Shown here: one piece after another, positions 1 through 64,000 of the stretch
How the letters are laid out: each line of letters starts with the position of its first letter
Position numbering within the stretch: position 1 is the first letter of the stretch
DNA from: Aquimarina acroporae
GTDB lineage: Bacteria > Bacteroidota > Bacteroidia > Flavobacteriales > Flavobacteriaceae
Assembly (NCBI RefSeq): GCF_023195925.1
Contig: NZ_JALPRE010000001.1
Coordinates: forward strand, 62,001 to 126,000
Length of the DNA: 64,000 nucleotides
Direction: 5' to 3'
Notes under the pieces: generated by a model
The model's input: the letters and a program-made list of their open reading frames with translations, nothing else
What the model was told of the DNA's origin: nothing
Database searches by the model: none
Program-made: the position numbers and the translations under genes

Positions 1-2
1 AT

Positions 3-1220
3 TTTTTTGATACGAACTGGATTACTTTTGGAATATGTTTGTTTGCTATTGTAAGTATTAATTTGCTTAAAAAATGGAAAAGATCATTCCCTGGTGCTTT
101 AACTATTTTAGTAATCACAACATTGGTTACCTATTTCTTTAATTTACAAGATAAAGGAGTAGCTATAATTAAAGATGTTCCCAGTGGGTTGCCTTCGTTT
201 TCTTTTCCTGAAATGAATTATGAAAATATGGTAAGTCTTATTCCTACGGTGCTTACCGTGACATTTATAGGGTATGTAGGTAGCATAGGGATTGCAAAAT
301 CCTTAGAGATGAAGAATCGGGATCATATAGTAAGGCCTAATCAGGAATTGTTAGCATTGGGTATTGCCAAAATAATTGGTGTCTTTTTTCTAGCCGTACC
401 TTCTTCGGGGAGTTATAGTAGAACAGCAATAAATGATGAAGCAGGGGGTAAGACCACAATTTCCTCTATGATTGCCGCTGTAATGGTAGTAATATCACTA
501 TTGTTTCTTACTTCATTCTTTTATTACATTCCTAAATCTACTTTGGCAGCAATTATATTGGTGTCTGTTTTTGGGTTAATCAATTTTAGTGAAGCTAAAT
601 ATCTGTTTCGTTTAAGACGAAGGGATTTTATAGTGATGATTATCACTTTTGTTGGAACTTTGGTGTTTGGTGTAGAGAATGGGATTTTTATTGGGGTGAT
701 TCTCTCCTTTGTTTTTCTTCAGTATTACAGTTCTCGACCGCACATAGCAGAATTAGTGAATATTCCAGGGACGAAGTATTTTAGAAACATCAAAAGATTC
801 CCAGAAGCAGTGCAATCAGAAATATACTTGATTATTAGATTTGATAATCAATTGTATTTTGGAAATGCTAGTTTCTTCAAAGAAGCTATTCAGGAATATG
901 TTACTGGTAGAGAACAAAAGCCTAATTTTCTAATTTTAGATACCACTAATATGCATGATATAGACAGTACTGGATTGCATATTTTGGAAGATATTCATGG
1001 GTACTTAGAAGGATTAGGTATTCAACTTCTATTAAGTGGTACTATTGGACCTGTACGTGATTTTTTAAAACGATCAGGTTTTACAGATAAATTGGGTACA
1101 GATCACTATTATTTGAATATATCTGATGCCGTCGATTATGCAGAAAATAGAGAGCTACATGAAAAAGTACATGAAGTAGCCGTACAGTTTAATGAGAAAA
1201 GAAGGTCGTTTTTGGATTAA
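3..1220 (+). CDS. SulP-family anion transporter with STAS domain (5' end cut by window)
   Basis: Probable inner-membrane SulP (SLC26-like) anion permease, sulfate or bicarbonate being the usual substrates. The reading frame is open to the left edge, so the N-terminal half is missing. A TTG at 39 is not a convincing start, because the coding frame continues upstream of it. Visible parts are several hydrophobic segments, the conserved SSGSYSRTAIN stretch of the transport core, and a C-terminal cytoplasmic STAS domain carrying the DSTG motif (NMHDIDSTGLHILEDI). Its end overlaps the convergent next gene by 4 bases. The substrate cannot be told from sequence alone. Confidence 0.88.
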   Translation, partial: FFDTNWITFGICLFAIVSINLLKKWKRSFPGALTILVITTLVTYFFNLQDKGVAIIKDVPSGLPSFSFPEMNYENMVSLIPTVLTVTFIGYVGSIGIAKSLEMKNRDHIVRPNQELLALGIAKIIGVFFLAVPSSGSYSRTAINDEAGGKTTISSMIAAVMVVISLLFLTSFFYYIPKSTLAAIILVSVFGLINFSEAKYLFRLRRRDFIVMIITFVGTLVFGVENGIFIGVILSFVFLQYYSSRPHIAELVNIPGTKYFRNIKRFPEAVQSEIYLIIRFDNQLYFGNASFFKEAIQEYVTGREQKPNFLILDTTNMHDIDSTGLHILEDIHGYLEGLGIQLLLSGTIGPVRDFLKRSGFTDKLGTDHYYLNISDAVDYAENRELHEKVHEVAVQFNEKRRSFLD

Positions 1221-2179
1221 TCATCTTCAAAAAGATGCAATTTTAACCCCATACCGTAGTTGGTATTGTTGTTTTTTATTAGGTTGTTTGAATCACTATA
1301 GTTTGCATCAAATAATTGCCATGTTCTATTTCTGAAGAAAATTCTTCTTGTAAATGTCTTGTTCTTAGCTATCTTATCTGTAAATGGGAGCAAAGGTCTA
1401 AAGGTTGTAGAAACCTTTACAATTCCTTTTCGAGTCTCAACCTCATGATATTTCTTAGTCTGTTGCAGTTTTCCATTTTTATCGGCATAACCTAATACTT
1501 GAATAGAGACGAAAATTCCATCTTTTGGGATGTATACTTTACATTCTGAAACGTTCAGTTCAAAATTAGATTTATCCTTATCAGAAATCATAAAGATGAT
1601 GTCTTCATAGGGGAGTCGTGCACCTGGAAATCCTTTGTTGTTCCTGTAAAACTGCATTTTAAACAATGTAGAAAACGTTTGTCCTCTTGCATTACGATTA
1701 GACGATTCTACTTTAACCGGAAGATATACTGAAGCTATTTTTGTTGATTTCTCGGGATCCTTTGGGAAGAATACCGCGATTTCAGACTCTACAGTAGGTA
1801 GCCAACATTTGAAATAATCGTTATGTACCTCTGATGGTAGTTTTTTAGTCTTGTATTTCCTTTTCTTTTCAGCGGTTACGATCACCTCTTTAAGTTCAGA
1901 TACATCTTGAGTTAAGAATATCTTTTTAGGAATAGATTTGGTTGCCAATGCTAGTTCTTTGAAACCTATAGCAGATACATAAATTGTATCTATATCTGGA
2001 TACCATCTTTTTGAGAATTGAAAGTTGCCGTCGGCATCTGCGAAAGTTCCATTTCCATTACCAAAAGAAATGGTTGCATAAGAAATAGGGTTATTCTGCA
2101 CAGAATCACGTACAGTATAAGTCTGTGAACAGACGAATTGTGCTAAAAAAAGCAGTAGTAGGGGAAACAGCTTTTTCAT
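1217..2179 (-). CDS. Secreted carboxypeptidase-regulatory-like domain protein
   Basis: 320-residue protein with a clear signal peptide (MKKLFPLLLLFLAQFVCSQ). It is followed by a beta-sandwich of the CarboxypepD_reg-like type (about residues 20-100: PISYATISF, GTFADADGNFQF, VSAIGFKE, LKEVIVTAEKK), the same module found at the N-terminus of Bacteroidota TonB receptors. The remaining ~220 residues form a conserved-looking beta-rich domain I cannot name, and there is no barrel. Probably periplasmic or outer-membrane associated. It stands alone, convergent with the SulP gene. Function unknown. Confidence 0.8.
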   Translation of the reverse strand: MKKLFPLLLLFLAQFVCSQTYTVRDSVQNNPISYATISFGNGNGTFADADGNFQFSKRWYPDIDTIYVSAIGFKELALATKSIPKKIFLTQDVSELKEVIVTAEKKRKYKTKKLPSEVHNDYFKCWLPTVESEIAVFFPKDPEKSTKIASVYLPVKVESSNRNARGQTFSTLFKMQFYRNNKGFPGARLPYEDIIFMISDKDKSNFELNVSECKVYIPKDGIFVSIQVLGYADKNGKLQQTKKYHEVETRKGIVKVSTTFRPLLPFTDKIAKNKTFTRRIFFRNRTWQLFDANYSDSNNLIKNNNTNYGMGLKLHLFEDD

Positions 2180-2337
2180 GATATTGATTGGGGGATTTTA
2201 ATCTAAAGTAATAAAATTATATGTATTCTATCACTATGATCATGCCAAACAGCTTTAATTATCCAAAATTATAGTACGAAAGAATAACTATTTTCATCGA
2301 TTAATTATTTAATTTACAGTAAAATAAGTAATTTCAG

Positions 2338-3951
2338 CTAAACTATAGCTCCAACTGTTTTATCTAATCCACATTTTTCAATAAACTTGTTGGTAAACAC
2401 TTTCATGGCTTCAGGTGTTAGTAATGCATTTCTGCTATCTATCCAATGTTGAACAGTAGCAGCACCATACATATGCTGCACTCGATTGAAGTTAAGATTA
2501 AAGTTTATTTTACCCCAATGTAATGTGTATTTAATACCGGCAGCTTCTAATCTATTCCATATTTTCTCATAAAACTTTCTGGTTACTTTAGCGTCTACAC
2601 CATCTAGTTCTAGAACACATGTTTTAGGGAATTTTGTAAAACCTAACAAAGCTTCTGTTCCTTTTACATATCGCAATGATATACCTCCAGGAAAAGGGTC
2701 TCCATCTTCAATAACTTTTAGAATTTCTTCAACCACTTTTGTACTATCTTTAATATCAATTCCCAGAGCTGCACTTGCTACTTTTCCTCTAAACTTAGTG
2801 TTGCTAAAGGTTTCTCCAATAGTACCTTCTACTGGTGGGACTTCTTTGTAAGCTAATGGAAATAAGATACTTACTAGTTTTGGAACGAGCAGTACAGATA
2901 ATCCGCCAAGGCTATCCATTACTGTTTGAATAAGGCCTAACAGGTCATCACCATAGGTAAGTCCTCTATCGTCCTGAGTTCTTCTTGTGTAATCGTTTCT
3001 ATATTTTCTTTTATATATGGCTTTCAGAAAAACTCCTTTATCCTTGTTATTGGCTTCAAATTCATATGGATTAATGAGGACTTCAAAGTGATAGAGTTCA
3101 CGATCAGGAGAATGTTGCGGAAAGGGTAGAATCGAGTTAATGCCTGAAAAGTTGAGCGTATTCATCGTGTTTTTTAATGCACTGGTATACGCAATTTCAT
3201 CGATGCGATGTTCTTCCAACAAAAATTTAGGCTCTGTTTCAATCATAATACCATGTATAAAACCAAAACTCCCAAAGCTTACCAACGCAGAATTAAACAT
3301 AATATCGTCTCTTATAAGTTCTGCTCCTAACCATTTTATAAAACCATCAGACACGATTGGATTAGATTCTTTTTCGAGCCATACATGCCGATCTTTACCT
3401 ACAATTAAATGTATTCCTGTGACAAAATCTTGAATAGATCCTACATTAAATGCAGATCCATGAGTTCCTGTAGATAAAGCACCTGCTACAGTTTGACCAT
3501 TACTGGCACCAGAGGCTTTTATGGACCTGTTGGGTCTTTTCTCTTTTTCTAATTTAGAATTAAGTTGAAGCATAGAAACACCACACTGCGCAAAAAACAG
3601 ATTATCGGGAGACCCTCCTTTATCTATGTATTTTTGGTGTACATTAGATTTGCTTACCGAAAAATTGAGACGTAACGATTTGGTATCCAATATACCGCCT
3701 TCAGATACGGCAACTTTGGAAAAAGACCACCCACTTCCCATTGCGCGTAGTCTAATATCATTATCTATTGCATGTCCAATGAGCCATTGTAAATTTTTTG
3801 TAGTAGCTAAGTACCTATCGGTACCTTTTGGAATTGAGGGGTCGTTCTTTACTTTAAAAGATGCTCCTGGAGTAAGTTTTTGAGTAAAGTTTTGATGTCT
3901 GTTTTCCCATTTCCTAATTGGGAGTATTTCTATGCCTTTTGGTAATGCCAT
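2338..3951 (-). CDS. FAD-linked oxidoreductase, D-arabinono-1,4-lactone-oxidase-like
   Basis: 537-residue member of the VAO/PCMH flavoprotein family. The N-terminal FAD-binding domain shows the typical NGQTVAGALSTGTHGSAF stretch (around residue 150) that wraps the FAD pyrophosphate. The C-terminal half ends with an HWGKINF motif (about residue 480), characteristic of the sugar-1,4-lactone oxidase (ALO) family, whose members oxidise aldonolactones or alditols with oxygen. No signal peptide is seen, so it is probably cytosolic. The next gene upstream on this strand is a small lipoprotein. The exact substrate is unknown; cholesterol-oxidase-like relatives are an alternative. Confidence 0.8.
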   Translation of the reverse strand: MALPKGIEILPIRKWENRHQNFTQKLTPGASFKVKNDPSIPKGTDRYLATTKNLQWLIGHAIDNDIRLRAMGSGWSFSKVAVSEGGILDTKSLRLNFSVSKSNVHQKYIDKGGSPDNLFFAQCGVSMLQLNSKLEKEKRPNRSIKASGASNGQTVAGALSTGTHGSAFNVGSIQDFVTGIHLIVGKDRHVWLEKESNPIVSDGFIKWLGAELIRDDIMFNSALVSFGSFGFIHGIMIETEPKFLLEEHRIDEIAYTSALKNTMNTLNFSGINSILPFPQHSPDRELYHFEVLINPYEFEANNKDKGVFLKAIYKRKYRNDYTRRTQDDRGLTYGDDLLGLIQTVMDSLGGLSVLLVPKLVSILFPLAYKEVPPVEGTIGETFSNTKFRGKVASAALGIDIKDSTKVVEEILKVIEDGDPFPGGISLRYVKGTEALLGFTKFPKTCVLELDGVDAKVTRKFYEKIWNRLEAAGIKYTLHWGKINFNLNFNRVQHMYGAATVQHWIDSRNALLTPEAMKVFTNKFIEKCGLDKTVGAIV

Positions 3952-3987
3952 AATGATGTTTTTGTGATATGTAGTTTACTTTTTTGT

Positions 3988-4311
3988 TTATAATTCTTCT
4001 ATGTCAGGATCTTCTGGTGCGCATTCCCACTCGACAGTTTGTGGCACTACAATTCCTAGTGTTACTGCTGATAATAGAATGAAACCTAAATTGGTTTTGT
4101 GAGTAGAAGCGCTTAAGTATTTAGAATCGCAATTTGGATTGATGTCTTTTGGAGCTACTAGGCCCCAAGCAAAGCTCCAGGTAGTTTTAGAGTGTTTAAC
4201 TACCGAGTCATTGTCATATAAGCTTACTACACGTGTAGACATGCAACTCGAACTTAAAAGTAATAATGCAAGGATAAAAGAGAGACGTCGTAATTGAATA
4301 GAATAAGTCAT
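3988..4311 (-). CDS. Bor-like small lipoprotein
   Basis: 107-residue protein with an N-terminal hydrophobic segment ending in a lipobox-like LLLSSSC, so probably a lipoprotein. The pattern TWSFAWGL..PKDI...C followed by T.LGFILLSAVTLGIVVPQTVEWEC resembles the lambda Bor family (W/F-G motif, central Cys, LGFITLGIYTP-type tail, terminal Cys). Bor proteins are surface lipoproteins linked to serum resistance in enterobacteria; the role here is unknown. It lies 36 bases upstream of the FAD oxidase and may be cotranscribed with it. The family call is by pattern only. Confidence 0.55.
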   Translation of the reverse strand: MTYSIQLRRLSFILALLLLSSSCMSTRVVSLYDNDSVVKHSKTTWSFAWGLVAPKDINPNCDSKYLSASTHKTNLGFILLSAVTLGIVVPQTVEWECAPEDPDIEEL

Positions 4312-4472
4312 CTGTGTGTATTGTTTTAATAGATCAATTGTATTTGATCATGATTTATAACAATCAGACGATAAAAAGGGTGGGTTACGTTAAGGTTTTC
4401 AATTTAAGGATATTAGCTTTTGGTTAAAAGGGGATTTTACCTGTTTTTTTGCTAAAAACATTTTTATTTTTT

Positions 4473-4622
4473 AAAGTACATACTTTTATACTTTGTATTG
4501 TTAATTTCTATTTTAAAGTATACTTTTATATACGTAATATATTTTTTATATTTGATAGTATTAAAATACAATAAGTTATACTTAATTAGCGTTTATAGTT
4601 GCAAAAGTATATCATTTTATAC
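4473..4622. promoter_or_regulatory. Three operator-like repeats upstream of hipB
   Basis: Three related partly palindromic sites occur at 4473-4491 (AAAGTACATACTTTTATAC), 4515-4528 (AAAGTATACTTTTA) and 4603-4622 (AAAAGTATATCATTTTATAC). The shared core is AAAGTAnnn(n)CTTTTATA. The third site ends about 12 bases before the hipB ATG. HipB-type antitoxins are known to repress their own operon by binding repeated palindromes, so these are likely HipB operators. Seen in sequence; the binding is inferred. Confidence 0.55.
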
Positions 4623-4634
4623 CTTATTTTGATC

Positions 4635-4964
4635 ATGAGCTTAAATAACCTCTCAGACGAACAAATTATATTGGAGCTTACTCAAAGAGTAAAGCAAAGG
4701 CGTCTCAACCTAAACATTACCCAGGAAGAACTCTCAAAAAGGGCAGGAGTTCATGTACAAACTATTAAAAATTTTGAATCTGGTAAAACAACTACGTTAT
4801 TAACGTTTGTCCAAATCATCAGGGCTTTCGGTGATATTGGAGCGTTAGATTCCTTATTTCCTGATCCTGGCATAAGTCCTGTAGAATTACTTAAACTCAA
4901 AGGGAAAGAACGTGAACGGGCCTCTCGTAGTACTAATGATAAAAGTGAAGAGTCATCATGGTAG
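4635..4964 (+). CDS. hipB: HipB-like antitoxin, helix-turn-helix
   Basis: 109-residue cytosolic DNA-binding protein with an XRE-type HTH (about residues 20-75: RRLNLNITQEELSKRAGV...TIKNFESGKTTTLLTFVQIIRAFG) and a charged flexible tail. ATG at 4635 is preferred over the TTG 36 bases upstream. The extra residues would be hydrophobic and unlike the family, and the upstream stretch is occupied by an operator-like repeat. It overlaps hipA by 7 bases, as expected for a co-translated toxin-antitoxin pair. It should neutralise HipA and repress the operon through the repeats upstream. Confidence 0.88.
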   Translation: MSLNNLSDEQIILELTQRVKQRRLNLNITQEELSKRAGVHVQTIKNFESGKTTTLLTFVQIIRAFGDIGALDSLFPDPGISPVELLKLKGKERERASRSTNDKSEESSW

Positions 4965-6244
4965 ACGTAATAAAAATTATGTTGTGGGGTGAAGAGCTTG
5001 GAGCACTAAGTTGGGACAAAACAAGAAATTTTGCTTCATTCGAGTTTTTCCCATCTTTTTTGAGTAAAAATCTTAATGTATCACCAATACATATGCCCAT
5101 ATCATCTTCTAAAAACAAGATTTACAGTTTCCCTAATCTTAATCAGGATACCTATAAGGGTTTACCCGGAATGCTTTCAGATGTATTACCCGATGATTTT
5201 GGAAATCGATTAATAGATCAGTGGTTGGTTTTAAATAATATTTCCAAATCAGATTTTACTCCTCTTGATCGTTTATGTTATATCGGGACTAGAGGGATGG
5301 GAGCTTTAGAATTTCAACCTGCAAGAAGTCTTGATAAAAATAAAGCAATAACACTAGAGGTAGACAAACTTGCCGAATTAGCAGATAAGGTATTAAATAC
5401 ACGAGAAAAACTACACTTAAATATTTCAGAAACCGAGCATCTCAATGAGTTGATTAAAGTAGGAACTTCTGCTGGTGGTCAAAGAGCCAAAGCTATCATA
5501 GCCTATAATGCAAAAACTAATGAAATAAGATCTGGGCAAGCTTCTGTACCCAACGATTTTGAACATTATATCTTCAAATTTGATGGCGTAAATGAAAGTA
5601 CACTGGGTGATCCTCAAGGATATGGAAGAATAGAGTATGCGTATTATCTTATGGCTAAAGATTGTGGTATCGAAATGGAAAACTCCATTCTTTTTGAGGA
5701 GCATGGCCGTGCACATTTTATGACCAGACGATTTGATCGCCTAAGAAATGATGAAAAAATACATATGCAGACGCTATGTTCTCTTGCACATTTTGATTAC
5801 AAATCTCCTGGTGCGTATTCTTATGAGAATGCTTTTCAGGTCATGAGACAATTGAGATTACCGCATAGTGATGCTATAAAACTGTATAAGCGAATGCTGC
5901 TCAATGTTATTGCGCGTAATCAAGATGATCATACCAAAAATATTTCTTTTCTAATGAACAAAAAAGGGGAGTGGAGACTTTCTCCAGCCTACGATGTTAC
6001 TTATTCCTATAACCCAACAGGTATTTGGACTAGTATGCATCAAATGTCAATCAACGGAAAACGAAATGACTTTGTCATAGATGATTTAAAAGCTGTTGCT
6101 GATAAAATAAGTTATAAAAGCGGTAAAGAAGCTATACAACAGGTGCTAGACGTGGTATCTAACTGGAAATCTTATGCGCGTGCCTCAGGAATTCCAGATA
6201 CTCAAGCAGATCGGCTTCAAAAAGCATTCAGACTTCAATGGTAA
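4958..6244 (+). CDS. hipA: HipA-like serine/threonine kinase toxin
   Basis: 428-residue HipA family kinase, near the usual length. Family motifs are visible: GTRGMGALEFQP in the N-terminal part, the P-loop-like GTSAGGQRAKA (about residue 167), HYIFKFDGV, the catalytic-loop RNQDDHTKN (about 320) and the metal-binding SPAYDV (about 342). E. coli HipA phosphorylates glutamyl-tRNA synthetase and causes persistence; the target here is unknown. All key motifs are intact, so the toxin is probably active and restrained by HipB. It starts inside the last codons of hipB. Confidence 0.9.
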   Translation: MVDVIKIMLWGEELGALSWDKTRNFASFEFFPSFLSKNLNVSPIHMPISSSKNKIYSFPNLNQDTYKGLPGMLSDVLPDDFGNRLIDQWLVLNNISKSDFTPLDRLCYIGTRGMGALEFQPARSLDKNKAITLEVDKLAELADKVLNTREKLHLNISETEHLNELIKVGTSAGGQRAKAIIAYNAKTNEIRSGQASVPNDFEHYIFKFDGVNESTLGDPQGYGRIEYAYYLMAKDCGIEMENSILFEEHGRAHFMTRRFDRLRNDEKIHMQTLCSLAHFDYKSPGAYSYENAFQVMRQLRLPHSDAIKLYKRMLLNVIARNQDDHTKNISFLMNKKGEWRLSPAYDVTYSYNPTGIWTSMHQMSINGKRNDFVIDDLKAVADKISYKSGKEAIQQVLDVVSNWKSYARASGIPDTQADRLQKAFRLQW

Positions 6245-6305
6245 TGCTAATCAAATGCAAAAAGCAATGCTGAATTACTTATGAAAACGTATTTTTGGTG
6301 CCTTT

Positions 6306-7136
6306 ATGAAAAAAGCCATTTACTTCATGCTTCTCAGTGCTGTATGTTTTACAGTAATGAATTTATTTGTTAAGTATCTCGCCCACTTTGGAGGGGGGCA
6401 ATTAGTACTCTTTAGGGCTTTTGGATCTTTGTTTTTTACTATGAGTTACTTGCTCTGGCACAAGATTCCGATATTAGGAAATCAGAAGACTTTATTGATT
6501 TCAAGAGGTTTAGTTGGTGTAACTTCAATGGGATTGTTTTTCATGTCGGTTAATTATCTTCCAATTGGCTCTGCCGTGTCCTTACGTTATTTGTCACCAA
6601 TATTTGCTACCATTCTAGCTGTGGTTTTTCTGAAAGAGTATGTCAAACCTATTCAGTGGTTATTTTTTGCGATGGCCTTTGGAGGGGTGCTGATGATAAA
6701 AGGTTTTGATTCCAATATTAATACTTTCGGATTTTTACTAATTCTTGGTTCAGCAGTATTTAGCGGCTTGGTTTATGTGTTGATCAATAAAATTGGAACC
6801 AAGGATCATCCTGTAGTTATTGTGAACTATTTTATGTGGATTTCTTTGTTTGTAGGGGGTATATTATCCCTATTTAATTGGAAGACTCCTCAAGGAATAG
6901 AGTGGGTTTTATTACTCAGTTTAGGGGTATTTGGTTATTTTGGTCAATTATTTATGACCAAGGCATTCCAGTCCCAGGCCACCAACAAAATTGTATCTTT
7001 AAAGTACGTAGAAGTACTATTTACAATGGTTGCTGGGGTGTTCTGGTTTAGTGATAGCTATCCAATATTTAGTATACTGGGAACCCTGCTGGTAATAGCT
7101 GGTTTGATACTCAATATTTGGTACAGAAATAAATAA
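6306..7136 (+). CDS. DMT (EamA) family transporter
   Basis: 276-residue, strongly hydrophobic protein with about ten membrane helices arranged as two EamA repeats, the usual drug/metabolite transporter layout. Typical short segments include SLRYLSPIFATILAVVFLKE at the end of the first repeat. It probably exports small metabolites or amino acids across the inner membrane; the substrate cannot be predicted. It follows hipA by about 60 bases but has no obvious functional link to it. Confidence 0.85.
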   Translation: MKKAIYFMLLSAVCFTVMNLFVKYLAHFGGGQLVLFRAFGSLFFTMSYLLWHKIPILGNQKTLLISRGLVGVTSMGLFFMSVNYLPIGSAVSLRYLSPIFATILAVVFLKEYVKPIQWLFFAMAFGGVLMIKGFDSNINTFGFLLILGSAVFSGLVYVLINKIGTKDHPVVIVNYFMWISLFVGGILSLFNWKTPQGIEWVLLLSLGVFGYFGQLFMTKAFQSQATNKIVSLKYVEVLFTMVAGVFWFSDSYPIFSILGTLLVIAGLILNIWYRNK

Positions 7137-7146
7137 TACCAATCTT

Positions 7147-7398
7147 CTAAGAAAAATCTTCTCTTAGATAAAACATCATTTTTCCTTTGTCTGAAAAACT
7201 TTTAATGGTAATTATCTCATCGGTAAGTTTATTGTAAACCACTTCTACAAACAGAAGGTCTACATAAAAAATACTGTAGTAAAAATCACGATTTTGATCA
7301 TTGATGGTAAAGAGATGAATACCTCTCTCCCAGATATCTTTGTATTTACGGTCTAAATGTCGAGCATTGAACTCAAGCTCAAGAGTAGTTTTGCGCAT
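7147..7398 (-). CDS. Hypothetical 83-residue protein
   Basis: Small soluble protein without signal peptide or membrane segment (MRKTTLELEFNARHLDRKYK...). It alternates hydrophobic and charged residues as in a small alpha/beta fold. I do not recognise the family. It is convergent with the DMT transporter. A short inverted repeat (TTACGG-TTTTT-CCGTAA, near 7433-7449) lies upstream of it and could be regulatory. The coding call rests on frame length and ordinary amino-acid composition. Confidence 0.6.
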   Translation of the reverse strand: MRKTTLELEFNARHLDRKYKDIWERGIHLFTINDQNRDFYYSIFYVDLLFVEVVYNKLTDEIITIKSFSDKGKMMFYLREDFS

Positions 7399-7725
7399 AA
7401 GCAGGTTTTTTTTGATTAAGGGATTACCAATTTACGGTTTTTCCGTAATTATTCCAAATGTTTTTTTGGAGTGGTTTATTCGTAAGAATCAGATAAACAG
7501 TGATTAAGGGTTCGTTGAAAACATAATTATTCAGTGTTTTAACTTTCCCTATTTTCTTCAAACGACATCACTGTCTCGACAAACAGGAGAATTTATATCA
7601 ATAACAGGATGTCTAGAGAATTTAATAATTTGTATTGACACACATGTAGTTTGGCAAAAATATTTAATGTGCTTGTTTGATTGATTTACTTTAGAGGAAA
7701 TCAATTCATAAACAAACGAATACAT
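7399..7725. other. Intergenic region between divergent genes
   Basis: 327 bases between two divergent genes. It contains an inverted repeat TTACGG-TTTTT-CCGTAA near 7433-7449 and otherwise AT-rich sequence. No convincing small ORF, RNA gene or complete promoter was found. Confidence 0.4.
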
Positions 7726-8988
7726 ATGAGAATAGTAAGCTTTGTACTTCTGTTTTTGCTGGTGACACCTATCTGTGCACAAGAAAACACCACTAAAAAA
7801 TACTATCGACACTTAATGTATAATCATGTTTCACCTCATGTTGAGATAAGAGGGACATACGAAATCACAGAAGACGAAGCGCAAGCAACAGCCCATTATA
7901 AGTTTATTTATGATTCTAAAAAGCGGTTAGTTGAAATTATTAATCACAATTATTATCCCTATAAAAGACATCCACTAGGTACAATCGGTGCTCATAGAAC
8001 TTCAATTACTTATGATACGAATACAGAAACACGTATTTTTTTTGATATCAACGGAAAAAGAATGACCAATGATCGTGATGTGTATAAAGAAGTATATACA
8101 TATAATAAAAAGGGATTTAAATATGCTTTAGATTTTTATGATGAGAATGATAATTTGATGGAATCTAATTGGAATATTACCAACTATAGATGGTCACGAA
8201 AGGGCAATCTAGTAATTGAAAAAAGGCATGATCTTAGAAATAACCTTATGCCTGTCTCTCCTTATTTTGAATTTGGGATCACCGGTATCAAGTATAAAAA
8301 AGATGGCATACCACAAGAACATTTTAACCTAGGGGAGAACCTAAAAATAAAAGATAATACCCTAGGTATAGCTTCTTATCGTGATACTTATGATGAACAG
8401 GGTAACCACATACAATTTTCATATTATGATGCTAAAGGAGAGTTAACCAACAATTCATGGGATTATGCAGTGGCAAATCAAATGTTTGATAAAAATGGTT
8501 ACATAAGCCGTATCGAAAGACTTGATGAAAATAAAAAATTAGTCGGTAAAAGTAAGTTTCCACCTGTTGGGAAAGTAGAAATAGCACTTCCTGCGAGTAG
8601 TCAAGATTCTCTTGAAATTAGAAAAAAATCCCTGGGATACCTCATTGCACTACAGGAATTAAAACCAGATTTGATGAGTGAGGTATTTCACCCAAAGCTG
8701 GCAAAAAGAACCATAGGTTATGATCGAGAGACCAAACAACAAATAGCAAGAGAAACTACCTATGAGCAAATGATAGAATTTGCGAATTCATGGAACCAAT
8801 CGGGTAATAAATTCCCTCCAAAACCTATGAACAAAGCGATAATCTTAGATATTTATGATCATATCGCTACGGTTAAACTCGTTTCGGATAATTGGGTAGA
8901 ATACCTACAACTTATGAAGTCAAATGGAGAATGGAGTATTATTAACCTTCTTTGGCAATATAGAAATGTTAAAAGATATACGAATTAA
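7726..8988 (+). CDS. Secreted protein with YD-like repeats and C-terminal NTF2/lumazine-binding-like domain
   Basis: 420-residue exported protein; ATG at 7726 places a signal peptide (MRIVSFVLLFLLVTPICAQ) at the N-terminus, while the upstream TTG would not. The middle carries degenerate repeats of the form YD..(N/G)..I.(F/Y).YYDA.GEL, as in Tyr-Asp repeat proteins. The last ~120 residues (from SLEIRKKSLGYLIALQ) resemble the Lumazine_bd_2/NTF2-like fold with VFHPKLAKRT, TVKLVSDNWVEYLQLMK and EWSIINLLW. The catalytic status is unknown. It is followed after 14 bases by another secreted protein and probably cotranscribed with it. Confidence 0.75.
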   Translation: MRIVSFVLLFLLVTPICAQENTTKKYYRHLMYNHVSPHVEIRGTYEITEDEAQATAHYKFIYDSKKRLVEIINHNYYPYKRHPLGTIGAHRTSITYDTNTETRIFFDINGKRMTNDRDVYKEVYTYNKKGFKYALDFYDENDNLMESNWNITNYRWSRKGNLVIEKRHDLRNNLMPVSPYFEFGITGIKYKKDGIPQEHFNLGENLKIKDNTLGIASYRDTYDEQGNHIQFSYYDAKGELTNNSWDYAVANQMFDKNGYISRIERLDENKKLVGKSKFPPVGKVEIALPASSQDSLEIRKKSLGYLIALQELKPDLMSEVFHPKLAKRTIGYDRETKQQIARETTYEQMIEFANSWNQSGNKFPPKPMNKAIILDIYDHIATVKLVSDNWVEYLQLMKSNGEWSIINLLWQYRNVKRYTN

Positions 8989-9002
8989 ATTAAAATTTAG
9001 AT

Positions 9003-9635
9003 ATGAACTATATCACATCGTTAATCATTCTGTTTGTCTGTGTATTTCCAGGATATGGACAGGCTATAAAACCCAATGAAGAAGAACGAAAGGCTCTAAA
9101 AGAAAGGCTAGAGACTGTTTTTATGAAAGATCAAATTTTTAGGAGGATGCATAAGGATGTTGAAGAAAAGTATGGCTCGGAATCTAAAGAAGTAGCATAC
9201 TTTTGGGAGGTGGTAGAGCAACAAGATAAAGTATTAGAGAAAGAAATAGTTGCTATACTAGAAAAATATGGTTGGTTAGGAATATCTCAGGTAGGTAGAT
9301 TAGCAAATACGACTATTTGGGCTGTGTTACAACATGGTTCTGTAGCTACAAAAGAGAAATATGCACCGTTATTGAAAGCCTCTGTTCTAAAAAAAGAATC
9401 GCAACCTGTGCATTATGCTCGCTTAGTAGACAGGATGTTAATTAACTCAGGAAAACCCCAGTTATACGGGACTCAATTTGAATATGACTCTGCAGGAAAA
9501 GGTACTTTTTTTCCTGTTGAAGAACCAGAGTTTATCAATCAAAGAAGGAATGAATTAGGGCTTATAGGTATTCAAGAATTTGCAAAGAAATATGGGCTTA
9601 ACTGGACCATTACTCAAAAAACAAGTAAATTATAA
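9003..9635 (+). CDS. Secreted DUF6624-like protein
   Basis: 210 residues with a signal peptide (MNYITSLIILFVCVFPGYGQ). The body shows the DUF6624 pattern: DQIFRRM, GWLGISQVGRLANTTIWAVLQHG, ..EKYAPLLKASV, LVDRMLINSGKPQLYGTQF and a C-terminal RRNELGL. The family is common in Bacteroidota and has no known biochemical function. It follows the NTF2-like secreted gene by 14 bases and is probably in the same operon; it is convergent with the LytTR regulator. Confidence 0.75.
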   Translation: MNYITSLIILFVCVFPGYGQAIKPNEEERKALKERLETVFMKDQIFRRMHKDVEEKYGSESKEVAYFWEVVEQQDKVLEKEIVAILEKYGWLGISQVGRLANTTIWAVLQHGSVATKEKYAPLLKASVLKKESQPVHYARLVDRMLINSGKPQLYGTQFEYDSAGKGTFFPVEEPEFINQRRNELGLIGIQEFAKKYGLNWTITQKTSKL

Positions 9636-9636
9636 A

Positions 9637-10353
9637 TTACCGCCATCCTTTTTCGCCAGTGCCATATATTTGTTTTAAAGCGTGATCTCGATAACTTCTT
9701 CCTATCGGAATAGAATGTTCTTTAATTTCTAAAGTATTTCCTTCTATAGCCTTTACATAATGAAAGTTAACAATATATGATTTATGAATCTGAACAAATT
9801 GAGCCGGTGGTAGTATAGCTAATATCCCGGATAATGTTTGATAGGTAACAAAAGACCTGTCTTTAAGAATAATCTTAATGTAGTCTTTTAAGCTTTCTAT
9901 ATATACAATATCAGAATAGTTCACTTTAATCTTTTTGTTGTCAACTTTAAAGAAGGCCGCTTCGGGCTCACTAGGTTGTTTTTGCACTTTACCTACCTGA
10001 GATTTTTTGATTTTTTCTACAGCTTGAACAAATCGATAAAAGGGTATAGGTTTGACTAGGTAATCAATAGCATTTAACTCAAAACCATCTACGGCATAGT
10101 GTCTATGAGCAGTAGTAAAAATCACTTTGGGAGGAGAAGAAATTGCTTTTAATAAATTTATTCCATCGAGCATTGGCATTTGAATATCTAAAAATATTAC
10201 ATCTACTTCTTGGGTATTAAGAAAGTCTATTGCCTCCAAAGCATCATTGAATACTCCTATTTCATCTAAAAAATCGATTCTCCCAATGTAATCTGAGATT
10301 ACTTCTTGAGCCAAGGGTTCGTCATCAACAATTATACAGGTTACTTTACTCAT
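9637..10353 (-). CDS. LytTR-family response regulator
   Basis: 238-residue response regulator with an N-terminal receiver domain (acidic pair D10/D11, phospho-acceptor D56 in VIFLDIQMPM, conserved Lys in YLVKPI) and a C-terminal LytTR DNA-binding domain (about 135-235: DIVYIESLKDYIKI, SLSGILAILP-like segment, FVQIHKSYIVN, IPIGRSYRD). It pairs with the LytS-like kinase that ends 2 bases upstream. Such Bacteroidota pairs often control neighbouring or surface-related genes; the target here is unknown. Confidence 0.92.
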   Translation of the reverse strand: MSKVTCIIVDDEPLAQEVISDYIGRIDFLDEIGVFNDALEAIDFLNTQEVDVIFLDIQMPMLDGINLLKAISSPPKVIFTTAHRHYAVDGFELNAIDYLVKPIPFYRFVQAVEKIKKSQVGKVQKQPSEPEAAFFKVDNKKIKVNYSDIVYIESLKDYIKIILKDRSFVTYQTLSGILAILPPAQFVQIHKSYIVNFHYVKAIEGNTLEIKEHSIPIGRSYRDHALKQIYGTGEKGWR

Positions 10354-10355
10354 TG

Positions 10356-11390
10356 TTATTCAATTTGAATGCGTAGATCGACATAATACTTTTTGTCTTT
10401 TTGTTCTAATCTAAAGGTATGTTTTTGCGGGTATAAAATCTGTAATCTTTTCGATAAATTTTGAACACCTATACCATGTTTTTGATCACTTTTTTCCGTG
10501 TTTGCCACGGTATTAATAGTTTGTATGTGTAAATAATTGTCAACTGCACTAATATGTATTTCAATATCAACAGTTCCTCTCTCATTAAGAGAGCAGTGCT
10601 TAAAAGCATTTTCTGCCAGTGGGATGATGATTAAAGGAGTGATCTGGGTATTTCTTAGGTCACCATTCATTTCGAGTTTTAAATTAAGACGATCACCAAA
10701 ACGAAGTTTTTCTAGTTCGATATAATCATTGAGATGTAATATTTCTTTTTCTAAAGAGATTTTTTCTTCACTGGTTTCATACAGCATATAAGAAAGTAAA
10801 TTAGAGAGTTGCAATAATGCATCTGGAGTTTTTTTTGATCCTTTTAAAGCAAGGGAGTATAGATTATTTAGGGTGTTAAAGAGAAAATGCGGATTCATTT
10901 GTGATCTTAAAAAATTAAGTTCACTGGTTCTCTGCTCTTTTTGTATGCGTTCCAGATTAATTTTGTTGGTATAGTAGTCTTGTAATATTTTGATCGCAGT
11001 AGGAGGGCCAAACCATAGTAAAATAGATCTTGCTAAACTTAAAACTCTTGGAAAGGTTAAAAAATCCTTAGGTAATTCAGGCATTTCGATCAAAAAAGGA
11101 AAAACAAAATAATACCTAAATAATAATACCAGAAAAGAGCTTAGCAAAAGCAGAGGAGCAAAAGTGATGAAGTAATACAAGTACTGTTTGCGGCCAATAA
11201 ACTTAGGCCACAAATAATACATGTGTACATAGTAGAACGGAATTTCTATCAGGCAACCTAAGTAGTTATAGGTTGCTCTCTCAAAAGAAATGCCGTATAG
11301 GGTATCCATCAATATCCATATAAGAAGGTACACTACCCAAAATAGTATATGTTTAAGAACCCTGTTCTTTAAAAACATGTTTGTTTCCAT
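10356..11390 (-). CDS. LytS/YehU-like sensor histidine kinase
   Basis: 344-residue membrane kinase (about four hydrophobic segments in the first 150 residues) with the His_kinase domain signature SQMNPHFLFNTLNNLYS, whose His is the predicted phospho-acceptor, the N-box ENAFKH and the G-box HGIGVQNLSKRL. The frame extends to a TTG at 11417, but ATG at 11390 is preferred; a second ATG lies four codons further in. No extracytoplasmic sensor domain is evident, so sensing may occur in the membrane. Partner of the downstream LytTR regulator. Confidence 0.9.
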   Translation of the reverse strand: METNMFLKNRVLKHILFWVVYLLIWILMDTLYGISFERATYNYLGCLIEIPFYYVHMYYLWPKFIGRKQYLYYFITFAPLLLLSSFLVLLFRYYFVFPFLIEMPELPKDFLTFPRVLSLARSILLWFGPPTAIKILQDYYTNKINLERIQKEQRTSELNFLRSQMNPHFLFNTLNNLYSLALKGSKKTPDALLQLSNLLSYMLYETSEEKISLEKEILHLNDYIELEKLRFGDRLNLKLEMNGDLRNTQITPLIIIPLAENAFKHCSLNERGTVDIEIHISAVDNYLHIQTINTVANTEKSDQKHGIGVQNLSKRLQILYPQKHTFRLEQKDKKYYVDLRIQIE

Positions 11391-11566
11391 TAAGAAGCAT
11401 TCAATTGCATTGTTCAACCAAACAGGAAATATCGTTAAATTTTAACAATCACACTATAATTTTCTCTCAACAACATCTACCGCTCGATGAAATAACCCAA
11501 TGAGATATAGTGTTGTAAAGTTTGCTAAAGGGCAGATTATTCATTAGATTTATATAGGAAATAAGC

Positions 11567-11944
11567 CTAAATCGACGACAAAAAATCGATATTCTCAAAA
11601 GTAAGATACAAAGTTACTGTATGTATGAGTTGATCTAACCCAAGGATCGGAAAGAATATACGAGGTGTTTCATTATATTTTGCAGCTAATTTACTGGTGA
11701 AAAAATCAGTAACTCCATGTAGAAATCCATTCAGGAGGGTATAAAAAACAGCTGTTTTAAAGGAAAAAAGAAAGATACTAAACAAAAAAAGGGTAAAGGT
11801 ATAAGCTAATACATGTAAGCCTAACCATTTTAGATGTTGACTTTTGCCCAGAGCCATTTTAGAGGTCTGAAATGCATAGTCCCCTGTCCAATGTGCTATT
11901 AATACTAAACTAAAAATCATAAACATAATATACCAATAAGACAT
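11567..11944 (-). CDS. DUF3307-like membrane protein
   Basis: 125-residue integral membrane protein. LIAHWTGDYAFQTSKMALGKS, HVLAYTFTLF, NGFLHGVTDFFTSKL and LDQLIHTVTLYLT follow the DUF3307 pattern (LxAHxxGDYxxQ...H...D...D..H). Several intramembrane His/Asp residues are conserved, suggesting metal or proton chemistry, but no function is known. It stands alone between the LytS gene and the divergent cyclase gene. Confidence 0.75.
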   Translation of the reverse strand: MSYWYIMFMIFSLVLIAHWTGDYAFQTSKMALGKSQHLKWLGLHVLAYTFTLFLFSIFLFSFKTAVFYTLLNGFLHGVTDFFTSKLAAKYNETPRIFFPILGLDQLIHTVTLYLTFENIDFLSSI

Positions 11945-12039
11945 CGTATAACCTAATTGATAATCAAAATTTTATATAGTAATAACCTATTTGATAAAAA
12001 GAAAAATTAGATTTTATCACAATATTTTGATCGTTTCAC

Positions 12040-14010
12040 ATGTTTCGAACCTTTAGACATCGTTTATTATTCTGGTTCTTGGTTTTTATAGCTTCAAGCA
12101 TGCTCATTATTGTGCTTTCTTTTACCTACCTCAATAAAAGAGCACGAATAAAAACAAAAGCAGAAAAAATTGAGCAGTCCTATGTGTTATTGCTGAAGAG
12201 CGTAAAGGCACAGCAAGATTTTTTATCTTTTGAAACCAAGAATCAAAGATTTTTTAGAACTGGTGATAGTCAATATCTGGATCATTATCTTAAATTATTA
12301 GATAGTACGAGATACTTGATTTCTAAAGTAGATTTTTCTAAAGAACCAGAACTTGAAGCTTCTATCAATGAGCTAAAATCAGGAATTACCGAAATAGATT
12401 CTGTCTTTCTTTCTCTCATCATTCAAATTCAAGCAAGGGGATTCAAAAATTATAACCTAGAAGGATCGATGCGTAAAGATGCACATTGGTTAGAAAATAG
12501 CGGGGAAATTCCGGCCAAAAGTATTCTATCTCTTAGAAGACATGAAAAGGATTATATCATTAGAAATGAACGAGAGTATGTATCTCGATTTTCAAAACTA
12601 ATGGCGAATATACGGGATGATGTAGTAAAAAATAGGAGCAAAGACAAGAAGCGGAAGAAAAAGATACTCTACTATTTAGATGGTTATAAAAATAAGTTCA
12701 TGCAACTGGTAGAATTGGATGAATTAATAGGTATTAAAGATAATTCTGGCCTAAAAGCCGAATTAGATTATACGATTACTGCATCAGAGGCTGGTTTCAG
12801 TGATATTGTGCAACAAACTAAACAATGGGAGAAAGAAGCATTTGATCGTCTAACGTTATATTTTATACTAATAACACTGGCTTTAATAGGTGGAAGCGTA
12901 TGGGTAAGCACTTATATTTCCAGAAAAATCACGATTCCTCTTACCGAACTTACCACACATATTACACGCTTCGTAGATAGTAAATTTACTTTAGAATCTG
13001 AACACCCTGTAATACGAACCGAAGATGAAATAGGAAGACTCACCCGTAATTTCTCCTTTCTTAAGGATGAAGTCATATCACGCCTTAGGTTCTTTAAACA
13101 AAAGGTCGATGAGCGCACTGCAGAGTTGGCAAATGCCAATAAAAAATTACTTAGACTAAGTGAAGCTAATAGCCGTTTTGTGCCCAAAGAATTTCTAAAT
13201 AACCTAGGTAGAAATAGTATCGAGGAGGTAGAGTTGGGAGATCAGGTTGAACGTGAGATGACCATTGTTTTTTCTGATATTAGAGAGTTTACAAAAATGT
13301 CGGAAAGCTTGAGTCCACAAGAAAACTTCGATTTCATAAATGCGTATTTAAGTGGTATTGTGCCCATAATTCGAAGAAATGGAGGGTTTATCGATAAGTT
13401 TATAGGCGATTCTGTGATGGCGTTATTTCCGAAAGATGCAGATCAGGCACTACAAACAGTATATGAGTTTGAAGACTTCTTATTAGAGTTTAATGATAAG
13501 TTACAAAAGAAAAATAGGCCTGTCATTCAAATAGGTACTGGAATACATACGGGTAATCTGATATTAGGAACCATAGGTCACGATCATAGATTAGAAACTA
13601 CTGTAATTTCTGATGCTGTGAATACCGCTTCACGTGTAGAAGGACTTACCAAGCATTATCAAGCCAAAATCATAGGAACCGAAGCAACGATATCAAGACT
13701 CAAAAACAAAGACAATTTTAAATATAGGTTTTTAGACCAAGTACGTGTAAAGGGTAGGAGTAAGACACTTTCTGTATATGAGTTTTTATCTGCGAAAGAA
13801 AAGGAGAAATTATCTTATCTCGATGAGTATAACAAGGCAGTATCGTACATCAAAGACAAAAAGGTTTTAGAAGCAAGTGAGCTCTTTGCAGCGATACATA
13901 AAAAACATCCTAACGATAAGGCTGTGAGTATAGTTTTTGAAAAATGTACAAATTACTTGAATCACGATACCTCATCATGGGATGAAATCACCAATATGAT
14001 TACTAAATAA
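12040..14010 (+). CDS. Membrane receptor-type class III nucleotide cyclase (HAMP + cyclase)
   Basis: 656-residue protein: N-terminal membrane helix (12-30), an extracytoplasmic helical sensor of about 240 residues, a second helix (LYFILITLALIGGSVWVS), a HAMP domain (SRKITIPLTELTTHITRF...), a short coiled coil and a class III cyclase domain. Metal-binding aspartates are in FSDIREF (about 412) and FIGDSVMAL (about 456); the SDAVNTASR motif holds the transition-state Arg. It should make cAMP or cGMP in response to a periplasmic signal. The SthA-like gene follows after 5 bases, so they are probably one operon. Confidence 0.88.
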   Translation: MFRTFRHRLLFWFLVFIASSMLIIVLSFTYLNKRARIKTKAEKIEQSYVLLLKSVKAQQDFLSFETKNQRFFRTGDSQYLDHYLKLLDSTRYLISKVDFSKEPELEASINELKSGITEIDSVFLSLIIQIQARGFKNYNLEGSMRKDAHWLENSGEIPAKSILSLRRHEKDYIIRNEREYVSRFSKLMANIRDDVVKNRSKDKKRKKKILYYLDGYKNKFMQLVELDELIGIKDNSGLKAELDYTITASEAGFSDIVQQTKQWEKEAFDRLTLYFILITLALIGGSVWVSTYISRKITIPLTELTTHITRFVDSKFTLESEHPVIRTEDEIGRLTRNFSFLKDEVISRLRFFKQKVDERTAELANANKKLLRLSEANSRFVPKEFLNNLGRNSIEEVELGDQVEREMTIVFSDIREFTKMSESLSPQENFDFINAYLSGIVPIIRRNGGFIDKFIGDSVMALFPKDADQALQTVYEFEDFLLEFNDKLQKKNRPVIQIGTGIHTGNLILGTIGHDHRLETTVISDAVNTASRVEGLTKHYQAKIIGTEATISRLKNKDNFKYRFLDQVRVKGRSKTLSVYEFLSAKEKEKLSYLDEYNKAVSYIKDKKVLEASELFAAIHKKHPNDKAVSIVFEKCTNYLNHDTSSWDEITNMITK

Positions 14011-14015
14011 AAGGC

Positions 14016-15440
14016 ATGAAAAAGTTTGATCTTATCGTTATCGGTTCTGGACCAGCTGGAGAAAAAGCAGCCGCAAAAGCAGCATATTTTGGATACAAGG
14101 TAGCTTTAGTAGAAAAAGAGGCAAAATATGGCGGAGCGGGAGTACAAACCGGAACGTTACCTTCAAAAACACTTAAAGAAACTGCTTTGTATTTGTCAGG
14201 AATTTACCAAAAAGGAGTCTTCGGTGTTGATAAAGAGATAGGCCGTGAGACTGGAGTGCATGATTTTTTATATCGCAAGAATTTGGTTACTAGCCATATG
14301 CATAAAATTGTAAAATATAACCTCAACAAACACGGTATTGAGGTTTTTGAAGGCTTTGCAAGTTTTATAGATCAAAATCAAATTAAGATATCAGGGGCAA
14401 TTGAAGAGGTAATCTACGGTAAATATATTCTTATAGCGACAGGTTCGTATCCTTATCACCCTCCAAACATCCCATTCGACAACAAAAAAATATTAGATTC
14501 AGATACTATTTTAAATATCAAACACTTTCCTAAATCTATATGCGTGTTGGGAGCAGGTGTTATTGGTTGTGAGTATGCTACCATTTTTGCTGCTATGGGC
14601 GTAAAAACCTTCGTAGTAAACGACAGAGATAAGATTCTGGGTTTTTTAGATGCAGAAGTCTCCAAAGCTTTGGTAGATCAAATGAAGAAAAATGATATTA
14701 AAATTTTATTTAATAATTCCATTACCAGTTACGAACTGCCCGAGGTAGAGGATAGGCCTCTACGTTTAACTCTGGAGTCGGGAGAAATACTCAATGTAGA
14801 TATGTTCCTATTTGCCGCGGGTCGCAGCGGGAGAATTAAGGGGTTAAATTGTGATGCCATCGGATTAGAAACCGGAAAAAGGGAGACGGTTTTGGTTAAT
14901 GATAAGTTTCAAACCAATATTCCCAATATTTATGCCGTTGGCGATGTGATTGGGTTTCCGGCACTTGCCAGTACCAGTATGGAGCAAGGTCGAATTGCAA
15001 TTACCCATATGTTCGATACTGGTGATTTAGAATCATTGGCCGATATTTTTCCTTACGGAATTTATACCGTACCCGAAGTATCTATGGTTGGTATTACCGA
15101 AGAACAAGCTATTGCCGATAAAATTGAATACGGAGTGGGATATAGCTATTTCAGAGATACCGCTAGGGGAATGATTATGGGAGATACAGATAATGGATAT
15201 CTAAAATTAATATTCGATAGAACTACAAAAGTCATTTTAGGAGTGCATATTATTGGGTATATCGCCACAGAACTTATTCACTATGGCATGGAACTCGTTA
15301 GGGAAGAAAAAACTTTAGATAACCTTATTGGTACTGTTTTTAATTATCCCACCCTTCATGATTTATATAAATATGCCAGCTATGACGGTTTAGGAAATCT
15401 AGCCGGAAAGAAAATAAAGAAAGCTGGAGAGGTAATATAA
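14016..15440 (+). CDS. sthA: SthA-like flavoprotein (soluble pyridine nucleotide transhydrogenase family)
   Basis: 474-residue FAD/NAD(P) oxidoreductase of the two-dinucleotide-binding-domain family. GSGPAG (10-15) binds FAD; VLGAGVIGCEYA binds NAD(P); IYAVGDVIG is the second FAD motif. The redox-active CxxxxC of lipoamide dehydrogenases is absent: the site reads YGGAGVQTGTLPSKTLKE, with no Cys at all, whereas E. coli SthA keeps one. The C-terminal NYPTLHDLYKYASYDGLGNL fits SthA rather than disulfide reductases. Likely role is balancing NADH and NADPH in the cytosol. It follows the cyclase gene by 5 bases. Confidence 0.72.
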   Translation: MKKFDLIVIGSGPAGEKAAAKAAYFGYKVALVEKEAKYGGAGVQTGTLPSKTLKETALYLSGIYQKGVFGVDKEIGRETGVHDFLYRKNLVTSHMHKIVKYNLNKHGIEVFEGFASFIDQNQIKISGAIEEVIYGKYILIATGSYPYHPPNIPFDNKKILDSDTILNIKHFPKSICVLGAGVIGCEYATIFAAMGVKTFVVNDRDKILGFLDAEVSKALVDQMKKNDIKILFNNSITSYELPEVEDRPLRLTLESGEILNVDMFLFAAGRSGRIKGLNCDAIGLETGKRETVLVNDKFQTNIPNIYAVGDVIGFPALASTSMEQGRIAITHMFDTGDLESLADIFPYGIYTVPEVSMVGITEEQAIADKIEYGVGYSYFRDTARGMIMGDTDNGYLKLIFDRTTKVILGVHIIGYIATELIHYGMELVREEKTLDNLIGTVFNYPTLHDLYKYASYDGLGNLAGKKIKKAGEVI

Positions 15441-15559
15441 GGTATTGATAATCTGTGTTTAATTGCTTTTTTTAGAAATTTGTAACCTTTTTGAAATTCA
15501 TTTTGTCAAATTAATGTGAGCGCTCAAAACTTAGTTTCAATCACATAAAATTTTACAAA

Positions 15560-16687
15560 ATGAATCAATTAAAAAACACAATGAAAACCCTGTGTATAGC
15601 ACTCATCATGCTGTGCACAATTAATACCAGCTTAGGTCAAAAAAAGCAAGATGATTTTCATGTTCTTAACGGAAATAAAATTTCTTCCAAATCATTTAGC
15701 AATCTAATTCAACATACTATGGACTCCTTAAATATTCCGGGAGTTTCTGTAGCGATAATAAATGATCATAAAATTGCTTACCATGAAGTTTTTGGTGTTA
15801 AGAACATAAAAACCAAAGAAAAAGTGTCATTGGAGACCATTTTTGAGGGTGCTTCGTTATCCAAGCCTTTATTCGCTTATTTTGTCATGAAAATGGTAGA
15901 AAGTGGTGAATTCGAATTAGATAAACCTATTTTGCCATATCTTGAAAGTGTTATGGGTAAGGAGAAAATTAAGCAAGTGGTAGCACCCGATTCTTATGAA
16001 CGTTATACAAAATTAACCCCACGAATTATTTTATCTCATGGTAGCGGTATAGATAACTGGGTAAAAGGTAAACCTATAACGATTGCTTTCGAACCGGGCA
16101 CAGATTTTTCATATTCAGGGGAAGCGTACCAACATCTTGGAGCAGCATTAGGAACAAAATTAGGGATCGGTTGGGGAAGTAAGTTAGATACGCTGTTTCT
16201 GAAAAAAGTAGCACATCCTATTGGTATGGATCGGTCTTTTTATACCTGGAACGATGTATTAGAACAGCATGCGGCTACGGGGCATATTGACGGAAAAAGA
16301 AATCCCGAAATTCATAGAGATAAAAAGGTAGGTCCAGGCTATAGCTTGCAATCTGATGCTCAAGACTATGCGCTTTTTTTAATTGAAATGATGGTTCCAA
16401 ATAATATAAATGAAGCTACTAGAGATGAGATGCTCAAAGAGCATAACCACTTTAAGAAAGACAATAAATTAGTCAAAGAAACAGGACAAACAGGATGGGG
16501 ATTAGGGTTTGCTCAAAAACCTACACCATATGGTTTAATGCATTTACACACAGGAAATAACAAGGATTTTCAGGCATATACTATGTTTATTCCAAAGCAG
16601 AAATATGGATTTGTAATTTTTGCTAATTCAAACAATTTATTTCCTTTACTACAAAGAATTGAAAAATTAATCGGAGAACACTTTTAG
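15560..16687 (+). CDS. Secreted serine beta-lactamase/esterase-family hydrolase
   Basis: 375-residue exported protein (signal peptide to about residue 26, ...INTSLGQ; a second ATG at codon 8 is possible). It is a Beta-lactamase (class C/EstB/PBP-like) fold: catalytic SxxK as S99-L-S-K102 in GASLSKPLF, the tyrosine motif as YSGEAY (about 189), and HTGNN (about 333) replacing the KTG triad. Members include esterases, D-aminopeptidases and PBP-like proteins; antibiotic hydrolysis is not implied. Three small genes including an ECF sigma factor follow closely. Confidence 0.82.
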   Translation: MNQLKNTMKTLCIALIMLCTINTSLGQKKQDDFHVLNGNKISSKSFSNLIQHTMDSLNIPGVSVAIINDHKIAYHEVFGVKNIKTKEKVSLETIFEGASLSKPLFAYFVMKMVESGEFELDKPILPYLESVMGKEKIKQVVAPDSYERYTKLTPRIILSHGSGIDNWVKGKPITIAFEPGTDFSYSGEAYQHLGAALGTKLGIGWGSKLDTLFLKKVAHPIGMDRSFYTWNDVLEQHAATGHIDGKRNPEIHRDKKVGPGYSLQSDAQDYALFLIEMMVPNNINEATRDEMLKEHNHFKKDNKLVKETGQTGWGLGFAQKPTPYGLMHLHTGNNKDFQAYTMFIPKQKYGFVIFANSNNLFPLLQRIEKLIGEHF

Positions 16688-16697
16688 AATAACAGAT

Positions 16698-17030
16698 ATG
16701 AAAGAATTTAATGAATTATTCGGGATGGCAATTATAAGTATCTCATTTGTACTTATCATATTTATCATTGCCAGATATACGTACCTTATTAAAAAATCTA
16801 TGATAGAGAAAGGGGTATACGTAGATCAAAAGACAAATAGATTTAAATATCTAGATATAGGATGTATTGTTTTTGGACTGGGAGTAGGACTATTGGTTTC
16901 ATCAGTTTTTACTGTAATGCAAATGTCTGAAGATACTATGGATTTGTTGGTCTGGGGAACCATCCTCATTTTTGGAGCTGCAGGACTAGTGGTTGCACAT
17001 TTCATACGCAAGAAACTTGAAGAGCAATAA
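16698..17030 (+). CDS. Small membrane protein, DUF6249-like
   Basis: 110 residues with three hydrophobic helices (near 8-28, 50-70, 80-103) and a positively charged end (IRKKLEEQ). It resembles the DUF6249 membrane proteins often encoded beside ECF sigma factors in Bacteroidota. It starts 10 bases after the hydrolase gene and its end overlaps the sigma gene start by about 14 bases, implying translational coupling. Its role may be as part of the sigma-factor signalling unit (inference). Confidence 0.7.
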   Translation: MKEFNELFGMAIISISFVLIIFIIARYTYLIKKSMIEKGVYVDQKTNRFKYLDIGCIVFGLGVGLLVSSVFTVMQMSEDTMDLLVWGTILIFGAAGLVVAHFIRKKLEEQ

Positions 17031-17592
17031 ATATACAGAAGATTACGAGCTAATTCGTAGGTGCGGTGAGGGTGATACTTCCGCTTTTAGGCAATTGGTC
17101 TATAAGCATAAAGATGTATCACTTTCGCTTGTGCTTTCTATTATTAAAGATAAAGTAATTGCCGAAGATGTTTTGCAGGAGGTATTTATAAAGGTGTACC
17201 ATAAGCTACATACCTTTAAGTTTAAATCCTCTTTTTCTACTTGGTTGTACCGAATTGTTGTGAATACGAGCTATAATGAATTAAAAAAGAGAAAAGATCA
17301 TGTTCGCATTGATCATATAGAAGAGCACACTTTTTCATTATCTATAGAAGCAGGAGATAGGTTGGGTATGCAGGATCAGAAAAAATATATCGATCTGGCG
17401 TTACTGAAGCTGAACGAAGACGAAGCATTGATATTGCGGTTATTTTATTTATGTGAATTGAGTATAAAGGAAATAGAGGGGATTACTTCTTTTAAGCAAT
17501 CAAAGATTAAAGTGGGATTACACCGCGGTCGTGAAAACTTGAGTTTTCATTTAAGACAACTCTTAGGAGAAGATATAGATCAATTATTATAA
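17017..17592 (+). CDS. ECF-type RNA polymerase sigma factor
   Basis: About 191 residues. Region 2 is clear (DYELIRRCGEGDTSAFRQLV...AEDVLQEVFIKVYHKLHTFK.KSSFSTWLYRIVVNTSYNELKKRK) and region 4 follows (LLKLNEDEALILRLFYLCELSIKEIEGIT...SKIKVGLHRGRENL). No ATG is in frame near the start. TTG at 17017 is the most plausible; the frame opens at a TTG at 16993. Either start lies within the upstream membrane gene. It probably directs a regulon responding to an envelope signal, with the flanking membrane proteins as candidate controllers. Confidence 0.85.
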   Translation: MKSNKYTEDYELIRRCGEGDTSAFRQLVYKHKDVSLSLVLSIIKDKVIAEDVLQEVFIKVYHKLHTFKFKSSFSTWLYRIVVNTSYNELKKRKDHVRIDHIEEHTFSLSIEAGDRLGMQDQKKYIDLALLKLNEDEALILRLFYLCELSIKEIEGITSFKQSKIKVGLHRGRENLSFHLRQLLGEDIDQLL

Positions 17593-17624
17593 AAATAGGA
17601 GTATTAAAACATTAGAAATTGAAT

Positions 17625-17957
17625 ATGAAAGAAGATCAAATCAAAAAGATTATTCAGAAGAGTACTGTAGAGACTTCAGATGATTTTATCAATACCCTGA
17701 TGCAACGTATAGAAGCTGAAGAAAAGGTAAAACCTACTTCAGTATGGTGGTCATTTAGAACAATACTAATCCTTTGTTCACTATTAACCATGATTATTAC
17801 TTTAGGAGTATTTAGATTCTCTACAATGGGAATGGAAATACTAAATATTGGAGGCATTCCTAAAACACCGGTGTTTATTCTAGTAACCGTACTATTACTA
17901 TGCTTACTAAATCATCTTATTCGAGTATCAGAAAACCAAAATAGCGTATCTCAATAG
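17625..17957 (+). CDS. Small membrane protein, candidate anti-sigma factor
   Basis: 110 residues: a soluble charged N-terminus (MKEDQIKKIIQKSTVETSDDFINTL...) followed by two transmembrane helices (SFRTILILCSLLTMIITLGVF; TPVFILVTVLLLCLLNHLI). It lies 32 bases after the ECF sigma gene. Size, topology and position fit a membrane anti-sigma factor, but no ZAS zinc motif (HxxxCxxC) is present. ATG at 17625 is preferred over the TTG two codons earlier. The anti-sigma role is inferred from context only. Confidence 0.65.
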   Translation: MKEDQIKKIIQKSTVETSDDFINTLMQRIEAEEKVKPTSVWWSFRTILILCSLLTMIITLGVFRFSTMGMEILNIGGIPKTPVFILVTVLLLCLLNHLIRVSENQNSVSQ

Positions 17958-17966
17958 CATAAATTC

Positions 17967-19109
17967 TTAGGGTAATCTATGTATTTCAATAATACGATGC
18001 GTAGCACTGGTATCGCCATAAGATTCTCCGTTGGTGGCAATAAAAATTCTACCTTCTGGAGAAATAGCGATATCTCTTATACGCCCAAATTCATCTTCTA
18101 AGAATGAAGCTTCTTCAGTAATGCTGTTTCCATCACCACTTAAGGTAAGGGCTACCACCTTTTTGTCTTTCAAAACTGCCATTAAGAACTTATTGGTCCA
18201 TTCAGGAATGGCATCACCGGTATAATATACCATATCTGATGGTGCAATAGTGGGTGTCCAGTTAAATATAGACTCAGTTACCGCTGTGGTCGAAGCAAAA
18301 GCTTCTTCATTTGAATTATCAATAACTCCCATTACATTGGGCCATCCATAATTTGCTCCAGATACGATTTTATTAATTTCATCATCATTGGTAGGGCCAT
18401 GCTCAGAGCTATATATATTCCCATTTGGGTGCAATACCAACCCTTGTGGATTTCTATGTCCAATACTGTAAATATAGCTTCCTGTAAATGGATTGTCATT
18501 AGGAATGCTACCATCCAGATTAAGGCGTAGTATCTTTCCAGCCAAAGAATTTGTGTTTTGAGATAGACTCGTATTACCAGCATCACCAGTGGTCATAAAT
18601 AGATGTAAATCTGGGGTAATAAGTAGGCGAGACCCATTATGAATTGAAGCAGCAGGAATATTTTCTAAAAGCGTGGTTTCATTGGTTAGAGAATTGTTTT
18701 CATAGGTAAAACGCACCAAACGCTCTAGTAAACCGCTTCCGCCACTATAGGTATATACTGCATAGACATAAGGATTGTTGGTAAACTGCGGATGTAACAC
18801 CATTCCTAAAAGTCCACTTTCCTGTACTTGTTCTACAGCATTAATATTTATAAGCTCTTGTTGAGCACCAGAATCAGGATTAATTCGGCTTATTCTTCCA
18901 TTTCTTTCTGCTACCCAAAGAAAGTTATCAGGTCCCCATAGAATTTCCCAAGGTACACTAAGAGTGCTTATTACTGTAGAAGTTGCTTCAGTAGGATTAG
19001 GGTCTGGGTTGGGATCAGGGTCTGGGTCGTTGTTGTTATCACTAGAACAATGCCATAATACTACTAGCGCTACTAGTAGTCCAGAGTACTTTATGATTCT
19101 TTTGTTCAT
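17967..19109 (-). CDS. Glucose/sorbosone dehydrogenase-family lipoprotein (PQQ-type beta-propeller)
   Basis: 380-residue lipoprotein (LVALVVLWHCSSDN) with a low-complexity Asp-Pro-Asn linker and a beta-propeller of the soluble glucose dehydrogenase/sorbosone dehydrogenase family. Diagnostic stretches are VPWEILWGPDNFLWVAER, GLLGMVLHPQF, ASIHNGSRLL, IGHRNPQGLVLHP and SEHGPTNDDEIN. Relatives oxidise sugars with PQQ in the periplasm, or act on other sugars without PQQ. It is probably anchored to the outer membrane. The substrate is unknown. It ends convergently with the sigma-factor cluster. Confidence 0.85.
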   Translation of the reverse strand: MNKRIIKYSGLLVALVVLWHCSSDNNNDPDPDPNPDPNPTEATSTVISTLSVPWEILWGPDNFLWVAERNGRISRINPDSGAQQELININAVEQVQESGLLGMVLHPQFTNNPYVYAVYTYSGGSGLLERLVRFTYENNSLTNETTLLENIPAASIHNGSRLLITPDLHLFMTTGDAGNTSLSQNTNSLAGKILRLNLDGSIPNDNPFTGSYIYSIGHRNPQGLVLHPNGNIYSSEHGPTNDDEINKIVSGANYGWPNVMGVIDNSNEEAFASTTAVTESIFNWTPTIAPSDMVYYTGDAIPEWTNKFLMAVLKDKKVVALTLSGDGNSITEEASFLEDEFGRIRDIAISPEGRIFIATNGESYGDTSATHRIIEIHRLP

Positions 19110-19220
19110 AACATCTTAGTTTTAGAGCTCTTTTGTATTGATAACCAATACTTTTGAGTTTTATTTTATAAAAACTGAAGATATTTTGACATAAACACTA
19201 AAAGATGAAAGAAACAAAGG

Positions 19221-19622
19221 CTAATTCTTGAACAAATCAGAATACAATTTTTTCATGTCCCAGTAATCACGTTGTGATACAAAAGAACTACCATCAAAAC
19301 GAATTACGCTCACTGCTGGAATCTCCACATATCTTCCTGTGGCAGGTTTCCCCATGATTTCACCAGTATTTGTGCCTTTTTGTACCCATTCTACCATCGC
19401 CAGGTTATCAGAAACAGTTATGCCTTGTATCACAAATTCTAAATCTGGAAAAGCAGCGTATATTCCTTTAGCATACCCTAAAAGTGTCTTCCCTTTAATA
19501 GTACCATCTAGCAATGGATCATAAAAGGTGGTTTCCTCTCCATATAATTCATTCAACTTAGTGATATCTTTTTGGTTCCAGACATCAATGATATTTTTAG
19601 CTTTTTCGGTTAAACTATTCAT
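19221..19622 (-). CDS. SnoaL/NTF2-like protein
   Basis: 133-residue alpha+beta cone-fold protein: AKNIIDVWNQKDITKLNELYGEE, TFYDPL, a pocket-lining IYAAFPDLEFVIQG, MVEWVQKGTNTG and RYVEIPAVSVIRFDG. SnoaL-type proteins are cyclases, hydrolases or binding proteins for small hydrophobic ligands; no catalytic claim is possible here. Single gene, cytosolic, no operon partner evident. Confidence 0.75.
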   Translation of the reverse strand: MNSLTEKAKNIIDVWNQKDITKLNELYGEETTFYDPLLDGTIKGKTLLGYAKGIYAAFPDLEFVIQGITVSDNLAMVEWVQKGTNTGEIMGKPATGRYVEIPAVSVIRFDGSSFVSQRDYWDMKKLYSDLFKN

Positions 19623-19696
19623 AGCGCTTATCTATTTTATTAGCAACGTAATACCTTATAAAAATAATGATTTTAGCATGTAGAACAAAAATAGAA

Positions 19697-19730
19697 ACAC
19701 CCCTAATTTGGGCTAGTAAATTAGAGGTGT
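19697..19730 (-). terminator. Hairpin terminator after the TonB receptor gene
   Basis: Arms ACACCCCTAATTT (19697-19709) and AAATTAGAGGTGT (19718-19730) pair at 12 of 13 positions. On the minus strand the hairpin is followed by a short T-run, as in intrinsic termination. A second perfect 10-bp inverted repeat (CACTAGATAG 19735-19744 / CTATCTAGTG 19753-19762) overlaps the receptor stop codon. Confidence 0.75.
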
Positions 19731-19756
19731 ACTGCACTAGATAGCATATTAACTAT

Positions 19757-21958
19757 CTAGTGATGATGTTTGTTTCCGAAAGGTTTTAGAATCACTCCCA
19801 AACTAAAGATGAAACCATCGGTAGGGGCATAAATTTCTGGGAAATTAGGATTTTCATGGGGCGGTAGTACCAAAGGTGAAAATCGACTTTGCCTTCGATC
19901 GGTAAAGTTTTCGAAATTCATAAAAACACTTCCCCAATCAAAATTTCTAATTCCTAACAGCCCCATAGTAATATAATCTGTGGTTTTGGTGCCATCAGAT
20001 AATAGTTGAGTTCCTGTATAGTAGGTTTCAAAACCAAGACGCCAGGTCTCATTTTCATACATTACCACGCTTCCAGCATTATGTCTTGCTGTTAGCGGTT
20101 TTTGAGGATTCCTAGGAAGATAATTCAGCTGGGTATCGATAAAGGCATAATTCAAAAACCATCTAAAATCTTTATAGCTAAACTTAATATTGGTCTCAGC
20201 TCCTTTACTCAAAATACTATCGTCTGCATTCATATATTGAAAAGAAGTAGTATCAGAACCGTTAAGTAACAATCCATTGTCTATGGCGGTAACATAAAAC
20301 AACTGATTTACAGAAAAACTTAGGTCTTCTGTAATTAGGGTTTGATAATTCACATCAAAGTTGATACCATAAGAACGTTCTGCATCCAGATTGTCTTTAT
20401 CGATAGGTTGTATGTTTTCAAAGTTGATAAATTCTGCCTCTTCAGTAAATATATCAGGTATTTTATACCCCAGACCTCCTCCAAGTCTACTTGAAAATCC
20501 ATTACCCATTTTATACAGTAGTGATACTCTGGGTAGAGGAAACCATCCCCAATCTTGAGCATAATCTAGGCGAAATCCCGTTTCTACAATCCATGAATCT
20601 GTAATATCGTAGATATTATTTACAAAAACACCCGCCGTGAAATCTTCTTGATCTCGCTCCAGAGCTCCTTCATCTTCATCAAAATTGGTAGCGTAGAGGT
20701 TAGCACCAAAGGTCCAATCTGCTATATCACCACGTTTCTGGTACGTTGCTTCAGAAAAGGTGTTCCATTGTTTTCCTTTAAACACAAGATCCGGGATTTC
20801 TAAATCTCTATCAAAAAACGAAACACTGTTTTTAAGTGTCAATGTCTTGTTTTCATTCCATTGCGTCTTTAGAACAGCCTGACTGCTTATACGCTTAGAC
20901 AGGTTCTCTTCAACGTATTGGTGAATTCCGTTTTGCCCATTTTCAATTCTTTCGATATCTCCACCTTTACGATCGTCATAACTTCCGTTAAGGCCAATCC
21001 AAAAGGTAGTATTTTCATTAGGGTAATAAAACAATTTAGGGTTAAAAGCAACAGAATAGGTCTGAGGCAAATTACTAAAACCATCATCTTCGGGATCATA
21101 GGCTTTTTGATAATTACCCGATCCATATAAGGTTACTCCCCATTTTTCATTTCTGCTTGCATAGAACACGTTGGCAGTAGTTCCCAAGGCGTGGGTTTGT
21201 GTGACCATAATATCCATATCAGGTTCTTCGTCTGGGGTTTTAGATATAAGGTTCACCAAACCTGCAATGGCACCACCACCATATAAGGTAGATGAACTCC
21301 CTTTTATAATTTCGAATTGTTTTAAATCAATAGGCGGAATCTGCATAATGCTCAATCCACTTGAAAAACCTCCATATAGGGGGAACCCATCTCTAAGAAG
21401 CTGGGTATATCGACCATCGAGCCCTTGTATTCTAATATTAGCGTTCCCACTGCTAAGAGAGGTTTGTTGCATTTGTATACCTGTACTTTCTCTAAGGACC
21501 ATAGAGATATTGGTGGCATTCATAGCATTTTTCTCGCCTAGTTCTTCGGGACCAATAAACTCTATTCGTGTAGGAATGCGTTTAATGGTTCTTGTACTTC
21601 GGGTAGATTGCACTACAACTTCATCGAGTTCATGATCACTTTCTTGTAAATACAACAACAATTCCTTTTGCTCTGGAATTTGGAGTGTAACGGTTTGCGA
21701 TTGAAAACCAATAAATGATACCTCAAGTTGATATGTGCCTTCTGGGATGTTTTCTAATGCTGAGATCCCATCCATATCGGTTATTACTCCTTTTTCTAAT
21801 GATGGTATATATACTGTTGCCCCAGGCAAGGGAGTATTATCTTCTTGATTAAATACCTTTACAGTTACAGCATAGTGCTGTTCCTGCTGTGCTGTTATAA
21901 ATTTTGACATGAATAAACAGCATACTATGAGCCATTTGCTCATATATGATAGATTCAT
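19757..21958 (-). CDS. TonB-dependent outer-membrane receptor, probably metal-related
   Basis: 733 residues: signal peptide, an N-terminal carboxypeptidase-regulatory module (about 30-105, LPGATVYIPSLEKG...TDMDG...SFIGFQSQ), a linker with VDEVVV-type sequence (LDEVVVQSTRSTRTIKRIP), a plug (NIRIQGLDGRYTQLL, IKGSSSTLYGGGAIAGLVNLI) and a 22-strand-like barrel with aromatic-rich ends. It ends in GNKHHH, an unusual His-rich tail. The preceding gene encodes a His/Cys-rich DUF6660-like protein that is often next to metal transporters, so copper, zinc or iron uptake is likely. Energy comes from TonB-ExbBD encoded elsewhere. Confidence 0.88.
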   Translation of the reverse strand: MNLSYMSKWLIVCCLFMSKFITAQQEQHYAVTVKVFNQEDNTPLPGATVYIPSLEKGVITDMDGISALENIPEGTYQLEVSFIGFQSQTVTLQIPEQKELLLYLQESDHELDEVVVQSTRSTRTIKRIPTRIEFIGPEELGEKNAMNATNISMVLRESTGIQMQQTSLSSGNANIRIQGLDGRYTQLLRDGFPLYGGFSSGLSIMQIPPIDLKQFEIIKGSSSTLYGGGAIAGLVNLISKTPDEEPDMDIMVTQTHALGTTANVFYASRNEKWGVTLYGSGNYQKAYDPEDDGFSNLPQTYSVAFNPKLFYYPNENTTFWIGLNGSYDDRKGGDIERIENGQNGIHQYVEENLSKRISSQAVLKTQWNENKTLTLKNSVSFFDRDLEIPDLVFKGKQWNTFSEATYQKRGDIADWTFGANLYATNFDEDEGALERDQEDFTAGVFVNNIYDITDSWIVETGFRLDYAQDWGWFPLPRVSLLYKMGNGFSSRLGGGLGYKIPDIFTEEAEFINFENIQPIDKDNLDAERSYGINFDVNYQTLITEDLSFSVNQLFYVTAIDNGLLLNGSDTTSFQYMNADDSILSKGAETNIKFSYKDFRWFLNYAFIDTQLNYLPRNPQKPLTARHNAGSVVMYENETWRLGFETYYTGTQLLSDGTKTTDYITMGLLGIRNFDWGSVFMNFENFTDRRQSRFSPLVLPPHENPNFPEIYAPTDGFIFSLGVILKPFGNKHHH

Positions 21959-22017
21959 ATAGTAATGAATTTTTGGTTAAGATTTTTTTTGATAAGCCTG
22001 TGTAGGCGTGATAGAAT

Positions 22018-22335
22018 TTAGCTTATCAATTGAGGAGGTTGCAGTAGAGTATCTTTAATATCTTTACCAATAGGGTCGGTATATGAAAATAGTCGTGAAG
22101 TAGTAGTTACTGCTAGCGTCTGATACACATTGGTGTCAATTTGTATCACATGTATATGACAACAATGACACAAACATAAGGGTGAGCAATGTTCTGTTTC
22201 ATGATGTTCATGATCTGCTTCGCAATCTTTTGAAATCTCTGTGGTGTCTTCATTACATAACAGCTCATTATCTTCACAGGGCACCAGGTTTAGCGCCAGG
22301 AAATAAAAAGAGAATATAACAACAAAGATTTTCAT
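22018..22335 (-). CDS. DUF6660-like His/Cys-rich exported protein
   Basis: 105 residues: signal-like N-terminus (MKIFVVIFSFYFLALNLVPC), then a stretch extremely rich in Cys, His, Asp and Glu (CEADHEHHETEHCSPLCLCH, followed by more Cys and His residues), then a segment with LFSYTDPIGKDIKDTLLQPP. This matches the DUF6660 pattern in Bacteroidota. The spacing of His and Cys suggests metal binding in the periplasm. It precedes the TonB receptor by 59 bases on the same strand, probably as one transcript, supporting a shared metal role (inference). Confidence 0.75.
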   Translation of the reverse strand: MKIFVVIFSFYFLALNLVPCEDNELLCNEDTTEISKDCEADHEHHETEHCSPLCLCHCCHIHVIQIDTNVYQTLAVTTTSRLFSYTDPIGKDIKDTLLQPPQLIS

Positions 22336-22375
22336 AGTACAAAGATAGTAATATAGAAAGAGTATGAAGTGTAAT

Positions 22376-22552
22376 TTATGAAGTTCTTAAAAGATATAAA
22401 AACAATATAGCGGGAGGGATAATGATACAGGAAAGACCCAGCAACATGGTACTATTATCTTTTGCGCGTATACTACGAATCACTACATAACCACCATACA
22501 TCACAAATATGAGAGCTATAAGAAATACGAATAGATATTTGAAGGCTTCCAT
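22376..22552 (-). CDS. 58-residue two-helix membrane protein
   Basis: Small ORF starting MEAFKYLFVFLIALIF and ending FLYLLRTS, stop TAA at 22376-22378. It encodes two transmembrane helices separated by a charged loop (VIRSIRAKDNS). It lies between two other minus-strand genes, 40 bases upstream of the DUF6660-like gene and 30 bases downstream of the next membrane protein gene, so it is probably part of the same operon. No family recognised. Confidence 0.6.
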   Translation of the reverse strand: MEAFKYLFVFLIALIFVMYGGYVVIRSIRAKDNSTMLLGLSCIIIPPAILFLYLLRTS

Positions 22553-22582
22553 AATTGAAAATTGTTCTAAATGAACATAAAT

Positions 22583-23089
22583 TTACTCGAGAATACCATT
22601 GAAATGCTTAGACTGCGTGTAAAGATTTATTCCAAATAAATTCCATTTTAGAAGACCTGAAACAGCATACTGCCGAAGATTATCGTCTTTATTTTCAGTA
22701 ATATTCATTGATGTCAAACGCCATTCAAAACCACTTATAAAACCACTTTGCGAAGCTACACCGTACAAAGGGATTTGTTGCTCATTATTCTTGGTGAAAG
22801 TGATAGACATACCTATGTCCATTAATGCATTTTGATCTAGAGAGATGTATTTTGTAGCGGTAGGGAGGGATCCTTCCTCAAAAGTTGCCAATACTACCTT
22901 TTTTGTGGGCTCTCTTTTAGTCCTATAGCCTGAAATAATATGTAATACTCCCAAGACCAAAACAATAGTGAAAATACCTCTAAATCTTGACCTAAAAAGC
23001 TGTTTGGGTTGAAAAATACAGCGTATACATACGTATGCAAATAAAATAAGTATTGAAATATTGAGTAGTGACCAAATAAAATATACCAT
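22583..23089 (-). CDS. Hypothetical membrane-anchored protein, 168 residues
   Basis: Two N-terminal hydrophobic helices (YFIWSLLNISILILFAYVCI; GIFTIVLVLGVLHIISGY) followed by a soluble domain of about 110 residues, predicted outside the cytoplasm, with mixed beta content (ALMDIGMSITFTKNNEQQIPLYG, FEWRLTSMNITE). I do not recognise the family. It is upstream of the 58-residue membrane protein on the same strand and could be in one transcript with the metal-related genes. Confidence 0.65.
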   Translation of the reverse strand: MVYFIWSLLNISILILFAYVCIRCIFQPKQLFRSRFRGIFTIVLVLGVLHIISGYRTKREPTKKVVLATFEEGSLPTATKYISLDQNALMDIGMSITFTKNNEQQIPLYGVASQSGFISGFEWRLTSMNITENKDDNLRQYAVSGLLKWNLFGINLYTQSKHFNGILE

Positions 23090-23304
23090 AAGATGAAAAG
23101 TGCTTTAAGAGTGCACAAATATAGTTAAAAGCTTCTATTTGTTTCGTAAATAATAACGTATATGGTGAGAATTGTGATTTTGCCTTATATATAATGATTA
23201 AAAATTATTCAAGATATTGGTAAACCTAGTAATTTATGCTTATTTTATATGTTCACAATCACCAATGCATATAGTAGTACTACACCCCTGACGATGTTTG
23301 GTTG

Positions 23305-23769
23305 ATGTTTAGTGTTTTAGCTATGGGATATGTAAAAGATTCTATTTTTTATAATGATGCAATACAAGTGATGCGCTATGACTACGCTACGTATTATTTG
23401 TTTGACACCTTTATTGTTGCCGAGATTGATGAGGGTATTGTATATACCTGGGATGATCACGCAGCACCTATCGTAGCAGAACTAAGCGAGTTGTATGATC
23501 AAAACGGGGAGAACTTAGTGCTTATATCTAATCGTGTGCACTCATACTCAGTTAAACCTAGCGATTGGATCAAGTTTTTTAAAAGCGACTATAAGTTAAG
23601 AGGATATGCAATTGTAAGCTACACCCGAAAAGGGCTTATTGCTTCTCTAGTCGAAAAACTGTTTATGCGCAACACATTTAAAAGTTTTGAAAGCCTTGAA
23701 GATGCTGTTGCCTGGGCAAAAATGTTAACACAACATCCTGAGGAAAACGCTAAGGATAAAAGTGCTTGA
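23305..23769 (+). CDS. Hypothetical protein, possibly STAS/SpoIIAA-like
   Basis: Up to 154 residues; ATG at 23305 follows a TTG, but internal ATGs at 23323 or 23371 (MRYDYATYYLFDTF) are also plausible, and I think the shorter form may be right. The sequence (FIVAEIDEGIVYTWDDHAAPIVAELSEL, ENLVLISNRVHSYSVKPSDWIKFF, AIVSYTRKG, KSFESLEDAVAWAKML) alternates strands and helices like the small SpoIIAA-like/STAS proteins of Flavobacteriia. The role is unknown. A REP-like hairpin follows it directly. Confidence 0.6.
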   Translation: MFSVLAMGYVKDSIFYNDAIQVMRYDYATYYLFDTFIVAEIDEGIVYTWDDHAAPIVAELSELYDQNGENLVLISNRVHSYSVKPSDWIKFFKSDYKLRGYAIVSYTRKGLIASLVEKLFMRNTFKSFESLEDAVAWAKMLTQHPEENAKDKSA

Positions 23770-23776
23770 ATCCGGG

Positions 23777-23810
23777 CTTCGAGAGCCTCAACCCTCGTAT
23801 GAGGTCGAAG
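23777..23810. repeat. REP-like palindrome 1 (TTCGAGAGC family)
   Basis: CTTCGAgagCCTCA pairs with TGAGG-TCGAAG across a short loop, between two convergent genes. The sequence shares CTTCGAGAGC with elements near 25785 and 26931. It could serve as a two-way terminator. Confidence 0.65.
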
Positions 23811-23815
23811 AATAA

Positions 23816-25660
23816 TCAAATACCCTCCACAAAACTCGCAAACACCTCTTTATGACGTTTAAGGTTCATATTAGGAGAAAGGGCTACACGAGCAATATAA
23901 TCTTTGTCGCCTTCTTTGGTGGTCCCTTGGGTTGATGTAGCGGGAATGGTCCAGTAGCATCCCTTTAACTGTCCATAACTCACACAGTACTTGCTTTCGT
24001 TAGGGATTTCGGTAATCATCAAATTAATTAATTTATGATTAAGTGCTCTTTTATACGTTTCCTTTTCTTCATCAGTAGTTCCTTTGGTGGGAAGATCTAA
24101 TGAAAAAACAGAGGGCGTAAAACCTTGACTAGCCAATGCTTCTGAAACAAAATTGATTTTTGCTTCGGGTAAGGTATCATGAATAAAGTTTACAAATTCA
24201 CGCGTATTTTTATAGGCATCATGAATGCGTTGATTCATAGAAGGCAATTGTTTTGCCAATATTTCATATTGAAGAGGTGTAGCCTCGTTATCACAAAGTC
24301 CTAAATGCATATCTATCTTATGCATCAAAGCGTCTGTTTTTGTATTTCCTACACAATATCCGGCAGTACATAATCCACCACTCGGGAATTTCGAACCGCT
24401 AGAAAAAGAAATAGTTCTCACGGTTGATAGTATTTTACCTTCGCCTAAAAATTGCACGTTAGGACAAAAGGTTTGATCTAAAAGAAAAACCGGATCTACA
24501 GCAGTAGCACCACTTGCAGTTGTTCGAACTGCACTTAATACCTCTTTTAATTTTAGAAGATCAGGGACTTCAACTCTCGGGTTGGTTGGGATTTCAGCAA
24601 TGATATACGGTACTGCATCTTGATCGGCAATTTTTGCCAAAACCGTATCAATACTTTCTACCATATCGTTACCACTATCTACGGGTAAATCTACGATTTC
24701 AACATTATCAATACAGGCAGTAACGCGTCTTGCCTGGTCATTTGTTCCTCCATAACAATTAGGAGGTACTATGATTTTGATATCTTTTCCGGTATAGTGT
24801 TCTAGTGCATAGTCTACGAGTCCCATTAAAATGGCATATTGTATCGATAGCCCACTAGAACCCACTAATGCCTTTGTATTTGTGCCCGTAACCGTCGCAA
24901 TTGCATCCAAAACCTTTGTTTTGTTGGTGTCTACATCGCTCTTATGAGGTTCGGCATACGACTTGTCTATCAAAAGCTTTAAGGCGGTAAAACAATTGGC
25001 AGGCGTCATTGCAACTGTCTCTCTTCTTCGAACATGTTGAATCTCTGAAATATAGCCTTCGTTTTGTTCGCCATTCACCAATATAACACTCCCTAGACCC
25101 TCATAAGTATTGATATAAAAATCGATATTTGGGTAGAGATCAATAGTATCAATCTCATCTTGTTGTGAAACAAAAATGGTACTTCCGTCAAACGCTGAAA
25201 CCGAAGATACTTCTTCAACACGTCTCAGTTCAAATGTATACCCGTAAACGTTTCTTAGCGTTTCAGCATCAAAAGAATCTGGTAATTCACCCGTATAAAC
25301 GATCTGAGTATTTTTATGGTTAAATAAATTTTTTCGTAAAACTGCCAGGATAGGAACCGTTTTAGACCCAAAACTGATCACATTATCTGGTTGTAGGTTG
25401 TTTGAATAAGCAATTACCCATTCTAGTACACAAGATAATGGATGCCCTAATCGAATATAGTCAAAAGCTGTGGGTAATTCATGTAGTGCCGATGACTCAG
25501 TAGTATTGTTGTGAAATAAGTTTTCAAACTGCTCTAAGAATTGAACTTTCGCCAATTTTTCATCATAAATATCTAGTCTATGGGTGGTTAGATTCAACCA
25601 GTCACTAGGCATATTTTTTAATACATTGTCAATATACTTGAGCATTTTATTGTCTTCCAT
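23816..25660 (-). CDS. PLP-dependent Cys/Met-metabolism-type enzyme
   Basis: 614-residue fold-type I PLP enzyme. The cofactor Lys is predicted in SFSSGSKFPSGGLCTAGY, with the upstream Asp in VFLLDQTFCPN and a GSSGLSIQYAI phosphate-binding stretch, as in the cystathionine gamma-synthase/beta-lyase family. It is much longer than the usual ~390 residues because of an N-terminal ~210-residue domain (HRLDIYDEKLAKVQFLEQFENLF...) and a distinctive C-terminus (GCYWTIPATSTQG). The reaction is probably a sulfur-amino-acid or gamma-replacement step, substrate unknown. Monocistronic, flanked by REP-like elements. Confidence 0.75.
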   Translation of the reverse strand: MEDNKMLKYIDNVLKNMPSDWLNLTTHRLDIYDEKLAKVQFLEQFENLFHNNTTESSALHELPTAFDYIRLGHPLSCVLEWVIAYSNNLQPDNVISFGSKTVPILAVLRKNLFNHKNTQIVYTGELPDSFDAETLRNVYGYTFELRRVEEVSSVSAFDGSTIFVSQQDEIDTIDLYPNIDFYINTYEGLGSVILVNGEQNEGYISEIQHVRRRETVAMTPANCFTALKLLIDKSYAEPHKSDVDTNKTKVLDAIATVTGTNTKALVGSSGLSIQYAILMGLVDYALEHYTGKDIKIIVPPNCYGGTNDQARRVTACIDNVEIVDLPVDSGNDMVESIDTVLAKIADQDAVPYIIAEIPTNPRVEVPDLLKLKEVLSAVRTTASGATAVDPVFLLDQTFCPNVQFLGEGKILSTVRTISFSSGSKFPSGGLCTAGYCVGNTKTDALMHKIDMHLGLCDNEATPLQYEILAKQLPSMNQRIHDAYKNTREFVNFIHDTLPEAKINFVSEALASQGFTPSVFSLDLPTKGTTDEEKETYKRALNHKLINLMITEIPNESKYCVSYGQLKGCYWTIPATSTQGTTKEGDKDYIARVALSPNMNLKRHKEVFASFVEGI

Positions 25661-25784
25661 TACGAGTACCTTTTGATAGGCCGCTAGTATACATTAATTC
25701 GGTGTATTTTAAAAATGTTACCAGATGTTTTTAGAAATTCTTAAGAAAGGTTTAATAGTGGCTATTGTTCGAATCCTGAGTGTT

Positions 25785-25833
25785 GGGCTTCGAGAGCACT
25801 TCGACAAGCTCAGTACGACACTTAAGCCCTCGG
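25785..25833. repeat. REP-like element 2
   Basis: Contains GGGCTTCGAGAGCACTTCGA followed by CAAGCTCAGTACGACACTTA and AGCCCTCGG. The outer GGGCTT and AAGCCC arms are inverted. It shares the GGCTTCGAGAGC core with the copy near 26931 and TTCGA..AAGCTCA with 26914-26927. It lies upstream of the PLP enzyme gene in non-coding DNA. Confidence 0.6.
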
Positions 25834-25865
25834 AAAGGTGGAAGGATGGTTTTCAATTATATAAC

Positions 25866-25903
25866 AAAAAAACACCTTATGCCCTCAATACATAAGGTGT
25901 TTC
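25866..25903 (-). terminator. Intrinsic terminator of the Glu/Thr-rich lipoprotein gene
   Basis: Perfect 12-bp stem AAACACCTTATG (25870-25881) / CATAAGGTGTTT (25891-25902) with a 9-base loop. It is followed on the minus strand by a T-run, 48 bases after the stop codon of the gene starting at 26375. Confidence 0.9.
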
Positions 25904-25949
25904 AGGGTCACTAATACAATGAACCTAACTAACTATATTTATCTAAAAA

Positions 25950-26375
25950 TTACTGCATTAGTTTCTTCGATAACTCTTGAATCTCCTCACTTTTCTTCAA
26001 CATGTATGCATTTAATTTTTCAGCGTCCCCAGCAGATAAACCGTTAGATACCTCTTGTGCTTTGGTTCCTAGTTCCTGACCCTTTTGTCCTAAGGCTGCA
26101 AAGGCAGTCATATCTTTACTTTCTACAGCTTTTCTATATTCTTCGATATAAGCTTCGTATGCATCTACATATTCTTGTACTTTGGAATCACTAAATGAAG
26201 GTGTTCCACTGTCTGATGATGTAGTTTCAGCTTTTGTCTCTTCAGTTTTTGTTTCAGAGGTAGCCTCTGTAGTTTCTTCTGTTGCAGTTTCTTCAGCTTT
26301 AGCATTATTGTCTTTACAAGCAAAAGAAAGACTTAAAATAAGAATAAGTGCAAAATGTAAAAAGGTTCGTTTCAT
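25950..26375 (-). CDS. Lipoprotein with Glu/Thr-rich linker and helical domain
   Basis: 141 residues: lipobox ILSLSFAC at the end of the signal peptide, a low-complexity Glu/Thr/Ser linker (KAEETATEETTEATSETK...), then a charged helical domain (YVDAYEAYIEEYRKAVESKD, GLSAGDAEKLNAYMLKKSEE). Probably a periplasmic or surface lipoprotein. No known function; similar architectures are frequent in Flavobacteriia. It has its own terminator. Confidence 0.75.
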   Translation of the reverse strand: MKRTFLHFALILILSLSFACKDNNAKAEETATEETTEATSETKTEETKAETTSSDSGTPSFSDSKVQEYVDAYEAYIEEYRKAVESKDMTAFAALGQKGQELGTKAQEVSNGLSAGDAEKLNAYMLKKSEEIQELSKKLMQ

Positions 26376-26465
26376 AATATGTTCTTTAGTATGTTGTTAA
26401 TTACTTTACAGGTACAAAGATGCAGGATTCACCCATGTCATGTAAACCCTATATTCCGTGAAATT

Positions 26466-26505
26466 TATCCCCTGTTTTCAGGGGGTAAACGAGTTTGTAC
26501 TTTTG
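26466..26505 (+). promoter_or_regulatory. Hairpin and candidate promoter upstream of the GIY-YIG gene
   Basis: An inverted repeat TATCCCCTG-TTTT-CAGGGGGTA (about 26466-26487) is followed 10 bases later by TACTTTTG (26498-26505), which fits the Bacteroidota -7 consensus TAnnTTTG. No convincing -33 element was found at the usual spacing, so an activator bound at the palindrome is possible. The downstream gene begins at 26615. Confidence 0.4.
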
Positions 26506-26614
26506 CCTTTAATTACTAAGTCACATATAATCAGTGTACTAATACTGTTACAATAATGAGTTTCAAAAAATAAAATTCAAATAGGGTAGTATTGTAGTTC
26601 AATTTCTAAAAACT

Positions 26615-26908
26615 ATGATAGGGTACATGTATATTTTACAATGCTGTGATGGAAGTTATTATACGGGTAGCACTAAAAACTTAGAACGTCGATTACAACA
26701 ACATCAAGAAGGTAAAGGAGCTAATCACACCAAGAAATGGCTACCAGTTACTTTGGTGTATTATGAATTGTATGATCGTATTGATACTGCCTTTTATCGA
26801 GAAAAACAAGTACAGGGATGGAGTAGAGCCAAAAAGGAAGCTTTACTACGTGGTGAGTTGGAAGCATTACCGGGACTTTCTATGGCGTATCGTGACAAGG
26901 GTACTTAG
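26615..26908 (+). CDS. GIY-YIG nuclease-domain protein (YhbQ/UPF0213-like)
   Basis: 97 residues. YMYILQCCDGSYYTGSTKNL contains the GIY-YIG signature in the form YMY..YTG, followed by the conserved Arg in ERRLQQHQEGKGANHTK and YYELYDRIDTAFYREKQVQGW with the conserved Arg and Glu. Stand-alone members are common in bacteria and are thought to act on DNA, but the cellular role is unclear. It ends at a REP-like palindrome. No restriction-modification genes are nearby. Confidence 0.85.
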   Translation: MIGYMYILQCCDGSYYTGSTKNLERRLQQHQEGKGANHTKKWLPVTLVYYELYDRIDTAFYREKQVQGWSRAKKEALLRGELEALPGLSMAYRDKGT

Positions 26909-26913
26909 AGAGC

Positions 26914-26976
26914 ACTTCAACAAGCTCACCCTTCGAGAGCCTCAGGGTTCGGACATGAGGGCTGAGGCTCTCGAAG
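26914..26976. repeat. REP-like palindrome 3 with perfect 15-bp arms
   Basis: CTTCGAGAGCCTCAG (26931-26945) and CTGAGGCTCTCGAAG (26962-26976) are perfect inverted arms around a 16-base loop, between convergent GIY-YIG and GNAT genes. A CTTCAACAAGCTCA stretch precedes it (about 26914-26927). Same sequence family as the elements at 23777 and 25785; a two-way terminator role is likely. Confidence 0.8.
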
Positions 26977-26986
26977 CCCAATCTAT

Positions 26987-27499
26987 TTACGATTCAACTT
27001 CCATCTCAAAAAGACAAACGGGAGTGTTATGATAATGCTTCGGCAAATTGCTAGTTTCTTTCAAGGGATTTGCCCCAAGAAAGTTAAATCCACAGCTGGT
27101 ATAATAGGCAATAAGTTTTTCATTGTTGCCTGCAGTATCTAATCGTATATACTGTTTATGATGCTGTTTTGCATACGTTTTAGCCCAGTCTACAATATGT
27201 TTCACAAAATTTCGACCTCTATAATTAGGGTTAGTGGCAATGCGATGTATATATACCGAAGGGTCTTTATTACGTTCTTCCCAAATAAATGGATCATCAA
27301 AAGTAGTCATCCAAACACATGCAATGTCCCCATCGATACATATTTTCCACTGCTGCGAGTTGATGATCTCTTGCTCAATTTGATCTTCAGTAAAACTAGG
27401 CCAAAGAATTGCTTTCATCTTTTGTTGATATGCGGTAGCATAATCATATAATTTTAGAATAGTTTGTATGTCTTGTTGCGTAGAGCTTTCTATAGTCAT
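26987..27499 (-). CDS. GNAT-family N-acetyltransferase
   Basis: 170 residues with GNAT motifs: IHRIATNPNYRGRNFVKHIV (acetyl-CoA pyrophosphate loop, R-G-R-N variant of RGxG), QYIRLDTAGNNEKLIAYYTSCGFNFLG at the C-terminal motif B. The acceptor substrate is unknown. It sits 3 bases after the LysE-type exporter gene on the same strand, so the two are probably cotranscribed. Confidence 0.82.
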   Translation of the reverse strand: MTIESSTQQDIQTILKLYDYATAYQQKMKAILWPSFTEDQIEQEIINSQQWKICIDGDIACVWMTTFDDPFIWEERNKDPSVYIHRIATNPNYRGRNFVKHIVDWAKTYAKQHHKQYIRLDTAGNNEKLIAYYTSCGFNFLGANPLKETSNLPKHYHNTPVCLFEMEVES

Positions 27500-27502
27500 G
27501 GT

Positions 27503-28138
27503 TTATTGTTGAATTAAAGCTAGTTGTACGGCTAGTATAATGAAAATGATTCCGGTAATTTTGTCTAAAGTAAACTTGATTTTCGGATTTCTGCGTAAAG
27601 AATTTGCAAATTTTGCTGAAAACAAGGCCAAAAGCAGACACCATAGTGTACCAGTACATACAAAAGTCAAACCCAGAATGAGAAAAGGGATGTAACTATT
27701 CATATATTCTGGTTGTATAAATTGAGGGAGAAATGCCAAAAAGAATAAGGAAACCTTTGGGTTAAGTACATTGGTTAGCATTCCTGAAACATAAATTTTT
27801 GAGAACTGTTTGCTATGTGAACCTTCATTATGTAATTGAATAGCAGTTTGTTTTTTGGCTAATAAAGCACCAACACCCAAATACAAAAGATATGCAGCAC
27901 CTGTATATTTGATAATGTCAAAAGCCAATGTAGACTTGGCCAAAATAATAGAAAGTCCCAAAGCTGCAAATATGCAATGTAAAAGAGCCCCAGAGGCAAT
28001 ACCTAGTGCCGATATGATTCCTGAGCGTTTCCCTTGAGCGATACTTCTGCCTAAAATATACATAGTATCTGCACCGGGTGTAATGTTTAAGATAATTCCG
28101 GCTATTAAAAAGCCCCAAAAGTTCATAATTCCAAACAT
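27503..28138 (-). CDS. LysE/RhtB-family amino-acid exporter
   Basis: 211-residue inner-membrane protein of about six helices. The N-terminal NITPGADTMYILGRSIAQGKRSGI and AALGLSIILAKS, and TNVLNPKVSLFFLAFLPQFI, are typical LysE/RhtB family signatures. It likely exports amino acids or related metabolites. It is divergent from an Lrp/AsnC regulator 128 bases away, a classic exporter-regulator arrangement, which suggests amino-acid-responsive control. Confidence 0.87.
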   Translation of the reverse strand: MFGIMNFWGFLIAGIILNITPGADTMYILGRSIAQGKRSGIISALGIASGALLHCIFAALGLSIILAKSTLAFDIIKYTGAAYLLYLGVGALLAKKQTAIQLHNEGSHSKQFSKIYVSGMLTNVLNPKVSLFFLAFLPQFIQPEYMNSYIPFLILGLTFVCTGTLWCLLLALFSAKFANSLRRNPKIKFTLDKITGIIFIILAVQLALIQQ

Positions 28139-28266
28139 AATCGTGGTTTTAATTGATTTATGTGTTCAAAAGTAACGTGAATATTAGCGGACACTAAATT
28201 GATTTATTGGCAGAATACATATATCTTAGTGGAATCAATTGTAAATTTTGACAAATACCATTGATT

Positions 28267-28716
28267 ATGCTAAAAGATGATTTAGATTACCATATTTTGA
28301 AATTATTACAGGAAAATGCTCGATTATCATTTGCTCAAATTGGTAGGGAAGTGGGACTTTCACCTTCTGCCGTTGGAGAGCGTGTGCAGCGACTGGAAGA
28401 TACCGAAGTCATTACGGGGTACGCAGCACAAGTAAACCCGAAAAAGATGGGGTGGTCTTTGGCAGCCATTATTATGATGAGTGTAAACAGAATTCACTTT
28501 CAATCTTTTACCGAATCTTTAGATGACTACCCTGAAATGGTATCATGCACTCGTGTAACAGGAAAAGACTGTTTAATTATGAAGTTTTATCTTAAGGATA
28601 GTCAGCACCTTGAAGAAACCATTAATAAACTGGCGTTACATGGTGAGCCTACCACATTATTGATTTTAAATGAACTTAAAAAAAACGTATCGATTGCTCC
28701 GGCAAGTCCATTATAA
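28267..28716 (+). CDS. Lrp/AsnC-family transcriptional regulator
   Basis: 149 residues: N-terminal winged HTH (MLKDDLDYHILKLLQENARLSFAQIGREVGLSPSAVGERVQRLED...) and C-terminal RAM ligand-binding domain (GWSLAAIIMMSV, YPEMVSCTRVTGKDCLIMKFYLKD). ATG at 28267 is preferred over the TTG two codons earlier. It probably senses an amino acid and controls the divergent LysE-type exporter. The small zinc-ribbon gene follows after 14 bases. Confidence 0.9.
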   Translation: MLKDDLDYHILKLLQENARLSFAQIGREVGLSPSAVGERVQRLEDTEVITGYAAQVNPKKMGWSLAAIIMMSVNRIHFQSFTESLDDYPEMVSCTRVTGKDCLIMKFYLKDSQHLEETINKLALHGEPTTLLILNELKKNVSIAPASPL

Positions 28717-28730
28717 TATGATATAGCTAT

Positions 28731-28994
28731 ATGATAGAAACCATTTTCATTATCGTTATTTCTGCATTGTTGTTGGGAATAGCAGCATACGACTGGTTTA
28801 TTTTATGGAAGGATCTCCGAAGGTGCCCAAAGTGTAATGCTACTTTATTCAATGTAAAGCTTTTGAGCCATGAGCGATTGGGGCAAGACATAAAAAAAGA
28901 CGAAAGAGGTCATTATCGTAAATCGTATCAATGCAAAAATTGTGATCACACATGGAGCATTGGCGGTTCTTATAGAATTGATACTGATGATTAA
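28731..28994 (+). CDS. Small membrane protein with zinc-ribbon
   Basis: 87 residues: one N-terminal transmembrane helix (FIIVISALLLGIAAYDWFIL) followed by a four-Cys zinc ribbon (RCPKCNATLF...YQCKNCDHTW). Predicted membrane anchored with the ribbon facing the cytoplasm. Family unknown. It is 14 bases downstream of the Lrp gene and probably cotranscribed. Confidence 0.7.
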   Translation: MIETIFIIVISALLLGIAAYDWFILWKDLRRCPKCNATLFNVKLLSHERLGQDIKKDERGHYRKSYQCKNCDHTWSIGGSYRIDTDD

Positions 28995-29211
28995 TCCTTA
29001 AATATTACAATATTCACGTCACCTTTATAACTAATACACCGAATAATAAAAGACTTTTCGATCTTCAGGTCTTAAAACACATTTCCACATATAAGCTTAA
29101 CCTAAAACATGTACAATTCGTCTTTCCGATTCTACCATTTATCGAAAAATCGCAAAAAACACTGTAGTGTGGTCGTAACTTTATAATAAGGAAATCAAAA
29201 AAATATGTGTT

Positions 29212-29310
29212 ATGAAAAATTTAATCCCCTTCTACCAATTAAGTATAGTAAGTATTCTAAGACTCATTAATGTATTGCCTTCTGGATCAGGATATCCAAG
29301 CCATAGATAA
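29212..29310 (+). CDS. Small peptide gene, founder-like member of the tandem array (32 residues)
   Basis: ATG at 29212, TAA at 29308-29310. The peptide begins MKNLIPFYQL and ends LPSGSGYPSHR. It shares with the four repeats downstream the MKN start, a hydrophobic central helix and an LP..S.Y...R/K tail, although the DNA around it is not the 135-bp repeat. This makes it a diverged paralogue and supports real coding. The 217 bases upstream (28995-29211) contain no other ORF of note, only the CACTGTAGTGTG motif at 29160-29171. Confidence 0.6.
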   Translation: MKNLIPFYQLSIVSILRLINVLPSGSGYPSHR

Positions 29311-29351
29311 AAAATACCCCTTAAAAAAGTCTAATTTAAAAAACAATCGTC

Positions 29352-29438
29352 ATGAAAAATTTTTACTCCATTTTTACTAACATAATGAACTTTCTTATCG
29401 AACTACCAGGAGCATCTAGATATGCTATGAGAAAATAG
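29352..29438 (+). CDS. Small peptide gene, array copy 1 (28 residues)
   Basis: Starts MKNFYSIF, ends ASRYAMRK, stop TAG. The N-terminal ~18 residues are hydrophobic or amphipathic, the C-terminus is basic (R, R, K), so membrane association is plausible. Too short for normal gene finders. Encoded within repeat unit 1. Confidence 0.6.
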   Translation: MKNFYSIFTNIMNFLIELPGASRYAMRK

Positions 29439-29486
29439 TACGAACAATGTACCCTTTAAAAAAGTCTAATTTAAAAAACAATCGTC

Positions 29487-29573
29487 ATGAAAAATTTTTA
29501 CTCCATTTTTACTAACATAATGAACTTTCTTATCGAACTACCAGGAGCATCTAGATATGCTATGAGAAAATAG
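29487..29573 (+). CDS. Small peptide gene, array copy 2 (28 residues)
   Basis: Identical peptide and DNA to copy 1, including the leader and stop codon. Identity indicates recent tandem duplication or gene conversion. Confidence 0.6.
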   Translation: MKNFYSIFTNIMNFLIELPGASRYAMRK

Positions 29574-29621
29574 TACGAACAATGTACCCTTTAAAAAAGT
29601 CTAATTTAAAAAACAATCGTC

Positions 29622-29708
29622 ATGAAAAATTTTTACTCCATTTTTACTAACATAATGAACTTTCTTATCGAACTACCAGGAGCATCTAGATATGCTATGA
29701 GAAAATAG
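29622..29708 (+). CDS. Small peptide gene, array copy 3 (28 residues)
   Basis: Identical to copies 1 and 2. The third tandem unit keeps the same 135-base spacing from ATG to ATG. Confidence 0.6.
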   Translation: MKNFYSIFTNIMNFLIELPGASRYAMRK

Positions 29709-29756
29709 TACGAACAATGTACCCTTTAAAAAAGTCTAATTTAAAAAACAATCGTC

Positions 29757-29843
29757 ATGAAAAATTTTTACTCCGTTTTTACTAATATAATGAACTTTCT
29801 TATCGAACTGCAAGGAGCCTCTAGATATGCTATGCGTCGGTAA
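29757..29843 (+). CDS. Small peptide gene, array copy 4 (28 residues, diverged)
   Basis: Same length and frame, stop TAA instead of TAG. Compared with copies 1-3 the changes are mostly silent (AAC/AAT, CTA/CTG, GCA/GCC, AGA/CGT) or conservative (Ile to Val, Lys to Arg), with one Pro to Gln. This pattern points to selection on the peptide and is the best evidence that the array is translated. Confidence 0.65.
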   Translation: MKNFYSVFTNIMNFLIELQGASRYAMRR

Positions 29844-29868
29844 TTACCCAATAAAATGATGCGGTATA

Positions 29869-29884
29869 TACACACATGTGTGTA
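29869..29884. other. Perfect 16-bp palindrome after the peptide array
   Basis: TACACACATGTGTGTA, 26 bases after the last small ORF and 112 bases before the glycosyltransferase gene. It could be an operator or the stem of a weak terminator; no T-run follows. A second small hairpin, TGGGG-AATATG-CCCCA, lies near 29905-29921. Confidence 0.5.
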
Positions 29885-29996
29885 ATATCTCTACACTTTG
29901 CAAATGGGGAATATGCCCCAAACTACTGTTTTTCAGCGATCTTTATAAAATGGTATCAATATTGGTATTTCAGAGTGCGTATATAAGAAAACACTC

Positions 29997-31406
29997 ATGA
30001 ATAAATCAGAATCTACTATTGTTGCTACCAAGAAAAACATTTTAAATTCTTCTTCAACACTCGTCTTAATTGGAACCTTTGTACTATTATTTAGTGCGGT
30101 TTCATTATTCTATTTTCTACAGCCTTATTTTGAAGAAATTCATTTAGAGCGCATGAATACCACATGGGGAATTTCTTTAATGATCACAGGATTTACTTTA
30201 CTTGCTCTAAAAATAGGTTTCTTACTTTATATTTTACGTTTGTACCTACGCTACAAAACTATTGATTCTGTAAACGATCATGAGTTACCTTTATGCACTG
30301 TAATCGTGCCTGCCTATAATGAAGGTGAGTTGGTATATAAAACCCTTCATAGTTTGGCGGAGAGTGATTATCCTATAGAAAAATTGCAAATTATCTCAAT
30401 AGATGATGGAAGTAAAGATGATACTTGGCAATGGATGAACAAAGCGAAGTTAGAATTAGGAGATCGCGTTGAAATATATCAACAGCCCCAAAATAAAGGT
30501 AAAAGACATGCACTATATCGTGGGTTTACTTTGGGAAGTGGTGAAGTGTTTGTAACCGTAGATAGTGATTCTATTGTAAAGAAAGATACCCTAAGGAACA
30601 TGACATCTCCTTTTGTAGTGAACCCAGCTTGTGGTGCTGTAGCCGGAAATGTTCGTGTCTTAAATAAAGAAAAAGCATTAATTCCTCGAATGCTTAATGT
30701 AAGCTTTGCCTTTAGTTTCGAATTTATACGTTCTGCTCAAAGCACTTTGGGCTCTGTTTTATGTACTCCTGGAGCTTTATCTGCATATCGAAGAGATGCC
30801 GTGTTTAGTTGTCTTCATGATTGGATTAACCAAACCTTTTTAGGTCAAGTATCTAAAATAGGGGAGGACAGAGCCATGACCAATATGATATTAAAGCAAG
30901 GATATAAAGTTTTCTTTCAGCGTAATGCCTATGTACTTACCAATACTCCAGAACGCTACAGAAACCTATATAAGATGTTTATTCGTTGGGAAAGAAGTAA
31001 TATACGTGAGAATATCGCAATGAGTAGATTTGCTTTCACCAATTTTAGAGAAGGATCCAAAGTTGGTCCAAGAATATTACTACTTAATCAATGGTTAAAA
31101 ATTGTAATGGCTTATCCTGCAACTATCTTAATGTTGTATTTCATGTTTACTTATCCATTGTTATTTCTTAGTTCGACTATGGTGAGTATTTTGGTATTCT
31201 CTAGTATTCAAGCATTGTTTTATGCTAAAAAACACGATAGGCTAGAAGCGTTATGGGCATATCCATATAGTGTTTTTTATGCTTTCACCTTGTTTTGGAT
31301 TACTCCGTATGCTATTGCTACTGCAGGTCGAAGCGGATGGTTAACCCGAGAGTTACCTAAAGAGAAAGAAGTAAAAGAACAGCAAGTCATTGCAGTTACA
31401 TCTTAA
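29997..31406 (+). CDS. Processive family 2 glycosyltransferase (chitin/hyaluronan-synthase-like)
   Basis: 469 residues: two N-terminal membrane helices, a GT2 catalytic domain and two or more C-terminal helices. Motifs for processive polymerisation are present: VIVPAYNEGELV, SIDDGSKDDT (about 137), VDSDS (DxD, about 189), GEDRAMT (GED, about 291) and IRWERS (Q/RxxRW, about 331). It probably builds a beta-linked polysaccharide at the inner membrane from a UDP- or GDP-sugar. No co-operonic export genes are seen; the GH113-like hydrolase 1.3 kb downstream on the other strand may act on related polymers. Confidence 0.85.
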   Translation: MNKSESTIVATKKNILNSSSTLVLIGTFVLLFSAVSLFYFLQPYFEEIHLERMNTTWGISLMITGFTLLALKIGFLLYILRLYLRYKTIDSVNDHELPLCTVIVPAYNEGELVYKTLHSLAESDYPIEKLQIISIDDGSKDDTWQWMNKAKLELGDRVEIYQQPQNKGKRHALYRGFTLGSGEVFVTVDSDSIVKKDTLRNMTSPFVVNPACGAVAGNVRVLNKEKALIPRMLNVSFAFSFEFIRSAQSTLGSVLCTPGALSAYRRDAVFSCLHDWINQTFLGQVSKIGEDRAMTNMILKQGYKVFFQRNAYVLTNTPERYRNLYKMFIRWERSNIRENIAMSRFAFTNFREGSKVGPRILLLNQWLKIVMAYPATILMLYFMFTYPLLFLSSTMVSILVFSSIQALFYAKKHDRLEALWAYPYSVFYAFTLFWITPYAIATAGRSGWLTRELPKEKEVKEQQVIAVTS

Positions 31407-31511
31407 GTCCTTTTACAGCTGATAAGAAACGCTATGGTTTAATACCTAAAATTTCTTGTATCCTTAGTTTATGTTATTTTTTATATTTTAGGTTGCCTAA
31501 AATCTTAGAAC

Positions 31512-32498
31512 ATGAACGAACAACTACAAAAAGATCTTAAACATTTTGAATATGTGACGAAAGATAGATTCGAAATGGTAGAAGAACTCTTGAAGAAAGG
31601 GTATGATGAAAAGAAAGTAATAGATGCATATAACGATTACTCATTTAAACCCGTGTGGAATGGCAATGCTCTAATCGGAATCTTAATGATTTGCCTGGCG
31701 ATTTGTATAGGAATTAGTATTACTTCGACGCTGGGTAGCTTTAGGTACGAGTTAGATTCAACCGGTGATTTTCTAAGATTAAACGAATGGGTTCTAAAAC
31801 CTTTATTGAGTTTAGTATTACTGGCTACTGGGGTTAATATCTTGATTAATCGCGGTTTCTTCAACAAAAGGTTAAAAATGACTATGATTGTCATCTTCGT
31901 TTTGTTTATTATTAGTTCAATGGGGTCCAATACACCCATATCATTATTATTTGGCGCTATTGGTATTGTTCTATTTAGTACTCTTCGAATAAAAAAAAGA
32001 GCACAGGTTTCTGAAGGAGAACTTGTTGTAAATACCATAAAAAGCTCACCTGCGTTTAAATCTGATATTTTAAAAACCATGTCTATAAAATCATGGAATG
32101 GTTCTACATTATTTGTTTTCTTATTCCTGGCGTTTATAGTATTACTAAGTTCGAGCATAGATATATCGAGACCTATTGAGTCAGGTAGTTCAGGAGGTCT
32201 TTTATCATTCTCTCAAATGCCAGAATTGTCTACTCTCGATCAAATTTTATCGATAGGATTAAGAATACTATACTTTGGTAGTTTTGCAACAGCAATGCTG
32301 GTAAACATCAACCTTAAAAAGTTTAAATGGGTTGTTTTAGGATTAGTGGGTTTTGCAATCTTATATATAGTTCTATGCGTTTTTCATAGAAATATGCAAA
32401 TGTCTATAATTCCGTCTCTACTTATTGTTTTTGCGGGTTTATTCACGCTGTATACTCACAGTTTATTACCAAAGAAACAAGCCAAAGACCAAAACTAA
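31512..32498 (+). CDS. Hypothetical multi-pass membrane protein
   Basis: 328 residues: a soluble, charged N-terminus (LQKDLKHFEYVTKDRFEMVEELLKKGYDEKKVIDAYND) then about eight transmembrane helices ending in LLPKKQAKDQN. The N-terminal helical part might bind a partner. No recognised family. It is 105 bases after the glycosyltransferase on the same strand, so it may be cotranscribed. Confidence 0.7.
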   Translation: MNEQLQKDLKHFEYVTKDRFEMVEELLKKGYDEKKVIDAYNDYSFKPVWNGNALIGILMICLAICIGISITSTLGSFRYELDSTGDFLRLNEWVLKPLLSLVLLATGVNILINRGFFNKRLKMTMIVIFVLFIISSMGSNTPISLLFGAIGIVLFSTLRIKKRAQVSEGELVVNTIKSSPAFKSDILKTMSIKSWNGSTLFVFLFLAFIVLLSSSIDISRPIESGSSGGLLSFSQMPELSTLDQILSIGLRILYFGSFATAMLVNINLKKFKWVVLGLVGFAILYIVLCVFHRNMQMSIIPSLLIVFAGLFTLYTHSLLPKKQAKDQN

Positions 32499-32699
32499 AT
32501 ATAGCTGAGATATTGCAAATTCTTTCCGCCGGCAAGAAAGAAAAAATTCCAATATTCATTACGAATGTATGGTTAATATAGAGGCTATATAAGAGTGATA
32601 AAACCCAATTTTCACGTTTTTATCCCCTGTCATCAAAGGGGGGTATTTGGGGAATAGCAAAGGTTTTTCCGTAGTGTGATTAAATCACTGTAGTTTGTT

Positions 32700-34055
32700 T
32701 TATTTAGAGTACCCCTTGGCAATTGTATTTTGCGCAGGTTTGAATCTCGGTGAAAAATCTAAACTGTTTTCGGTTCCAGAAGGAGTGGACCTTGTATTCC
32801 ATTCCCAAATATACATACCAGCAAACCAGTCATAGTTCCACAGTTTTTCAAATAAAGCCTGATATGCTAACTGTTGGGTGCGATTGGATTTCTTACGATA
32901 TAATATTCCAAAAAAGGATTCCCATTGCCAAGGTTTAATAGTGGCTTTAGTATCATTTTTGTATCCAATTTCGGTAAATAATATTGGCTTTTTATGGGTT
33001 TTTGATAAAGACTCTAATGTTTCAATACGTGGATCCCAACCTTTTTTTATAGTTTCCAGATCAGGATTTGCTCTATTGGTAAGAGGAAAATAGGCTTGAA
33101 TTCCAATATAATCTAGTTCATCCCAAAACTTAACCATTTCATATTCGCCATCCCAATTGGCAGCATAGGTAAGTTTACCGTTATAAATGGTTTTAATTTC
33201 TTGTATTAGTTGTTTCCACTTGTTGGGTTGTGCTTTTATAGAAGTACGAAGCTCTGTCCCAATGCAAAATAATTCTGCACCTGTTTTTTGGGCTAAATGT
33301 GCATAATGCAACATGCTTTTGCGATAGGATGTAAACCATGTATCCCATTGAGCTTTTGATTCGTGCTTTATATTTGAGCGCCATCCTTCACCGGTCCATA
33401 TATGTGGCTTGAGATGTACATGCACATCTTTTGCTTTTAATTCACTGATAGTACTTATAAATATAGAATCCCTTTTCGACCATTTACCTACCATCTCGGG
33501 AGAAGATACTTCTGGTGAACTTTCATCCTTTTGATACATAAAAGGGATTACCGCTACCCATTCTATATTGTTTTGAACCAGTGTGGTAATAGCAGATTCA
33601 TTATTGTTTTTCCAACCAAAAACACTCATTCCTCGATGCTTTCCGTCGGTATTATAATGATCTTTTATGATTCCTGTTGTATTCTCTATACTATGATCCC
33701 ATTGATAATCAAATGCTTCATTACCGTTAATATGAACAATGGTTTTAAACGAACCAAGAAGAATAAGCATTGGGAGTATCACATACACAGATAAGCGTTT
33801 ACTCATTGTTTTTAATCCATGTTTTCTATACACCCTAACAATATATCTGGTAAGAAGAAATAGACCATAGACAACTAAAAATATAACATGCACGCTAATT
33901 AAGAAACGGGTGTTTGTTATGAGATCACTTAGAGAGCGTAAAGAAGAATCGAAACTTTGTTGTCTAAGTAATAATCCCAGAATAAGGATAAGAATACCCA
34001 AAAAAGTAATGGCATAGATTTTTAATGCTGTATAGAATTCTTTTTTTCTAAACAT
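32700..34055 (-). CDS. Membrane-anchored GH113-like glycoside hydrolase
   Basis: 451 residues with three N-terminal membrane helices (to about 120) followed by a TIM-barrel domain. RGMSVFGWKNNNESAITTL, HVHLKPHIWTGEGW, ELFCIGTELRTS (acid/base Glu, about 267), YIGIQAYFPLT and PILFTEIGYKND (nucleophile Glu, about 359) fit the GH113-like beta-mannanase group. The anchor suggests action at the outer face of the inner membrane. It is convergent with the glycosyltransferase/membrane-protein pair, hinting at a shared polysaccharide pathway (inference). Confidence 0.75.
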   Translation of the reverse strand: MFRKKEFYTALKIYAITFLGILILILGLLLRQQSFDSSLRSLSDLITNTRFLISVHVIFLVVYGLFLLTRYIVRVYRKHGLKTMSKRLSVYVILPMLILLGSFKTIVHINGNEAFDYQWDHSIENTTGIIKDHYNTDGKHRGMSVFGWKNNNESAITTLVQNNIEWVAVIPFMYQKDESSPEVSSPEMVGKWSKRDSIFISTISELKAKDVHVHLKPHIWTGEGWRSNIKHESKAQWDTWFTSYRKSMLHYAHLAQKTGAELFCIGTELRTSIKAQPNKWKQLIQEIKTIYNGKLTYAANWDGEYEMVKFWDELDYIGIQAYFPLTNRANPDLETIKKGWDPRIETLESLSKTHKKPILFTEIGYKNDTKATIKPWQWESFFGILYRKKSNRTQQLAYQALFEKLWNYDWFAGMYIWEWNTRSTPSGTENSLDFSPRFKPAQNTIAKGYSK

Positions 34056-34198
34056 GTATCTATTTTAAAGATTAGAAGAACAAAGTGTCAAAATGTTACA
34101 CTTTAATACGTTGTTTTAGTATTGAAGGGCTTGTTCTGTAAAACTTTTTGTATATTACGTCTGATGTAAAGCGCAATTTTAATCTAAAATTATCATTG

Positions 34199-34363
34199 AT
34201 GAAGCACAAAACTAATAATCTGAATTCGTTTGAGAAATATGCTTTAAAGAACTCCGCAGGGATAAAGGTTAGGGGAGGTTTCACCGCCACAGATGATCTT
34301 TGGAAATGGAGAAAGAATATCGAAGATGGAATGATCGATAGACGAAGTGGCACCGTAAAATAA
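34199..34363 (+). CDS. Possible GG-leader peptide precursor (54 residues)
   Basis: Starts MKHKTNNLNSFEKYALKNS; a Gly-Gly motif at residues 26-27 (GIKVRGG) ends a leader-like region. The remaining 27 residues are charged and Trp-containing (DDLWKWRKNIEDGMIDRRSG). The leader form NSFEKYALKN...I.GG resembles Bacteroidota natural-product precursors of the GG-bacteriocin type, normally cut by C39 peptidase transporters. ATG at 34199 is chosen over an upstream in-frame ATG, which would only add residues unlike the family. No maturation or export genes are nearby, and the core has no Cys or Ser/Thr cluster. A strong terminator follows. Confidence 0.5.
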   Translation: MKHKTNNLNSFEKYALKNSAGIKVRGGFTATDDLWKWRKNIEDGMIDRRSGTVK

Positions 34364-34384
34364 GAAAGAAAGTATATAAAAATA

Positions 34385-34410
34385 AAAAGAGGGCTAAACA
34401 GCCCTCTTTT
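34385..34410. terminator. Strong bidirectional terminator
   Basis: 11-bp stem AAAAGAGGGCT / AGCCCTCTTTT with a four-base AAAC loop, T-rich on both strands. It lies between the convergent GG-leader peptide gene and the DUF4494 gene. Confidence 0.92.
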
Positions 34411-34432
34411 CTATGTAATAAAAGTAAATGCT

Positions 34433-35092
34433 TTATTCTTCTTCATCAAATGCTACTGGAACAAATTCACTTTCTTCGTCATCATTTATAATCATAGGTT
34501 CCTGATCTATTTCGTCATTAGTTTCAATCTCTTTACTAACTTCTTCCACAACAGAATAATCTGAAGTTTCCTTTACTTCTGTTTCTGGTTCTTCTTCTGG
34601 TTCTGGAATTGAGTTTTTTAAAGTATTAAAACGTTCTACCTTTTGTAAATCACCTTCTTCACCAGAAAAATAGGGGAATACATCCATAATAGGAGACTCA
34701 GCAATGGCTGGTATCGTATAATCTCCCATTGTATTTTTCATGGCTTCATTGGTATTGTCAAAAGCTTCCCTAACATCATTGGCCTGTATTAAAAGGTACA
34801 TATTCGATTTTCTCTCTTTTCCACTTTCTTCATCATAAGCGATTAAAGAGACTTTTGATTTGAACCAACGATCTGAATTCTCGAAAGGGTGAATCTCTGC
34901 ATAATTAGCAACTTTAATATTAGTAATTTTAAACTCATCACTTATATATGCTGACATTTCTTCATTGATTCTAGCTTCTGCCTCGGTATAGGAGATAGCA
35001 TCTACTAGATAAGGTTCTGTAGCCATGCGTTGTGCTCCAGTGTCATCGGTTTTTCTATATTTTACTTTGCACTCGTACCAGGTTGCACTCAT
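34433..35092 (-). CDS. DUF4494-family protein
   Basis: 219 residues. The first ~150 match the Bacteroidota DUF4494 pattern (WYECKVKYRKTDDTGAQ, PYLVDAISYTEAEARINEEM, IHPFENSDRWFKSKVSLIAYDEESGKERKSN). The rest is a long acidic low-complexity tail, as usual in the family. Cytosolic, function unknown. Expected to be a highly conserved flavobacterial core gene. Terminates at the shared hairpin just downstream. Confidence 0.85.
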   Translation of the reverse strand: MSATWYECKVKYRKTDDTGAQRMATEPYLVDAISYTEAEARINEEMSAYISDEFKITNIKVANYAEIHPFENSDRWFKSKVSLIAYDEESGKERKSNMYLLIQANDVREAFDNTNEAMKNTMGDYTIPAIAESPIMDVFPYFSGEEGDLQKVERFNTLKNSIPEPEEEPETEVKETSDYSVVEEVSKEIETNDEIDQEPMIINDDEESEFVPVAFDEEE

Positions 35093-35239
35093 ATTTTCTT
35101 GTTTTATTGGGCGCCAAATATAAATGATGTATGAAGCATATTAACTATAGGATTGAATTAGATATTCACAATTTTTTAATACGAAGATTAGATGTTTAAA
35201 AATCAGTAATTTACTTTGTAATGTATGATCTATATAAAA

Positions 35240-35265
35240 CAAACAGGCCCTAAAAGGCCTGTTTG
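35240..35265. terminator. Hairpin terminator downstream of the lipoprotein gene
   Basis: Perfect 10-bp stem CAAACAGGCC / GGCCTGTTTG with a 6-base loop, just after the stop of the gene at 35289-35795 on the minus strand. Followed on the minus strand by a weak T-run. Confidence 0.8.
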
Positions 35266-35288
35266 AATTTCTTACATTCAGAAATTTA

Positions 35289-35795
35289 CTATCTATAAAC
35301 GTCATACTTGATCACACAAGAGTTGTCTTGTCTATCTTTACATTCCCAATAAATGATATCTGCACTTACAAAAGCGGCTCCGTTTGACCCAACAATCTGG
35401 CTTACTTGTGCCTGTAAATCATCTTGATAGTGGTCTAGGTTAATATCGCTATCACCATCTACATAATATACCATACTTCTATAGTAAGTATTTACTACTC
35501 CTGATGGTGGCCAGTTTCTAGTATACGTAGTACACTCGCGTACATAACGTTCGAACTCAGATTGTGCATTGTCTGAGCATCCTTCATCACCACTTAGAGT
35601 GCAATTGGCTTTTGGTTGAACCGGTGATAACTTACCAAGTTCTTCAGCAGTGGCGTTGCGTACTTCTTCAGTACCAACTAGTTCTAGGTATGGGTTTGAA
35701 TTTACTGATTCATTAAGTTCTGAATCTTCATTACATGATACTATTAGCAATGATAATAGTAATGCTCCCAGGAATGATTTAACGTGTAATTTCAT
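35289..35795 (-). CDS. Hypothetical lipoprotein
   Basis: 168 residues starting MKLHVKSFLGALLLSLLIVSC, a lipobox signal. An upstream in-frame start would add 24 residues ahead of this signal and is rejected. The mature part is small and Cys-containing (CTLSGDEGCSDN, FERYVRECTTYTRNWPPSG, YYRSMVYYVDGDSDINLDHY, YWECKDRQDNSCVIKYDVYR), with four to six Cys likely forming disulfides. No recognised family. Surface or periplasmic. Confidence 0.7.
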   Translation of the reverse strand: MKLHVKSFLGALLLSLLIVSCNEDSELNESVNSNPYLELVGTEEVRNATAEELGKLSPVQPKANCTLSGDEGCSDNAQSEFERYVRECTTYTRNWPPSGVVNTYYRSMVYYVDGDSDINLDHYQDDLQAQVSQIVGSNGAAFVSADIIYWECKDRQDNSCVIKYDVYR

Positions 35796-36029
35796 TTTAA
35801 ATTGATATTTAATTAGGTTAATAATTGGTATTAAAATTAGATAACAACCATGAAAAGAATCACCCAAATGATTTTAAGAATACGTAAATAATTAGGAGCT
35901 AAATCTGTGAAAATTTTATGTCTATGAAAGAATTAATTAACCCATGCTTAATACAATTTAGCAAGGGCTAGTATTTTAAAGGATACGACGAATTCGAATT
36001 TTTAATAATTTGTATATCAGAACCTTGTG

Positions 36030-37136
36030 TTATTTGGTGTCTATTGCGTGAATATTAATTTCTTCTTGCTTACCTTTTAATAATACACTACCCAGGAACT
36101 TTGAAGATAAACGTGCTTTTCCCTCAAGGTCTTTTAGTAATTTTTCAGAAATAAGAAGTAATACTTTGTGTTTGTTGCATTCGGCCTGTATACGGGCAGA
36201 GGTATTAATAACATCACCATGATATGCAATTTCTTTTTTCACGACACCAACTTCTGTAACCATAAGTACTCCACCATGTACACCAGCTTTAAATTCAGGT
36301 ATCACACCATACTTATCTAAATAATATTGAGCTTTACTTTGTTTTTTCTGCTGAAAAGCGAAAAATAAGTCTACACAATTATTATTGGCTAATCCTTTTT
36401 GGTAGGGCCAGCTAAGTACAGCTTCATCACCGACATACTGATAGATTTCAGCATCATATTTAGGAACTACTTCGTTGAGATCATAAAAACAATCTTGTAT
36501 AAATTGACTGTATTTGAAATGCCCCAGGTTTTCTGCTATTGTGGTAGAGTCTTTTAGGTCGAGAAACATAAAAATGCGTTTTTCTTCTTTAGGGTTTTTG
36601 TATTTCCCCATTAACATTTTTAGAAATACCCCTTTACCAAATTTTTCCCGGGCAATTTTTATAAATGAAAAGACAAACGAGACAAAGATCATGTAGAGCA
36701 TGGTTGCCCAAAAAGATTTATTACTTTTCCACCAACCTCTTTCAGTATTAAGATTGAGATCGTACATCTCAGAAAACCAAACCATTACTATGGTAAATAC
36801 CCCAATACTAATAATGAAATATAAAAAAGAAGTGATGAGTACATCATAGACCATTAATAACCGATTCTTTGTGATTTTTTCGTACACAAAATCTACGGTA
36901 GCATAAAGAATCCCAATTAAAACTCCTATGGTCATAAAACCGAATAGCGCTCTAAGCGTACCTGTTATACCGCTGTATTGTCTAATTACAGTAAATCCCT
37001 CTTCTTCGTCTATTCCATAATACCTAAAAATAGAAAATAGACCCATAGCTACAGCCCAAAAGGCTATAGACATCCATAAGTCTTTTATATACTGTTTTAA
37101 GAGACGATTCATAATACTTTTAATAGTATGCAACAA
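36030..37136 (-). CDS. Membrane class III nucleotide cyclase
   Basis: 368 residues: about four N-terminal transmembrane helices and a C-terminal cyclase domain. Metal Asp residues occur in MFLDLKDSTTIAE (about 192) and VGDEAVLSWP (about 236); GDVINTSARIQ (about 310) carries the conserved Asn/Arg. Unlike the cyclase at 12040 it has no HAMP or periplasmic sensor. A start at the ATG eight codons in (MNRLLKQY) is possible. It ends 7 bases before... the LamG lipoprotein gene is directly upstream on the same strand, so they form a two-gene operon. Confidence 0.85.
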   Translation of the reverse strand: MLHTIKSIMNRLLKQYIKDLWMSIAFWAVAMGLFSIFRYYGIDEEEGFTVIRQYSGITGTLRALFGFMTIGVLIGILYATVDFVYEKITKNRLLMVYDVLITSFLYFIISIGVFTIVMVWFSEMYDLNLNTERGWWKSNKSFWATMLYMIFVSFVFSFIKIAREKFGKGVFLKMLMGKYKNPKEEKRIFMFLDLKDSTTIAENLGHFKYSQFIQDCFYDLNEVVPKYDAEIYQYVGDEAVLSWPYQKGLANNNCVDLFFAFQQKKQSKAQYYLDKYGVIPEFKAGVHGGVLMVTEVGVVKKEIAYHGDVINTSARIQAECNKHKVLLLISEKLLKDLEGKARLSSKFLGSVLLKGKQEEINIHAIDTK

Positions 37137-37143
37137 TATACGG

Positions 37144-38025
37144 TTATTGCGTCAGAATCTCATCGGTATTTTTAAGAGTGTATAGTGTTTTTATCTCGTT
37201 ATCAGTTAACGGTCGATTGTAGATAGATAATTCATCAAATAGACCAATATATCCAAGTCCCAAGTAAATATTGGACTTGTCAAGTTCCCAGGTAAAGGGG
37301 GTATCTATGTTGGGTCTGGTTCCTTTGTGCTCTCCATTTATATATAAACTAGCAGTTCCAGTTTTGGTATTTAATCCTGAAAAATTTATAAAGATGTGTG
37401 TCCATTGTTCTCGACTAAAAGGAGGGTTTTTGACACCGGTAAGTTTTTTGATAAATATAGGGTTTTCGTTATCTGGACCTTCCGGATTTGGGTTCCAAAC
37501 TGCTCTATCTCCAATTACTCCTAATCTAAAATCTCTTGGATTTTCTTTGGTGAAATCTACCCATATAGAGGCATCATTATAGCTAACATCTGTGATTTGT
37601 ATCGGATCGCAGTATCCCGGTTTTAGGTCTAAGGAAGGGTCTAGCTTTAACCAAAATGAAATAGCCCCTTTCCAATCCTTTGTATTATAAGAGATATTGT
37701 TTTTACTAGGGTAGTAGACATATCCTTTACTGCGCTCGGTGAATAGCAAAGCATTGCCAAAATGGCCATTACCTTCATCAATTCTGATGTCTGGTTTATA
37801 ATGTAATCCAACTTCAGAAGAGTCTGTAGCTTTTCGATTGGGTACAGTATATATTCTCTTATCTCCTAAAGCAAAATCGGCTTCAAGACCTTGATCAAAA
37901 GAAGCGTAAAAAGTTAATGCCTGCTTAAGATCTGTTACAGTACTATCTTTTTTGCAGGAACTAAAAGTGACTATAATGATAAGACTAAGAATTGTTGCTA
38001 GGGAAGATTTATGGATGTGTGACAT
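37144..38025 (-). CDS. LamG/concanavalin-A-like lipoprotein
   Basis: 293 residues with a lipoprotein signal (IIIVTFSSCKKD) and one LamG-type jelly-roll domain: FYASFDQGLEADFA, GAISFWLKLDPSLDL, EQWTHIFINFSG...ASLYINGEHKG, IYLGLGYIGLFDELSIYNRPLTDNEI. Such domains bind carbohydrate or protein ligands at the cell surface. It is followed after 7 bases by the membrane cyclase, so a role as a sensor or co-factor of that enzyme is possible (inference). Confidence 0.8.
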   Translation of the reverse strand: MSHIHKSSLATILSLIIIVTFSSCKKDSTVTDLKQALTFYASFDQGLEADFALGDKRIYTVPNRKATDSSEVGLHYKPDIRIDEGNGHFGNALLFTERSKGYVYYPSKNNISYNTKDWKGAISFWLKLDPSLDLKPGYCDPIQITDVSYNDASIWVDFTKENPRDFRLGVIGDRAVWNPNPEGPDNENPIFIKKLTGVKNPPFSREQWTHIFINFSGLNTKTGTASLYINGEHKGTRPNIDTPFTWELDKSNIYLGLGYIGLFDELSIYNRPLTDNEIKTLYTLKNTDEILTQ

Positions 38026-38180
38026 GATATAGTGTGATTTAATGCTTTAAATATAGGGGTATATTAATTTTCTTTTATAGAGATTCACTAAAATTTAAGA
38101 TTTCCAGTTTTTGTCTTTTGTTAACTTAATATTGATGGTGCAATTTGTAAATTAACCAAACCAATTTAAATATACATAAA

Positions 38181-38747
38181 ATGAAAACTATAAGTACAAT
38201 CATCGTTGATTCGGAGAATATACCCGAATTAGAAAATTCTTTTCAAACGATAAAAGAAGAACTTGGGGCTCCTTTTGTTCCGAATTTTTTTAAAGTCTGG
38301 AGTGATGCTCCGGTCGCTTTACAGGGAATATTGCCCGCCATGAAATATATTTTAGGCAGTGGAGAACTGGATAGAAGGTTAAAAGAAATGATAATGATTG
38401 CTATCTCATCGATGAAAGATTGCAATTATTGTGAAGCTGCTCATAGTGCATTTTGTAAAATGATGGGTGTAATTCCCGAAGATATTGAATCCCTATTAAA
38501 CACGCATTCATTACCTGAGGAGCACGATATAAAAGATAAAGTTGCAATAGATTTTGCAGTGCAGTTGGCTAAAGATCCCAATTCATCAAGCGAAGAAGAT
38601 ATAGTACAATTAAAATCCCTCGGGTATTCTCAAACTGAAATACTGGAGATCATTGCTATGTCTGGTATGGCTGTATTCTACAACCACTTAGCAGATGCTA
38701 CTAAGGTAAATGTCGATTCTGGTTTTAAAGCAACTATTTCTAACTAG
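38181..38747 (+). CDS. AhpD/carboxymuconolactone-decarboxylase-like protein
   Basis: 188 residues. The AhpD active-site motif is intact: C81-N-Y-C84-E-A-A-H88 in KDCNYCEAAHSAFC, within the usual helical fold (DRRLKEMIMIAISSMKD upstream, LGYSQTEILEIIAMSGMAVFYNHLADATKV downstream). Such peroxidase-related enzymes use the Cys pair in peroxide reduction. Cytosolic. It is convergent with the large KAP gene, 2 bases apart. Confidence 0.85.
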   Translation: MKTISTIIVDSENIPELENSFQTIKEELGAPFVPNFFKVWSDAPVALQGILPAMKYILGSGELDRRLKEMIMIAISSMKDCNYCEAAHSAFCKMMGVIPEDIESLLNTHSLPEEHDIKDKVAIDFAVQLAKDPNSSSEEDIVQLKSLGYSQTEILEIIAMSGMAVFYNHLADATKVNVDSGFKATISN

Positions 38748-38749
38748 AT

Positions 38750-41700
38750 TTAATCTCCATTAAATGCAAATCTAATAATGAATGGATGATGATGTTTAAA
38801 ATGAGTTATACTGTGTGCAAGTGTTCCTTCTTTGTGAGATAAGACATCTTTTAACTCTTTACTCAATTCTATTTCATCATCCTTCAATTCACTGTTGTTT
38901 TCAAAATATCCTGATAACGTTTTTCTTGCCGAATAATGCTCCATAAATGTTTCAAAAGAATCATATAACTTTTTGAACTTTCCAATAGGTATCGCCAACA
39001 ATAACAGTACGGCCATAATTTCACTGCGATTATTTTCATCTTTATAGGTAAAATCTTCATGAGCTTTTACAATTCTATAGATATTAACGAATCGCTTTAT
39101 TGCCCTAGGACTTGTTCCTATTACATCTGACATTTCTTGTAGAAGTTCTATTTCTAATTCTGAAAGACGTAAAGACTCGATAGTTTCTTTTGTTTCGATA
39201 ATTTCGACTTCTTTAGGCTCCTCTTCTTTATTTTGTTCTTCGTCGATACTCTTTGGGTCAGTTTTTGGTGTATTTTTACCCGAAGAACTGTTTCCTTTTG
39301 TATTCGCGTTTGAAGTGATGTCGTCTGATGAGAGGGTTGATTCTTCTATAGGGATTTCTTCAAGTTCAGATTTTGTTTGAGCCAAGGTTTTAAGCATGTA
39401 TTTTACACTTTCGTCTTCTGCTGATTTAAGATTAAAAGGGACTTGAAAAATCTTTTCTAAATAACTTGCCGGATCGATCATTTCCATATCTGTAGTCTGC
39501 TTGCTGGCCACAAATTGCATTTGATGCTTCTTGATCAGAGCATTTTTGATCCATCTGGGATCTACGCCAACCACCACTACAAATAGAGGATAGGCCATGA
39601 GTAAATTTACCGCTTCAAGTACCTCAACTACACGTTCTTCGGGACAACGATCTAAATCATCGATATAAAGAATAATGCGTTCTAGGGGTCGGCTAAATTT
39701 ATCTCTAAAACTTTGTGTATCTTCATTATTTGTGAGGTTCTTTAGTTCCTCATGATGATCGGTAAAGAGATTACTTAAAATTTCAAAATCCTTACGTATA
39801 ATGGAAATTAACCCTAGGTGTTTTTCATATTCTTTGCTAGATGAACGTTTTTCAATAAAGGCGTGCAATGCTTCGGTAGATAATGTATTATTCAGCCTAA
39901 ATTCAATTTCGGCTTTTTGTTCTGTAGTTTGATGAATTTGATGGTTGATATCAATAATTTCAACTTTGAGCTGTTCTATCTCAAGAGTAAGCGCCTTTTC
40001 CCTTTGTTGATTTTGAAACAGAGCATCTTCTTTTTGAAGTTCATAGTCTTCTTTTATTTTCCAAAAAGATGCTACCAAAGGCTGTAATTGCTTATATGTT
40101 TTTATTCCTCTGGTGTAGAAAGTACCAGCAATAGTTAACACATACCATATATTGTTTGGGAATTCAAAATTAGTCCATTGCACGGTATTGGCTATGTAAT
40201 TTAATAAAGGTGGTACTGCTAATACAATAGCTAATATAGCAATGACAAATATGAGATTACTTTTCCATTTGCCAGCTTTAAAAAATACTTTTAAAAAAGT
40301 AAGTATAGATGTAGTTTGATTATGCAATTCTTCTGGAGTTTTCCAATATTCTTTAGGTACAATTTCAGAAAACTGCTCTTTGTTTTTGATGATTGTTAAA
40401 TTGGTAGTGATTGCATTTTCTACTGTATCCTGTACTTTAAATTTCTTATCGACATTCTCAAGTACTTCAATAATACTGGTCTTTTTTATTTCGCGAATTT
40501 TATTCTTTAAACGTTGTTCAAAAGTGGTTCTTTCGTTTTTCAGACTATCTAATTGCGCATCGATTACATCTTTTTTACGTTCTAACTCTTCTAATTCTGT
40601 ATTGGTGATGTTTAATTCATGAGTTAGTACCTTTTCAATTTCCTGTTTATAAATATCACTAGCAGAATAATCTTGAATATATTGATTGAGTCCATCAAAG
40701 ATTTTGGTTATAATTCCTGCCCATAGATTCGCATCCATATAGGACCACGCATTAAAATGTACATGAGCTATTCCTTCACAAAAGCCTTTTTCGGGGTTGT
40801 TTTCAGATAGTAAATGAATACGCTGTTTCAGTTTTCTCATAAAAAAACTCTTACCCGATCCCCATTTACCAAAAAGTGCAATAGCTAGAGGAGGAGTAAA
40901 ACTTTTTGCTGCTATAACCCGTGCAAATGCAGATACATCTTTGTTGATGTTAAGATGATCTGTGCCAGAATCTGCATCACTTACTAACCCAGCTAGGGTG
41001 GTGATCTTAGTAACCGTAGTGATGGTTTTCTTGTTTTTTGAAACAGTAATGAGATTGTTTAATATACCAGAATCGATATGACTTAGAATGGTTTCTGTAT
41101 CAGCTAGTGTAGGTTTAATTATTGCACCTCTGTAGGTGCCAAGGTTTTCTATATGAATGTCCAAATCGCTAATAACCCAGTCAACCTTGAGTTCTGAACC
41201 ATTTTGAGGGTTGTGACTTACAATTCCAAATCCTTTTATTTTTAAGTAAGCTATTCGATCTTTACCGTAAGTTGATTTTAAAATTAAAATATCTCCAGGT
41301 TCTATTTCATTTATGATATCTACATATGTTTTTTCTTTTAATCCTTGTTGCCATTTGTTTTGATCAATAAAGTTTGAAGTTTGATCTTTTGTACCTCTTT
41401 CCCAATAAGAGCCTGCTAGATAAAATTTTCCTTTAAAATCTTTCAAAAATCTATTTACCGCAATCGATTTTCCTTTTCTATCTGTTGATTTTTGAGATTT
41501 TACATTCTTAGATTGTTGTTTTTTTGCGGGAGCTTTTGGTGTACTGCTTTCAACATTAGAATTAATTTCTTCAAATGTCTTACGTCCTCTATGACTGTCG
41601 GGTACGGAGATAATAAAATGAGTGTTCATCTCTGAAAAATCTGATGAAAACCCTTCAATCATAAACCTAATGATACGTAAACTTGTAGGCATAGGAATTC

Positions 41701-42055
41701 CGGATTGCCCTGTTCCTAACAAAGGAATCCAAATAGTTTTTGAAGAAAGTTGATTGAGAAACTGTTTTACAGCATTTGTAAAATTTGTTCGTAATGAATT
41801 TTCACTAGTCTGTCCTGTGTTATAAGTAACTATAAATAGTATTGGTTTTTTACCCTTTTGTTCGAGCAAATCAAACCCTTTTTCTAAGCTTAGTGTTTTG
41901 AGTGCACTTTGATTATAGCCATATGCAGTAAGTACCGATAAATTGAGTTTACCAACATTGCCATAAATATCTACTGAGGCAATGGCCATGTCTGCTTCAT
42001 TAGGAGAAGCATTTAAAATTATTTCGTAAGGTAACTGTGATACCGGTTGTTGCAT
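38750..42055 (-). CDS. Large KAP-type P-loop NTPase with macro-like and PUA/EVE-like N-terminal regions
   Basis: 1101 residues. Region 1-165 looks like a macro-type or related nucleotide-binding domain (EIILNASPNEADMAIASVDI, IWIPLLGTGQSGIPMPTSLR). Then a Lys-rich linker, then 200-325 a PUA/EVE-like beta domain (KFYLAGSYWERGTKDQT, IEPGDILILKSTYGKD). From 390 a KAP NTPase: Walker A GKWGSGKS (396-403), two transmembrane helices inserted near 608 and 642, Walker B YIDDLDRCPEERVVEV (about 797), and a variable acidic region. KAP proteins are membrane-linked NTPases found in anti-phage systems. The domain combination suggests nucleotide or nucleic-acid sensing coupled to a membrane ATPase (inference). 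Single gene. Confidence 0.78.
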   Translation of the reverse strand: MQQPVSQLPYEIILNASPNEADMAIASVDIYGNVGKLNLSVLTAYGYNQSALKTLSLEKGFDLLEQKGKKPILFIVTYNTGQTSENSLRTNFTNAVKQFLNQLSSKTIWIPLLGTGQSGIPMPTSLRIIRFMIEGFSSDFSEMNTHFIISVPDSHRGRKTFEEINSNVESSTPKAPAKKQQSKNVKSQKSTDRKGKSIAVNRFLKDFKGKFYLAGSYWERGTKDQTSNFIDQNKWQQGLKEKTYVDIINEIEPGDILILKSTYGKDRIAYLKIKGFGIVSHNPQNGSELKVDWVISDLDIHIENLGTYRGAIIKPTLADTETILSHIDSGILNNLITVSKNKKTITTVTKITTLAGLVSDADSGTDHLNINKDVSAFARVIAAKSFTPPLAIALFGKWGSGKSFFMRKLKQRIHLLSENNPEKGFCEGIAHVHFNAWSYMDANLWAGIITKIFDGLNQYIQDYSASDIYKQEIEKVLTHELNITNTELEELERKKDVIDAQLDSLKNERTTFEQRLKNKIREIKKTSIIEVLENVDKKFKVQDTVENAITTNLTIIKNKEQFSEIVPKEYWKTPEELHNQTTSILTFLKVFFKAGKWKSNLIFVIAILAIVLAVPPLLNYIANTVQWTNFEFPNNIWYVLTIAGTFYTRGIKTYKQLQPLVASFWKIKEDYELQKEDALFQNQQREKALTLEIEQLKVEIIDINHQIHQTTEQKAEIEFRLNNTLSTEALHAFIEKRSSSKEYEKHLGLISIIRKDFEILSNLFTDHHEELKNLTNNEDTQSFRDKFSRPLERIILYIDDLDRCPEERVVEVLEAVNLLMAYPLFVVVVGVDPRWIKNALIKKHQMQFVASKQTTDMEMIDPASYLEKIFQVPFNLKSAEDESVKYMLKTLAQTKSELEEIPIEESTLSSDDITSNANTKGNSSSGKNTPKTDPKSIDEEQNKEEEPKEVEIIETKETIESLRLSELEIELLQEMSDVIGTSPRAIKRFVNIYRIVKAHEDFTYKDENNRSEIMAVLLLLAIPIGKFKKLYDSFETFMEHYSARKTLSGYFENNSELKDDEIELSKELKDVLSHKEGTLAHSITHFKHHHPFIIRFAFNGD

Positions 42056-42325
42056 AATAGAAATATTTTAAACTTTGATCACCACCGCATTTACTACTAC
42101 GGTGTAATGGACAATTAATTAGATTGGGAAATACAAAATGATAAAAGAAAACGTCTTAAAAGGGGTATAATGATAGCTAAAGATAAAACTATTACCATTG
42201 CAAACAAATAGGTTTTTACCCTTTTTTAAGTTTTGTATGAAACAAAAGTCATTGCTCTAATTTGAAAGTATTATTCGAAAAGAATATTGTATACTTGTTT
42301 GCTCATTGAAATCCCATTTACCTGT

Positions 42326-43234
42326 ATGAAATTTAGAAATTTAATCTTTATCTGTATCGTTACTTTTTTTACGATGACTACAAACGCTCAAGATTATATC
42401 GACATATTTAAAGTCAATTATGCCTCTATTCTTAACGCAGGATATGAAAATTCTGATGCAACCACCAATATTAATATTCTGGATGCAAGTCTTACCTATC
42501 CCCTAAAAGTGAATGAGCGCTTTGCCATTATCAGTGGTATTGATTATGTGCAACACGGAGTAGAAGTGGTGCCCAACGGAGATAATATTAACCTAAATAC
42601 CATTACACTCAAAGCTGGAGTGAATATAAAACACAATGAGAAATGGTCTGGGACATATGTCTTTTTGCCCAAAATAGCTAGTTAAGACTTACATACCGAT
42701 GGAGATCATCTTTTTTTAGGTGGATTGGCCTTATTAAAATATCAAAAAAGTGAGCTTATGCAATATCGTTTTGGTACATATGCAAGTAGCGAAGGATTTG
42801 GTACGTTTTTAACCCCAATTTTAGGAATGTATTATCAAAGTGAGGATAAACGTTGGGAGATTTCGGCAAGTTTACCTATTAATGCAGATATTAATTATCA
42901 TGTGTCTGATGATTGGGTCACAGGAGTGGCTTTTCAAGCCTTTGTTCGAACTTTTAGTTTAGATCGAGAAGCAACTCAACCAGAACTATATATCCAAATG
43001 TCTAACATCGAAATTGGTCCATATATTCAATATGGTCTAGCAAACGAAAGTATTTTGTTACGATTGCAAGCGGGTTATTCTACTGCTTCTTATGAGGTAT
43101 TTGAGGAAGGAGATACACTACCTATACGAGTTTCTGCATTTGAATTTGGAGATGATCGTAATCTACTGAATCCTGAAATGACCGGGAATTTGTTTTTACG
43201 CTTTGGAGCCGTATATCGTTTTAGTTTGAAATAA
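42326..43234 (+). pseudogene. Outer-membrane-protein-like gene interrupted by an in-frame TAA
   Basis: One reading frame from ATG 42326 (signal MKFRNLIFICIVTFFTMTTNAQ) to 43234 is broken only by TAA at 42683-42685, between FLPKIAS and DLHTDGDHLFLGGLALL. Both halves read as one beta-rich porin-like protein (DUF6268-like pattern: SLTYPLKVNERFAIISGIDY, FGTFLTPILGMYYQ, NLFLRFGAVYRFSLK). A single nonsense change (for example from GAA, CAA or AAA) explains it; a sequencing error is possible. The remainder of the frame shows no other damage, so loss is recent or the stop is not real. Confidence 0.7.
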
Positions 43235-43242
43235 AGCGCGTT

Positions 43243-43279
43243 AAAAAAACACCTCCAACAATGTTGAAAGTGTTTTTTT
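43243..43279 (+). terminator. Terminator after the interrupted gene
   Basis: Long stem AAAAAAACAC / GTGTTTTTTT with an inner CCAAC-AAT-GTTG hairpin and a T7 run, starting 9 bases after the stop codon of the interrupted gene. Confidence 0.85.
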
Positions 43280-43508
43280 AACTAACTAATTAACTAATTC
43301 AAATACTAAATTAAACTAAGAATATATTTTCAAATATACAGTAGTATTTAATTGTTTGCATTGGGTAAAGCACTGAAATTAAACAGGTAAACACCTGTTT
43401 TTTGAATAGGTGTTTTAAGTACTTTGCATGGTTACTAATACTTTGTTAAAAACTTACTTTTCAATATTGATAAAAATATAATTTCTTTGCGCCGGGAAAA
43501 TTATAGCA

Positions 43509-44084
43509 TTGGAAACAAAAGAAAAAGAACAAAAAAAGACCTACACCAGGCACAATTTTTTTAATAAGACTTATTGTGTTTTTAAAGGTGTACCTCTTCG
43601 AGAAATTACTAGAAGAAAACCTAATTACCGCAGTGAATCGGGAAGTACGTATTATTATACCAAGCATGGTGTATATCGACTATCGAATCACTGGGGGAGA
43701 ATTGCGAAGTGCCAATGGCGCTTAGTGTCAGATATTGCGACAGATATAGATGATTTACGTTTAGGATTTGCTGAGTGGGAAGATTTTAGGGAAAATCTTG
43801 ATCCAGAAGTAGATGCATACTATATTGCTGTTGATTTTGAGCTCAAAAAGGTAAGTTATATGCATAAGGATAATCCCAATTATGATCAGGTGGCAGTATT
43901 GCGATCTGCAGATGCTACCAGAAAACTTATCAAACAAATCAAAAACTTGTTAGATGATCATAAGTGGGCCAAATACTACGATTATGATGATCTAGATGAA
44001 TTTAGGGAAGAAGTGGTAACTCGTTTAATAAACAGCACGATTTCGTTAAATGAACTTCGAAAAGAACTAGCTGAAACCTATTAG
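43509..44084 (+). CDS. Hypothetical 191-residue protein
   Basis: Soluble charged protein (KKTYTRHNFFNKTYCVFKGV, TYYYTKHGVYRLSNHWGRIAKC, QWRLVSDIATDIDDLRLGFA, YYIAVDFELKKVSYMHKDN, HKWAKYYDYDDLDEFREEV). The first codon available is a TTG at 43509; no ATG fits well, so the start is uncertain. I do not recognise the family. Aromatic-rich N-terminal half, helical acidic C-terminus. Its end overlaps the convergent pirin gene by 4 bases. Confidence 0.65.
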   Translation: METKEKEQKKTYTRHNFFNKTYCVFKGVPLREITRRKPNYRSESGSTYYYTKHGVYRLSNHWGRIAKCQWRLVSDIATDIDDLRLGFAEWEDFRENLDPEVDAYYIAVDFELKKVSYMHKDNPNYDQVAVLRSADATRKLIKQIKNLLDDHKWAKYYDYDDLDEFREEVVTRLINSTISLNELRKELAETY

Positions 44085-44962
44085 AATCGGGGCACAGGTA
44101 GTGGGACATAAGTGTTGTCTCCAGGAACTTTGGGAAACTCTTTGTTGTTCCACTTAGTTTTTGCTATTTCAAGTTTCTCTTTACTTGAAGAAACAAAATT
44201 CCAATGAATATAACGTTCTTCAGGAAAGGGTTTACCTCCAAACAATAGCACATGGGTGTTGGGTTGTAAAGTAATTTTACAAGCATCTTCAGTTTTTGAT
44301 ATTAACATATTTCCTTGCTCAATACTATCATCACATGCTGTGATACTACCTTTTACAATACAAATCCCGATTTCTCCTTCCAGCTCGCCAGAGATATGTA
44401 ATTCATATTGTTCTTGGCTGGTAATATCTATCATAAACAAATCAGAATGTACAGGTACCGGAGATACTCTTCCATAACCTTTACCAGCTATAAGTTTAAA
44501 TGTAGCATTCCTATCTGTCCATTGCGGTATTTGTTCGAAATCAATATGATGAAACTCCGGTTCTATATCTTCTAAATGTTTTGGTAATGCCACCCAAATT
44601 TGATAACCATGTGCAGTGAACTCAACATCATCTCTAAGATCGTTGGGTGTTCTCTCGGTATGAGTCACACCACTACCCGCAACCATCCAGTTTACAGATC
44701 CTGGCGATATACGTTGCTCGGTTCCTATACTATCTCTATGCATTAACTCTCCTTCTAGCATGTAGGTGAGGGTAGAGAGTCCAATATGAGGATGCTGGTC
44801 TACATCCATATAATGACCCTTTTTGATTGTAGTTGGCCCCATATGATCTATAAAAATAAAAGGACCAACCATTCTCTTTTTTCTAAACGGAATGAGACGA
44901 CCAACTAAAAAATCTCCTATATCTCTGCTTCTTTCAGGAATAATTAACCCTTCGTTAGACAT
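44081..44962 (-). CDS. Pirin-family bicupin protein
   Basis: 293 residues. The N-terminal cupin shows the pirin signature: MVGPFIFIDHMGPTTIKKG, HPHIGLSTLTYMLEGELMHRDS, PGSVNWMVAGSGVTHTERTP, with the metal-binding His residues (in DQHPHIGL and VTHTE) and Glu. A second cupin follows (ELEGEIGICIVKGSI, LLFGGKPFPEERYIHWNFVSS). Pirins are iron-binding quercetinase-like or regulatory proteins; the substrate is unknown. Cytosolic, single gene. Confidence 0.9.
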   Translation of the reverse strand: MSNEGLIIPERSRDIGDFLVGRLIPFRKKRMVGPFIFIDHMGPTTIKKGHYMDVDQHPHIGLSTLTYMLEGELMHRDSIGTEQRISPGSVNWMVAGSGVTHTERTPNDLRDDVEFTAHGYQIWVALPKHLEDIEPEFHHIDFEQIPQWTDRNATFKLIAGKGYGRVSPVPVHSDLFMIDITSQEQYELHISGELEGEIGICIVKGSITACDDSIEQGNMLISKTEDACKITLQPNTHVLLFGGKPFPEERYIHWNFVSSSKEKLEIAKTKWNNKEFPKVPGDNTYVPLPVPRF

Positions 44963-45226
44963 GCAAATGTTTTTTAAATGCTAATAAGATTAAAAGTAAA
45001 GTTTTTTAAAAACAATTACGTTAAATAAAGATTAATGTAATAGCAATGGTCTTAGTTCATTTATGGTGTAAAATATTGTATTTGAAACAATAAAATTACG
45101 TAGCTAACAAATACAATTTTTCTTGTGGTTCTTATCGGTAAAAACAACCGATGATAACTACAAAATAATTTACTATCTTTTCGATCGTTAATTGAACAAC
45201 TAACATTAGCAACCTAAAACCTACTC

Positions 45227-46552
45227 ATGGAAATTTTTTCATCATACAATGTAATCATTGGAATATCCCTTACTATAATTTTGTCTTTTATTTTTAATGG
45301 TATTGCCAAAAGAACAAATGTTCCTGCAGTATTAATGCTTATTATACTCGGAATTATTTTGCAGTATATTCTAAAGGCTTTTGGTGGAGATTCTATAGAT
45401 TTCTTCCCTATGTTAGAAGTTTTGGGGATCGTAGGTTTAATTATGATTGTTTTAGAAGCGGCTCTTGAACTTGAACTCAAACGAGATAAGTTAATGCCAA
45501 TACTCAAATCTTTGGCTATAGCATTAATAGGTTTAGTTGCCTCTACATTTATTGCGGCGGTAATTCTAAAAGCATTGGTAAAAGACATGAGTATGCAGTC
45601 TGCATGGTTGTATGCTACACCTTTATCCATATTATCTAGTGCTATTATCATTCCTAGTGTTTCAGGGCTATCTGAAGCTAAGAAGGAATTTCATATTTAC
45701 GAAAGTACATTTTCAGATATATTGGGTATTATGCTCTTTTATTTTCTTACAGGAAGACTAAACCCAGCCGAGGATTCTGGAGTAGGAGGCTTTTTTTTAA
45801 ATCTTATACTTACCATTGTAATTTCTTTGATCGCCAGTTATGCGATTATTCTTATTTTTCAAAAGATTAAAAGTCAAGTCAAATTATTCCTTCTTATTGC
45901 TGTTCTACTCTTGCTATATGCATTAGGTAAAAAGATGCATTTATCATCACTAATTATTATTTTAATTTTTGGTTTGGTGATCGCCAATATGAAATTGTTT
46001 TTTCAAGGACAATTACGACAGTATCTCGATGTAGAAAAAGCGAAACATATCTACCATGAATTGCATGTAATAACTGCTGAAACTGCTTTTGTAGTAAGAA
46101 CATTATTCTTTGTGATTTTTGGTATTACCATCGTGTTATCCTCACTTCTAAGTTTGAAGGTGACGTTAATTAGTTTGTTGATTTTGGTTTCTATATATGC
46201 TATTAGATTTGGGTTATTGCGTCTGTTTTTAGGAAAAGATATTTTCCCTCAATTATTTATTGCACCACGTGGTTTAATAACAGTGCTTCTGTTTTATGCT
46301 ATCCCTGCAGAAGCCATGGTAGAAGGTTTTGAGCCGGGTGTGTTATTATTTGTAATTATAGGTACGAGTTTAATTATGACATGGGGTATGATTCGAGATA
46401 AAAAGATGAATCCTAAGCCTATAGAAACTGTTAATGAAAATGAATTAGAAGAAGTAGAAGAAACAGAGTATTTTATTAATAACACAACTGATTTGAGTGA
46501 TATAAATCCTCAAGATTCTGATACTGCTTCAGATCAAAATATGAATGAGTAA
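45227..46552 (+). CDS. Cation:proton antiporter (CPA family)
   Basis: 441 residues with about 12 membrane helices in the Na+/H+ antiporter pattern (GIVGLIMIVLEAALELELKRD; SSAIIIPSVSGLSEAKKEFH; ESTFSDILGIMLFYFL with the Asp of the transport site), and an acidic C-terminal tail (NELEEVEETEYFINN). Probably exports Na+ or K+ in exchange for protons. A hairpin ATCGG...CCGAT lies about 80 bases upstream. Its stop codon overlaps the ATG of the WYL regulator by one base. Confidence 0.85.
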   Translation: MEIFSSYNVIIGISLTIILSFIFNGIAKRTNVPAVLMLIILGIILQYILKAFGGDSIDFFPMLEVLGIVGLIMIVLEAALELELKRDKLMPILKSLAIALIGLVASTFIAAVILKALVKDMSMQSAWLYATPLSILSSAIIIPSVSGLSEAKKEFHIYESTFSDILGIMLFYFLTGRLNPAEDSGVGGFFLNLILTIVISLIASYAIILIFQKIKSQVKLFLLIAVLLLLYALGKKMHLSSLIIILIFGLVIANMKLFFQGQLRQYLDVEKAKHIYHELHVITAETAFVVRTLFFVIFGITIVLSSLLSLKVTLISLLILVSIYAIRFGLLRLFLGKDIFPQLFIAPRGLITVLLFYAIPAEAMVEGFEPGVLLFVIIGTSLIMTWGMIRDKKMNPKPIETVNENELEEVEETEYFINNTTDLSDINPQDSDTASDQNMNE

Positions 46553-47256
46553 TGAAAAGGTTACATCGACTTACCGCGATACTTGTAAAACTCCAGTCTA
46601 AAAAAATAGTTTTAGCTTCAGAATTGTCTGATAAATTCGAAGTGAGTTTGCGTACAATATATAGGGATATGCAGGCGCTTATGGATGCTGGCGTACCTAT
46701 CGGTGCAGAGGCAGGGACAGGTTACTTTTTGGTAGACGGATATTCGTTACCACCAGTAACATTTACCGAAAAAGAAGCTAATGCTTTACTTACAGCTTTT
46801 AAAATTGTACAAACAAACAATGATCAATCATTAATTGATGAATATCAAGAAGCTATTGATAAAGTTATAGCCGTATTAAAAACCACTCAAAAAAAGAAAC
46901 TGGAAATATTAGATCAACGAGTATTTACCTATAACAGAAAAGCGGTTCACCCCAGTAATTCATTATCAGTTATTCAACAGGCTATTACAGATCTAAGAGT
47001 GCTAGAAATACAATATACTAATGTAAACAACGAACCTAGTAAACGCTTGGTAGAGCCTTTGGGTGTATATTTTACAAATAATACATGGATTATGATCGCC
47101 TATTGCCAACTGCGAAAAGATTATCGTGAATTTAGAACCGATCGTATCGTAAATCTTATAGAAACACAACATTCTTTTCCTTCTCAACGCTTTACTTTAG
47201 AGGACTATTATAATCGCCGATTAGCTTCTTACAGATCAAATATTACATCTTCATAA
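46552..47256 (+). CDS. YafY-like HTH/WYL-domain transcriptional regulator
   Basis: 234 residues: N-terminal winged HTH of the HTH_11 type (RLHRLTAILVKLQSKKIVLASELSDKFEVSLRTIYRDMQALMDAGVPIGAEAGTGYFLV) and a WYL domain (AITDLRVLEIQYTNVNNEPSKRLVEPLGVYFTNNTWIMIAYCQLRKDYREFRTDRI) for ligand or nucleic-acid sensing. It starts in the stop codon of the antiporter gene and so is translationally coupled to it. Control of the antiporter or of the downstream small genes is possible. Confidence 0.9.
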   Translation: MKRLHRLTAILVKLQSKKIVLASELSDKFEVSLRTIYRDMQALMDAGVPIGAEAGTGYFLVDGYSLPPVTFTEKEANALLTAFKIVQTNNDQSLIDEYQEAIDKVIAVLKTTQKKKLEILDQRVFTYNRKAVHPSNSLSVIQQAITDLRVLEIQYTNVNNEPSKRLVEPLGVYFTNNTWIMIAYCQLRKDYREFRTDRIVNLIETQHSFPSQRFTLEDYYNRRLASYRSNITSS

Positions 47257-47315
47257 AATACTACTGACATAGGGTTGTCATTCACTCAATTTACCTTTGA
47301 TTATTATTAATTTTC

Positions 47316-47708
47316 ATGAACAAGTTAATTCTCATCATCATGGTAAATCTATTGTTTAATTCTAATACAAAAGCTGAACAAAATTTTATGTCAATGAAAA
47401 GCGAACCAAAAGTAATCGAAGTTGTAATGTTTGAAGCTAATCCGGGATATTCTATTAGTGATATCGAGCAGGCTCTTACCTCTTTAAATGACGTAGTAAA
47501 ACTTTATTATGGTTTTATTGAAAGAACTACTGCTAGTAATGGAGAAGGGAAGTACATTGATATCGTGTATTGGACGGACATGGACTCTGCAAAAAGTGCG
47601 GCAGAAGACGTTATGAAAAACGATAAAGCTGCCAAAGCTTTTGAAGTTGTTAAACCTTCATCTGTACAAATGTATCACTTCGATACTTTTAACCGATTTG
47701 AAGAATAA
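47316..47708 (+). CDS. Exported dimeric alpha/beta-barrel-like protein
   Basis: 130 residues with a signal-like N-terminus (MNKLILIIMVNLLFNSNTKA) and a ferredoxin-like body (VIEVVMFEANPGYSISDIEQALTSL, DIVYWTDMDSAKSAAEDVM, MYHFDTFNRFEE), resembling ABM/EthD-type stress-related barrels. 59 bases after the WYL regulator gene, same strand. Function unknown. Confidence 0.65.
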   Translation: MNKLILIIMVNLLFNSNTKAEQNFMSMKSEPKVIEVVMFEANPGYSISDIEQALTSLNDVVKLYYGFIERTTASNGEGKYIDIVYWTDMDSAKSAAEDVMKNDKAAKAFEVVKPSSVQMYHFDTFNRFEE

Positions 47709-47782
47709 ATTTTAGTTTTCACATGTGTATTGATGCTATCATTTTTAGTAGATTTGATAGCATCACACCATTATTATTTTTT

Positions 47783-48583
47783 ATGATACCAGAACATATT
47801 CTTAATCGAAAGGGGCCAAGAAGTTTAAAAGACTTAGATCAGGAAGTATTAAATTACTTAAATAAAGGACAAATTGAAACTGCTAATTTAATGGAGTGGT
47901 TAGCGGTTGATCAGCTACTCCTTTTAAAAGAAATATTGAAGCATTTAGGAAAAACAGATTGGTATGATAGTTTTTATGAAGCAGTTTCTTCTCAAAAAAA
48001 ACCTTCTGCAAATTCTAATACAAAGGTTATTGGCACTACTTTTTTAGAACTTACCAATGATCAGGGGATCTTGGACTATCTAGCCACACATACTTCAGAT
48101 GTTCCAAGATGTTGGGCCACCTATTGGGCAGGGATACGTGAAACAGACATTCATAAACGTTTGGAGGTTATCAAACCATTCGCAGCAGATTCTCATTTCG
48201 GAGTTCGGGAAGTCGCTATTTTCGCTTCTAAAGAGGGAATTATTGATAATCTGGATGAAGCTATCGCTATACTCTCAGGTTGGACAATGGATCCAGATGA
48301 AAATGTAAGAAGATATGCTGCAGAAGCGACAAGACCTATTGGTGTTTGGACTAAGAAAATAGATACCCTAAAAGAACAACCAGAACTGGGAATTCCAATC
48401 CTGGAACCTCTAAAAGCAGATCCATCTAAATATTTAAGGGATTCTGTTGGAAATTGGTTAAATGACGCTAGCAAAAGTCAACCCAAATGGGTAGAGCAAA
48501 TATGCACATCATGGGAGGCAAAATCACAGACCAAAGAAACCAAATATGTTCTAAAAAAGGCACTTAGATCCATAAACAAGTAA
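47783..48583 (+). CDS. HEAT-repeat (DNA-alkylation-repeat-like) protein
   Basis: 266 residues; ATG at 47783 (MIPEHILNRKGPRSLKDLD) is preferred, the upstream frame adds a hydrophobic stretch unlike this family. The body is all-helical with HEAT-like repeats (CWATYWAGIRETDIHKRLEVI, HFGVREVAIFASKEGIIDNLD, DPDENVRRYAAEATRPIGVW, YLRDSVGNWLNDASKSQPKW), as in AlkD-type DNA glycosylase relatives. Catalytic residues for base excision cannot be asserted. Probably cotranscribed with the small exported gene. Confidence 0.72.
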   Translation: MIPEHILNRKGPRSLKDLDQEVLNYLNKGQIETANLMEWLAVDQLLLLKEILKHLGKTDWYDSFYEAVSSQKKPSANSNTKVIGTTFLELTNDQGILDYLATHTSDVPRCWATYWAGIRETDIHKRLEVIKPFAADSHFGVREVAIFASKEGIIDNLDEAIAILSGWTMDPDENVRRYAAEATRPIGVWTKKIDTLKEQPELGIPILEPLKADPSKYLRDSVGNWLNDASKSQPKWVEQICTSWEAKSQTKETKYVLKKALRSINK

Positions 48584-48786
48584 ATTTATGTACTTGTACA
48601 TTATTACTTAAACAGAAGATTTTACATCCTTAATATGAAAAGTATAATTTTCTTGTTATTTTTTTATTAATTAATCATTAATACCCTTTCTTTTTATGAG
48701 AATAGCATCATGTTTCTGTTAGGTTTTTCATAGCTTTAATCGATATATCGTAAAAGTTAATAAGTGTAAAAAACATAACGATCTTA

Positions 48787-50202
48787 ATGCATATTCTTCA
48801 CATAAGTTTTGAGTGTTATCCCATTGCCAAAGTTGGTGGATTGGCAGATGTAGTTGGTGCTTTGCCAAAATATCAACAGAAACTAGATCATAAGTCTAGT
48901 GTGATATTACCTTACTATGAAAACAAATTTCGCCAGAGTGCTGAATTTAAGGAAATAGGAAATGGTAATGTTCAAATAGGAGATACCACTTATCAATTTT
49001 CTATTTTACAATTAGACAAACCAGATGTAGGCTTTGATATCTATACGGTTTATATTGAGGGATTATTGGATAGAGAAGAGGTATACAACCATTTTGATGA
49101 TACAGAGCGCTTTTTGGCTTTTCAACTTTCGGTACTTAATTGGTTGAATGTACAAGAAGAAGTGCCAGATATTATTCATTGCCATGATCACCATACAGGT
49201 TTAATCCCCTTTTTGATATCGCATGCATCTCCATATACCAGGTTAAAAGATATTGTTACAATTTTCACCATTCATAATGCGCAATATCAAGGTCATATTT
49301 CTTATGACAAACTACATTATTTACCAGATTTCGATAAAAGCAAAATAGGTCTAATCGATTGGGATAATCAGATCAATCCACTTGCAACAGGAATAAAATG
49401 TGCGTGGCAAGTGACAACTGTATCACCAAACTATATGCAAGAGCTTCAAAAAAATGCAAATGGCTTAGAAAGCCTTCTGTCTCATGAACAAAAGAAATGT
49501 ATTGGAGTTCTAAATGGTATCGATGTAGAAACTTGGGATCCAGATTCAGATAGTATGCTGATCAAAAATTATACGGAAACAAGTTATATATCAGGCAAAA
49601 AGGAGAACAAAAAGTGGTTATGCGAAGAATTTGATCTTAACCCAGATTTACCATTATTTAGTTTTATAGGTAGATTGGTTGGAGAAAAAGGAGCAGATCT
49701 GCTACCAGAAATTATAGGTGAGACTTTAGATAGATATGAGGTGAATATACTCATTTTGGGATCTGGTGATCCTAGAGTAGAACATGAACTGGAAATACTT
49801 AAGGAAAAATATAAAGGAAAATACAATACATATATAGGTTATAACGAAGAGCTATCGCATAAGATATATGCAGGTTCAGACTTTCTTTTGATGCCTTCAC
49901 GAGTAGAGCCATGTGGTCTTAACCAAATGTATGCCCTACGATATGGAACTATTCCTATCGTAAGACGAACAGGAGGATTAAAAGATACCGTGATCGATAT
50001 TGGAGATAATGGTTTTGGTTTTTGTCATGATAACGCCATGGTTTGGGACGTGTGTTATTCTATAAAAAGAGCAACAGACCTATATGATGATCAAAAAAGG
50101 TTTAAGGGAATACAAAAACAAATTATGAAGATCGATCATTCATGGGCATCTTCGGCTAAACAATACATTAATATTTATTCAACCCTAATTACACAAAAAT
50201 GA
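48787..50202 (+). CDS. glgA: Glycogen synthase (ADP-glucose), GT5
   Basis: 471 residues, the usual length. N-terminal HILHISFECYPIAKVGGLADVVGALP contains the KVGGL ADP-glucose motif; IIHCHDHHTG and FTIHNAQYQG are family motifs; the C-terminal catalytic EPCGLNQMYALRYGTIPIVRRTGGL is intact. It elongates alpha-1,4-glucan from ADP-glucose in the cytosol. First gene of the glycogen cluster; its stop overlaps the glgC start (ATGA). A TAGCTTTA box near 48731 is a possible -7 element of its promoter. Confidence 0.93.
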   Translation: MHILHISFECYPIAKVGGLADVVGALPKYQQKLDHKSSVILPYYENKFRQSAEFKEIGNGNVQIGDTTYQFSILQLDKPDVGFDIYTVYIEGLLDREEVYNHFDDTERFLAFQLSVLNWLNVQEEVPDIIHCHDHHTGLIPFLISHASPYTRLKDIVTIFTIHNAQYQGHISYDKLHYLPDFDKSKIGLIDWDNQINPLATGIKCAWQVTTVSPNYMQELQKNANGLESLLSHEQKKCIGVLNGIDVETWDPDSDSMLIKNYTETSYISGKKENKKWLCEEFDLNPDLPLFSFIGRLVGEKGADLLPEIIGETLDRYEVNILILGSGDPRVEHELEILKEKYKGKYNTYIGYNEELSHKIYAGSDFLLMPSRVEPCGLNQMYALRYGTIPIVRRTGGLKDTVIDIGDNGFGFCHDNAMVWDVCYSIKRATDLYDDQKRFKGIQKQIMKIDHSWASSAKQYINIYSTLITQK

Positions 50203-51473
50203 TCAACAAAAAAGTACTCGCTATTATCCTTGGAGGAGGCCAAGGAACCCGATTATTTCCGCTTACAGAAAAACGTTCAAAACCCGCAGTATCTATTGCA
50301 GGAAAATATAGGTTAGTAGATATTCCTATATCAAACTGTATTCACTGTGATATTAAAAGAATGTTTGTACTTACTCAGTTCAACTCAGCCTCCTTGAATA
50401 GACATATTAAAAACACTTATGTCTTTAGTTCTTTTAGCAATGCTTTTGTTGATATTTTGGCTGCAGAGCAAACTCCAGATAATAAAACTTGGTATCAAGG
50501 TACCGCAGATGCGGTAAGACAATCTATGCATCATTTACTTAATCATGAATTTGAATACGCCTTGATCTTATCGGGAGATCAGCTGTATAAAATGGATTTT
50601 AATGCAATGCTTAAGGAACACATCGATAAAGGAGCAGAAATATCTATAGCTACACTTCCTGTAAAGGCTAAGGAAGCTACAGAATTTGGAATATTAAAGA
50701 CAGATGATGAAAGTTTTATCTCGTCATTTACAGAAAAACCAAGTCTCGAAAAATTAAAGGGTTGGGAGTCAGAAGTAAGTGAAGAGATGAAACAAGAAGA
50801 TCGACATTATCTTGCTTCAATGGGAATCTATATTTTTAATAAAGATTTATTAATTGATATACTTTCAAACCCCGATACCGTAGATTTTGGTAAAGAAATT
50901 ATTCCAAAATCGATTACAGAAAATAAAGTCCTTGCTTATCAGTATGAAGGATATTGGACCGATATAGGAAATGTAGGCGCTTTCTTTGAAGCCAACATCA
51001 ATTTAACCAATGATGTTCCTGAGTTTGATTTATTCGATAGCGCCAATGTTGTGTTAACCAGACCAAGAATATTGCCTCCATCCAAAATTTCGGGAACACT
51101 ATTAAAGAAATCGATGATAGCAGAAGGTTGTATTATTAATGCTAAGGAGATTGAAAGATCGGTTATAGGAATACGATCAAGAATAGGCAAAGAAACGGTT
51201 ATAAAAAACACCTATATGATTGGTAGTAACTCATATCAGGATATCGACACGCTCAATCATAATCATGAAAACAATATTCCATCTATTGGAGTCGGAGACG
51301 AATGTTACATATCAAATACGATAATCGACAAAGATGTTGCTATTGGTAATAATGTACATATTGAAGGAGGATCTCATCTAGAAGATACCGAAGAAGAGAA
51401 TTATGTTATTAAAGACGGAGTAGTAGTGATCAAAAGCAGATCTGTAATTCCTAACGGATTTGTGCTCAAATAA
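50199..51473 (+). CDS. glgC: Glucose-1-phosphate adenylyltransferase
   Basis: 424 residues. LGGGQGTRLFPLTEKRSKPAVSIAGKYRLVDIPISN is the nucleotide-binding signature; LSGDQLYKMDF and GILKTD..FISSFTEKP follow the sugar-binding pattern; the C-terminal left-handed beta-helix is present (NAKEIERSVIGIRSRIGKETVI). It makes ADP-glucose, the donor for GlgA. Overlaps glgA by 4 bases, so they are co-translated. Probably allosterically controlled like other bacterial enzymes. Confidence 0.94.
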   Translation: MINKKVLAIILGGGQGTRLFPLTEKRSKPAVSIAGKYRLVDIPISNCIHCDIKRMFVLTQFNSASLNRHIKNTYVFSSFSNAFVDILAAEQTPDNKTWYQGTADAVRQSMHHLLNHEFEYALILSGDQLYKMDFNAMLKEHIDKGAEISIATLPVKAKEATEFGILKTDDESFISSFTEKPSLEKLKGWESEVSEEMKQEDRHYLASMGIYIFNKDLLIDILSNPDTVDFGKEIIPKSITENKVLAYQYEGYWTDIGNVGAFFEANINLTNDVPEFDLFDSANVVLTRPRILPPSKISGTLLKKSMIAEGCIINAKEIERSVIGIRSRIGKETVIKNTYMIGSNSYQDIDTLNHNHENNIPSIGVGDECYISNTIIDKDVAIGNNVHIEGGSHLEDTEEENYVIKDGVVVIKSRSVIPNGFVLK

Positions 51474-51519
51474 CAACATAACTACTCTTTAAAATAACTA
51501 CTCTCTTAATTAAGTATTC

Positions 51520-53430
51520 GTGAATAACGTAATTGTACATAGCCTATTTTCAGATTTTGACATTAATCTATTTAAAGCCGGAAAGCATTATCGATTGTAT
51601 GATAAATTTGGCTCTCATATAACAACGGTTAATGGGGTAGAAGGCACCTATTTTGCCGTATGGGCGCCTTCTGCAAAGTCAGTTTCTGTAATAGGAGATT
51701 TTAATTTTTGGGTAGATGGAAAACATCAACTCAATGTGCGCTGGGATGAATCTGGAATATGGGAAGGGTTTATTCCCGGTGTAGGTAAAGGAAATCTATA
51801 TAAATATAAAATCCATTCTCATCATAATGGTATTCAGACCGAAAAAGCTGATCCATATGCACGTCGTTGTGAGCATCCTCCCAAAACGGCATCAGTAGTC
51901 TGGGATTCTGTGTATGAATGGAAGGATTCAGATTGGATGCAAAACAGGAAAAAATACAACGCCATAGATGCACCATTTTCCGTTTATGAAGTACATTTAG
52001 GTTCCTGGAAGAAAAGAATAGAAGAAAATCGATCGTTATCCTATACCGAACTGGCCGATGAACTGGTTGCGTATGTAAAAAAAATGCAATTTACGCATGT
52101 AGAGCTTATGCCTATAATGGAATACCCGTATGATCCTTCTTGGGGATATCAACTCACAGGATATTTCGCGCCCACGGCACGTTTTGGGTATCCAGAGGAA
52201 TTTAAGTTATTGGTAGATAAATTGCATCAAAACGATATTGGAATCATTCTCGATTGGGTACCTTCTCACTTTCCCGAAGATGCCCATGGCCTAGGTTTTT
52301 TTGATGGTACATGTTTATATGAGCATCCCGATAGAAGAAAGGGATATCATCCAGATTGGAAAAGCCTAATCTTTAACTATGGAAGAAATGAAGTAAAAAG
52401 TTTTCTCATTAGTAATGCGATTTTTTGGCTGGATCAGTTTCATGCAGATGGGCTTCGGGTAGACGCAGTGGCATCAATGTTATTTCTTGATTACTCTCGT
52501 AATGATGGTGAATGGGAACCCAATATTTATGGCGGAAGAGAAAACCTGGAAGCGATAACCTTTATGAAAGACTTGAATACAGAAGTTTATGCAAGTTTTC
52601 CTGATGTGCAAACGATCGCCGAAGAATCTACCTCTTTTCCGATGGTATCTAAACCAACCTTTGTTGGAGGATTAGGTTTTGGAATGAAATGGATGATGGG
52701 TTGGATGCATGATACATTGCAATATATCGCCAAAGAGCCTGTGTACAGGAAACATCATCAAAATGATTTAACCTTTAGCATGACTTATGCATTTACCGAG
52801 AATTTCTTGCTACCACTATCGCATGATGAAGTGGTTTATGGTAAAAATAGCATCATAGGTAGAATGCCTGGAGATGAATGGCAACAATTTGCAAACTTAA
52901 GGTTACTGTATAGTTATATGTTCACTCATCCTGGAACAAATCTGCTTTTTATGGGAGCAGAATTTGGACAGAGAGCAGAATGGAATTTTCAAGAAAGCTT
53001 GGATTGGCATTTGTTACAATATGACTACCACAAGGGTGTTCAACAATTGATTATTGATCTTAATAGTTTATATAAAACCTCTCCGGCTTTGTATGAACAA
53101 CAGTTTACGCATGAAGGTTTTGAATGGATTAGCTATGATGATCATGAAAACTCCATCATCGCTTACATCAGAAAAGGATATCATGAGGATGCTATATTAA
53201 TTGCAGTATGTAATTTCACCCCAGTTCCTCGTACCGATTATCGTATAGGTTTACCAAAGAAAGGAAAATTGAAAGAAGTGCTTAATAGTGATTCAAAAAA
53301 GTATGGCGGGAGTGGATTTTCTAATGAAACTGATATAAAAATAGAACAAAAAGAGTGGCATAACAAACCTTATTCAGCAGCAATTAGTATTCCACCGTTA
53401 AGTACTGTAGTTTTCAAAATAGACGCTTAA
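51520..53430 (+). CDS. glgB: 1,4-alpha-glucan branching enzyme, GH13
   Basis: 636 residues, GTG start at 51520. N-terminal CBM48-like module (GTYFAVWAPSAKSVSVIGDFNFW), then the GH13_9 barrel. Catalytic residues are visible: nucleophile Asp in DGLRVDAVASMLFLDYSR, acid/base Glu in TIAEESTSFP, transition-state Asp in LPLSHDEVVYGK. It introduces alpha-1,6 branches into glycogen. 46 bases after glgC, same operon. Confidence 0.95.
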   Translation: MNNVIVHSLFSDFDINLFKAGKHYRLYDKFGSHITTVNGVEGTYFAVWAPSAKSVSVIGDFNFWVDGKHQLNVRWDESGIWEGFIPGVGKGNLYKYKIHSHHNGIQTEKADPYARRCEHPPKTASVVWDSVYEWKDSDWMQNRKKYNAIDAPFSVYEVHLGSWKKRIEENRSLSYTELADELVAYVKKMQFTHVELMPIMEYPYDPSWGYQLTGYFAPTARFGYPEEFKLLVDKLHQNDIGIILDWVPSHFPEDAHGLGFFDGTCLYEHPDRRKGYHPDWKSLIFNYGRNEVKSFLISNAIFWLDQFHADGLRVDAVASMLFLDYSRNDGEWEPNIYGGRENLEAITFMKDLNTEVYASFPDVQTIAEESTSFPMVSKPTFVGGLGFGMKWMMGWMHDTLQYIAKEPVYRKHHQNDLTFSMTYAFTENFLLPLSHDEVVYGKNSIIGRMPGDEWQQFANLRLLYSYMFTHPGTNLLFMGAEFGQRAEWNFQESLDWHLLQYDYHKGVQQLIIDLNSLYKTSPALYEQQFTHEGFEWISYDDHENSIIAYIRKGYHEDAILIAVCNFTPVPRTDYRIGLPKKGKLKEVLNSDSKKYGGSGFSNETDIKIEQKEWHNKPYSAAISIPPLSTVVFKIDA

Positions 53431-53590
53431 TTTATATGACTAAAACAGCTTAAAATTAAACGATTGTTAATTCTTATGTTTTTCAAACGTTTTCGTAAAT
53501 TTTTCTTAATAAATAGTCATAGAAATGATTTTTAAATTGAATTAGATATCGTTCTTTTATAATCCCAAGTCCAACGAAAAAGAATATTTT

Positions 53591-55993
53591 ATGATTGTAA
53601 ATACTGAATTAGAGCATAAAGGAAATTTATTTCCAGGTAAAATAGCTTCCTTTTCTCAAGATGTAGATAAAATAAACTTCACCACCGAAAATGGAGTCAT
53701 TCTTCAGGTTACTATTTTAAGGGGTAGTGTTATTCGTTTTAGGTATGCTACCGACAACAATTTTGAAAATGATTTTTCTTATGCTATAAGTGAAGATGGG
53801 GCAAGGGGGTATAGCAAACTAGATGTAGAAGAACATGATGATCATTATGCTATTATTACCTCAAGAATAAAATTAACTATACATAAAGCAGATCTTAAAA
53901 CGGCTATTTATGACCTGGAGGGAAATGTAATTTGTAAAGATGATTGGGGATTTCATTGGGAGCAGAGCTATGAATATGGAGGAAATATTGTAAAAATGAG
54001 TAAATCTGCGCCTCAAGGTGAATGTTATTATGGTTTGGGTGACAAGCCAATGCATCTTAATCTTAAGGGAAAACGAATAGAAAACTGGGCAACAGACCAA
54101 TATGCTTTTGGGAAAGATCAGGATCCATTGTATAAAAGTGTACCTTTTTATACAGGATTGTATGAGGAAAGAGCTTATGGTATATTCTTCGATAATACAT
54201 TTAGGACGTTTTTCGATTTTTGTCAAGAACGACGTAACGTGACTAGTTTTTGGGCACAAGGAGGAGAAATGAATTACTATTTCTTCTATGGTCCTAATAT
54301 GCAAGATGTAATTACACGTTATACAGATCTTACAGGTAAACCAGAACTACCTCCATTATGGTCTTTGGGATATCACCAATGTAAATGGAGTTATTATCCT
54401 GAAAGTAAAGTAAAAGAAATCACCAATAAATTTAGAGAGCTAAAAATCCCATGTGATGCTATTTATCTAGATATAGATTATATGGAAGGTTTTAGATGTT
54501 TTACCTGGAGTAAAGAGTATTTTCCTGATCCGAAACGAATGGTAGCAGAACTTGCCGAAGACGGATATAAAACAGTAGTAATTATAGACCCAGGAATTAA
54601 GATTGATGATGACTATTGGGTGTATAAGGAGGCTATGGATAATGATTATTTCTGTAAACGAGCAGATGGTCCTTATATGAGAGGCAAAGTATGGCCAGGA
54701 GAATGTTATTTTCCAGATTTTACAAATCCAAAGGTAAGAGAATGGTGGTCTGGATTGTTTAAGGAGATTATTGATGAAATTGGAGTAAAAGGGGTGTGGA
54801 ATGATATGAATGAGCCAGCAGTTATGGAGGTTCCAGGAAAAACATTCCCTAATGATGTACGTCATAACTATGATGGTAACCCCTGTAGTCATAGAAAAGC
54901 ACATAATATCTATGGTACCCAAATGGCCAGGGCTACCTATGAAGGTGTGAAGAAGTTTGCCTATCCTAAACGACCTTTTATTATTACAAGATCAGCGTAC
55001 TCTGGAGCACAACGATATACATCATCATGGACCGGAGATAATGTTGCCACTTGGGAACATTTATGGATTGCCAATATCCAGGCTCAACGAATGAGTATGA
55101 GTGGTATGTCATTCACTGGTAGTGATATTGGTGGGTTCGCCGAGCATCCAACAGGTGAACTCTATGCAAGATGGATTCAATTGGGCGTATTTCACCCGTT
55201 TTGTCGTACGCACTCTTCTGGTGATCATGGTAACCAAGAACCATGGACATTTGGTGAAGAAGTAGTAGATGTCACTCGTAAATTTGTAGAATTACGTTAT
55301 CAACTACTGCCATACCTGTATACTATGTTCTGGGAGTATGCAGAGCAAGGTATTCCTATGCTAAAACCTTTGGTGTTGTTTGATCAGCTTGATCCTCAAA
55401 CACATTATAGGACTGATGAGTTTATTTTCGGAAACCAGATTTTAGTGTGCCCGGTACAAGAACCAAATTCCAAAGGTAGACGTATGTATATTCCAAGAGG
55501 TAACTGGTACAATTACTGGACAAGAGAATATGTAAAAGGAGGTATGGAACAATGGGTAGATGCAGATCTTGATATTATTCCTCTATTTGTAAAGGAAGGA
55601 GCCATAATCCCTAAATATCCTGTACAACAATATGTTGGAGAAAAAACAATAGATCAACTTTGTTTAGAGGTATACTACAAATTAGGAAACAAAGAAGTTT
55701 CTAAGGTGTATGAAGATGCTCAGGATGGTTATGATTATATGAAAGGAAGATTCAGTTTACGAAGTTTTTCATTTACTGGTAAAGAGAATGAAGTTATCAT
55801 ACAACAACATAAAGATGGTACGTTTGTAACTGAATATGAAACTATCAAAATTGATTTTATAGGCCTTCCTTTTACCATAAAAGAAGTAGAAATAGACAAT
55901 GTTGTGGTATCTCTAGATAGTATTAACTATGATAAAGAAAACGGAAGTATGGTAATCCCGAAAGGATTTACCGAGCTTCATGTCACTGCTTAA
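53591..55993 (+). CDS. GH31 alpha-glucosidase
   Basis: 800 residues, typical of GH31. The nucleophile Asp is in KGVWNDMNEPAVME, the acid/base Asp in SWTGDNVATWEHL; PLWSLGYHQCKWSYYPE, YLDIDYMEGFRCFTW and RTHSSGDHGNQEPWTF are family stretches. No signal peptide, so cytosolic. It likely hydrolyses alpha-1,4 or alpha-1,6 glucosides released from glycogen or maltodextrins. It lies 160 bases after glgB, so it could share or have its own promoter. Overlaps the convergent ATPase gene by 11 bases. Confidence 0.93.
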   Translation: MIVNTELEHKGNLFPGKIASFSQDVDKINFTTENGVILQVTILRGSVIRFRYATDNNFENDFSYAISEDGARGYSKLDVEEHDDHYAIITSRIKLTIHKADLKTAIYDLEGNVICKDDWGFHWEQSYEYGGNIVKMSKSAPQGECYYGLGDKPMHLNLKGKRIENWATDQYAFGKDQDPLYKSVPFYTGLYEERAYGIFFDNTFRTFFDFCQERRNVTSFWAQGGEMNYYFFYGPNMQDVITRYTDLTGKPELPPLWSLGYHQCKWSYYPESKVKEITNKFRELKIPCDAIYLDIDYMEGFRCFTWSKEYFPDPKRMVAELAEDGYKTVVIIDPGIKIDDDYWVYKEAMDNDYFCKRADGPYMRGKVWPGECYFPDFTNPKVREWWSGLFKEIIDEIGVKGVWNDMNEPAVMEVPGKTFPNDVRHNYDGNPCSHRKAHNIYGTQMARATYEGVKKFAYPKRPFIITRSAYSGAQRYTSSWTGDNVATWEHLWIANIQAQRMSMSGMSFTGSDIGGFAEHPTGELYARWIQLGVFHPFCRTHSSGDHGNQEPWTFGEEVVDVTRKFVELRYQLLPYLYTMFWEYAEQGIPMLKPLVLFDQLDPQTHYRTDEFIFGNQILVCPVQEPNSKGRRMYIPRGNWYNYWTREYVKGGMEQWVDADLDIIPLFVKEGAIIPKYPVQQYVGEKTIDQLCLEVYYKLGNKEVSKVYEDAQDGYDYMKGRFSLRSFSFTGKENEVIIQQHKDGTFVTEYETIKIDFIGLPFTIKEVEIDNVVVSLDSINYDKENGSMVIPKGFTELHVTA

Positions 55994-58900
55994 AGAGTCT
56001 TGCAAACCATGTTACCACTTTGGTTAAATCACCTTTGTTGATTTGTTCAAGTTTGGTATTTAGGTTCATCGCTCTTTTTTCTAATTGATCTTCTATATAT
56101 CCATAATCTTTCGTTTTTTCCATAGGGTTTATAGCTTCTATGTCTTTTTGTAATCTAGTATCTGTGGTAATATTCCATAATTTTATGGTGTTATCTTCGC
56201 TACTGGTTATAATGAAATTCTCATCGCTATCTACAAAAGATACATTTATGAGTGGCTTTTCATGTGCAATAAATTGCTTGATAAGTACATTACTTTCGTT
56301 AAATAAATTAGCTCCATTATCTCGGCTTCCTATGAGCATATTTCCTTTTGGATCCAGAGCAATGGTTTTTAATTCTTTGTCGTGTACCCAATGTTCATGA
56401 ATATTTTCATTGTCGTACAAATCGAATACCATAATTTTCCCTTGTAAGCCAACAAACAATCTGTCGGTATTTTCATCAATACTAAATGTACTTACCTTGA
56501 AATGCTCTATTTGTCGACGTCTTTTCTTTGAAGGTTGATGTGTTTTTTGTAAATAATGATTAAACACGTTGGTCTTTATATTAGTGCTATCATTTGTATA
56601 AAAGTGATTGTTTTTATCCAAAACAAGGTAGTCTTTGTGAGCAACTGTTTTTATCTTTTCAATAACCCCTGGTAATGAAGTTTCCAATTGTAATTCATAT
56701 TGTCCAGACCAAATATCAATGATAACCTTATATAGTTTTTTGTCAATACTGAAAAGAAAAGAAGCTCCACTAAGGTGCTCAATTTGTATTATTTCTCCTT
56801 TGCTAATAGATTCACCTTTTAAAACAAAAACTTCATTCGCAAGATGATCCATCAGCTGAAGTTTTATTTCTCCGGTATCAGAATGTTTACTTAATACAAG
56901 AGTTCTTAAATAGGTGTCGTTTGGGGTAAGAGTAAAAGGTTCAAAAGCCAATATGTTGTCTTCTTTGTAGCGATTGATAATAGCACCATTCTTTTCTCTA
57001 TAAGACAAAGTAAATACACTAAAACTATTATTTTTACTTAAAGTGAAAATGTATAGAGAATCGTCTACTCTTCGAGTTTTGGTAGTTTTAAGTTCGAATC
57101 CTTCTTCTAGAGCAATGCTGTTATGATAAAAAGGAGTGCTAAGGAATTCTTTGTAAAGGTTATTTTTGAAATTATTGACTAGGGTGTTTTCCTGATCTTG
57201 AATAATTTTTGTCTTAAGAGTAGAATCTGCAAGTAATACATAGTTAAACGATTTGGTCTTGTCGTATCGATTTATTTCTATAGCATGTCCGAGCAACTCA
57301 GCAGTTTCATTTTCTTTCTCAGAATCCCATAATAATATAGATAAGATTCCTGAAGTGAGAGCAAGACAAGTAATGGCCAAAGAATAGAAAATTATCTTTT
57401 TTCTTCTTCTTTTAAAGCGCAGACGTTCTCTTTCTTCCTTTAAACTTTCCTTTTTACTCTCTTCAAAAAAAAGTTTTTTTCGTTGCAACCGTTCTTTGTC
57501 TTCATCTATCATGATAAAATCCATATACGGTTTCATACGTTCTATTTGTTGCGTAGAGAGTAACGTGGTTTTATCCTGTCCGCCTTCATCAAATAAGCTA
57601 AAGGAAGATACAAAATCATCTTTGATGAGCTGCTTATAATCATCTTCAGTAGAGTGGAAGTTACTTATTACTTTTGCAATAATATCATGACTCAGTTCAG
57701 CATATTCTTTTTCGGTATTCTGATCGGTATTGAGTTTTAAGATACCTTTGTCGCTTAGTTCTTCAATAATTTCTGAAAGGGTGTCGTTATAAGCTTCTTC
57801 ATTTACCTCACCCCAGATATGATTTTGAATTTTATGTGCAACGGTGGTATCGCTTATGATGTAGTAGTTATCGTTTTGAATGGTTAAAGGAATTCTCTTT
57901 TTAAGATCATCCTTGGTTTTGAAGTGTTTTAAAAACTTTATAACACAATCTTTATGCTCGCTATAATTATTAAGTTTGTTATTAGGGTTTTGTATTATGG
58001 TGTTGTTGATTTCCTTAATATATTCTTGCAATACTTTTTCAATAGTTCCAAAATCTTTGATTTCATTCTCTTCGAGTTCTAAGGGTAAATATTCTCTTGT
58101 TGAAGATTTTTCTTGTCTCCCATAGGTGTTATAATAATCGATCTTGTATAACCGATCTAAGTACACTTGAAGGAAAGGAAAATGATATGATTCGGTTTCA
58201 TTTTCCTGAATTTTAACCTTATCTAGGATATATTCTATGCGCTTGTCTTGAACTTCGCTAGGTATTACATCTTTAGTTTTATCGGCGACCTGGTTTATGT
58301 TAAATTCTACAAATGATTTTTTTATGATCTGTTTTACGGTAGATCTATCAGGATGAGTAAGTCTTAGTTTTTTATAGAATATCTGTGGCACATAGGATTG
58401 TAGTTGGTCTAAATACCCAAAATACTCTTCACGCAATGATATAATGATATTGAAAGGTACTTTATGATCAAAAACGAGTTTTAAAAATAACCCCAGACGA
58501 TCAATTTCTTGAGGGCTCCCATACACGAACAGTTCTTCAAACTGATCAAAAATAACAAGAGGAGCACTATTGTTAGCTCCTTTTTGGATGCAAGTGTTTA
58601 TTAAATGGGTGTATAAGCTTTTAGAAGTTTTATCAATTTTTAAATGAATCTCCTTTAATTCAAAAAGTTGATTTTTTCTTTGATCGGCATAATGACCTAA
58701 GCGTTCCTTTAATTTTGAAATTAGTGTCGAGGTATCTAGGGTTTCTGTTTGTTGGTATGTAGTGGTATCTTGTGCTATGAAGGAAGTTTTTCTTTTTTTC
58801 TGTTTAATACCTATAATATCATCTTCAATTTCCAGAATTAGTCTTTCTGTTTCTGAGATATCGATTAAAATTTTATTTAGCTCTGAATGAAACGAAAAGA

Positions 58901-59213
58901 AATTATCTAACAATTGTGCTCCGATGTTTTCTTCATTACGTCCAAAAATCTTATGTTTTATCGATGTAATCAGATTTTGATTACGTCGAATGCTAATGAC
59001 TCTTTTTTCTTTTTTAATTCTGTTTAGTAATCCACAATAAATCAGACTGGTTTTTCCAGATCCCGAAGGACCATGTAAAATCATGATTGTGGAGTCTTTA
59101 TAGAGCTCATAAAGACTTGAAGTCTCTTTGTCTCTTCCAAAATAGGTGTTTACATCATCTTTTTTGTAAGAATCCAGAAACTTGAAGGGAGATGTTATTG
59201 TTCTATGTGGCAT
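55983..59213 (-). CDS. nSTAND-type ATPase with WD40-like repeats, membrane-anchored
   Basis: 1076 residues. N-terminal P-loop of the STAND class: Walker A GPSGSGKTS (48-56) in MILHGPSGSGKTSLIYCGLL, Walker B LVIFDQFEELFVYGS (about 220), followed by helical arms. One transmembrane helix (FYSLAITCLALTSGILSILLW, about 610-630), then a C-terminal beta-propeller-like half with WD-type repeats (LINVSFVDSDENFIITSSED and NTIKLWNI, about 990-1020). The propeller is predicted on the far side of the membrane or lining it. Probable sensor/scaffold that activates the CHAT protease encoded one base upstream. Last gene of the operon. Confidence 0.82.
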   Translation of the reverse strand: MPHRTITSPFKFLDSYKKDDVNTYFGRDKETSSLYELYKDSTIMILHGPSGSGKTSLIYCGLLNRIKKEKRVISIRRNQNLITSIKHKIFGRNEENIGAQLLDNFFSFHSELNKILIDISETERLILEIEDDIIGIKQKKRKTSFIAQDTTTYQQTETLDTSTLISKLKERLGHYADQRKNQLFELKEIHLKIDKTSKSLYTHLINTCIQKGANNSAPLVIFDQFEELFVYGSPQEIDRLGLFLKLVFDHKVPFNIIISLREEYFGYLDQLQSYVPQIFYKKLRLTHPDRSTVKQIIKKSFVEFNINQVADKTKDVIPSEVQDKRIEYILDKVKIQENETESYHFPFLQVYLDRLYKIDYYNTYGRQEKSSTREYLPLELEENEIKDFGTIEKVLQEYIKEINNTIIQNPNNKLNNYSEHKDCVIKFLKHFKTKDDLKKRIPLTIQNDNYYIISDTTVAHKIQNHIWGEVNEEAYNDTLSEIIEELSDKGILKLNTDQNTEKEYAELSHDIIAKVISNFHSTEDDYKQLIKDDFVSSFSLFDEGGQDKTTLLSTQQIERMKPYMDFIMIDEDKERLQRKKLFFEESKKESLKEERERLRFKRRRKKIIFYSLAITCLALTSGILSILLWDSEKENETAELLGHAIEINRYDKTKSFNYVLLADSTLKTKIIQDQENTLVNNFKNNLYKEFLSTPFYHNSIALEEGFELKTTKTRRVDDSLYIFTLSKNNSFSVFTLSYREKNGAIINRYKEDNILAFEPFTLTPNDTYLRTLVLSKHSDTGEIKLQLMDHLANEVFVLKGESISKGEIIQIEHLSGASFLFSIDKKLYKVIIDIWSGQYELQLETSLPGVIEKIKTVAHKDYLVLDKNNHFYTNDSTNIKTNVFNHYLQKTHQPSKKRRRQIEHFKVSTFSIDENTDRLFVGLQGKIMVFDLYDNENIHEHWVHDKELKTIALDPKGNMLIGSRDNGANLFNESNVLIKQFIAHEKPLINVSFVDSDENFIITSSEDNTIKLWNITTDTRLQKDIEAINPMEKTKDYGYIEDQLEKRAMNLNTKLEQINKGDLTKVVTWFARLFKQ

Positions 59214-59214
59214 A

Positions 59215-61002
59215 CTATGAGCTGGCGATTAAGTTTTTGATATACCCAAAATGATCTCGTATTTTCTTTTTTTCCTCAATCTGAATGATATTCTCTTTAC
59301 CATCTTTGTAAAGTGCCCAAATCATAGATTCCTCTAAAGGAACTTCTATTTCTTCACCAAGGTCTTTTTGAACACCGTTGTTTTGTCTGTACACTTTGGC
59401 ATTTACGACTTCTTTGTAGATAAGTTTTTCTGTAGCTTCAGAGTATCGATCTAAATAATATAGTTTGATTTTATCTTTTGCCACAGAGGTAGAGTTTACA
59501 TCGAGATAAAAAGGGGATAGGTTCAATTCTCTTTTTAAAGCGCCATTGTCGTTGGCTACAGTACATAGATATACCGAGTGAATATCAATGTCAAAACCTG
59601 GCTCATTGTCATTAATATTATAAACAACACTCTTTTGTTCGTCTAAAGCTATGGGTCTGTTTGAAACAGGATAATATGATCTATTAATCACATAAGATCG
59701 CTGCTCGTTATATCGAAATTGATTATAAAAAACATCATATATAGATTCTATACCAAGCGATCTTAAAAATTTGAATTTTCGTATAAATTCATGAAGATAA
59801 AGTTCAGTTCGCATATAGTCATGCACATCGATATCGTTATTTTCATGAGCAGAGAAAAAATCTGATATTTCTTTAAAGATATTTCGATGTTCCAAAACAC
59901 AATGCTTTAAATCAATCCATAGTTCGTTTTTTGTTATATAATCATCTGGTATATTGGAGTAGATAAATGCAAGATCTTCAGAAATTTTATCTTGTACATG
60001 CGATTCCCATGCGATCTCAAGGTTTTCTCTTAATATTTCCTTGAGTTGGTTACTTAATTTAATGGTGAATTCATTACCGTGCTCTTTAGATATGGACCAG
60101 ATGATAGAGTACGCCGAAAATTTCAAAAAATTTAAAAACTCTTTAAACAAACTCCTGATTACCCAATATCGTTCTTTACTAAGTTCTTGATAAACACTGT
60201 TATTGATATCGTTGAATTCAGATAAAATTTCTAAATGAATACATAAGAAATAAGGGTAGTATTTATATAAATCTTCGGTTAACTTTTCATTTTCTTTAAT
60301 TTCATTGACCAATTCCTTGAATTTACTTTTCAAAGGATAATTACCAGGATTAGAATTATAGGTTACTCTTTGATCAAAATTAGCCGCTGTATCCTTATTG
60401 ATTTTAATAATATAGTTGTTCGTTTTTTTAGTAAGTTCTTCCAAAGACATAACACCTCGTTCTGTATCATCTGGGTCCTCAAAATATCCTTCAAAAAACC
60501 CTATGGTTTGATGATATATGCTTTTAATGAAATCACTATTGGTTAAGTTTTCTTTATTGGCTAATAATAAATTGTATAGTCTAACAGAAAATTGCTGTGC
60601 AAATGAATCGTACACGGGTGTTTTGGTACCAATTACAATGGGTACGTTATGTAGGGCATCGACTATTTCACCAGTAGAACACCCATTAATAAAAACCATT
60701 TTTAATTTGGGAGAAGCGTTTAAGATCTTTATAAGTCCTTGGTTGCGAAATATATCATCACTCAGTTTTAGCGTCTGCGCTTTGTCATTATGGTGTCCAC
60801 TAAAATGAAATATGGTCATTTCATTGGTGAGTTTTTCTAAGTTACCCATAAACCCCTTGATTCCAGCATCTTTAAGTAAAGGAGCATTAAAAGTATCGAT
60901 ATGGTTCAGGAAAAGATCGTTGATTTTATCACGTTCCTGATCCAAATAGTTTAGTGGATTATCTTGGTCATTTTCAAATATTCCTACAAATATCTCCTTC
61001 AT
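59215..61002 (-). CDS. CHAT-domain (caspase-like) protease
   Basis: 595 residues. N-terminal caspase-like fold with the catalytic dyad: His70 in MTIFHFSGHHNDKAQ and Cys108 in MVFINGCSTGEIVDAL, each at the end of a predicted strand; IVIGTKTPVYDSFAQQFSVRLY follows as in CHAT peptidases. The ~420-residue C-terminal part is helical and then beta-rich, unlike known domains to my eye, and may receive the signal from the nSTAND protein. Starts 20 bases after the gasdermin-like gene; 1 base before the ATPase gene. Likely activates the gasdermin by cleavage (inference from known systems). Confidence 0.82.
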   Translation of the reverse strand: MKEIFVGIFENDQDNPLNYLDQERDKINDLFLNHIDTFNAPLLKDAGIKGFMGNLEKLTNEMTIFHFSGHHNDKAQTLKLSDDIFRNQGLIKILNASPKLKMVFINGCSTGEIVDALHNVPIVIGTKTPVYDSFAQQFSVRLYNLLLANKENLTNSDFIKSIYHQTIGFFEGYFEDPDDTERGVMSLEELTKKTNNYIIKINKDTAANFDQRVTYNSNPGNYPLKSKFKELVNEIKENEKLTEDLYKYYPYFLCIHLEILSEFNDINNSVYQELSKERYWVIRSLFKEFLNFLKFSAYSIIWSISKEHGNEFTIKLSNQLKEILRENLEIAWESHVQDKISEDLAFIYSNIPDDYITKNELWIDLKHCVLEHRNIFKEISDFFSAHENNDIDVHDYMRTELYLHEFIRKFKFLRSLGIESIYDVFYNQFRYNEQRSYVINRSYYPVSNRPIALDEQKSVVYNINDNEPGFDIDIHSVYLCTVANDNGALKRELNLSPFYLDVNSTSVAKDKIKLYYLDRYSEATEKLIYKEVVNAKVYRQNNGVQKDLGEEIEVPLEESMIWALYKDGKENIIQIEEKKKIRDHFGYIKNLIASS

Positions 61003-61022
61003 TGGTTTATGTTTAAGTCATT

Positions 61023-61853
61023 CTAAAATTCAATTAATAAAGGATTTGCCTGATTTTCATCCAATAATAGTTTTGGAATTGTTACAACTGGCAAAGTATC
61101 GACAGGTCCAGCCGCGGCAGCTCTTATATTATCTAACCATTCACCTCTTGAAAACTTACCGGTTATAGAATCAATGGTAATTTCTACACATGTAAATGCA
61201 TAAGTTAGAGCAGTATCCCCAGTAAATTTCACCTCGTTTTCTGAGACTTTTTCTATAGATAATTTGGTGTCTATATTGGAAAGGTATTCCTGTATAAGTG
61301 GGATGTTAATCTCTGCTCCAGTCGTATTATCTTTATAAGTTGCTAATGAGAAATCTGTGCTAGTAAGCACATCTGTGATTAATGCCAGTTTTACATTTTT
61401 TTTGTGTATGATGTCTTCTATAAACATGTTGTCTGGATCCCCTTTTATATCATTAGAAACTAAAATATGACCTAGTTCTAGTGGGTCTATGTATTTACGT
61501 ATTACATTTCCGAAAGAAAAAGACATTTTCGAAGAACCTTTTACTGAAGCTCCAATAACCGCGGGGTCAAGACCAAGAGCTTTGATGAAGTTCCCCAAAA
61601 TATCAAATCCTATCTTGAAGTCTATTTTTTTTGTTTTTACATTAGACACTTCTGCGACAGGTGAAGTATGAATGGTAATTACATGCTTAAAACCATCTTT
61701 AACCAAAAACTTAAATTCTCCCAAGTATTTTGGTTTATGATCATTTATTTCCAGCATGCACATAGGCTGAATTCTCGCTTCGGGTATCTTAAGAGGGTTC
61801 GCATCAAACAAATCTCTTATCTCATCGGTAATCTTGTTTTTACAAATTCTCAT
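61023..61853 (-). CDS. Probable bacterial gasdermin (bGSDM)
   Basis: 276 residues, the usual bGSDM size. I recognise the family by pattern: KIPEARIQPMCMLEINDH, KYLGEFKFLV, then KIGFDILGNFIKALGLDPAV, KMSFSFGNVIRKYIDPLELG, LALITDVLTSTDFSLATYKD and ALTYAFTCVEITID. Cys4 (MRIC) matches the N-terminal Cys that is palmitoylated in characterised bGSDMs. A small-residue linker (IRAAAAGPVDTLP, about 243-255) separates the core from a ~20-residue tail ending LLIEF, the right place for an inhibitory tail and cleavage site. It overlaps the SGNH gene by ATGA and is followed by the CHAT protease. No database check was possible. Confidence 0.7.
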   Translation of the reverse strand: MRICKNKITDEIRDLFDANPLKIPEARIQPMCMLEINDHKPKYLGEFKFLVKDGFKHVITIHTSPVAEVSNVKTKKIDFKIGFDILGNFIKALGLDPAVIGASVKGSSKMSFSFGNVIRKYIDPLELGHILVSNDIKGDPDNMFIEDIIHKKNVKLALITDVLTSTDFSLATYKDNTTGAEINIPLIQEYLSNIDTKLSIEKVSENEVKFTGDTALTYAFTCVEITIDSITGKFSRGEWLDNIRAAAAGPVDTLPVVTIPKLLLDENQANPLLIEF

Positions 61854-64000
61854 GTTGTATATTCTAATTGATTAATAGCATTTAAAAATTTAGTTCCAAT
61901 TTTGGCAAACCCCTCATCATTAGGATGAATCTCATCATACCATTCGTTATTGTTTACCAAAGTTCTCATATCCAAATATGTAGTGTTTTTATGTTGAGAG
62001 GCTACAGACTGAAGAAGTTCATTGAAATTATTTATTAAAAGTCGAATTACATTGGTTCTATCTTCTATAGCTGTAATTCCTTTTTCAATTAAATACCTAT
62101 TAACCCAACCGTTTTTTATGAGTTTTTCATTGATATCTGCTCTTACATAGTCATAACCATGAATAAACACTTGTTTTACCCATGTGAATTCATGTATTCG
62201 ATTAAAGAAGTAATTGTAGGTACCACGAATTTCATCCATTTTCTTATCATAGGTATCGTTAAGGTATTCAGCTGGAGCAAGTCCAGAAGGCAAATCGCTT
62301 TTAAGAATATCAACGATAGCAGGGCCTATAATATCATTACCGCCGCCACTTATTAGTACGTACTTTGGTTTTTCTTTTTGAATTTCTTTAATAAGTTGAC
62401 CACTTTTTCTATAATTCTGTATTTCATCTCCAGCTGCCGCAATACTCCGCAATGGATAATGTTCCATTACATAATCCAAAGTGTCTTTTACTAAGAATGG
62501 AAACATAAACCAAGAATCTCCTTCTGCAACGACAACAGGTAATTCGGGAAATAATTTCTTCGCTTTTTTAAACCTTCGGTACCTTCGTTTATCTTCTAAA
62601 TGGTTTCCAATTCTGATTTTGAGATTGTCAATGCCTTTTTCGCTTTCCGTAGTAATCAATAATTCATTTTTTATTTGTGTATTGGTGATGAATCCGGTTT
62701 CAGTTGGAATCATATATAAAGCTCTCATAAAAGGAGCAAGAATGTCATGATTAACATACCAATTCCAGTTTTGCTTTAATTTTGGAGTTATTTGATTAAC
62801 ATTAGGATTATGCAAATGTAAAGTGCTGGTATAGATATCCCATTTTCCTTCTTCAGGTAATAAATCTGATAAAGCAGTATGCCCCATCATATTCCCTAAG
62901 TGAGAAATAGGAGGGGTTAATGCAGATTGATTCATATCGGGTAACGACGAGGTAATATCATCCTGCATTGTAACTATAAATTTGTAATATACCCAATCAT
63001 ATTTCCAGTTGTAAATTTCTTTGTAACTGTCAAAAGACCAACCAGAATAGGGTAGTGTTTGATGTTCATAAAACAACACTTCATGTCCCGGTTGTAGTTC
63101 TTTAGTGCTATGATCAAAAGGAGCAGAAGATATGCTTATATCAGAGCTTAATAAGAGAACAGAGACAAACAACTTTTGTTGTGAGGTATTTGTGACTTTG
63201 CATTGATATTTCTGAAAATGCTCTCCATTCTTTGTTAGTTGATTTGGTAAAACGGAAAGATCATGCTGTAGACTGGTAATGTCTTTCCATTTGCCTTTGT
63301 CATCGATTCGTATTTCGACTTTTATAGGTGTTTGATGGAATGGGTTATCAGGGTTTTCTAACGTATGATAATGGTTCCATTTGATTAGCTTTTGAAGCTG
63401 ATAGTTCAATCGTTTTGTAATATCTTCATCTGTATTGTCTATAAGGTCAATTTGAGTAGCTATAGGCTGATAAACAGCGTTTGGTAAACTGAGATAGAGT
63501 GTTTGATTAAAAATAACAATGAAGAATGATGCGGTTTGAGAGTCTACCAGTTGTATTGCAGAATTTTTATAGAGTACATCATTAATTTGTTTTTCGATAA
63601 CCAGATCGTTATCCAAATTATAAATATATAGGTCTAAAATTGAATGGGTGTTCTCAGAAATAACAGGGTATGCCTTTTTAAAATTAAGTGAAACGCCCAT
63701 TTCAAAAGGGTCTTGAATCAATGAATCCTCAAGATTCACTTTTGTAACCTTCGCTATGAATTCGGTGCTATCACTTTCTGAGGGTATCTGTACTTTGGTC
63801 CCAATTTTTACACCATGTATTAGACCTTTGTTATAATACCATCCCTTTTTAGTATTATACATGATTTGTCCTCTTTCCTGTAGCATTTCAGCCCCATAAA
63901 GACTTAACCATCCATCGTAGTGGCTTAATTTACCGTTTCCTTGCAATGAGAGGGTAGGCGTTTGTTTTTTCTGAGTTATATTTTTAAGACTAATTCTACT
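61850..64000 (-). CDS. SGNH-hydrolase-domain protein, first visible gene of the gasdermin operon (5' end cut by window)
   Basis: The frame runs open to the right edge, so the start is outside; the TTG at 63946 is not a convincing start. About 715 visible residues. The N-terminal ~470 are beta-rich with no known domain (PISHLGNMMGHTALSDLLPEE). The C-terminal SGNH/GDSL hydrolase has block I VVVAEGDSWFMFPF (Ser), block III ISGGGNDIIG (Asn) and block V WYDEIHPNDEGFAKIG (Asp and His), a full catalytic set. It could be an esterase, lipase or acyl hydrolase. Stop overlaps the gasdermin start (ATGA), so the two are co-translated. Its role in the system is unknown. Confidence 0.8.
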   Translation of the reverse strand, partial: SRISLKNITQKKQTPTLSLQGNGKLSHYDGWLSLYGAEMLQERGQIMYNTKKGWYYNKGLIHGVKIGTKVQIPSESDSTEFIAKVTKVNLEDSLIQDPFEMGVSLNFKKAYPVISENTHSILDLYIYNLDNDLVIEKQINDVLYKNSAIQLVDSQTASFFIVIFNQTLYLSLPNAVYQPIATQIDLIDNTDEDITKRLNYQLQKLIKWNHYHTLENPDNPFHQTPIKVEIRIDDKGKWKDITSLQHDLSVLPNQLTKNGEHFQKYQCKVTNTSQQKLFVSVLLLSSDISISSAPFDHSTKELQPGHEVLFYEHQTLPYSGWSFDSYKEIYNWKYDWVYYKFIVTMQDDITSSLPDMNQSALTPPISHLGNMMGHTALSDLLPEEGKWDIYTSTLHLHNPNVNQITPKLKQNWNWYVNHDILAPFMRALYMIPTETGFITNTQIKNELLITTESEKGIDNLKIRIGNHLEDKRRYRRFKKAKKLFPELPVVVAEGDSWFMFPFLVKDTLDYVMEHYPLRSIAAAGDEIQNYRKSGQLIKEIQKEKPKYVLISGGGNDIIGPAIVDILKSDLPSGLAPAEYLNDTYDKKMDEIRGTYNYFFNRIHEFTWVKQVFIHGYDYVRADINEKLIKNGWVNRYLIEKGITAIEDRTNVIRLLINNFNELLQSVASQHKNTTYLDMRTLVNNNEWYDEIHPNDEGFAKIGTKFLNAINQLEYTT

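Follow-up and report, generated by a model that had tools for sequence, protein, structure and literature searches.

A four-gene operon encoding a bacterial gasdermin (bGSDM) was found in Aquimarina acroporae (GCF_023195925.1, NZ_JALPRE010000001.1), at the edge of the window, i.e. the whole analysed stretch of 64,000 nt (positions 62,001-126,000, forward strand). All genes lie on the minus strand. The first one encodes a protein of 958 aa with a caspase domain, a middle region and an SGNH hydrolase domain (61850..64000 in the window; PF00656, GDSL). It is followed by the gasdermin gene (61023..61853, 276 aa), the gene of a CHAT protease of the bGSDM-associated type (59215..61002, 595 aa, PADLOC PDLC02988) and that of an nSTAND1 ATPase with C-terminal WD40 repeats (55983..59213, 1076 aa, PF20703, WD40). 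The caspase-SGNH gene, truncated at the window edge, starts at the window-equivalent position 64726 and is complete in L009:7851-10727. It overlaps the gasdermin start by 4 nt, whereas gaps of 20 nt and 1 nt separate gasdermin from CHAT and CHAT from nSTAND1, respectively. This arrangement bears out the preliminary description, which had proposed a four-gene operon with the gasdermin directly upstream of a CHAT protease and an nSTAND ATPase as a further member. The same description had also suggested a complete chain of sensor, protease and pore former: all three are present, but the chain lacked a second protease, the caspase-SGNH protein, the caspase domain of which lies almost wholly outside the window. 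An Rfam search of the whole locus at gathering thresholds gave no match. A Bacteroidota-type promoter pattern matched L009 once; as this sole match lies within the gasdermin gene and is at chance level, no promoter is claimed. The locus is a genuine bGSDM operon, known in kind but variant in its make-up.

The gasdermin, previously assigned by eye, was confirmed by the NF051890 model (202.5 bits, cut-off 100), the PADLOC bGSDM model (7e-60), matching solved gasdermin structures and a predicted structure with the pore-forming fold. Pfam-A as installed returned no family for the protein, so that its identity was settled through the other libraries. This missing match could speak for a mistaken assignment or a decayed operon, a possibility that we regard as negligible in view of two concordant libraries, the solved structures and the fold. 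A decayed gasdermin was considered as well and rejected, since all four frames of the operon are open and the catalytic residues intact. Like known bGSDMs, the protein adjoins proteases, with the caspase upstream and the CHAT protease downstream. For conservation analysis the query was aligned with 77 relatives of 255-300 aa (P0002-P0078; n=78), leaving out the near-identical P0001, the fragments P0079-P0081 and the distant P0082. Cys4 (codon 61842..61844, minus strand) is a cysteine in 77 of these 78 full-length proteins and is a candidate palmitoylation site, being the likely equivalent of the N-terminal Cys3 that is palmitoylated in known bGSDMs (PMC10989679, PMC9079055). In Gelidibacter salicanalis (L031:9995-10714), the gasdermin frame stops at around residue 239 and tail-like sequence follows in another frame, which reflects either a broken gene or a sequencing error. 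Gasdermin-like proteins of 233 aa are encoded in other genomes of the order (L052:9462-10163, L053:9161-9862, L054:9564-10265); the stretches analysed around them contained no reference-type caspase, CHAT or STAND.

The PADLOC CHAT model, which belongs to bGSDM systems, covers residues 1-594 of the CHAT protease (3.5e-45), while Pfam CHAT reached only 11.2 bits, below its cut-off of 24. The catalytic dyad of His70 and Cys108 is kept in 24/24 aligned CHAT proteins. The ATPase matches PF20703 with 6.6e-23 and carries WD40 repeats and a P-loop at residue 48. Neither a CARD nor a trypsin-like protease appears in the Pfam listings of the operon (for the ATPase, the best 25 of 31 families), although bacterial CARDs may escape Pfam.

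The caspase domain of the caspase-SGNH protein (residues 4-261) matches PF00656 with 6.3e-26, and the PADLOC caspase model of bGSDM systems matches the first 330 residues (1.7e-37). It is a metacaspase-like Peptidase_C14 with a His-Cys dyad in the caspase fold and aligns to the metacaspase MCA2. Asp24, Ser79 and Asp137 are found in 68/68 and Cys21 in 67/68 aligned proteins; these residues are the counterparts of the MCA2 Arg/Lys pocket. The pocket predicts a specificity for Arg or Lys, which fits the likely cut site of the gasdermin. The model of the whole protein has a pLDDT of 82.2, and the structure-comparison rows (VIA) cover mainly the caspase. Following the middle region (263-730), the SGNH/GDSL hydrolase domain comprises residues 731-958 (61850..62536, minus strand). 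Pfam placed a GDSL/SGNH match at residues 761-944, with PF00657 above its cut-off (26.1 bits, 23.6) and PF13472 just under it (31.5 bits, 32.9). Ser738, Gly766, Asn797 and His934 are invariant in all 68 aligned proteins, and the fold matches EstL5, PAF acetylhydrolase and phospholipase A1. A search of the domain alone against PDB sequences gave only weak matches (best E 0.69); the assignment is based on the profile, the invariant blocks and the fold. The SGNH domain is preceded by a helix (699-725) rich in basic residues, in which Arg715 is invariant (68/68).

At the start of the gasdermin linker, residue 244 (codon 61122..61124, minus strand) is an Arg in 47 and a Lys in 31 of the aligned gasdermins, so that all 78 carry a basic residue at this position, and the next residue is a Ser in 58/78. 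Trp239 and Asp265 occur in every sequence. The predicted inhibitory tail (residues 245-276; 61026..61121, minus strand) is conserved around NPLLIEF at its end and at Asp265. The preliminary description had named a predicted structure with the tail packed on the N-domain as a check: the pore-forming fold was recovered, but the tail, present and conserved in sequence, was modelled with a pLDDT below 50, and its packing therefore stays predicted. Given the invariant Lys/Arg at position 244 and the conserved Arg/Lys pocket of the caspase, this protease is predicted to cleave the gasdermin behind Arg244. In the divergent gasdermins of L099 and L102 the motif NRVL|G aligns at the Arg244 region; its Leu is residue 247 in L102 and is placed about two residues from Arg244 by the alignment. 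The mapped cut of the Runella gasdermin has Leu247 at P1 (PMC9079055), and as the residue numbers agree, the two genomes are probably Runella; the predicted cut residue here is Arg, in contrast to Leu in Runella. The oligomer-form gasdermin chain 8sl0 has 237 residues, of which residue 232 corresponds to residue 239 of the present protein in the alignment, hence the chain ends near the predicted cut point. Two observations count against Arg244: cleavage would release 32 residues, compared to a released bGSDM tail of about 20 (PMC9612521), and basic residues predominate, with good conservation, at positions 233, 236 and 261 as well. Beside the Runella-type gasdermins lies directly a gene for an LRR-ROC-COR GTPase (L099:6943-9726, L102:983-3760).

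To the 20 loci of one scan our own locus L009 was added; in 19 of them the gasdermin is at least 46% identical and upstream DNA is available, two isolates contributing two loci each. A caspase protein is encoded directly upstream of the gasdermin in 19/19 of these close loci. The SGNH part is found in 16 of them and absent in L025, L026 and L030, so it is not essential. Downstream, CHAT and nSTAND genes are present in 15/19 (L009, L017-L028, L033, L034), while L029-L032 and L035, the upstream side of which is beyond the contig end, have another set with a CHAT-like protein and an AAA ATPase, joined on sufficiently long contigs by a 385-aa-type protein and a caspase-LRR protein. In L036 (26% identical), no caspase was seen in the 0.6 kb of upstream DNA. 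Two Aquimarina isolates carry a diverged second copy of the whole operon in addition to the first (L033:2834-12182, L034:2964-12312). Among 395 sampled genomes of the phylum, three matched the gasdermin model and five the middle-SGNH query, and both are thus rare.

Since the caspase is constantly upstream of the gasdermin in the close loci and its pocket fits the cut site, the CHAT protease may be a relay rather than the gasdermin-cutting enzyme. Taken together, we consider it fairly probable that the four genes form an inflammasome-like suicide system, likely directed against phages, with a relay from CHAT to caspase to gasdermin and the SGNH domain as second effector. The WD40 part or the ATPase would sense a phage cue and assemble, and the assembled ATPase would activate the CHAT protease, which in turn would activate the metacaspase-like caspase. 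By cutting after Arg244, the caspase would free the gasdermin from its inhibitory tail, and the palmitoylated N-domain would build large pores in the inner membrane. For the SGNH domain borne by the caspase, the predicted substrates are envelope lipids or wall esters, possibly reached via the gasdermin pore. The infected cell would be killed and the phages thereby stopped.

It is rather unlikely that the CHAT protease itself cuts the gasdermin, in which case the nSTAND protein would switch on CHAT, CHAT would free gasdermin and SGNH, and the caspase-SGNH protein would be a parallel effector or substrate. Such an order would agree with the intact-dyad CHAT-type gene that immediately follows the gasdermin in both operon kinds of the close loci, and with the bGSDM origin of the PADLOC CHAT model. 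The basic helix 699-725 with the invariant Arg715 could then be a cut site before the SGNH domain. On the other hand, the invariant Lys/Arg of the gasdermin fits a metacaspase pocket, and L096 and L097 pair caspase-SGNH and gasdermin without a CHAT gene directly beside them.

The operon is a patchily present cassette at a site between a GH31 glycoside hydrolase gene and an M48 peptidase gene (families confirmed). In the genus, 49/52 genomes gave a GH31 match and 7/52 have the gasdermin. Among the 30 GH31 loci listed, 23 have M48 directly beyond GH31 and represent the empty site, six contain an operon gene or operon edge, and L069 has neither, its site being filled by seven other frames (L156). 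One frame of this cassette (L156:12204-19197) matches the PADLOC subtilase model with 6.7e-22. In the seventh carrier, G017, the gasdermin lies about 5.5 kb from GH31 on the same contig. Two operons, L024 (downstream side) and L026, are at other sites according to their flanks. When ten genes around the operon were scanned with PADLOC, no second defence system stood out clearly; of note among these neighbours were only a QatA/PifA-like ATPase, about 14 kb off, and a WYL regulator. The former is a 1101-aa protein (window:38750-42055) with partial matches to the QatA and PifA defence ATPases (best 1.2e-15).

These surroundings bear on whether the same biochemistry serves lytic death of another sort, for instance in kin recognition or development, instead of phage defence. 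Besides the flanking glycoside hydrolase and M48 peptidase and the lack of a clear second defence system among the ten neighbours, histidine-kinase-like and oxygenase-like genes next to caspase-SGNH in 12 of 28 loci of another family would be consistent with such a role. We judge it to be quite unlikely, as the operon behaves as a patchy, cassette-like insert at one site and nSTAND1-WD40 ATPases are common among defence genes. Fungal gasdermins act in allorecognition (PMC10989679), but a Lysobacter bGSDM operon protects from phages (PMC9079055).

The caspase-SGNH protein was followed further in 150 genomes of this other family, which hold 28 full-length genes in 21 genomes (a split copy in G450 was left out; 3/28 loci are on contigs below 10 kb). 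A gasdermin adjoins only three of them (L096-L098), counted with a profile built from A1 that misses Runella-type gasdermins; with 25/28 lacking an adjoining gasdermin, this hub is not a gasdermin-only partner. PADLOC detected a gasdermin in only 10/150 genomes, of which only G459, G462, G464 and G489 have a full-length caspase-SGNH gene, in G459 on a different contig. In L096 and L097 the two genes adjoin, L097 having a CHAT-like gene about 0.8 kb away on the opposite strand. The 28 proteins include seven with an N-terminal amidase and six with a C-terminal CHAT domain, and 12 loci have an MpaB-like/DUF5995 partner, fused or nearby, each time together with a 7TM histidine kinase-like gene. 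For example, L096:5100-10127 and L049:7087-12165 encode caspase-SGNH fused to an MpaB/rubber-oxygenase-like domain and DUF5995, adjoined by a histidine-kinase-type gene. Such surroundings are atypical of defence genes, and the histidine-kinase-like neighbours would also allow for a non-defensive role. A same-strand, in-line CHAT-nSTAND pair is present in 4/28 loci (L047, L098, L134, L135). In L047, L134 and L135 it lies directly upstream of the same caspase-SGNH core (by Pfam for L047), which here differs by an N-terminal murein amidase; a gasdermin was detected in 0/3 of these genomes with a model that matched three other genomes of the genus. In the 19 close loci, the caspase alignment starts at one of the first 18 residues, so that a fused amidase would not fit in front of it. 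Gasdermin and fused amidase never occur together in the 28 loci, but with such numbers chance alone would be expected to give the same. As the counts are uncorrected, cover fused amidases and come from loci related by descent, the mutual exclusion is only suggestive. Most simply, one hub would employ either a separate gasdermin or a fused amidase as its killer; going by the relatives, a wall-cutting domain can probably take the place of the gasdermin.

The bGSDM systems of Runella, Vitiosangium, Bradyrhizobium and Lysobacter reportedly go back to Johnson et al. (2022), and the CARD-NLR gasdermin systems of Lysobacter to Wein et al. (2025). In comparison to the former, the operon described here has two caspase-superfamily proteases, one of them fused to SGNH, and an nSTAND1-WD40 ATPase. 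Both share a small gasdermin that bears a Cys near its N-terminus and ends in a short tail, and that is encoded beside caspase-like or other proteases (PMC9079055, PMC10989679, PMC9612521). The CARD-NLR systems likewise combine an NLR-like ATPase, proteases and a gasdermin, with phospholipase effectors in some variants (PMC13236601); the trypsin-like protease expected of them does not appear in the Pfam listings of this operon. An amidase-metacaspase-GDSL protein of Chitinophaga pinensis was noted in 2012 as "what seems a highly destructive weapon" (PMC3501461). It shares the caspase-GDSL combination, but carries an amidase, in the place of which the operon has a separate gasdermin gene; the excerpt of that paper makes no mention of gasdermins. 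Lysozymes, amidases and phospholipases occur near bGSDM operons, and a comparison of bacterial gasdermins with holin-endolysin systems has been proposed (PMC9612521). A title and abstract search of the literature found no description of caspase-SGNH beside a gasdermin, although the primary gasdermin papers may contain one. With part of this possibly in those papers, new here are the constant caspase-SGNH partner of a gasdermin clade, the predicted cut residue with a matching protease, and the gasdermin-amidase swap.

Arg244 is thereby named as the likely cut site, with a specific protease matched to it. As a tentative extension, caspase-SGNH may be a modular execution chassis with swappable sensors (CHAT-nSTAND1 or CHAT-AAA-LRR-caspase) and swappable envelope killers (gasdermin pore or fused murein amidase, by lineage), in which an inflammasome-controlled lysis would use gasdermin as its holin and SGNH/amidase as its endolysin. 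One type of sensor pair and one caspase-SGNH core are thus found with a gasdermin in some loci and with a fused wall-cutting amidase in its place in others, a natural experiment on the use of the gasdermin that makes the holin-endolysin reading of bacterial gasdermins (PMC9612521) directly testable.
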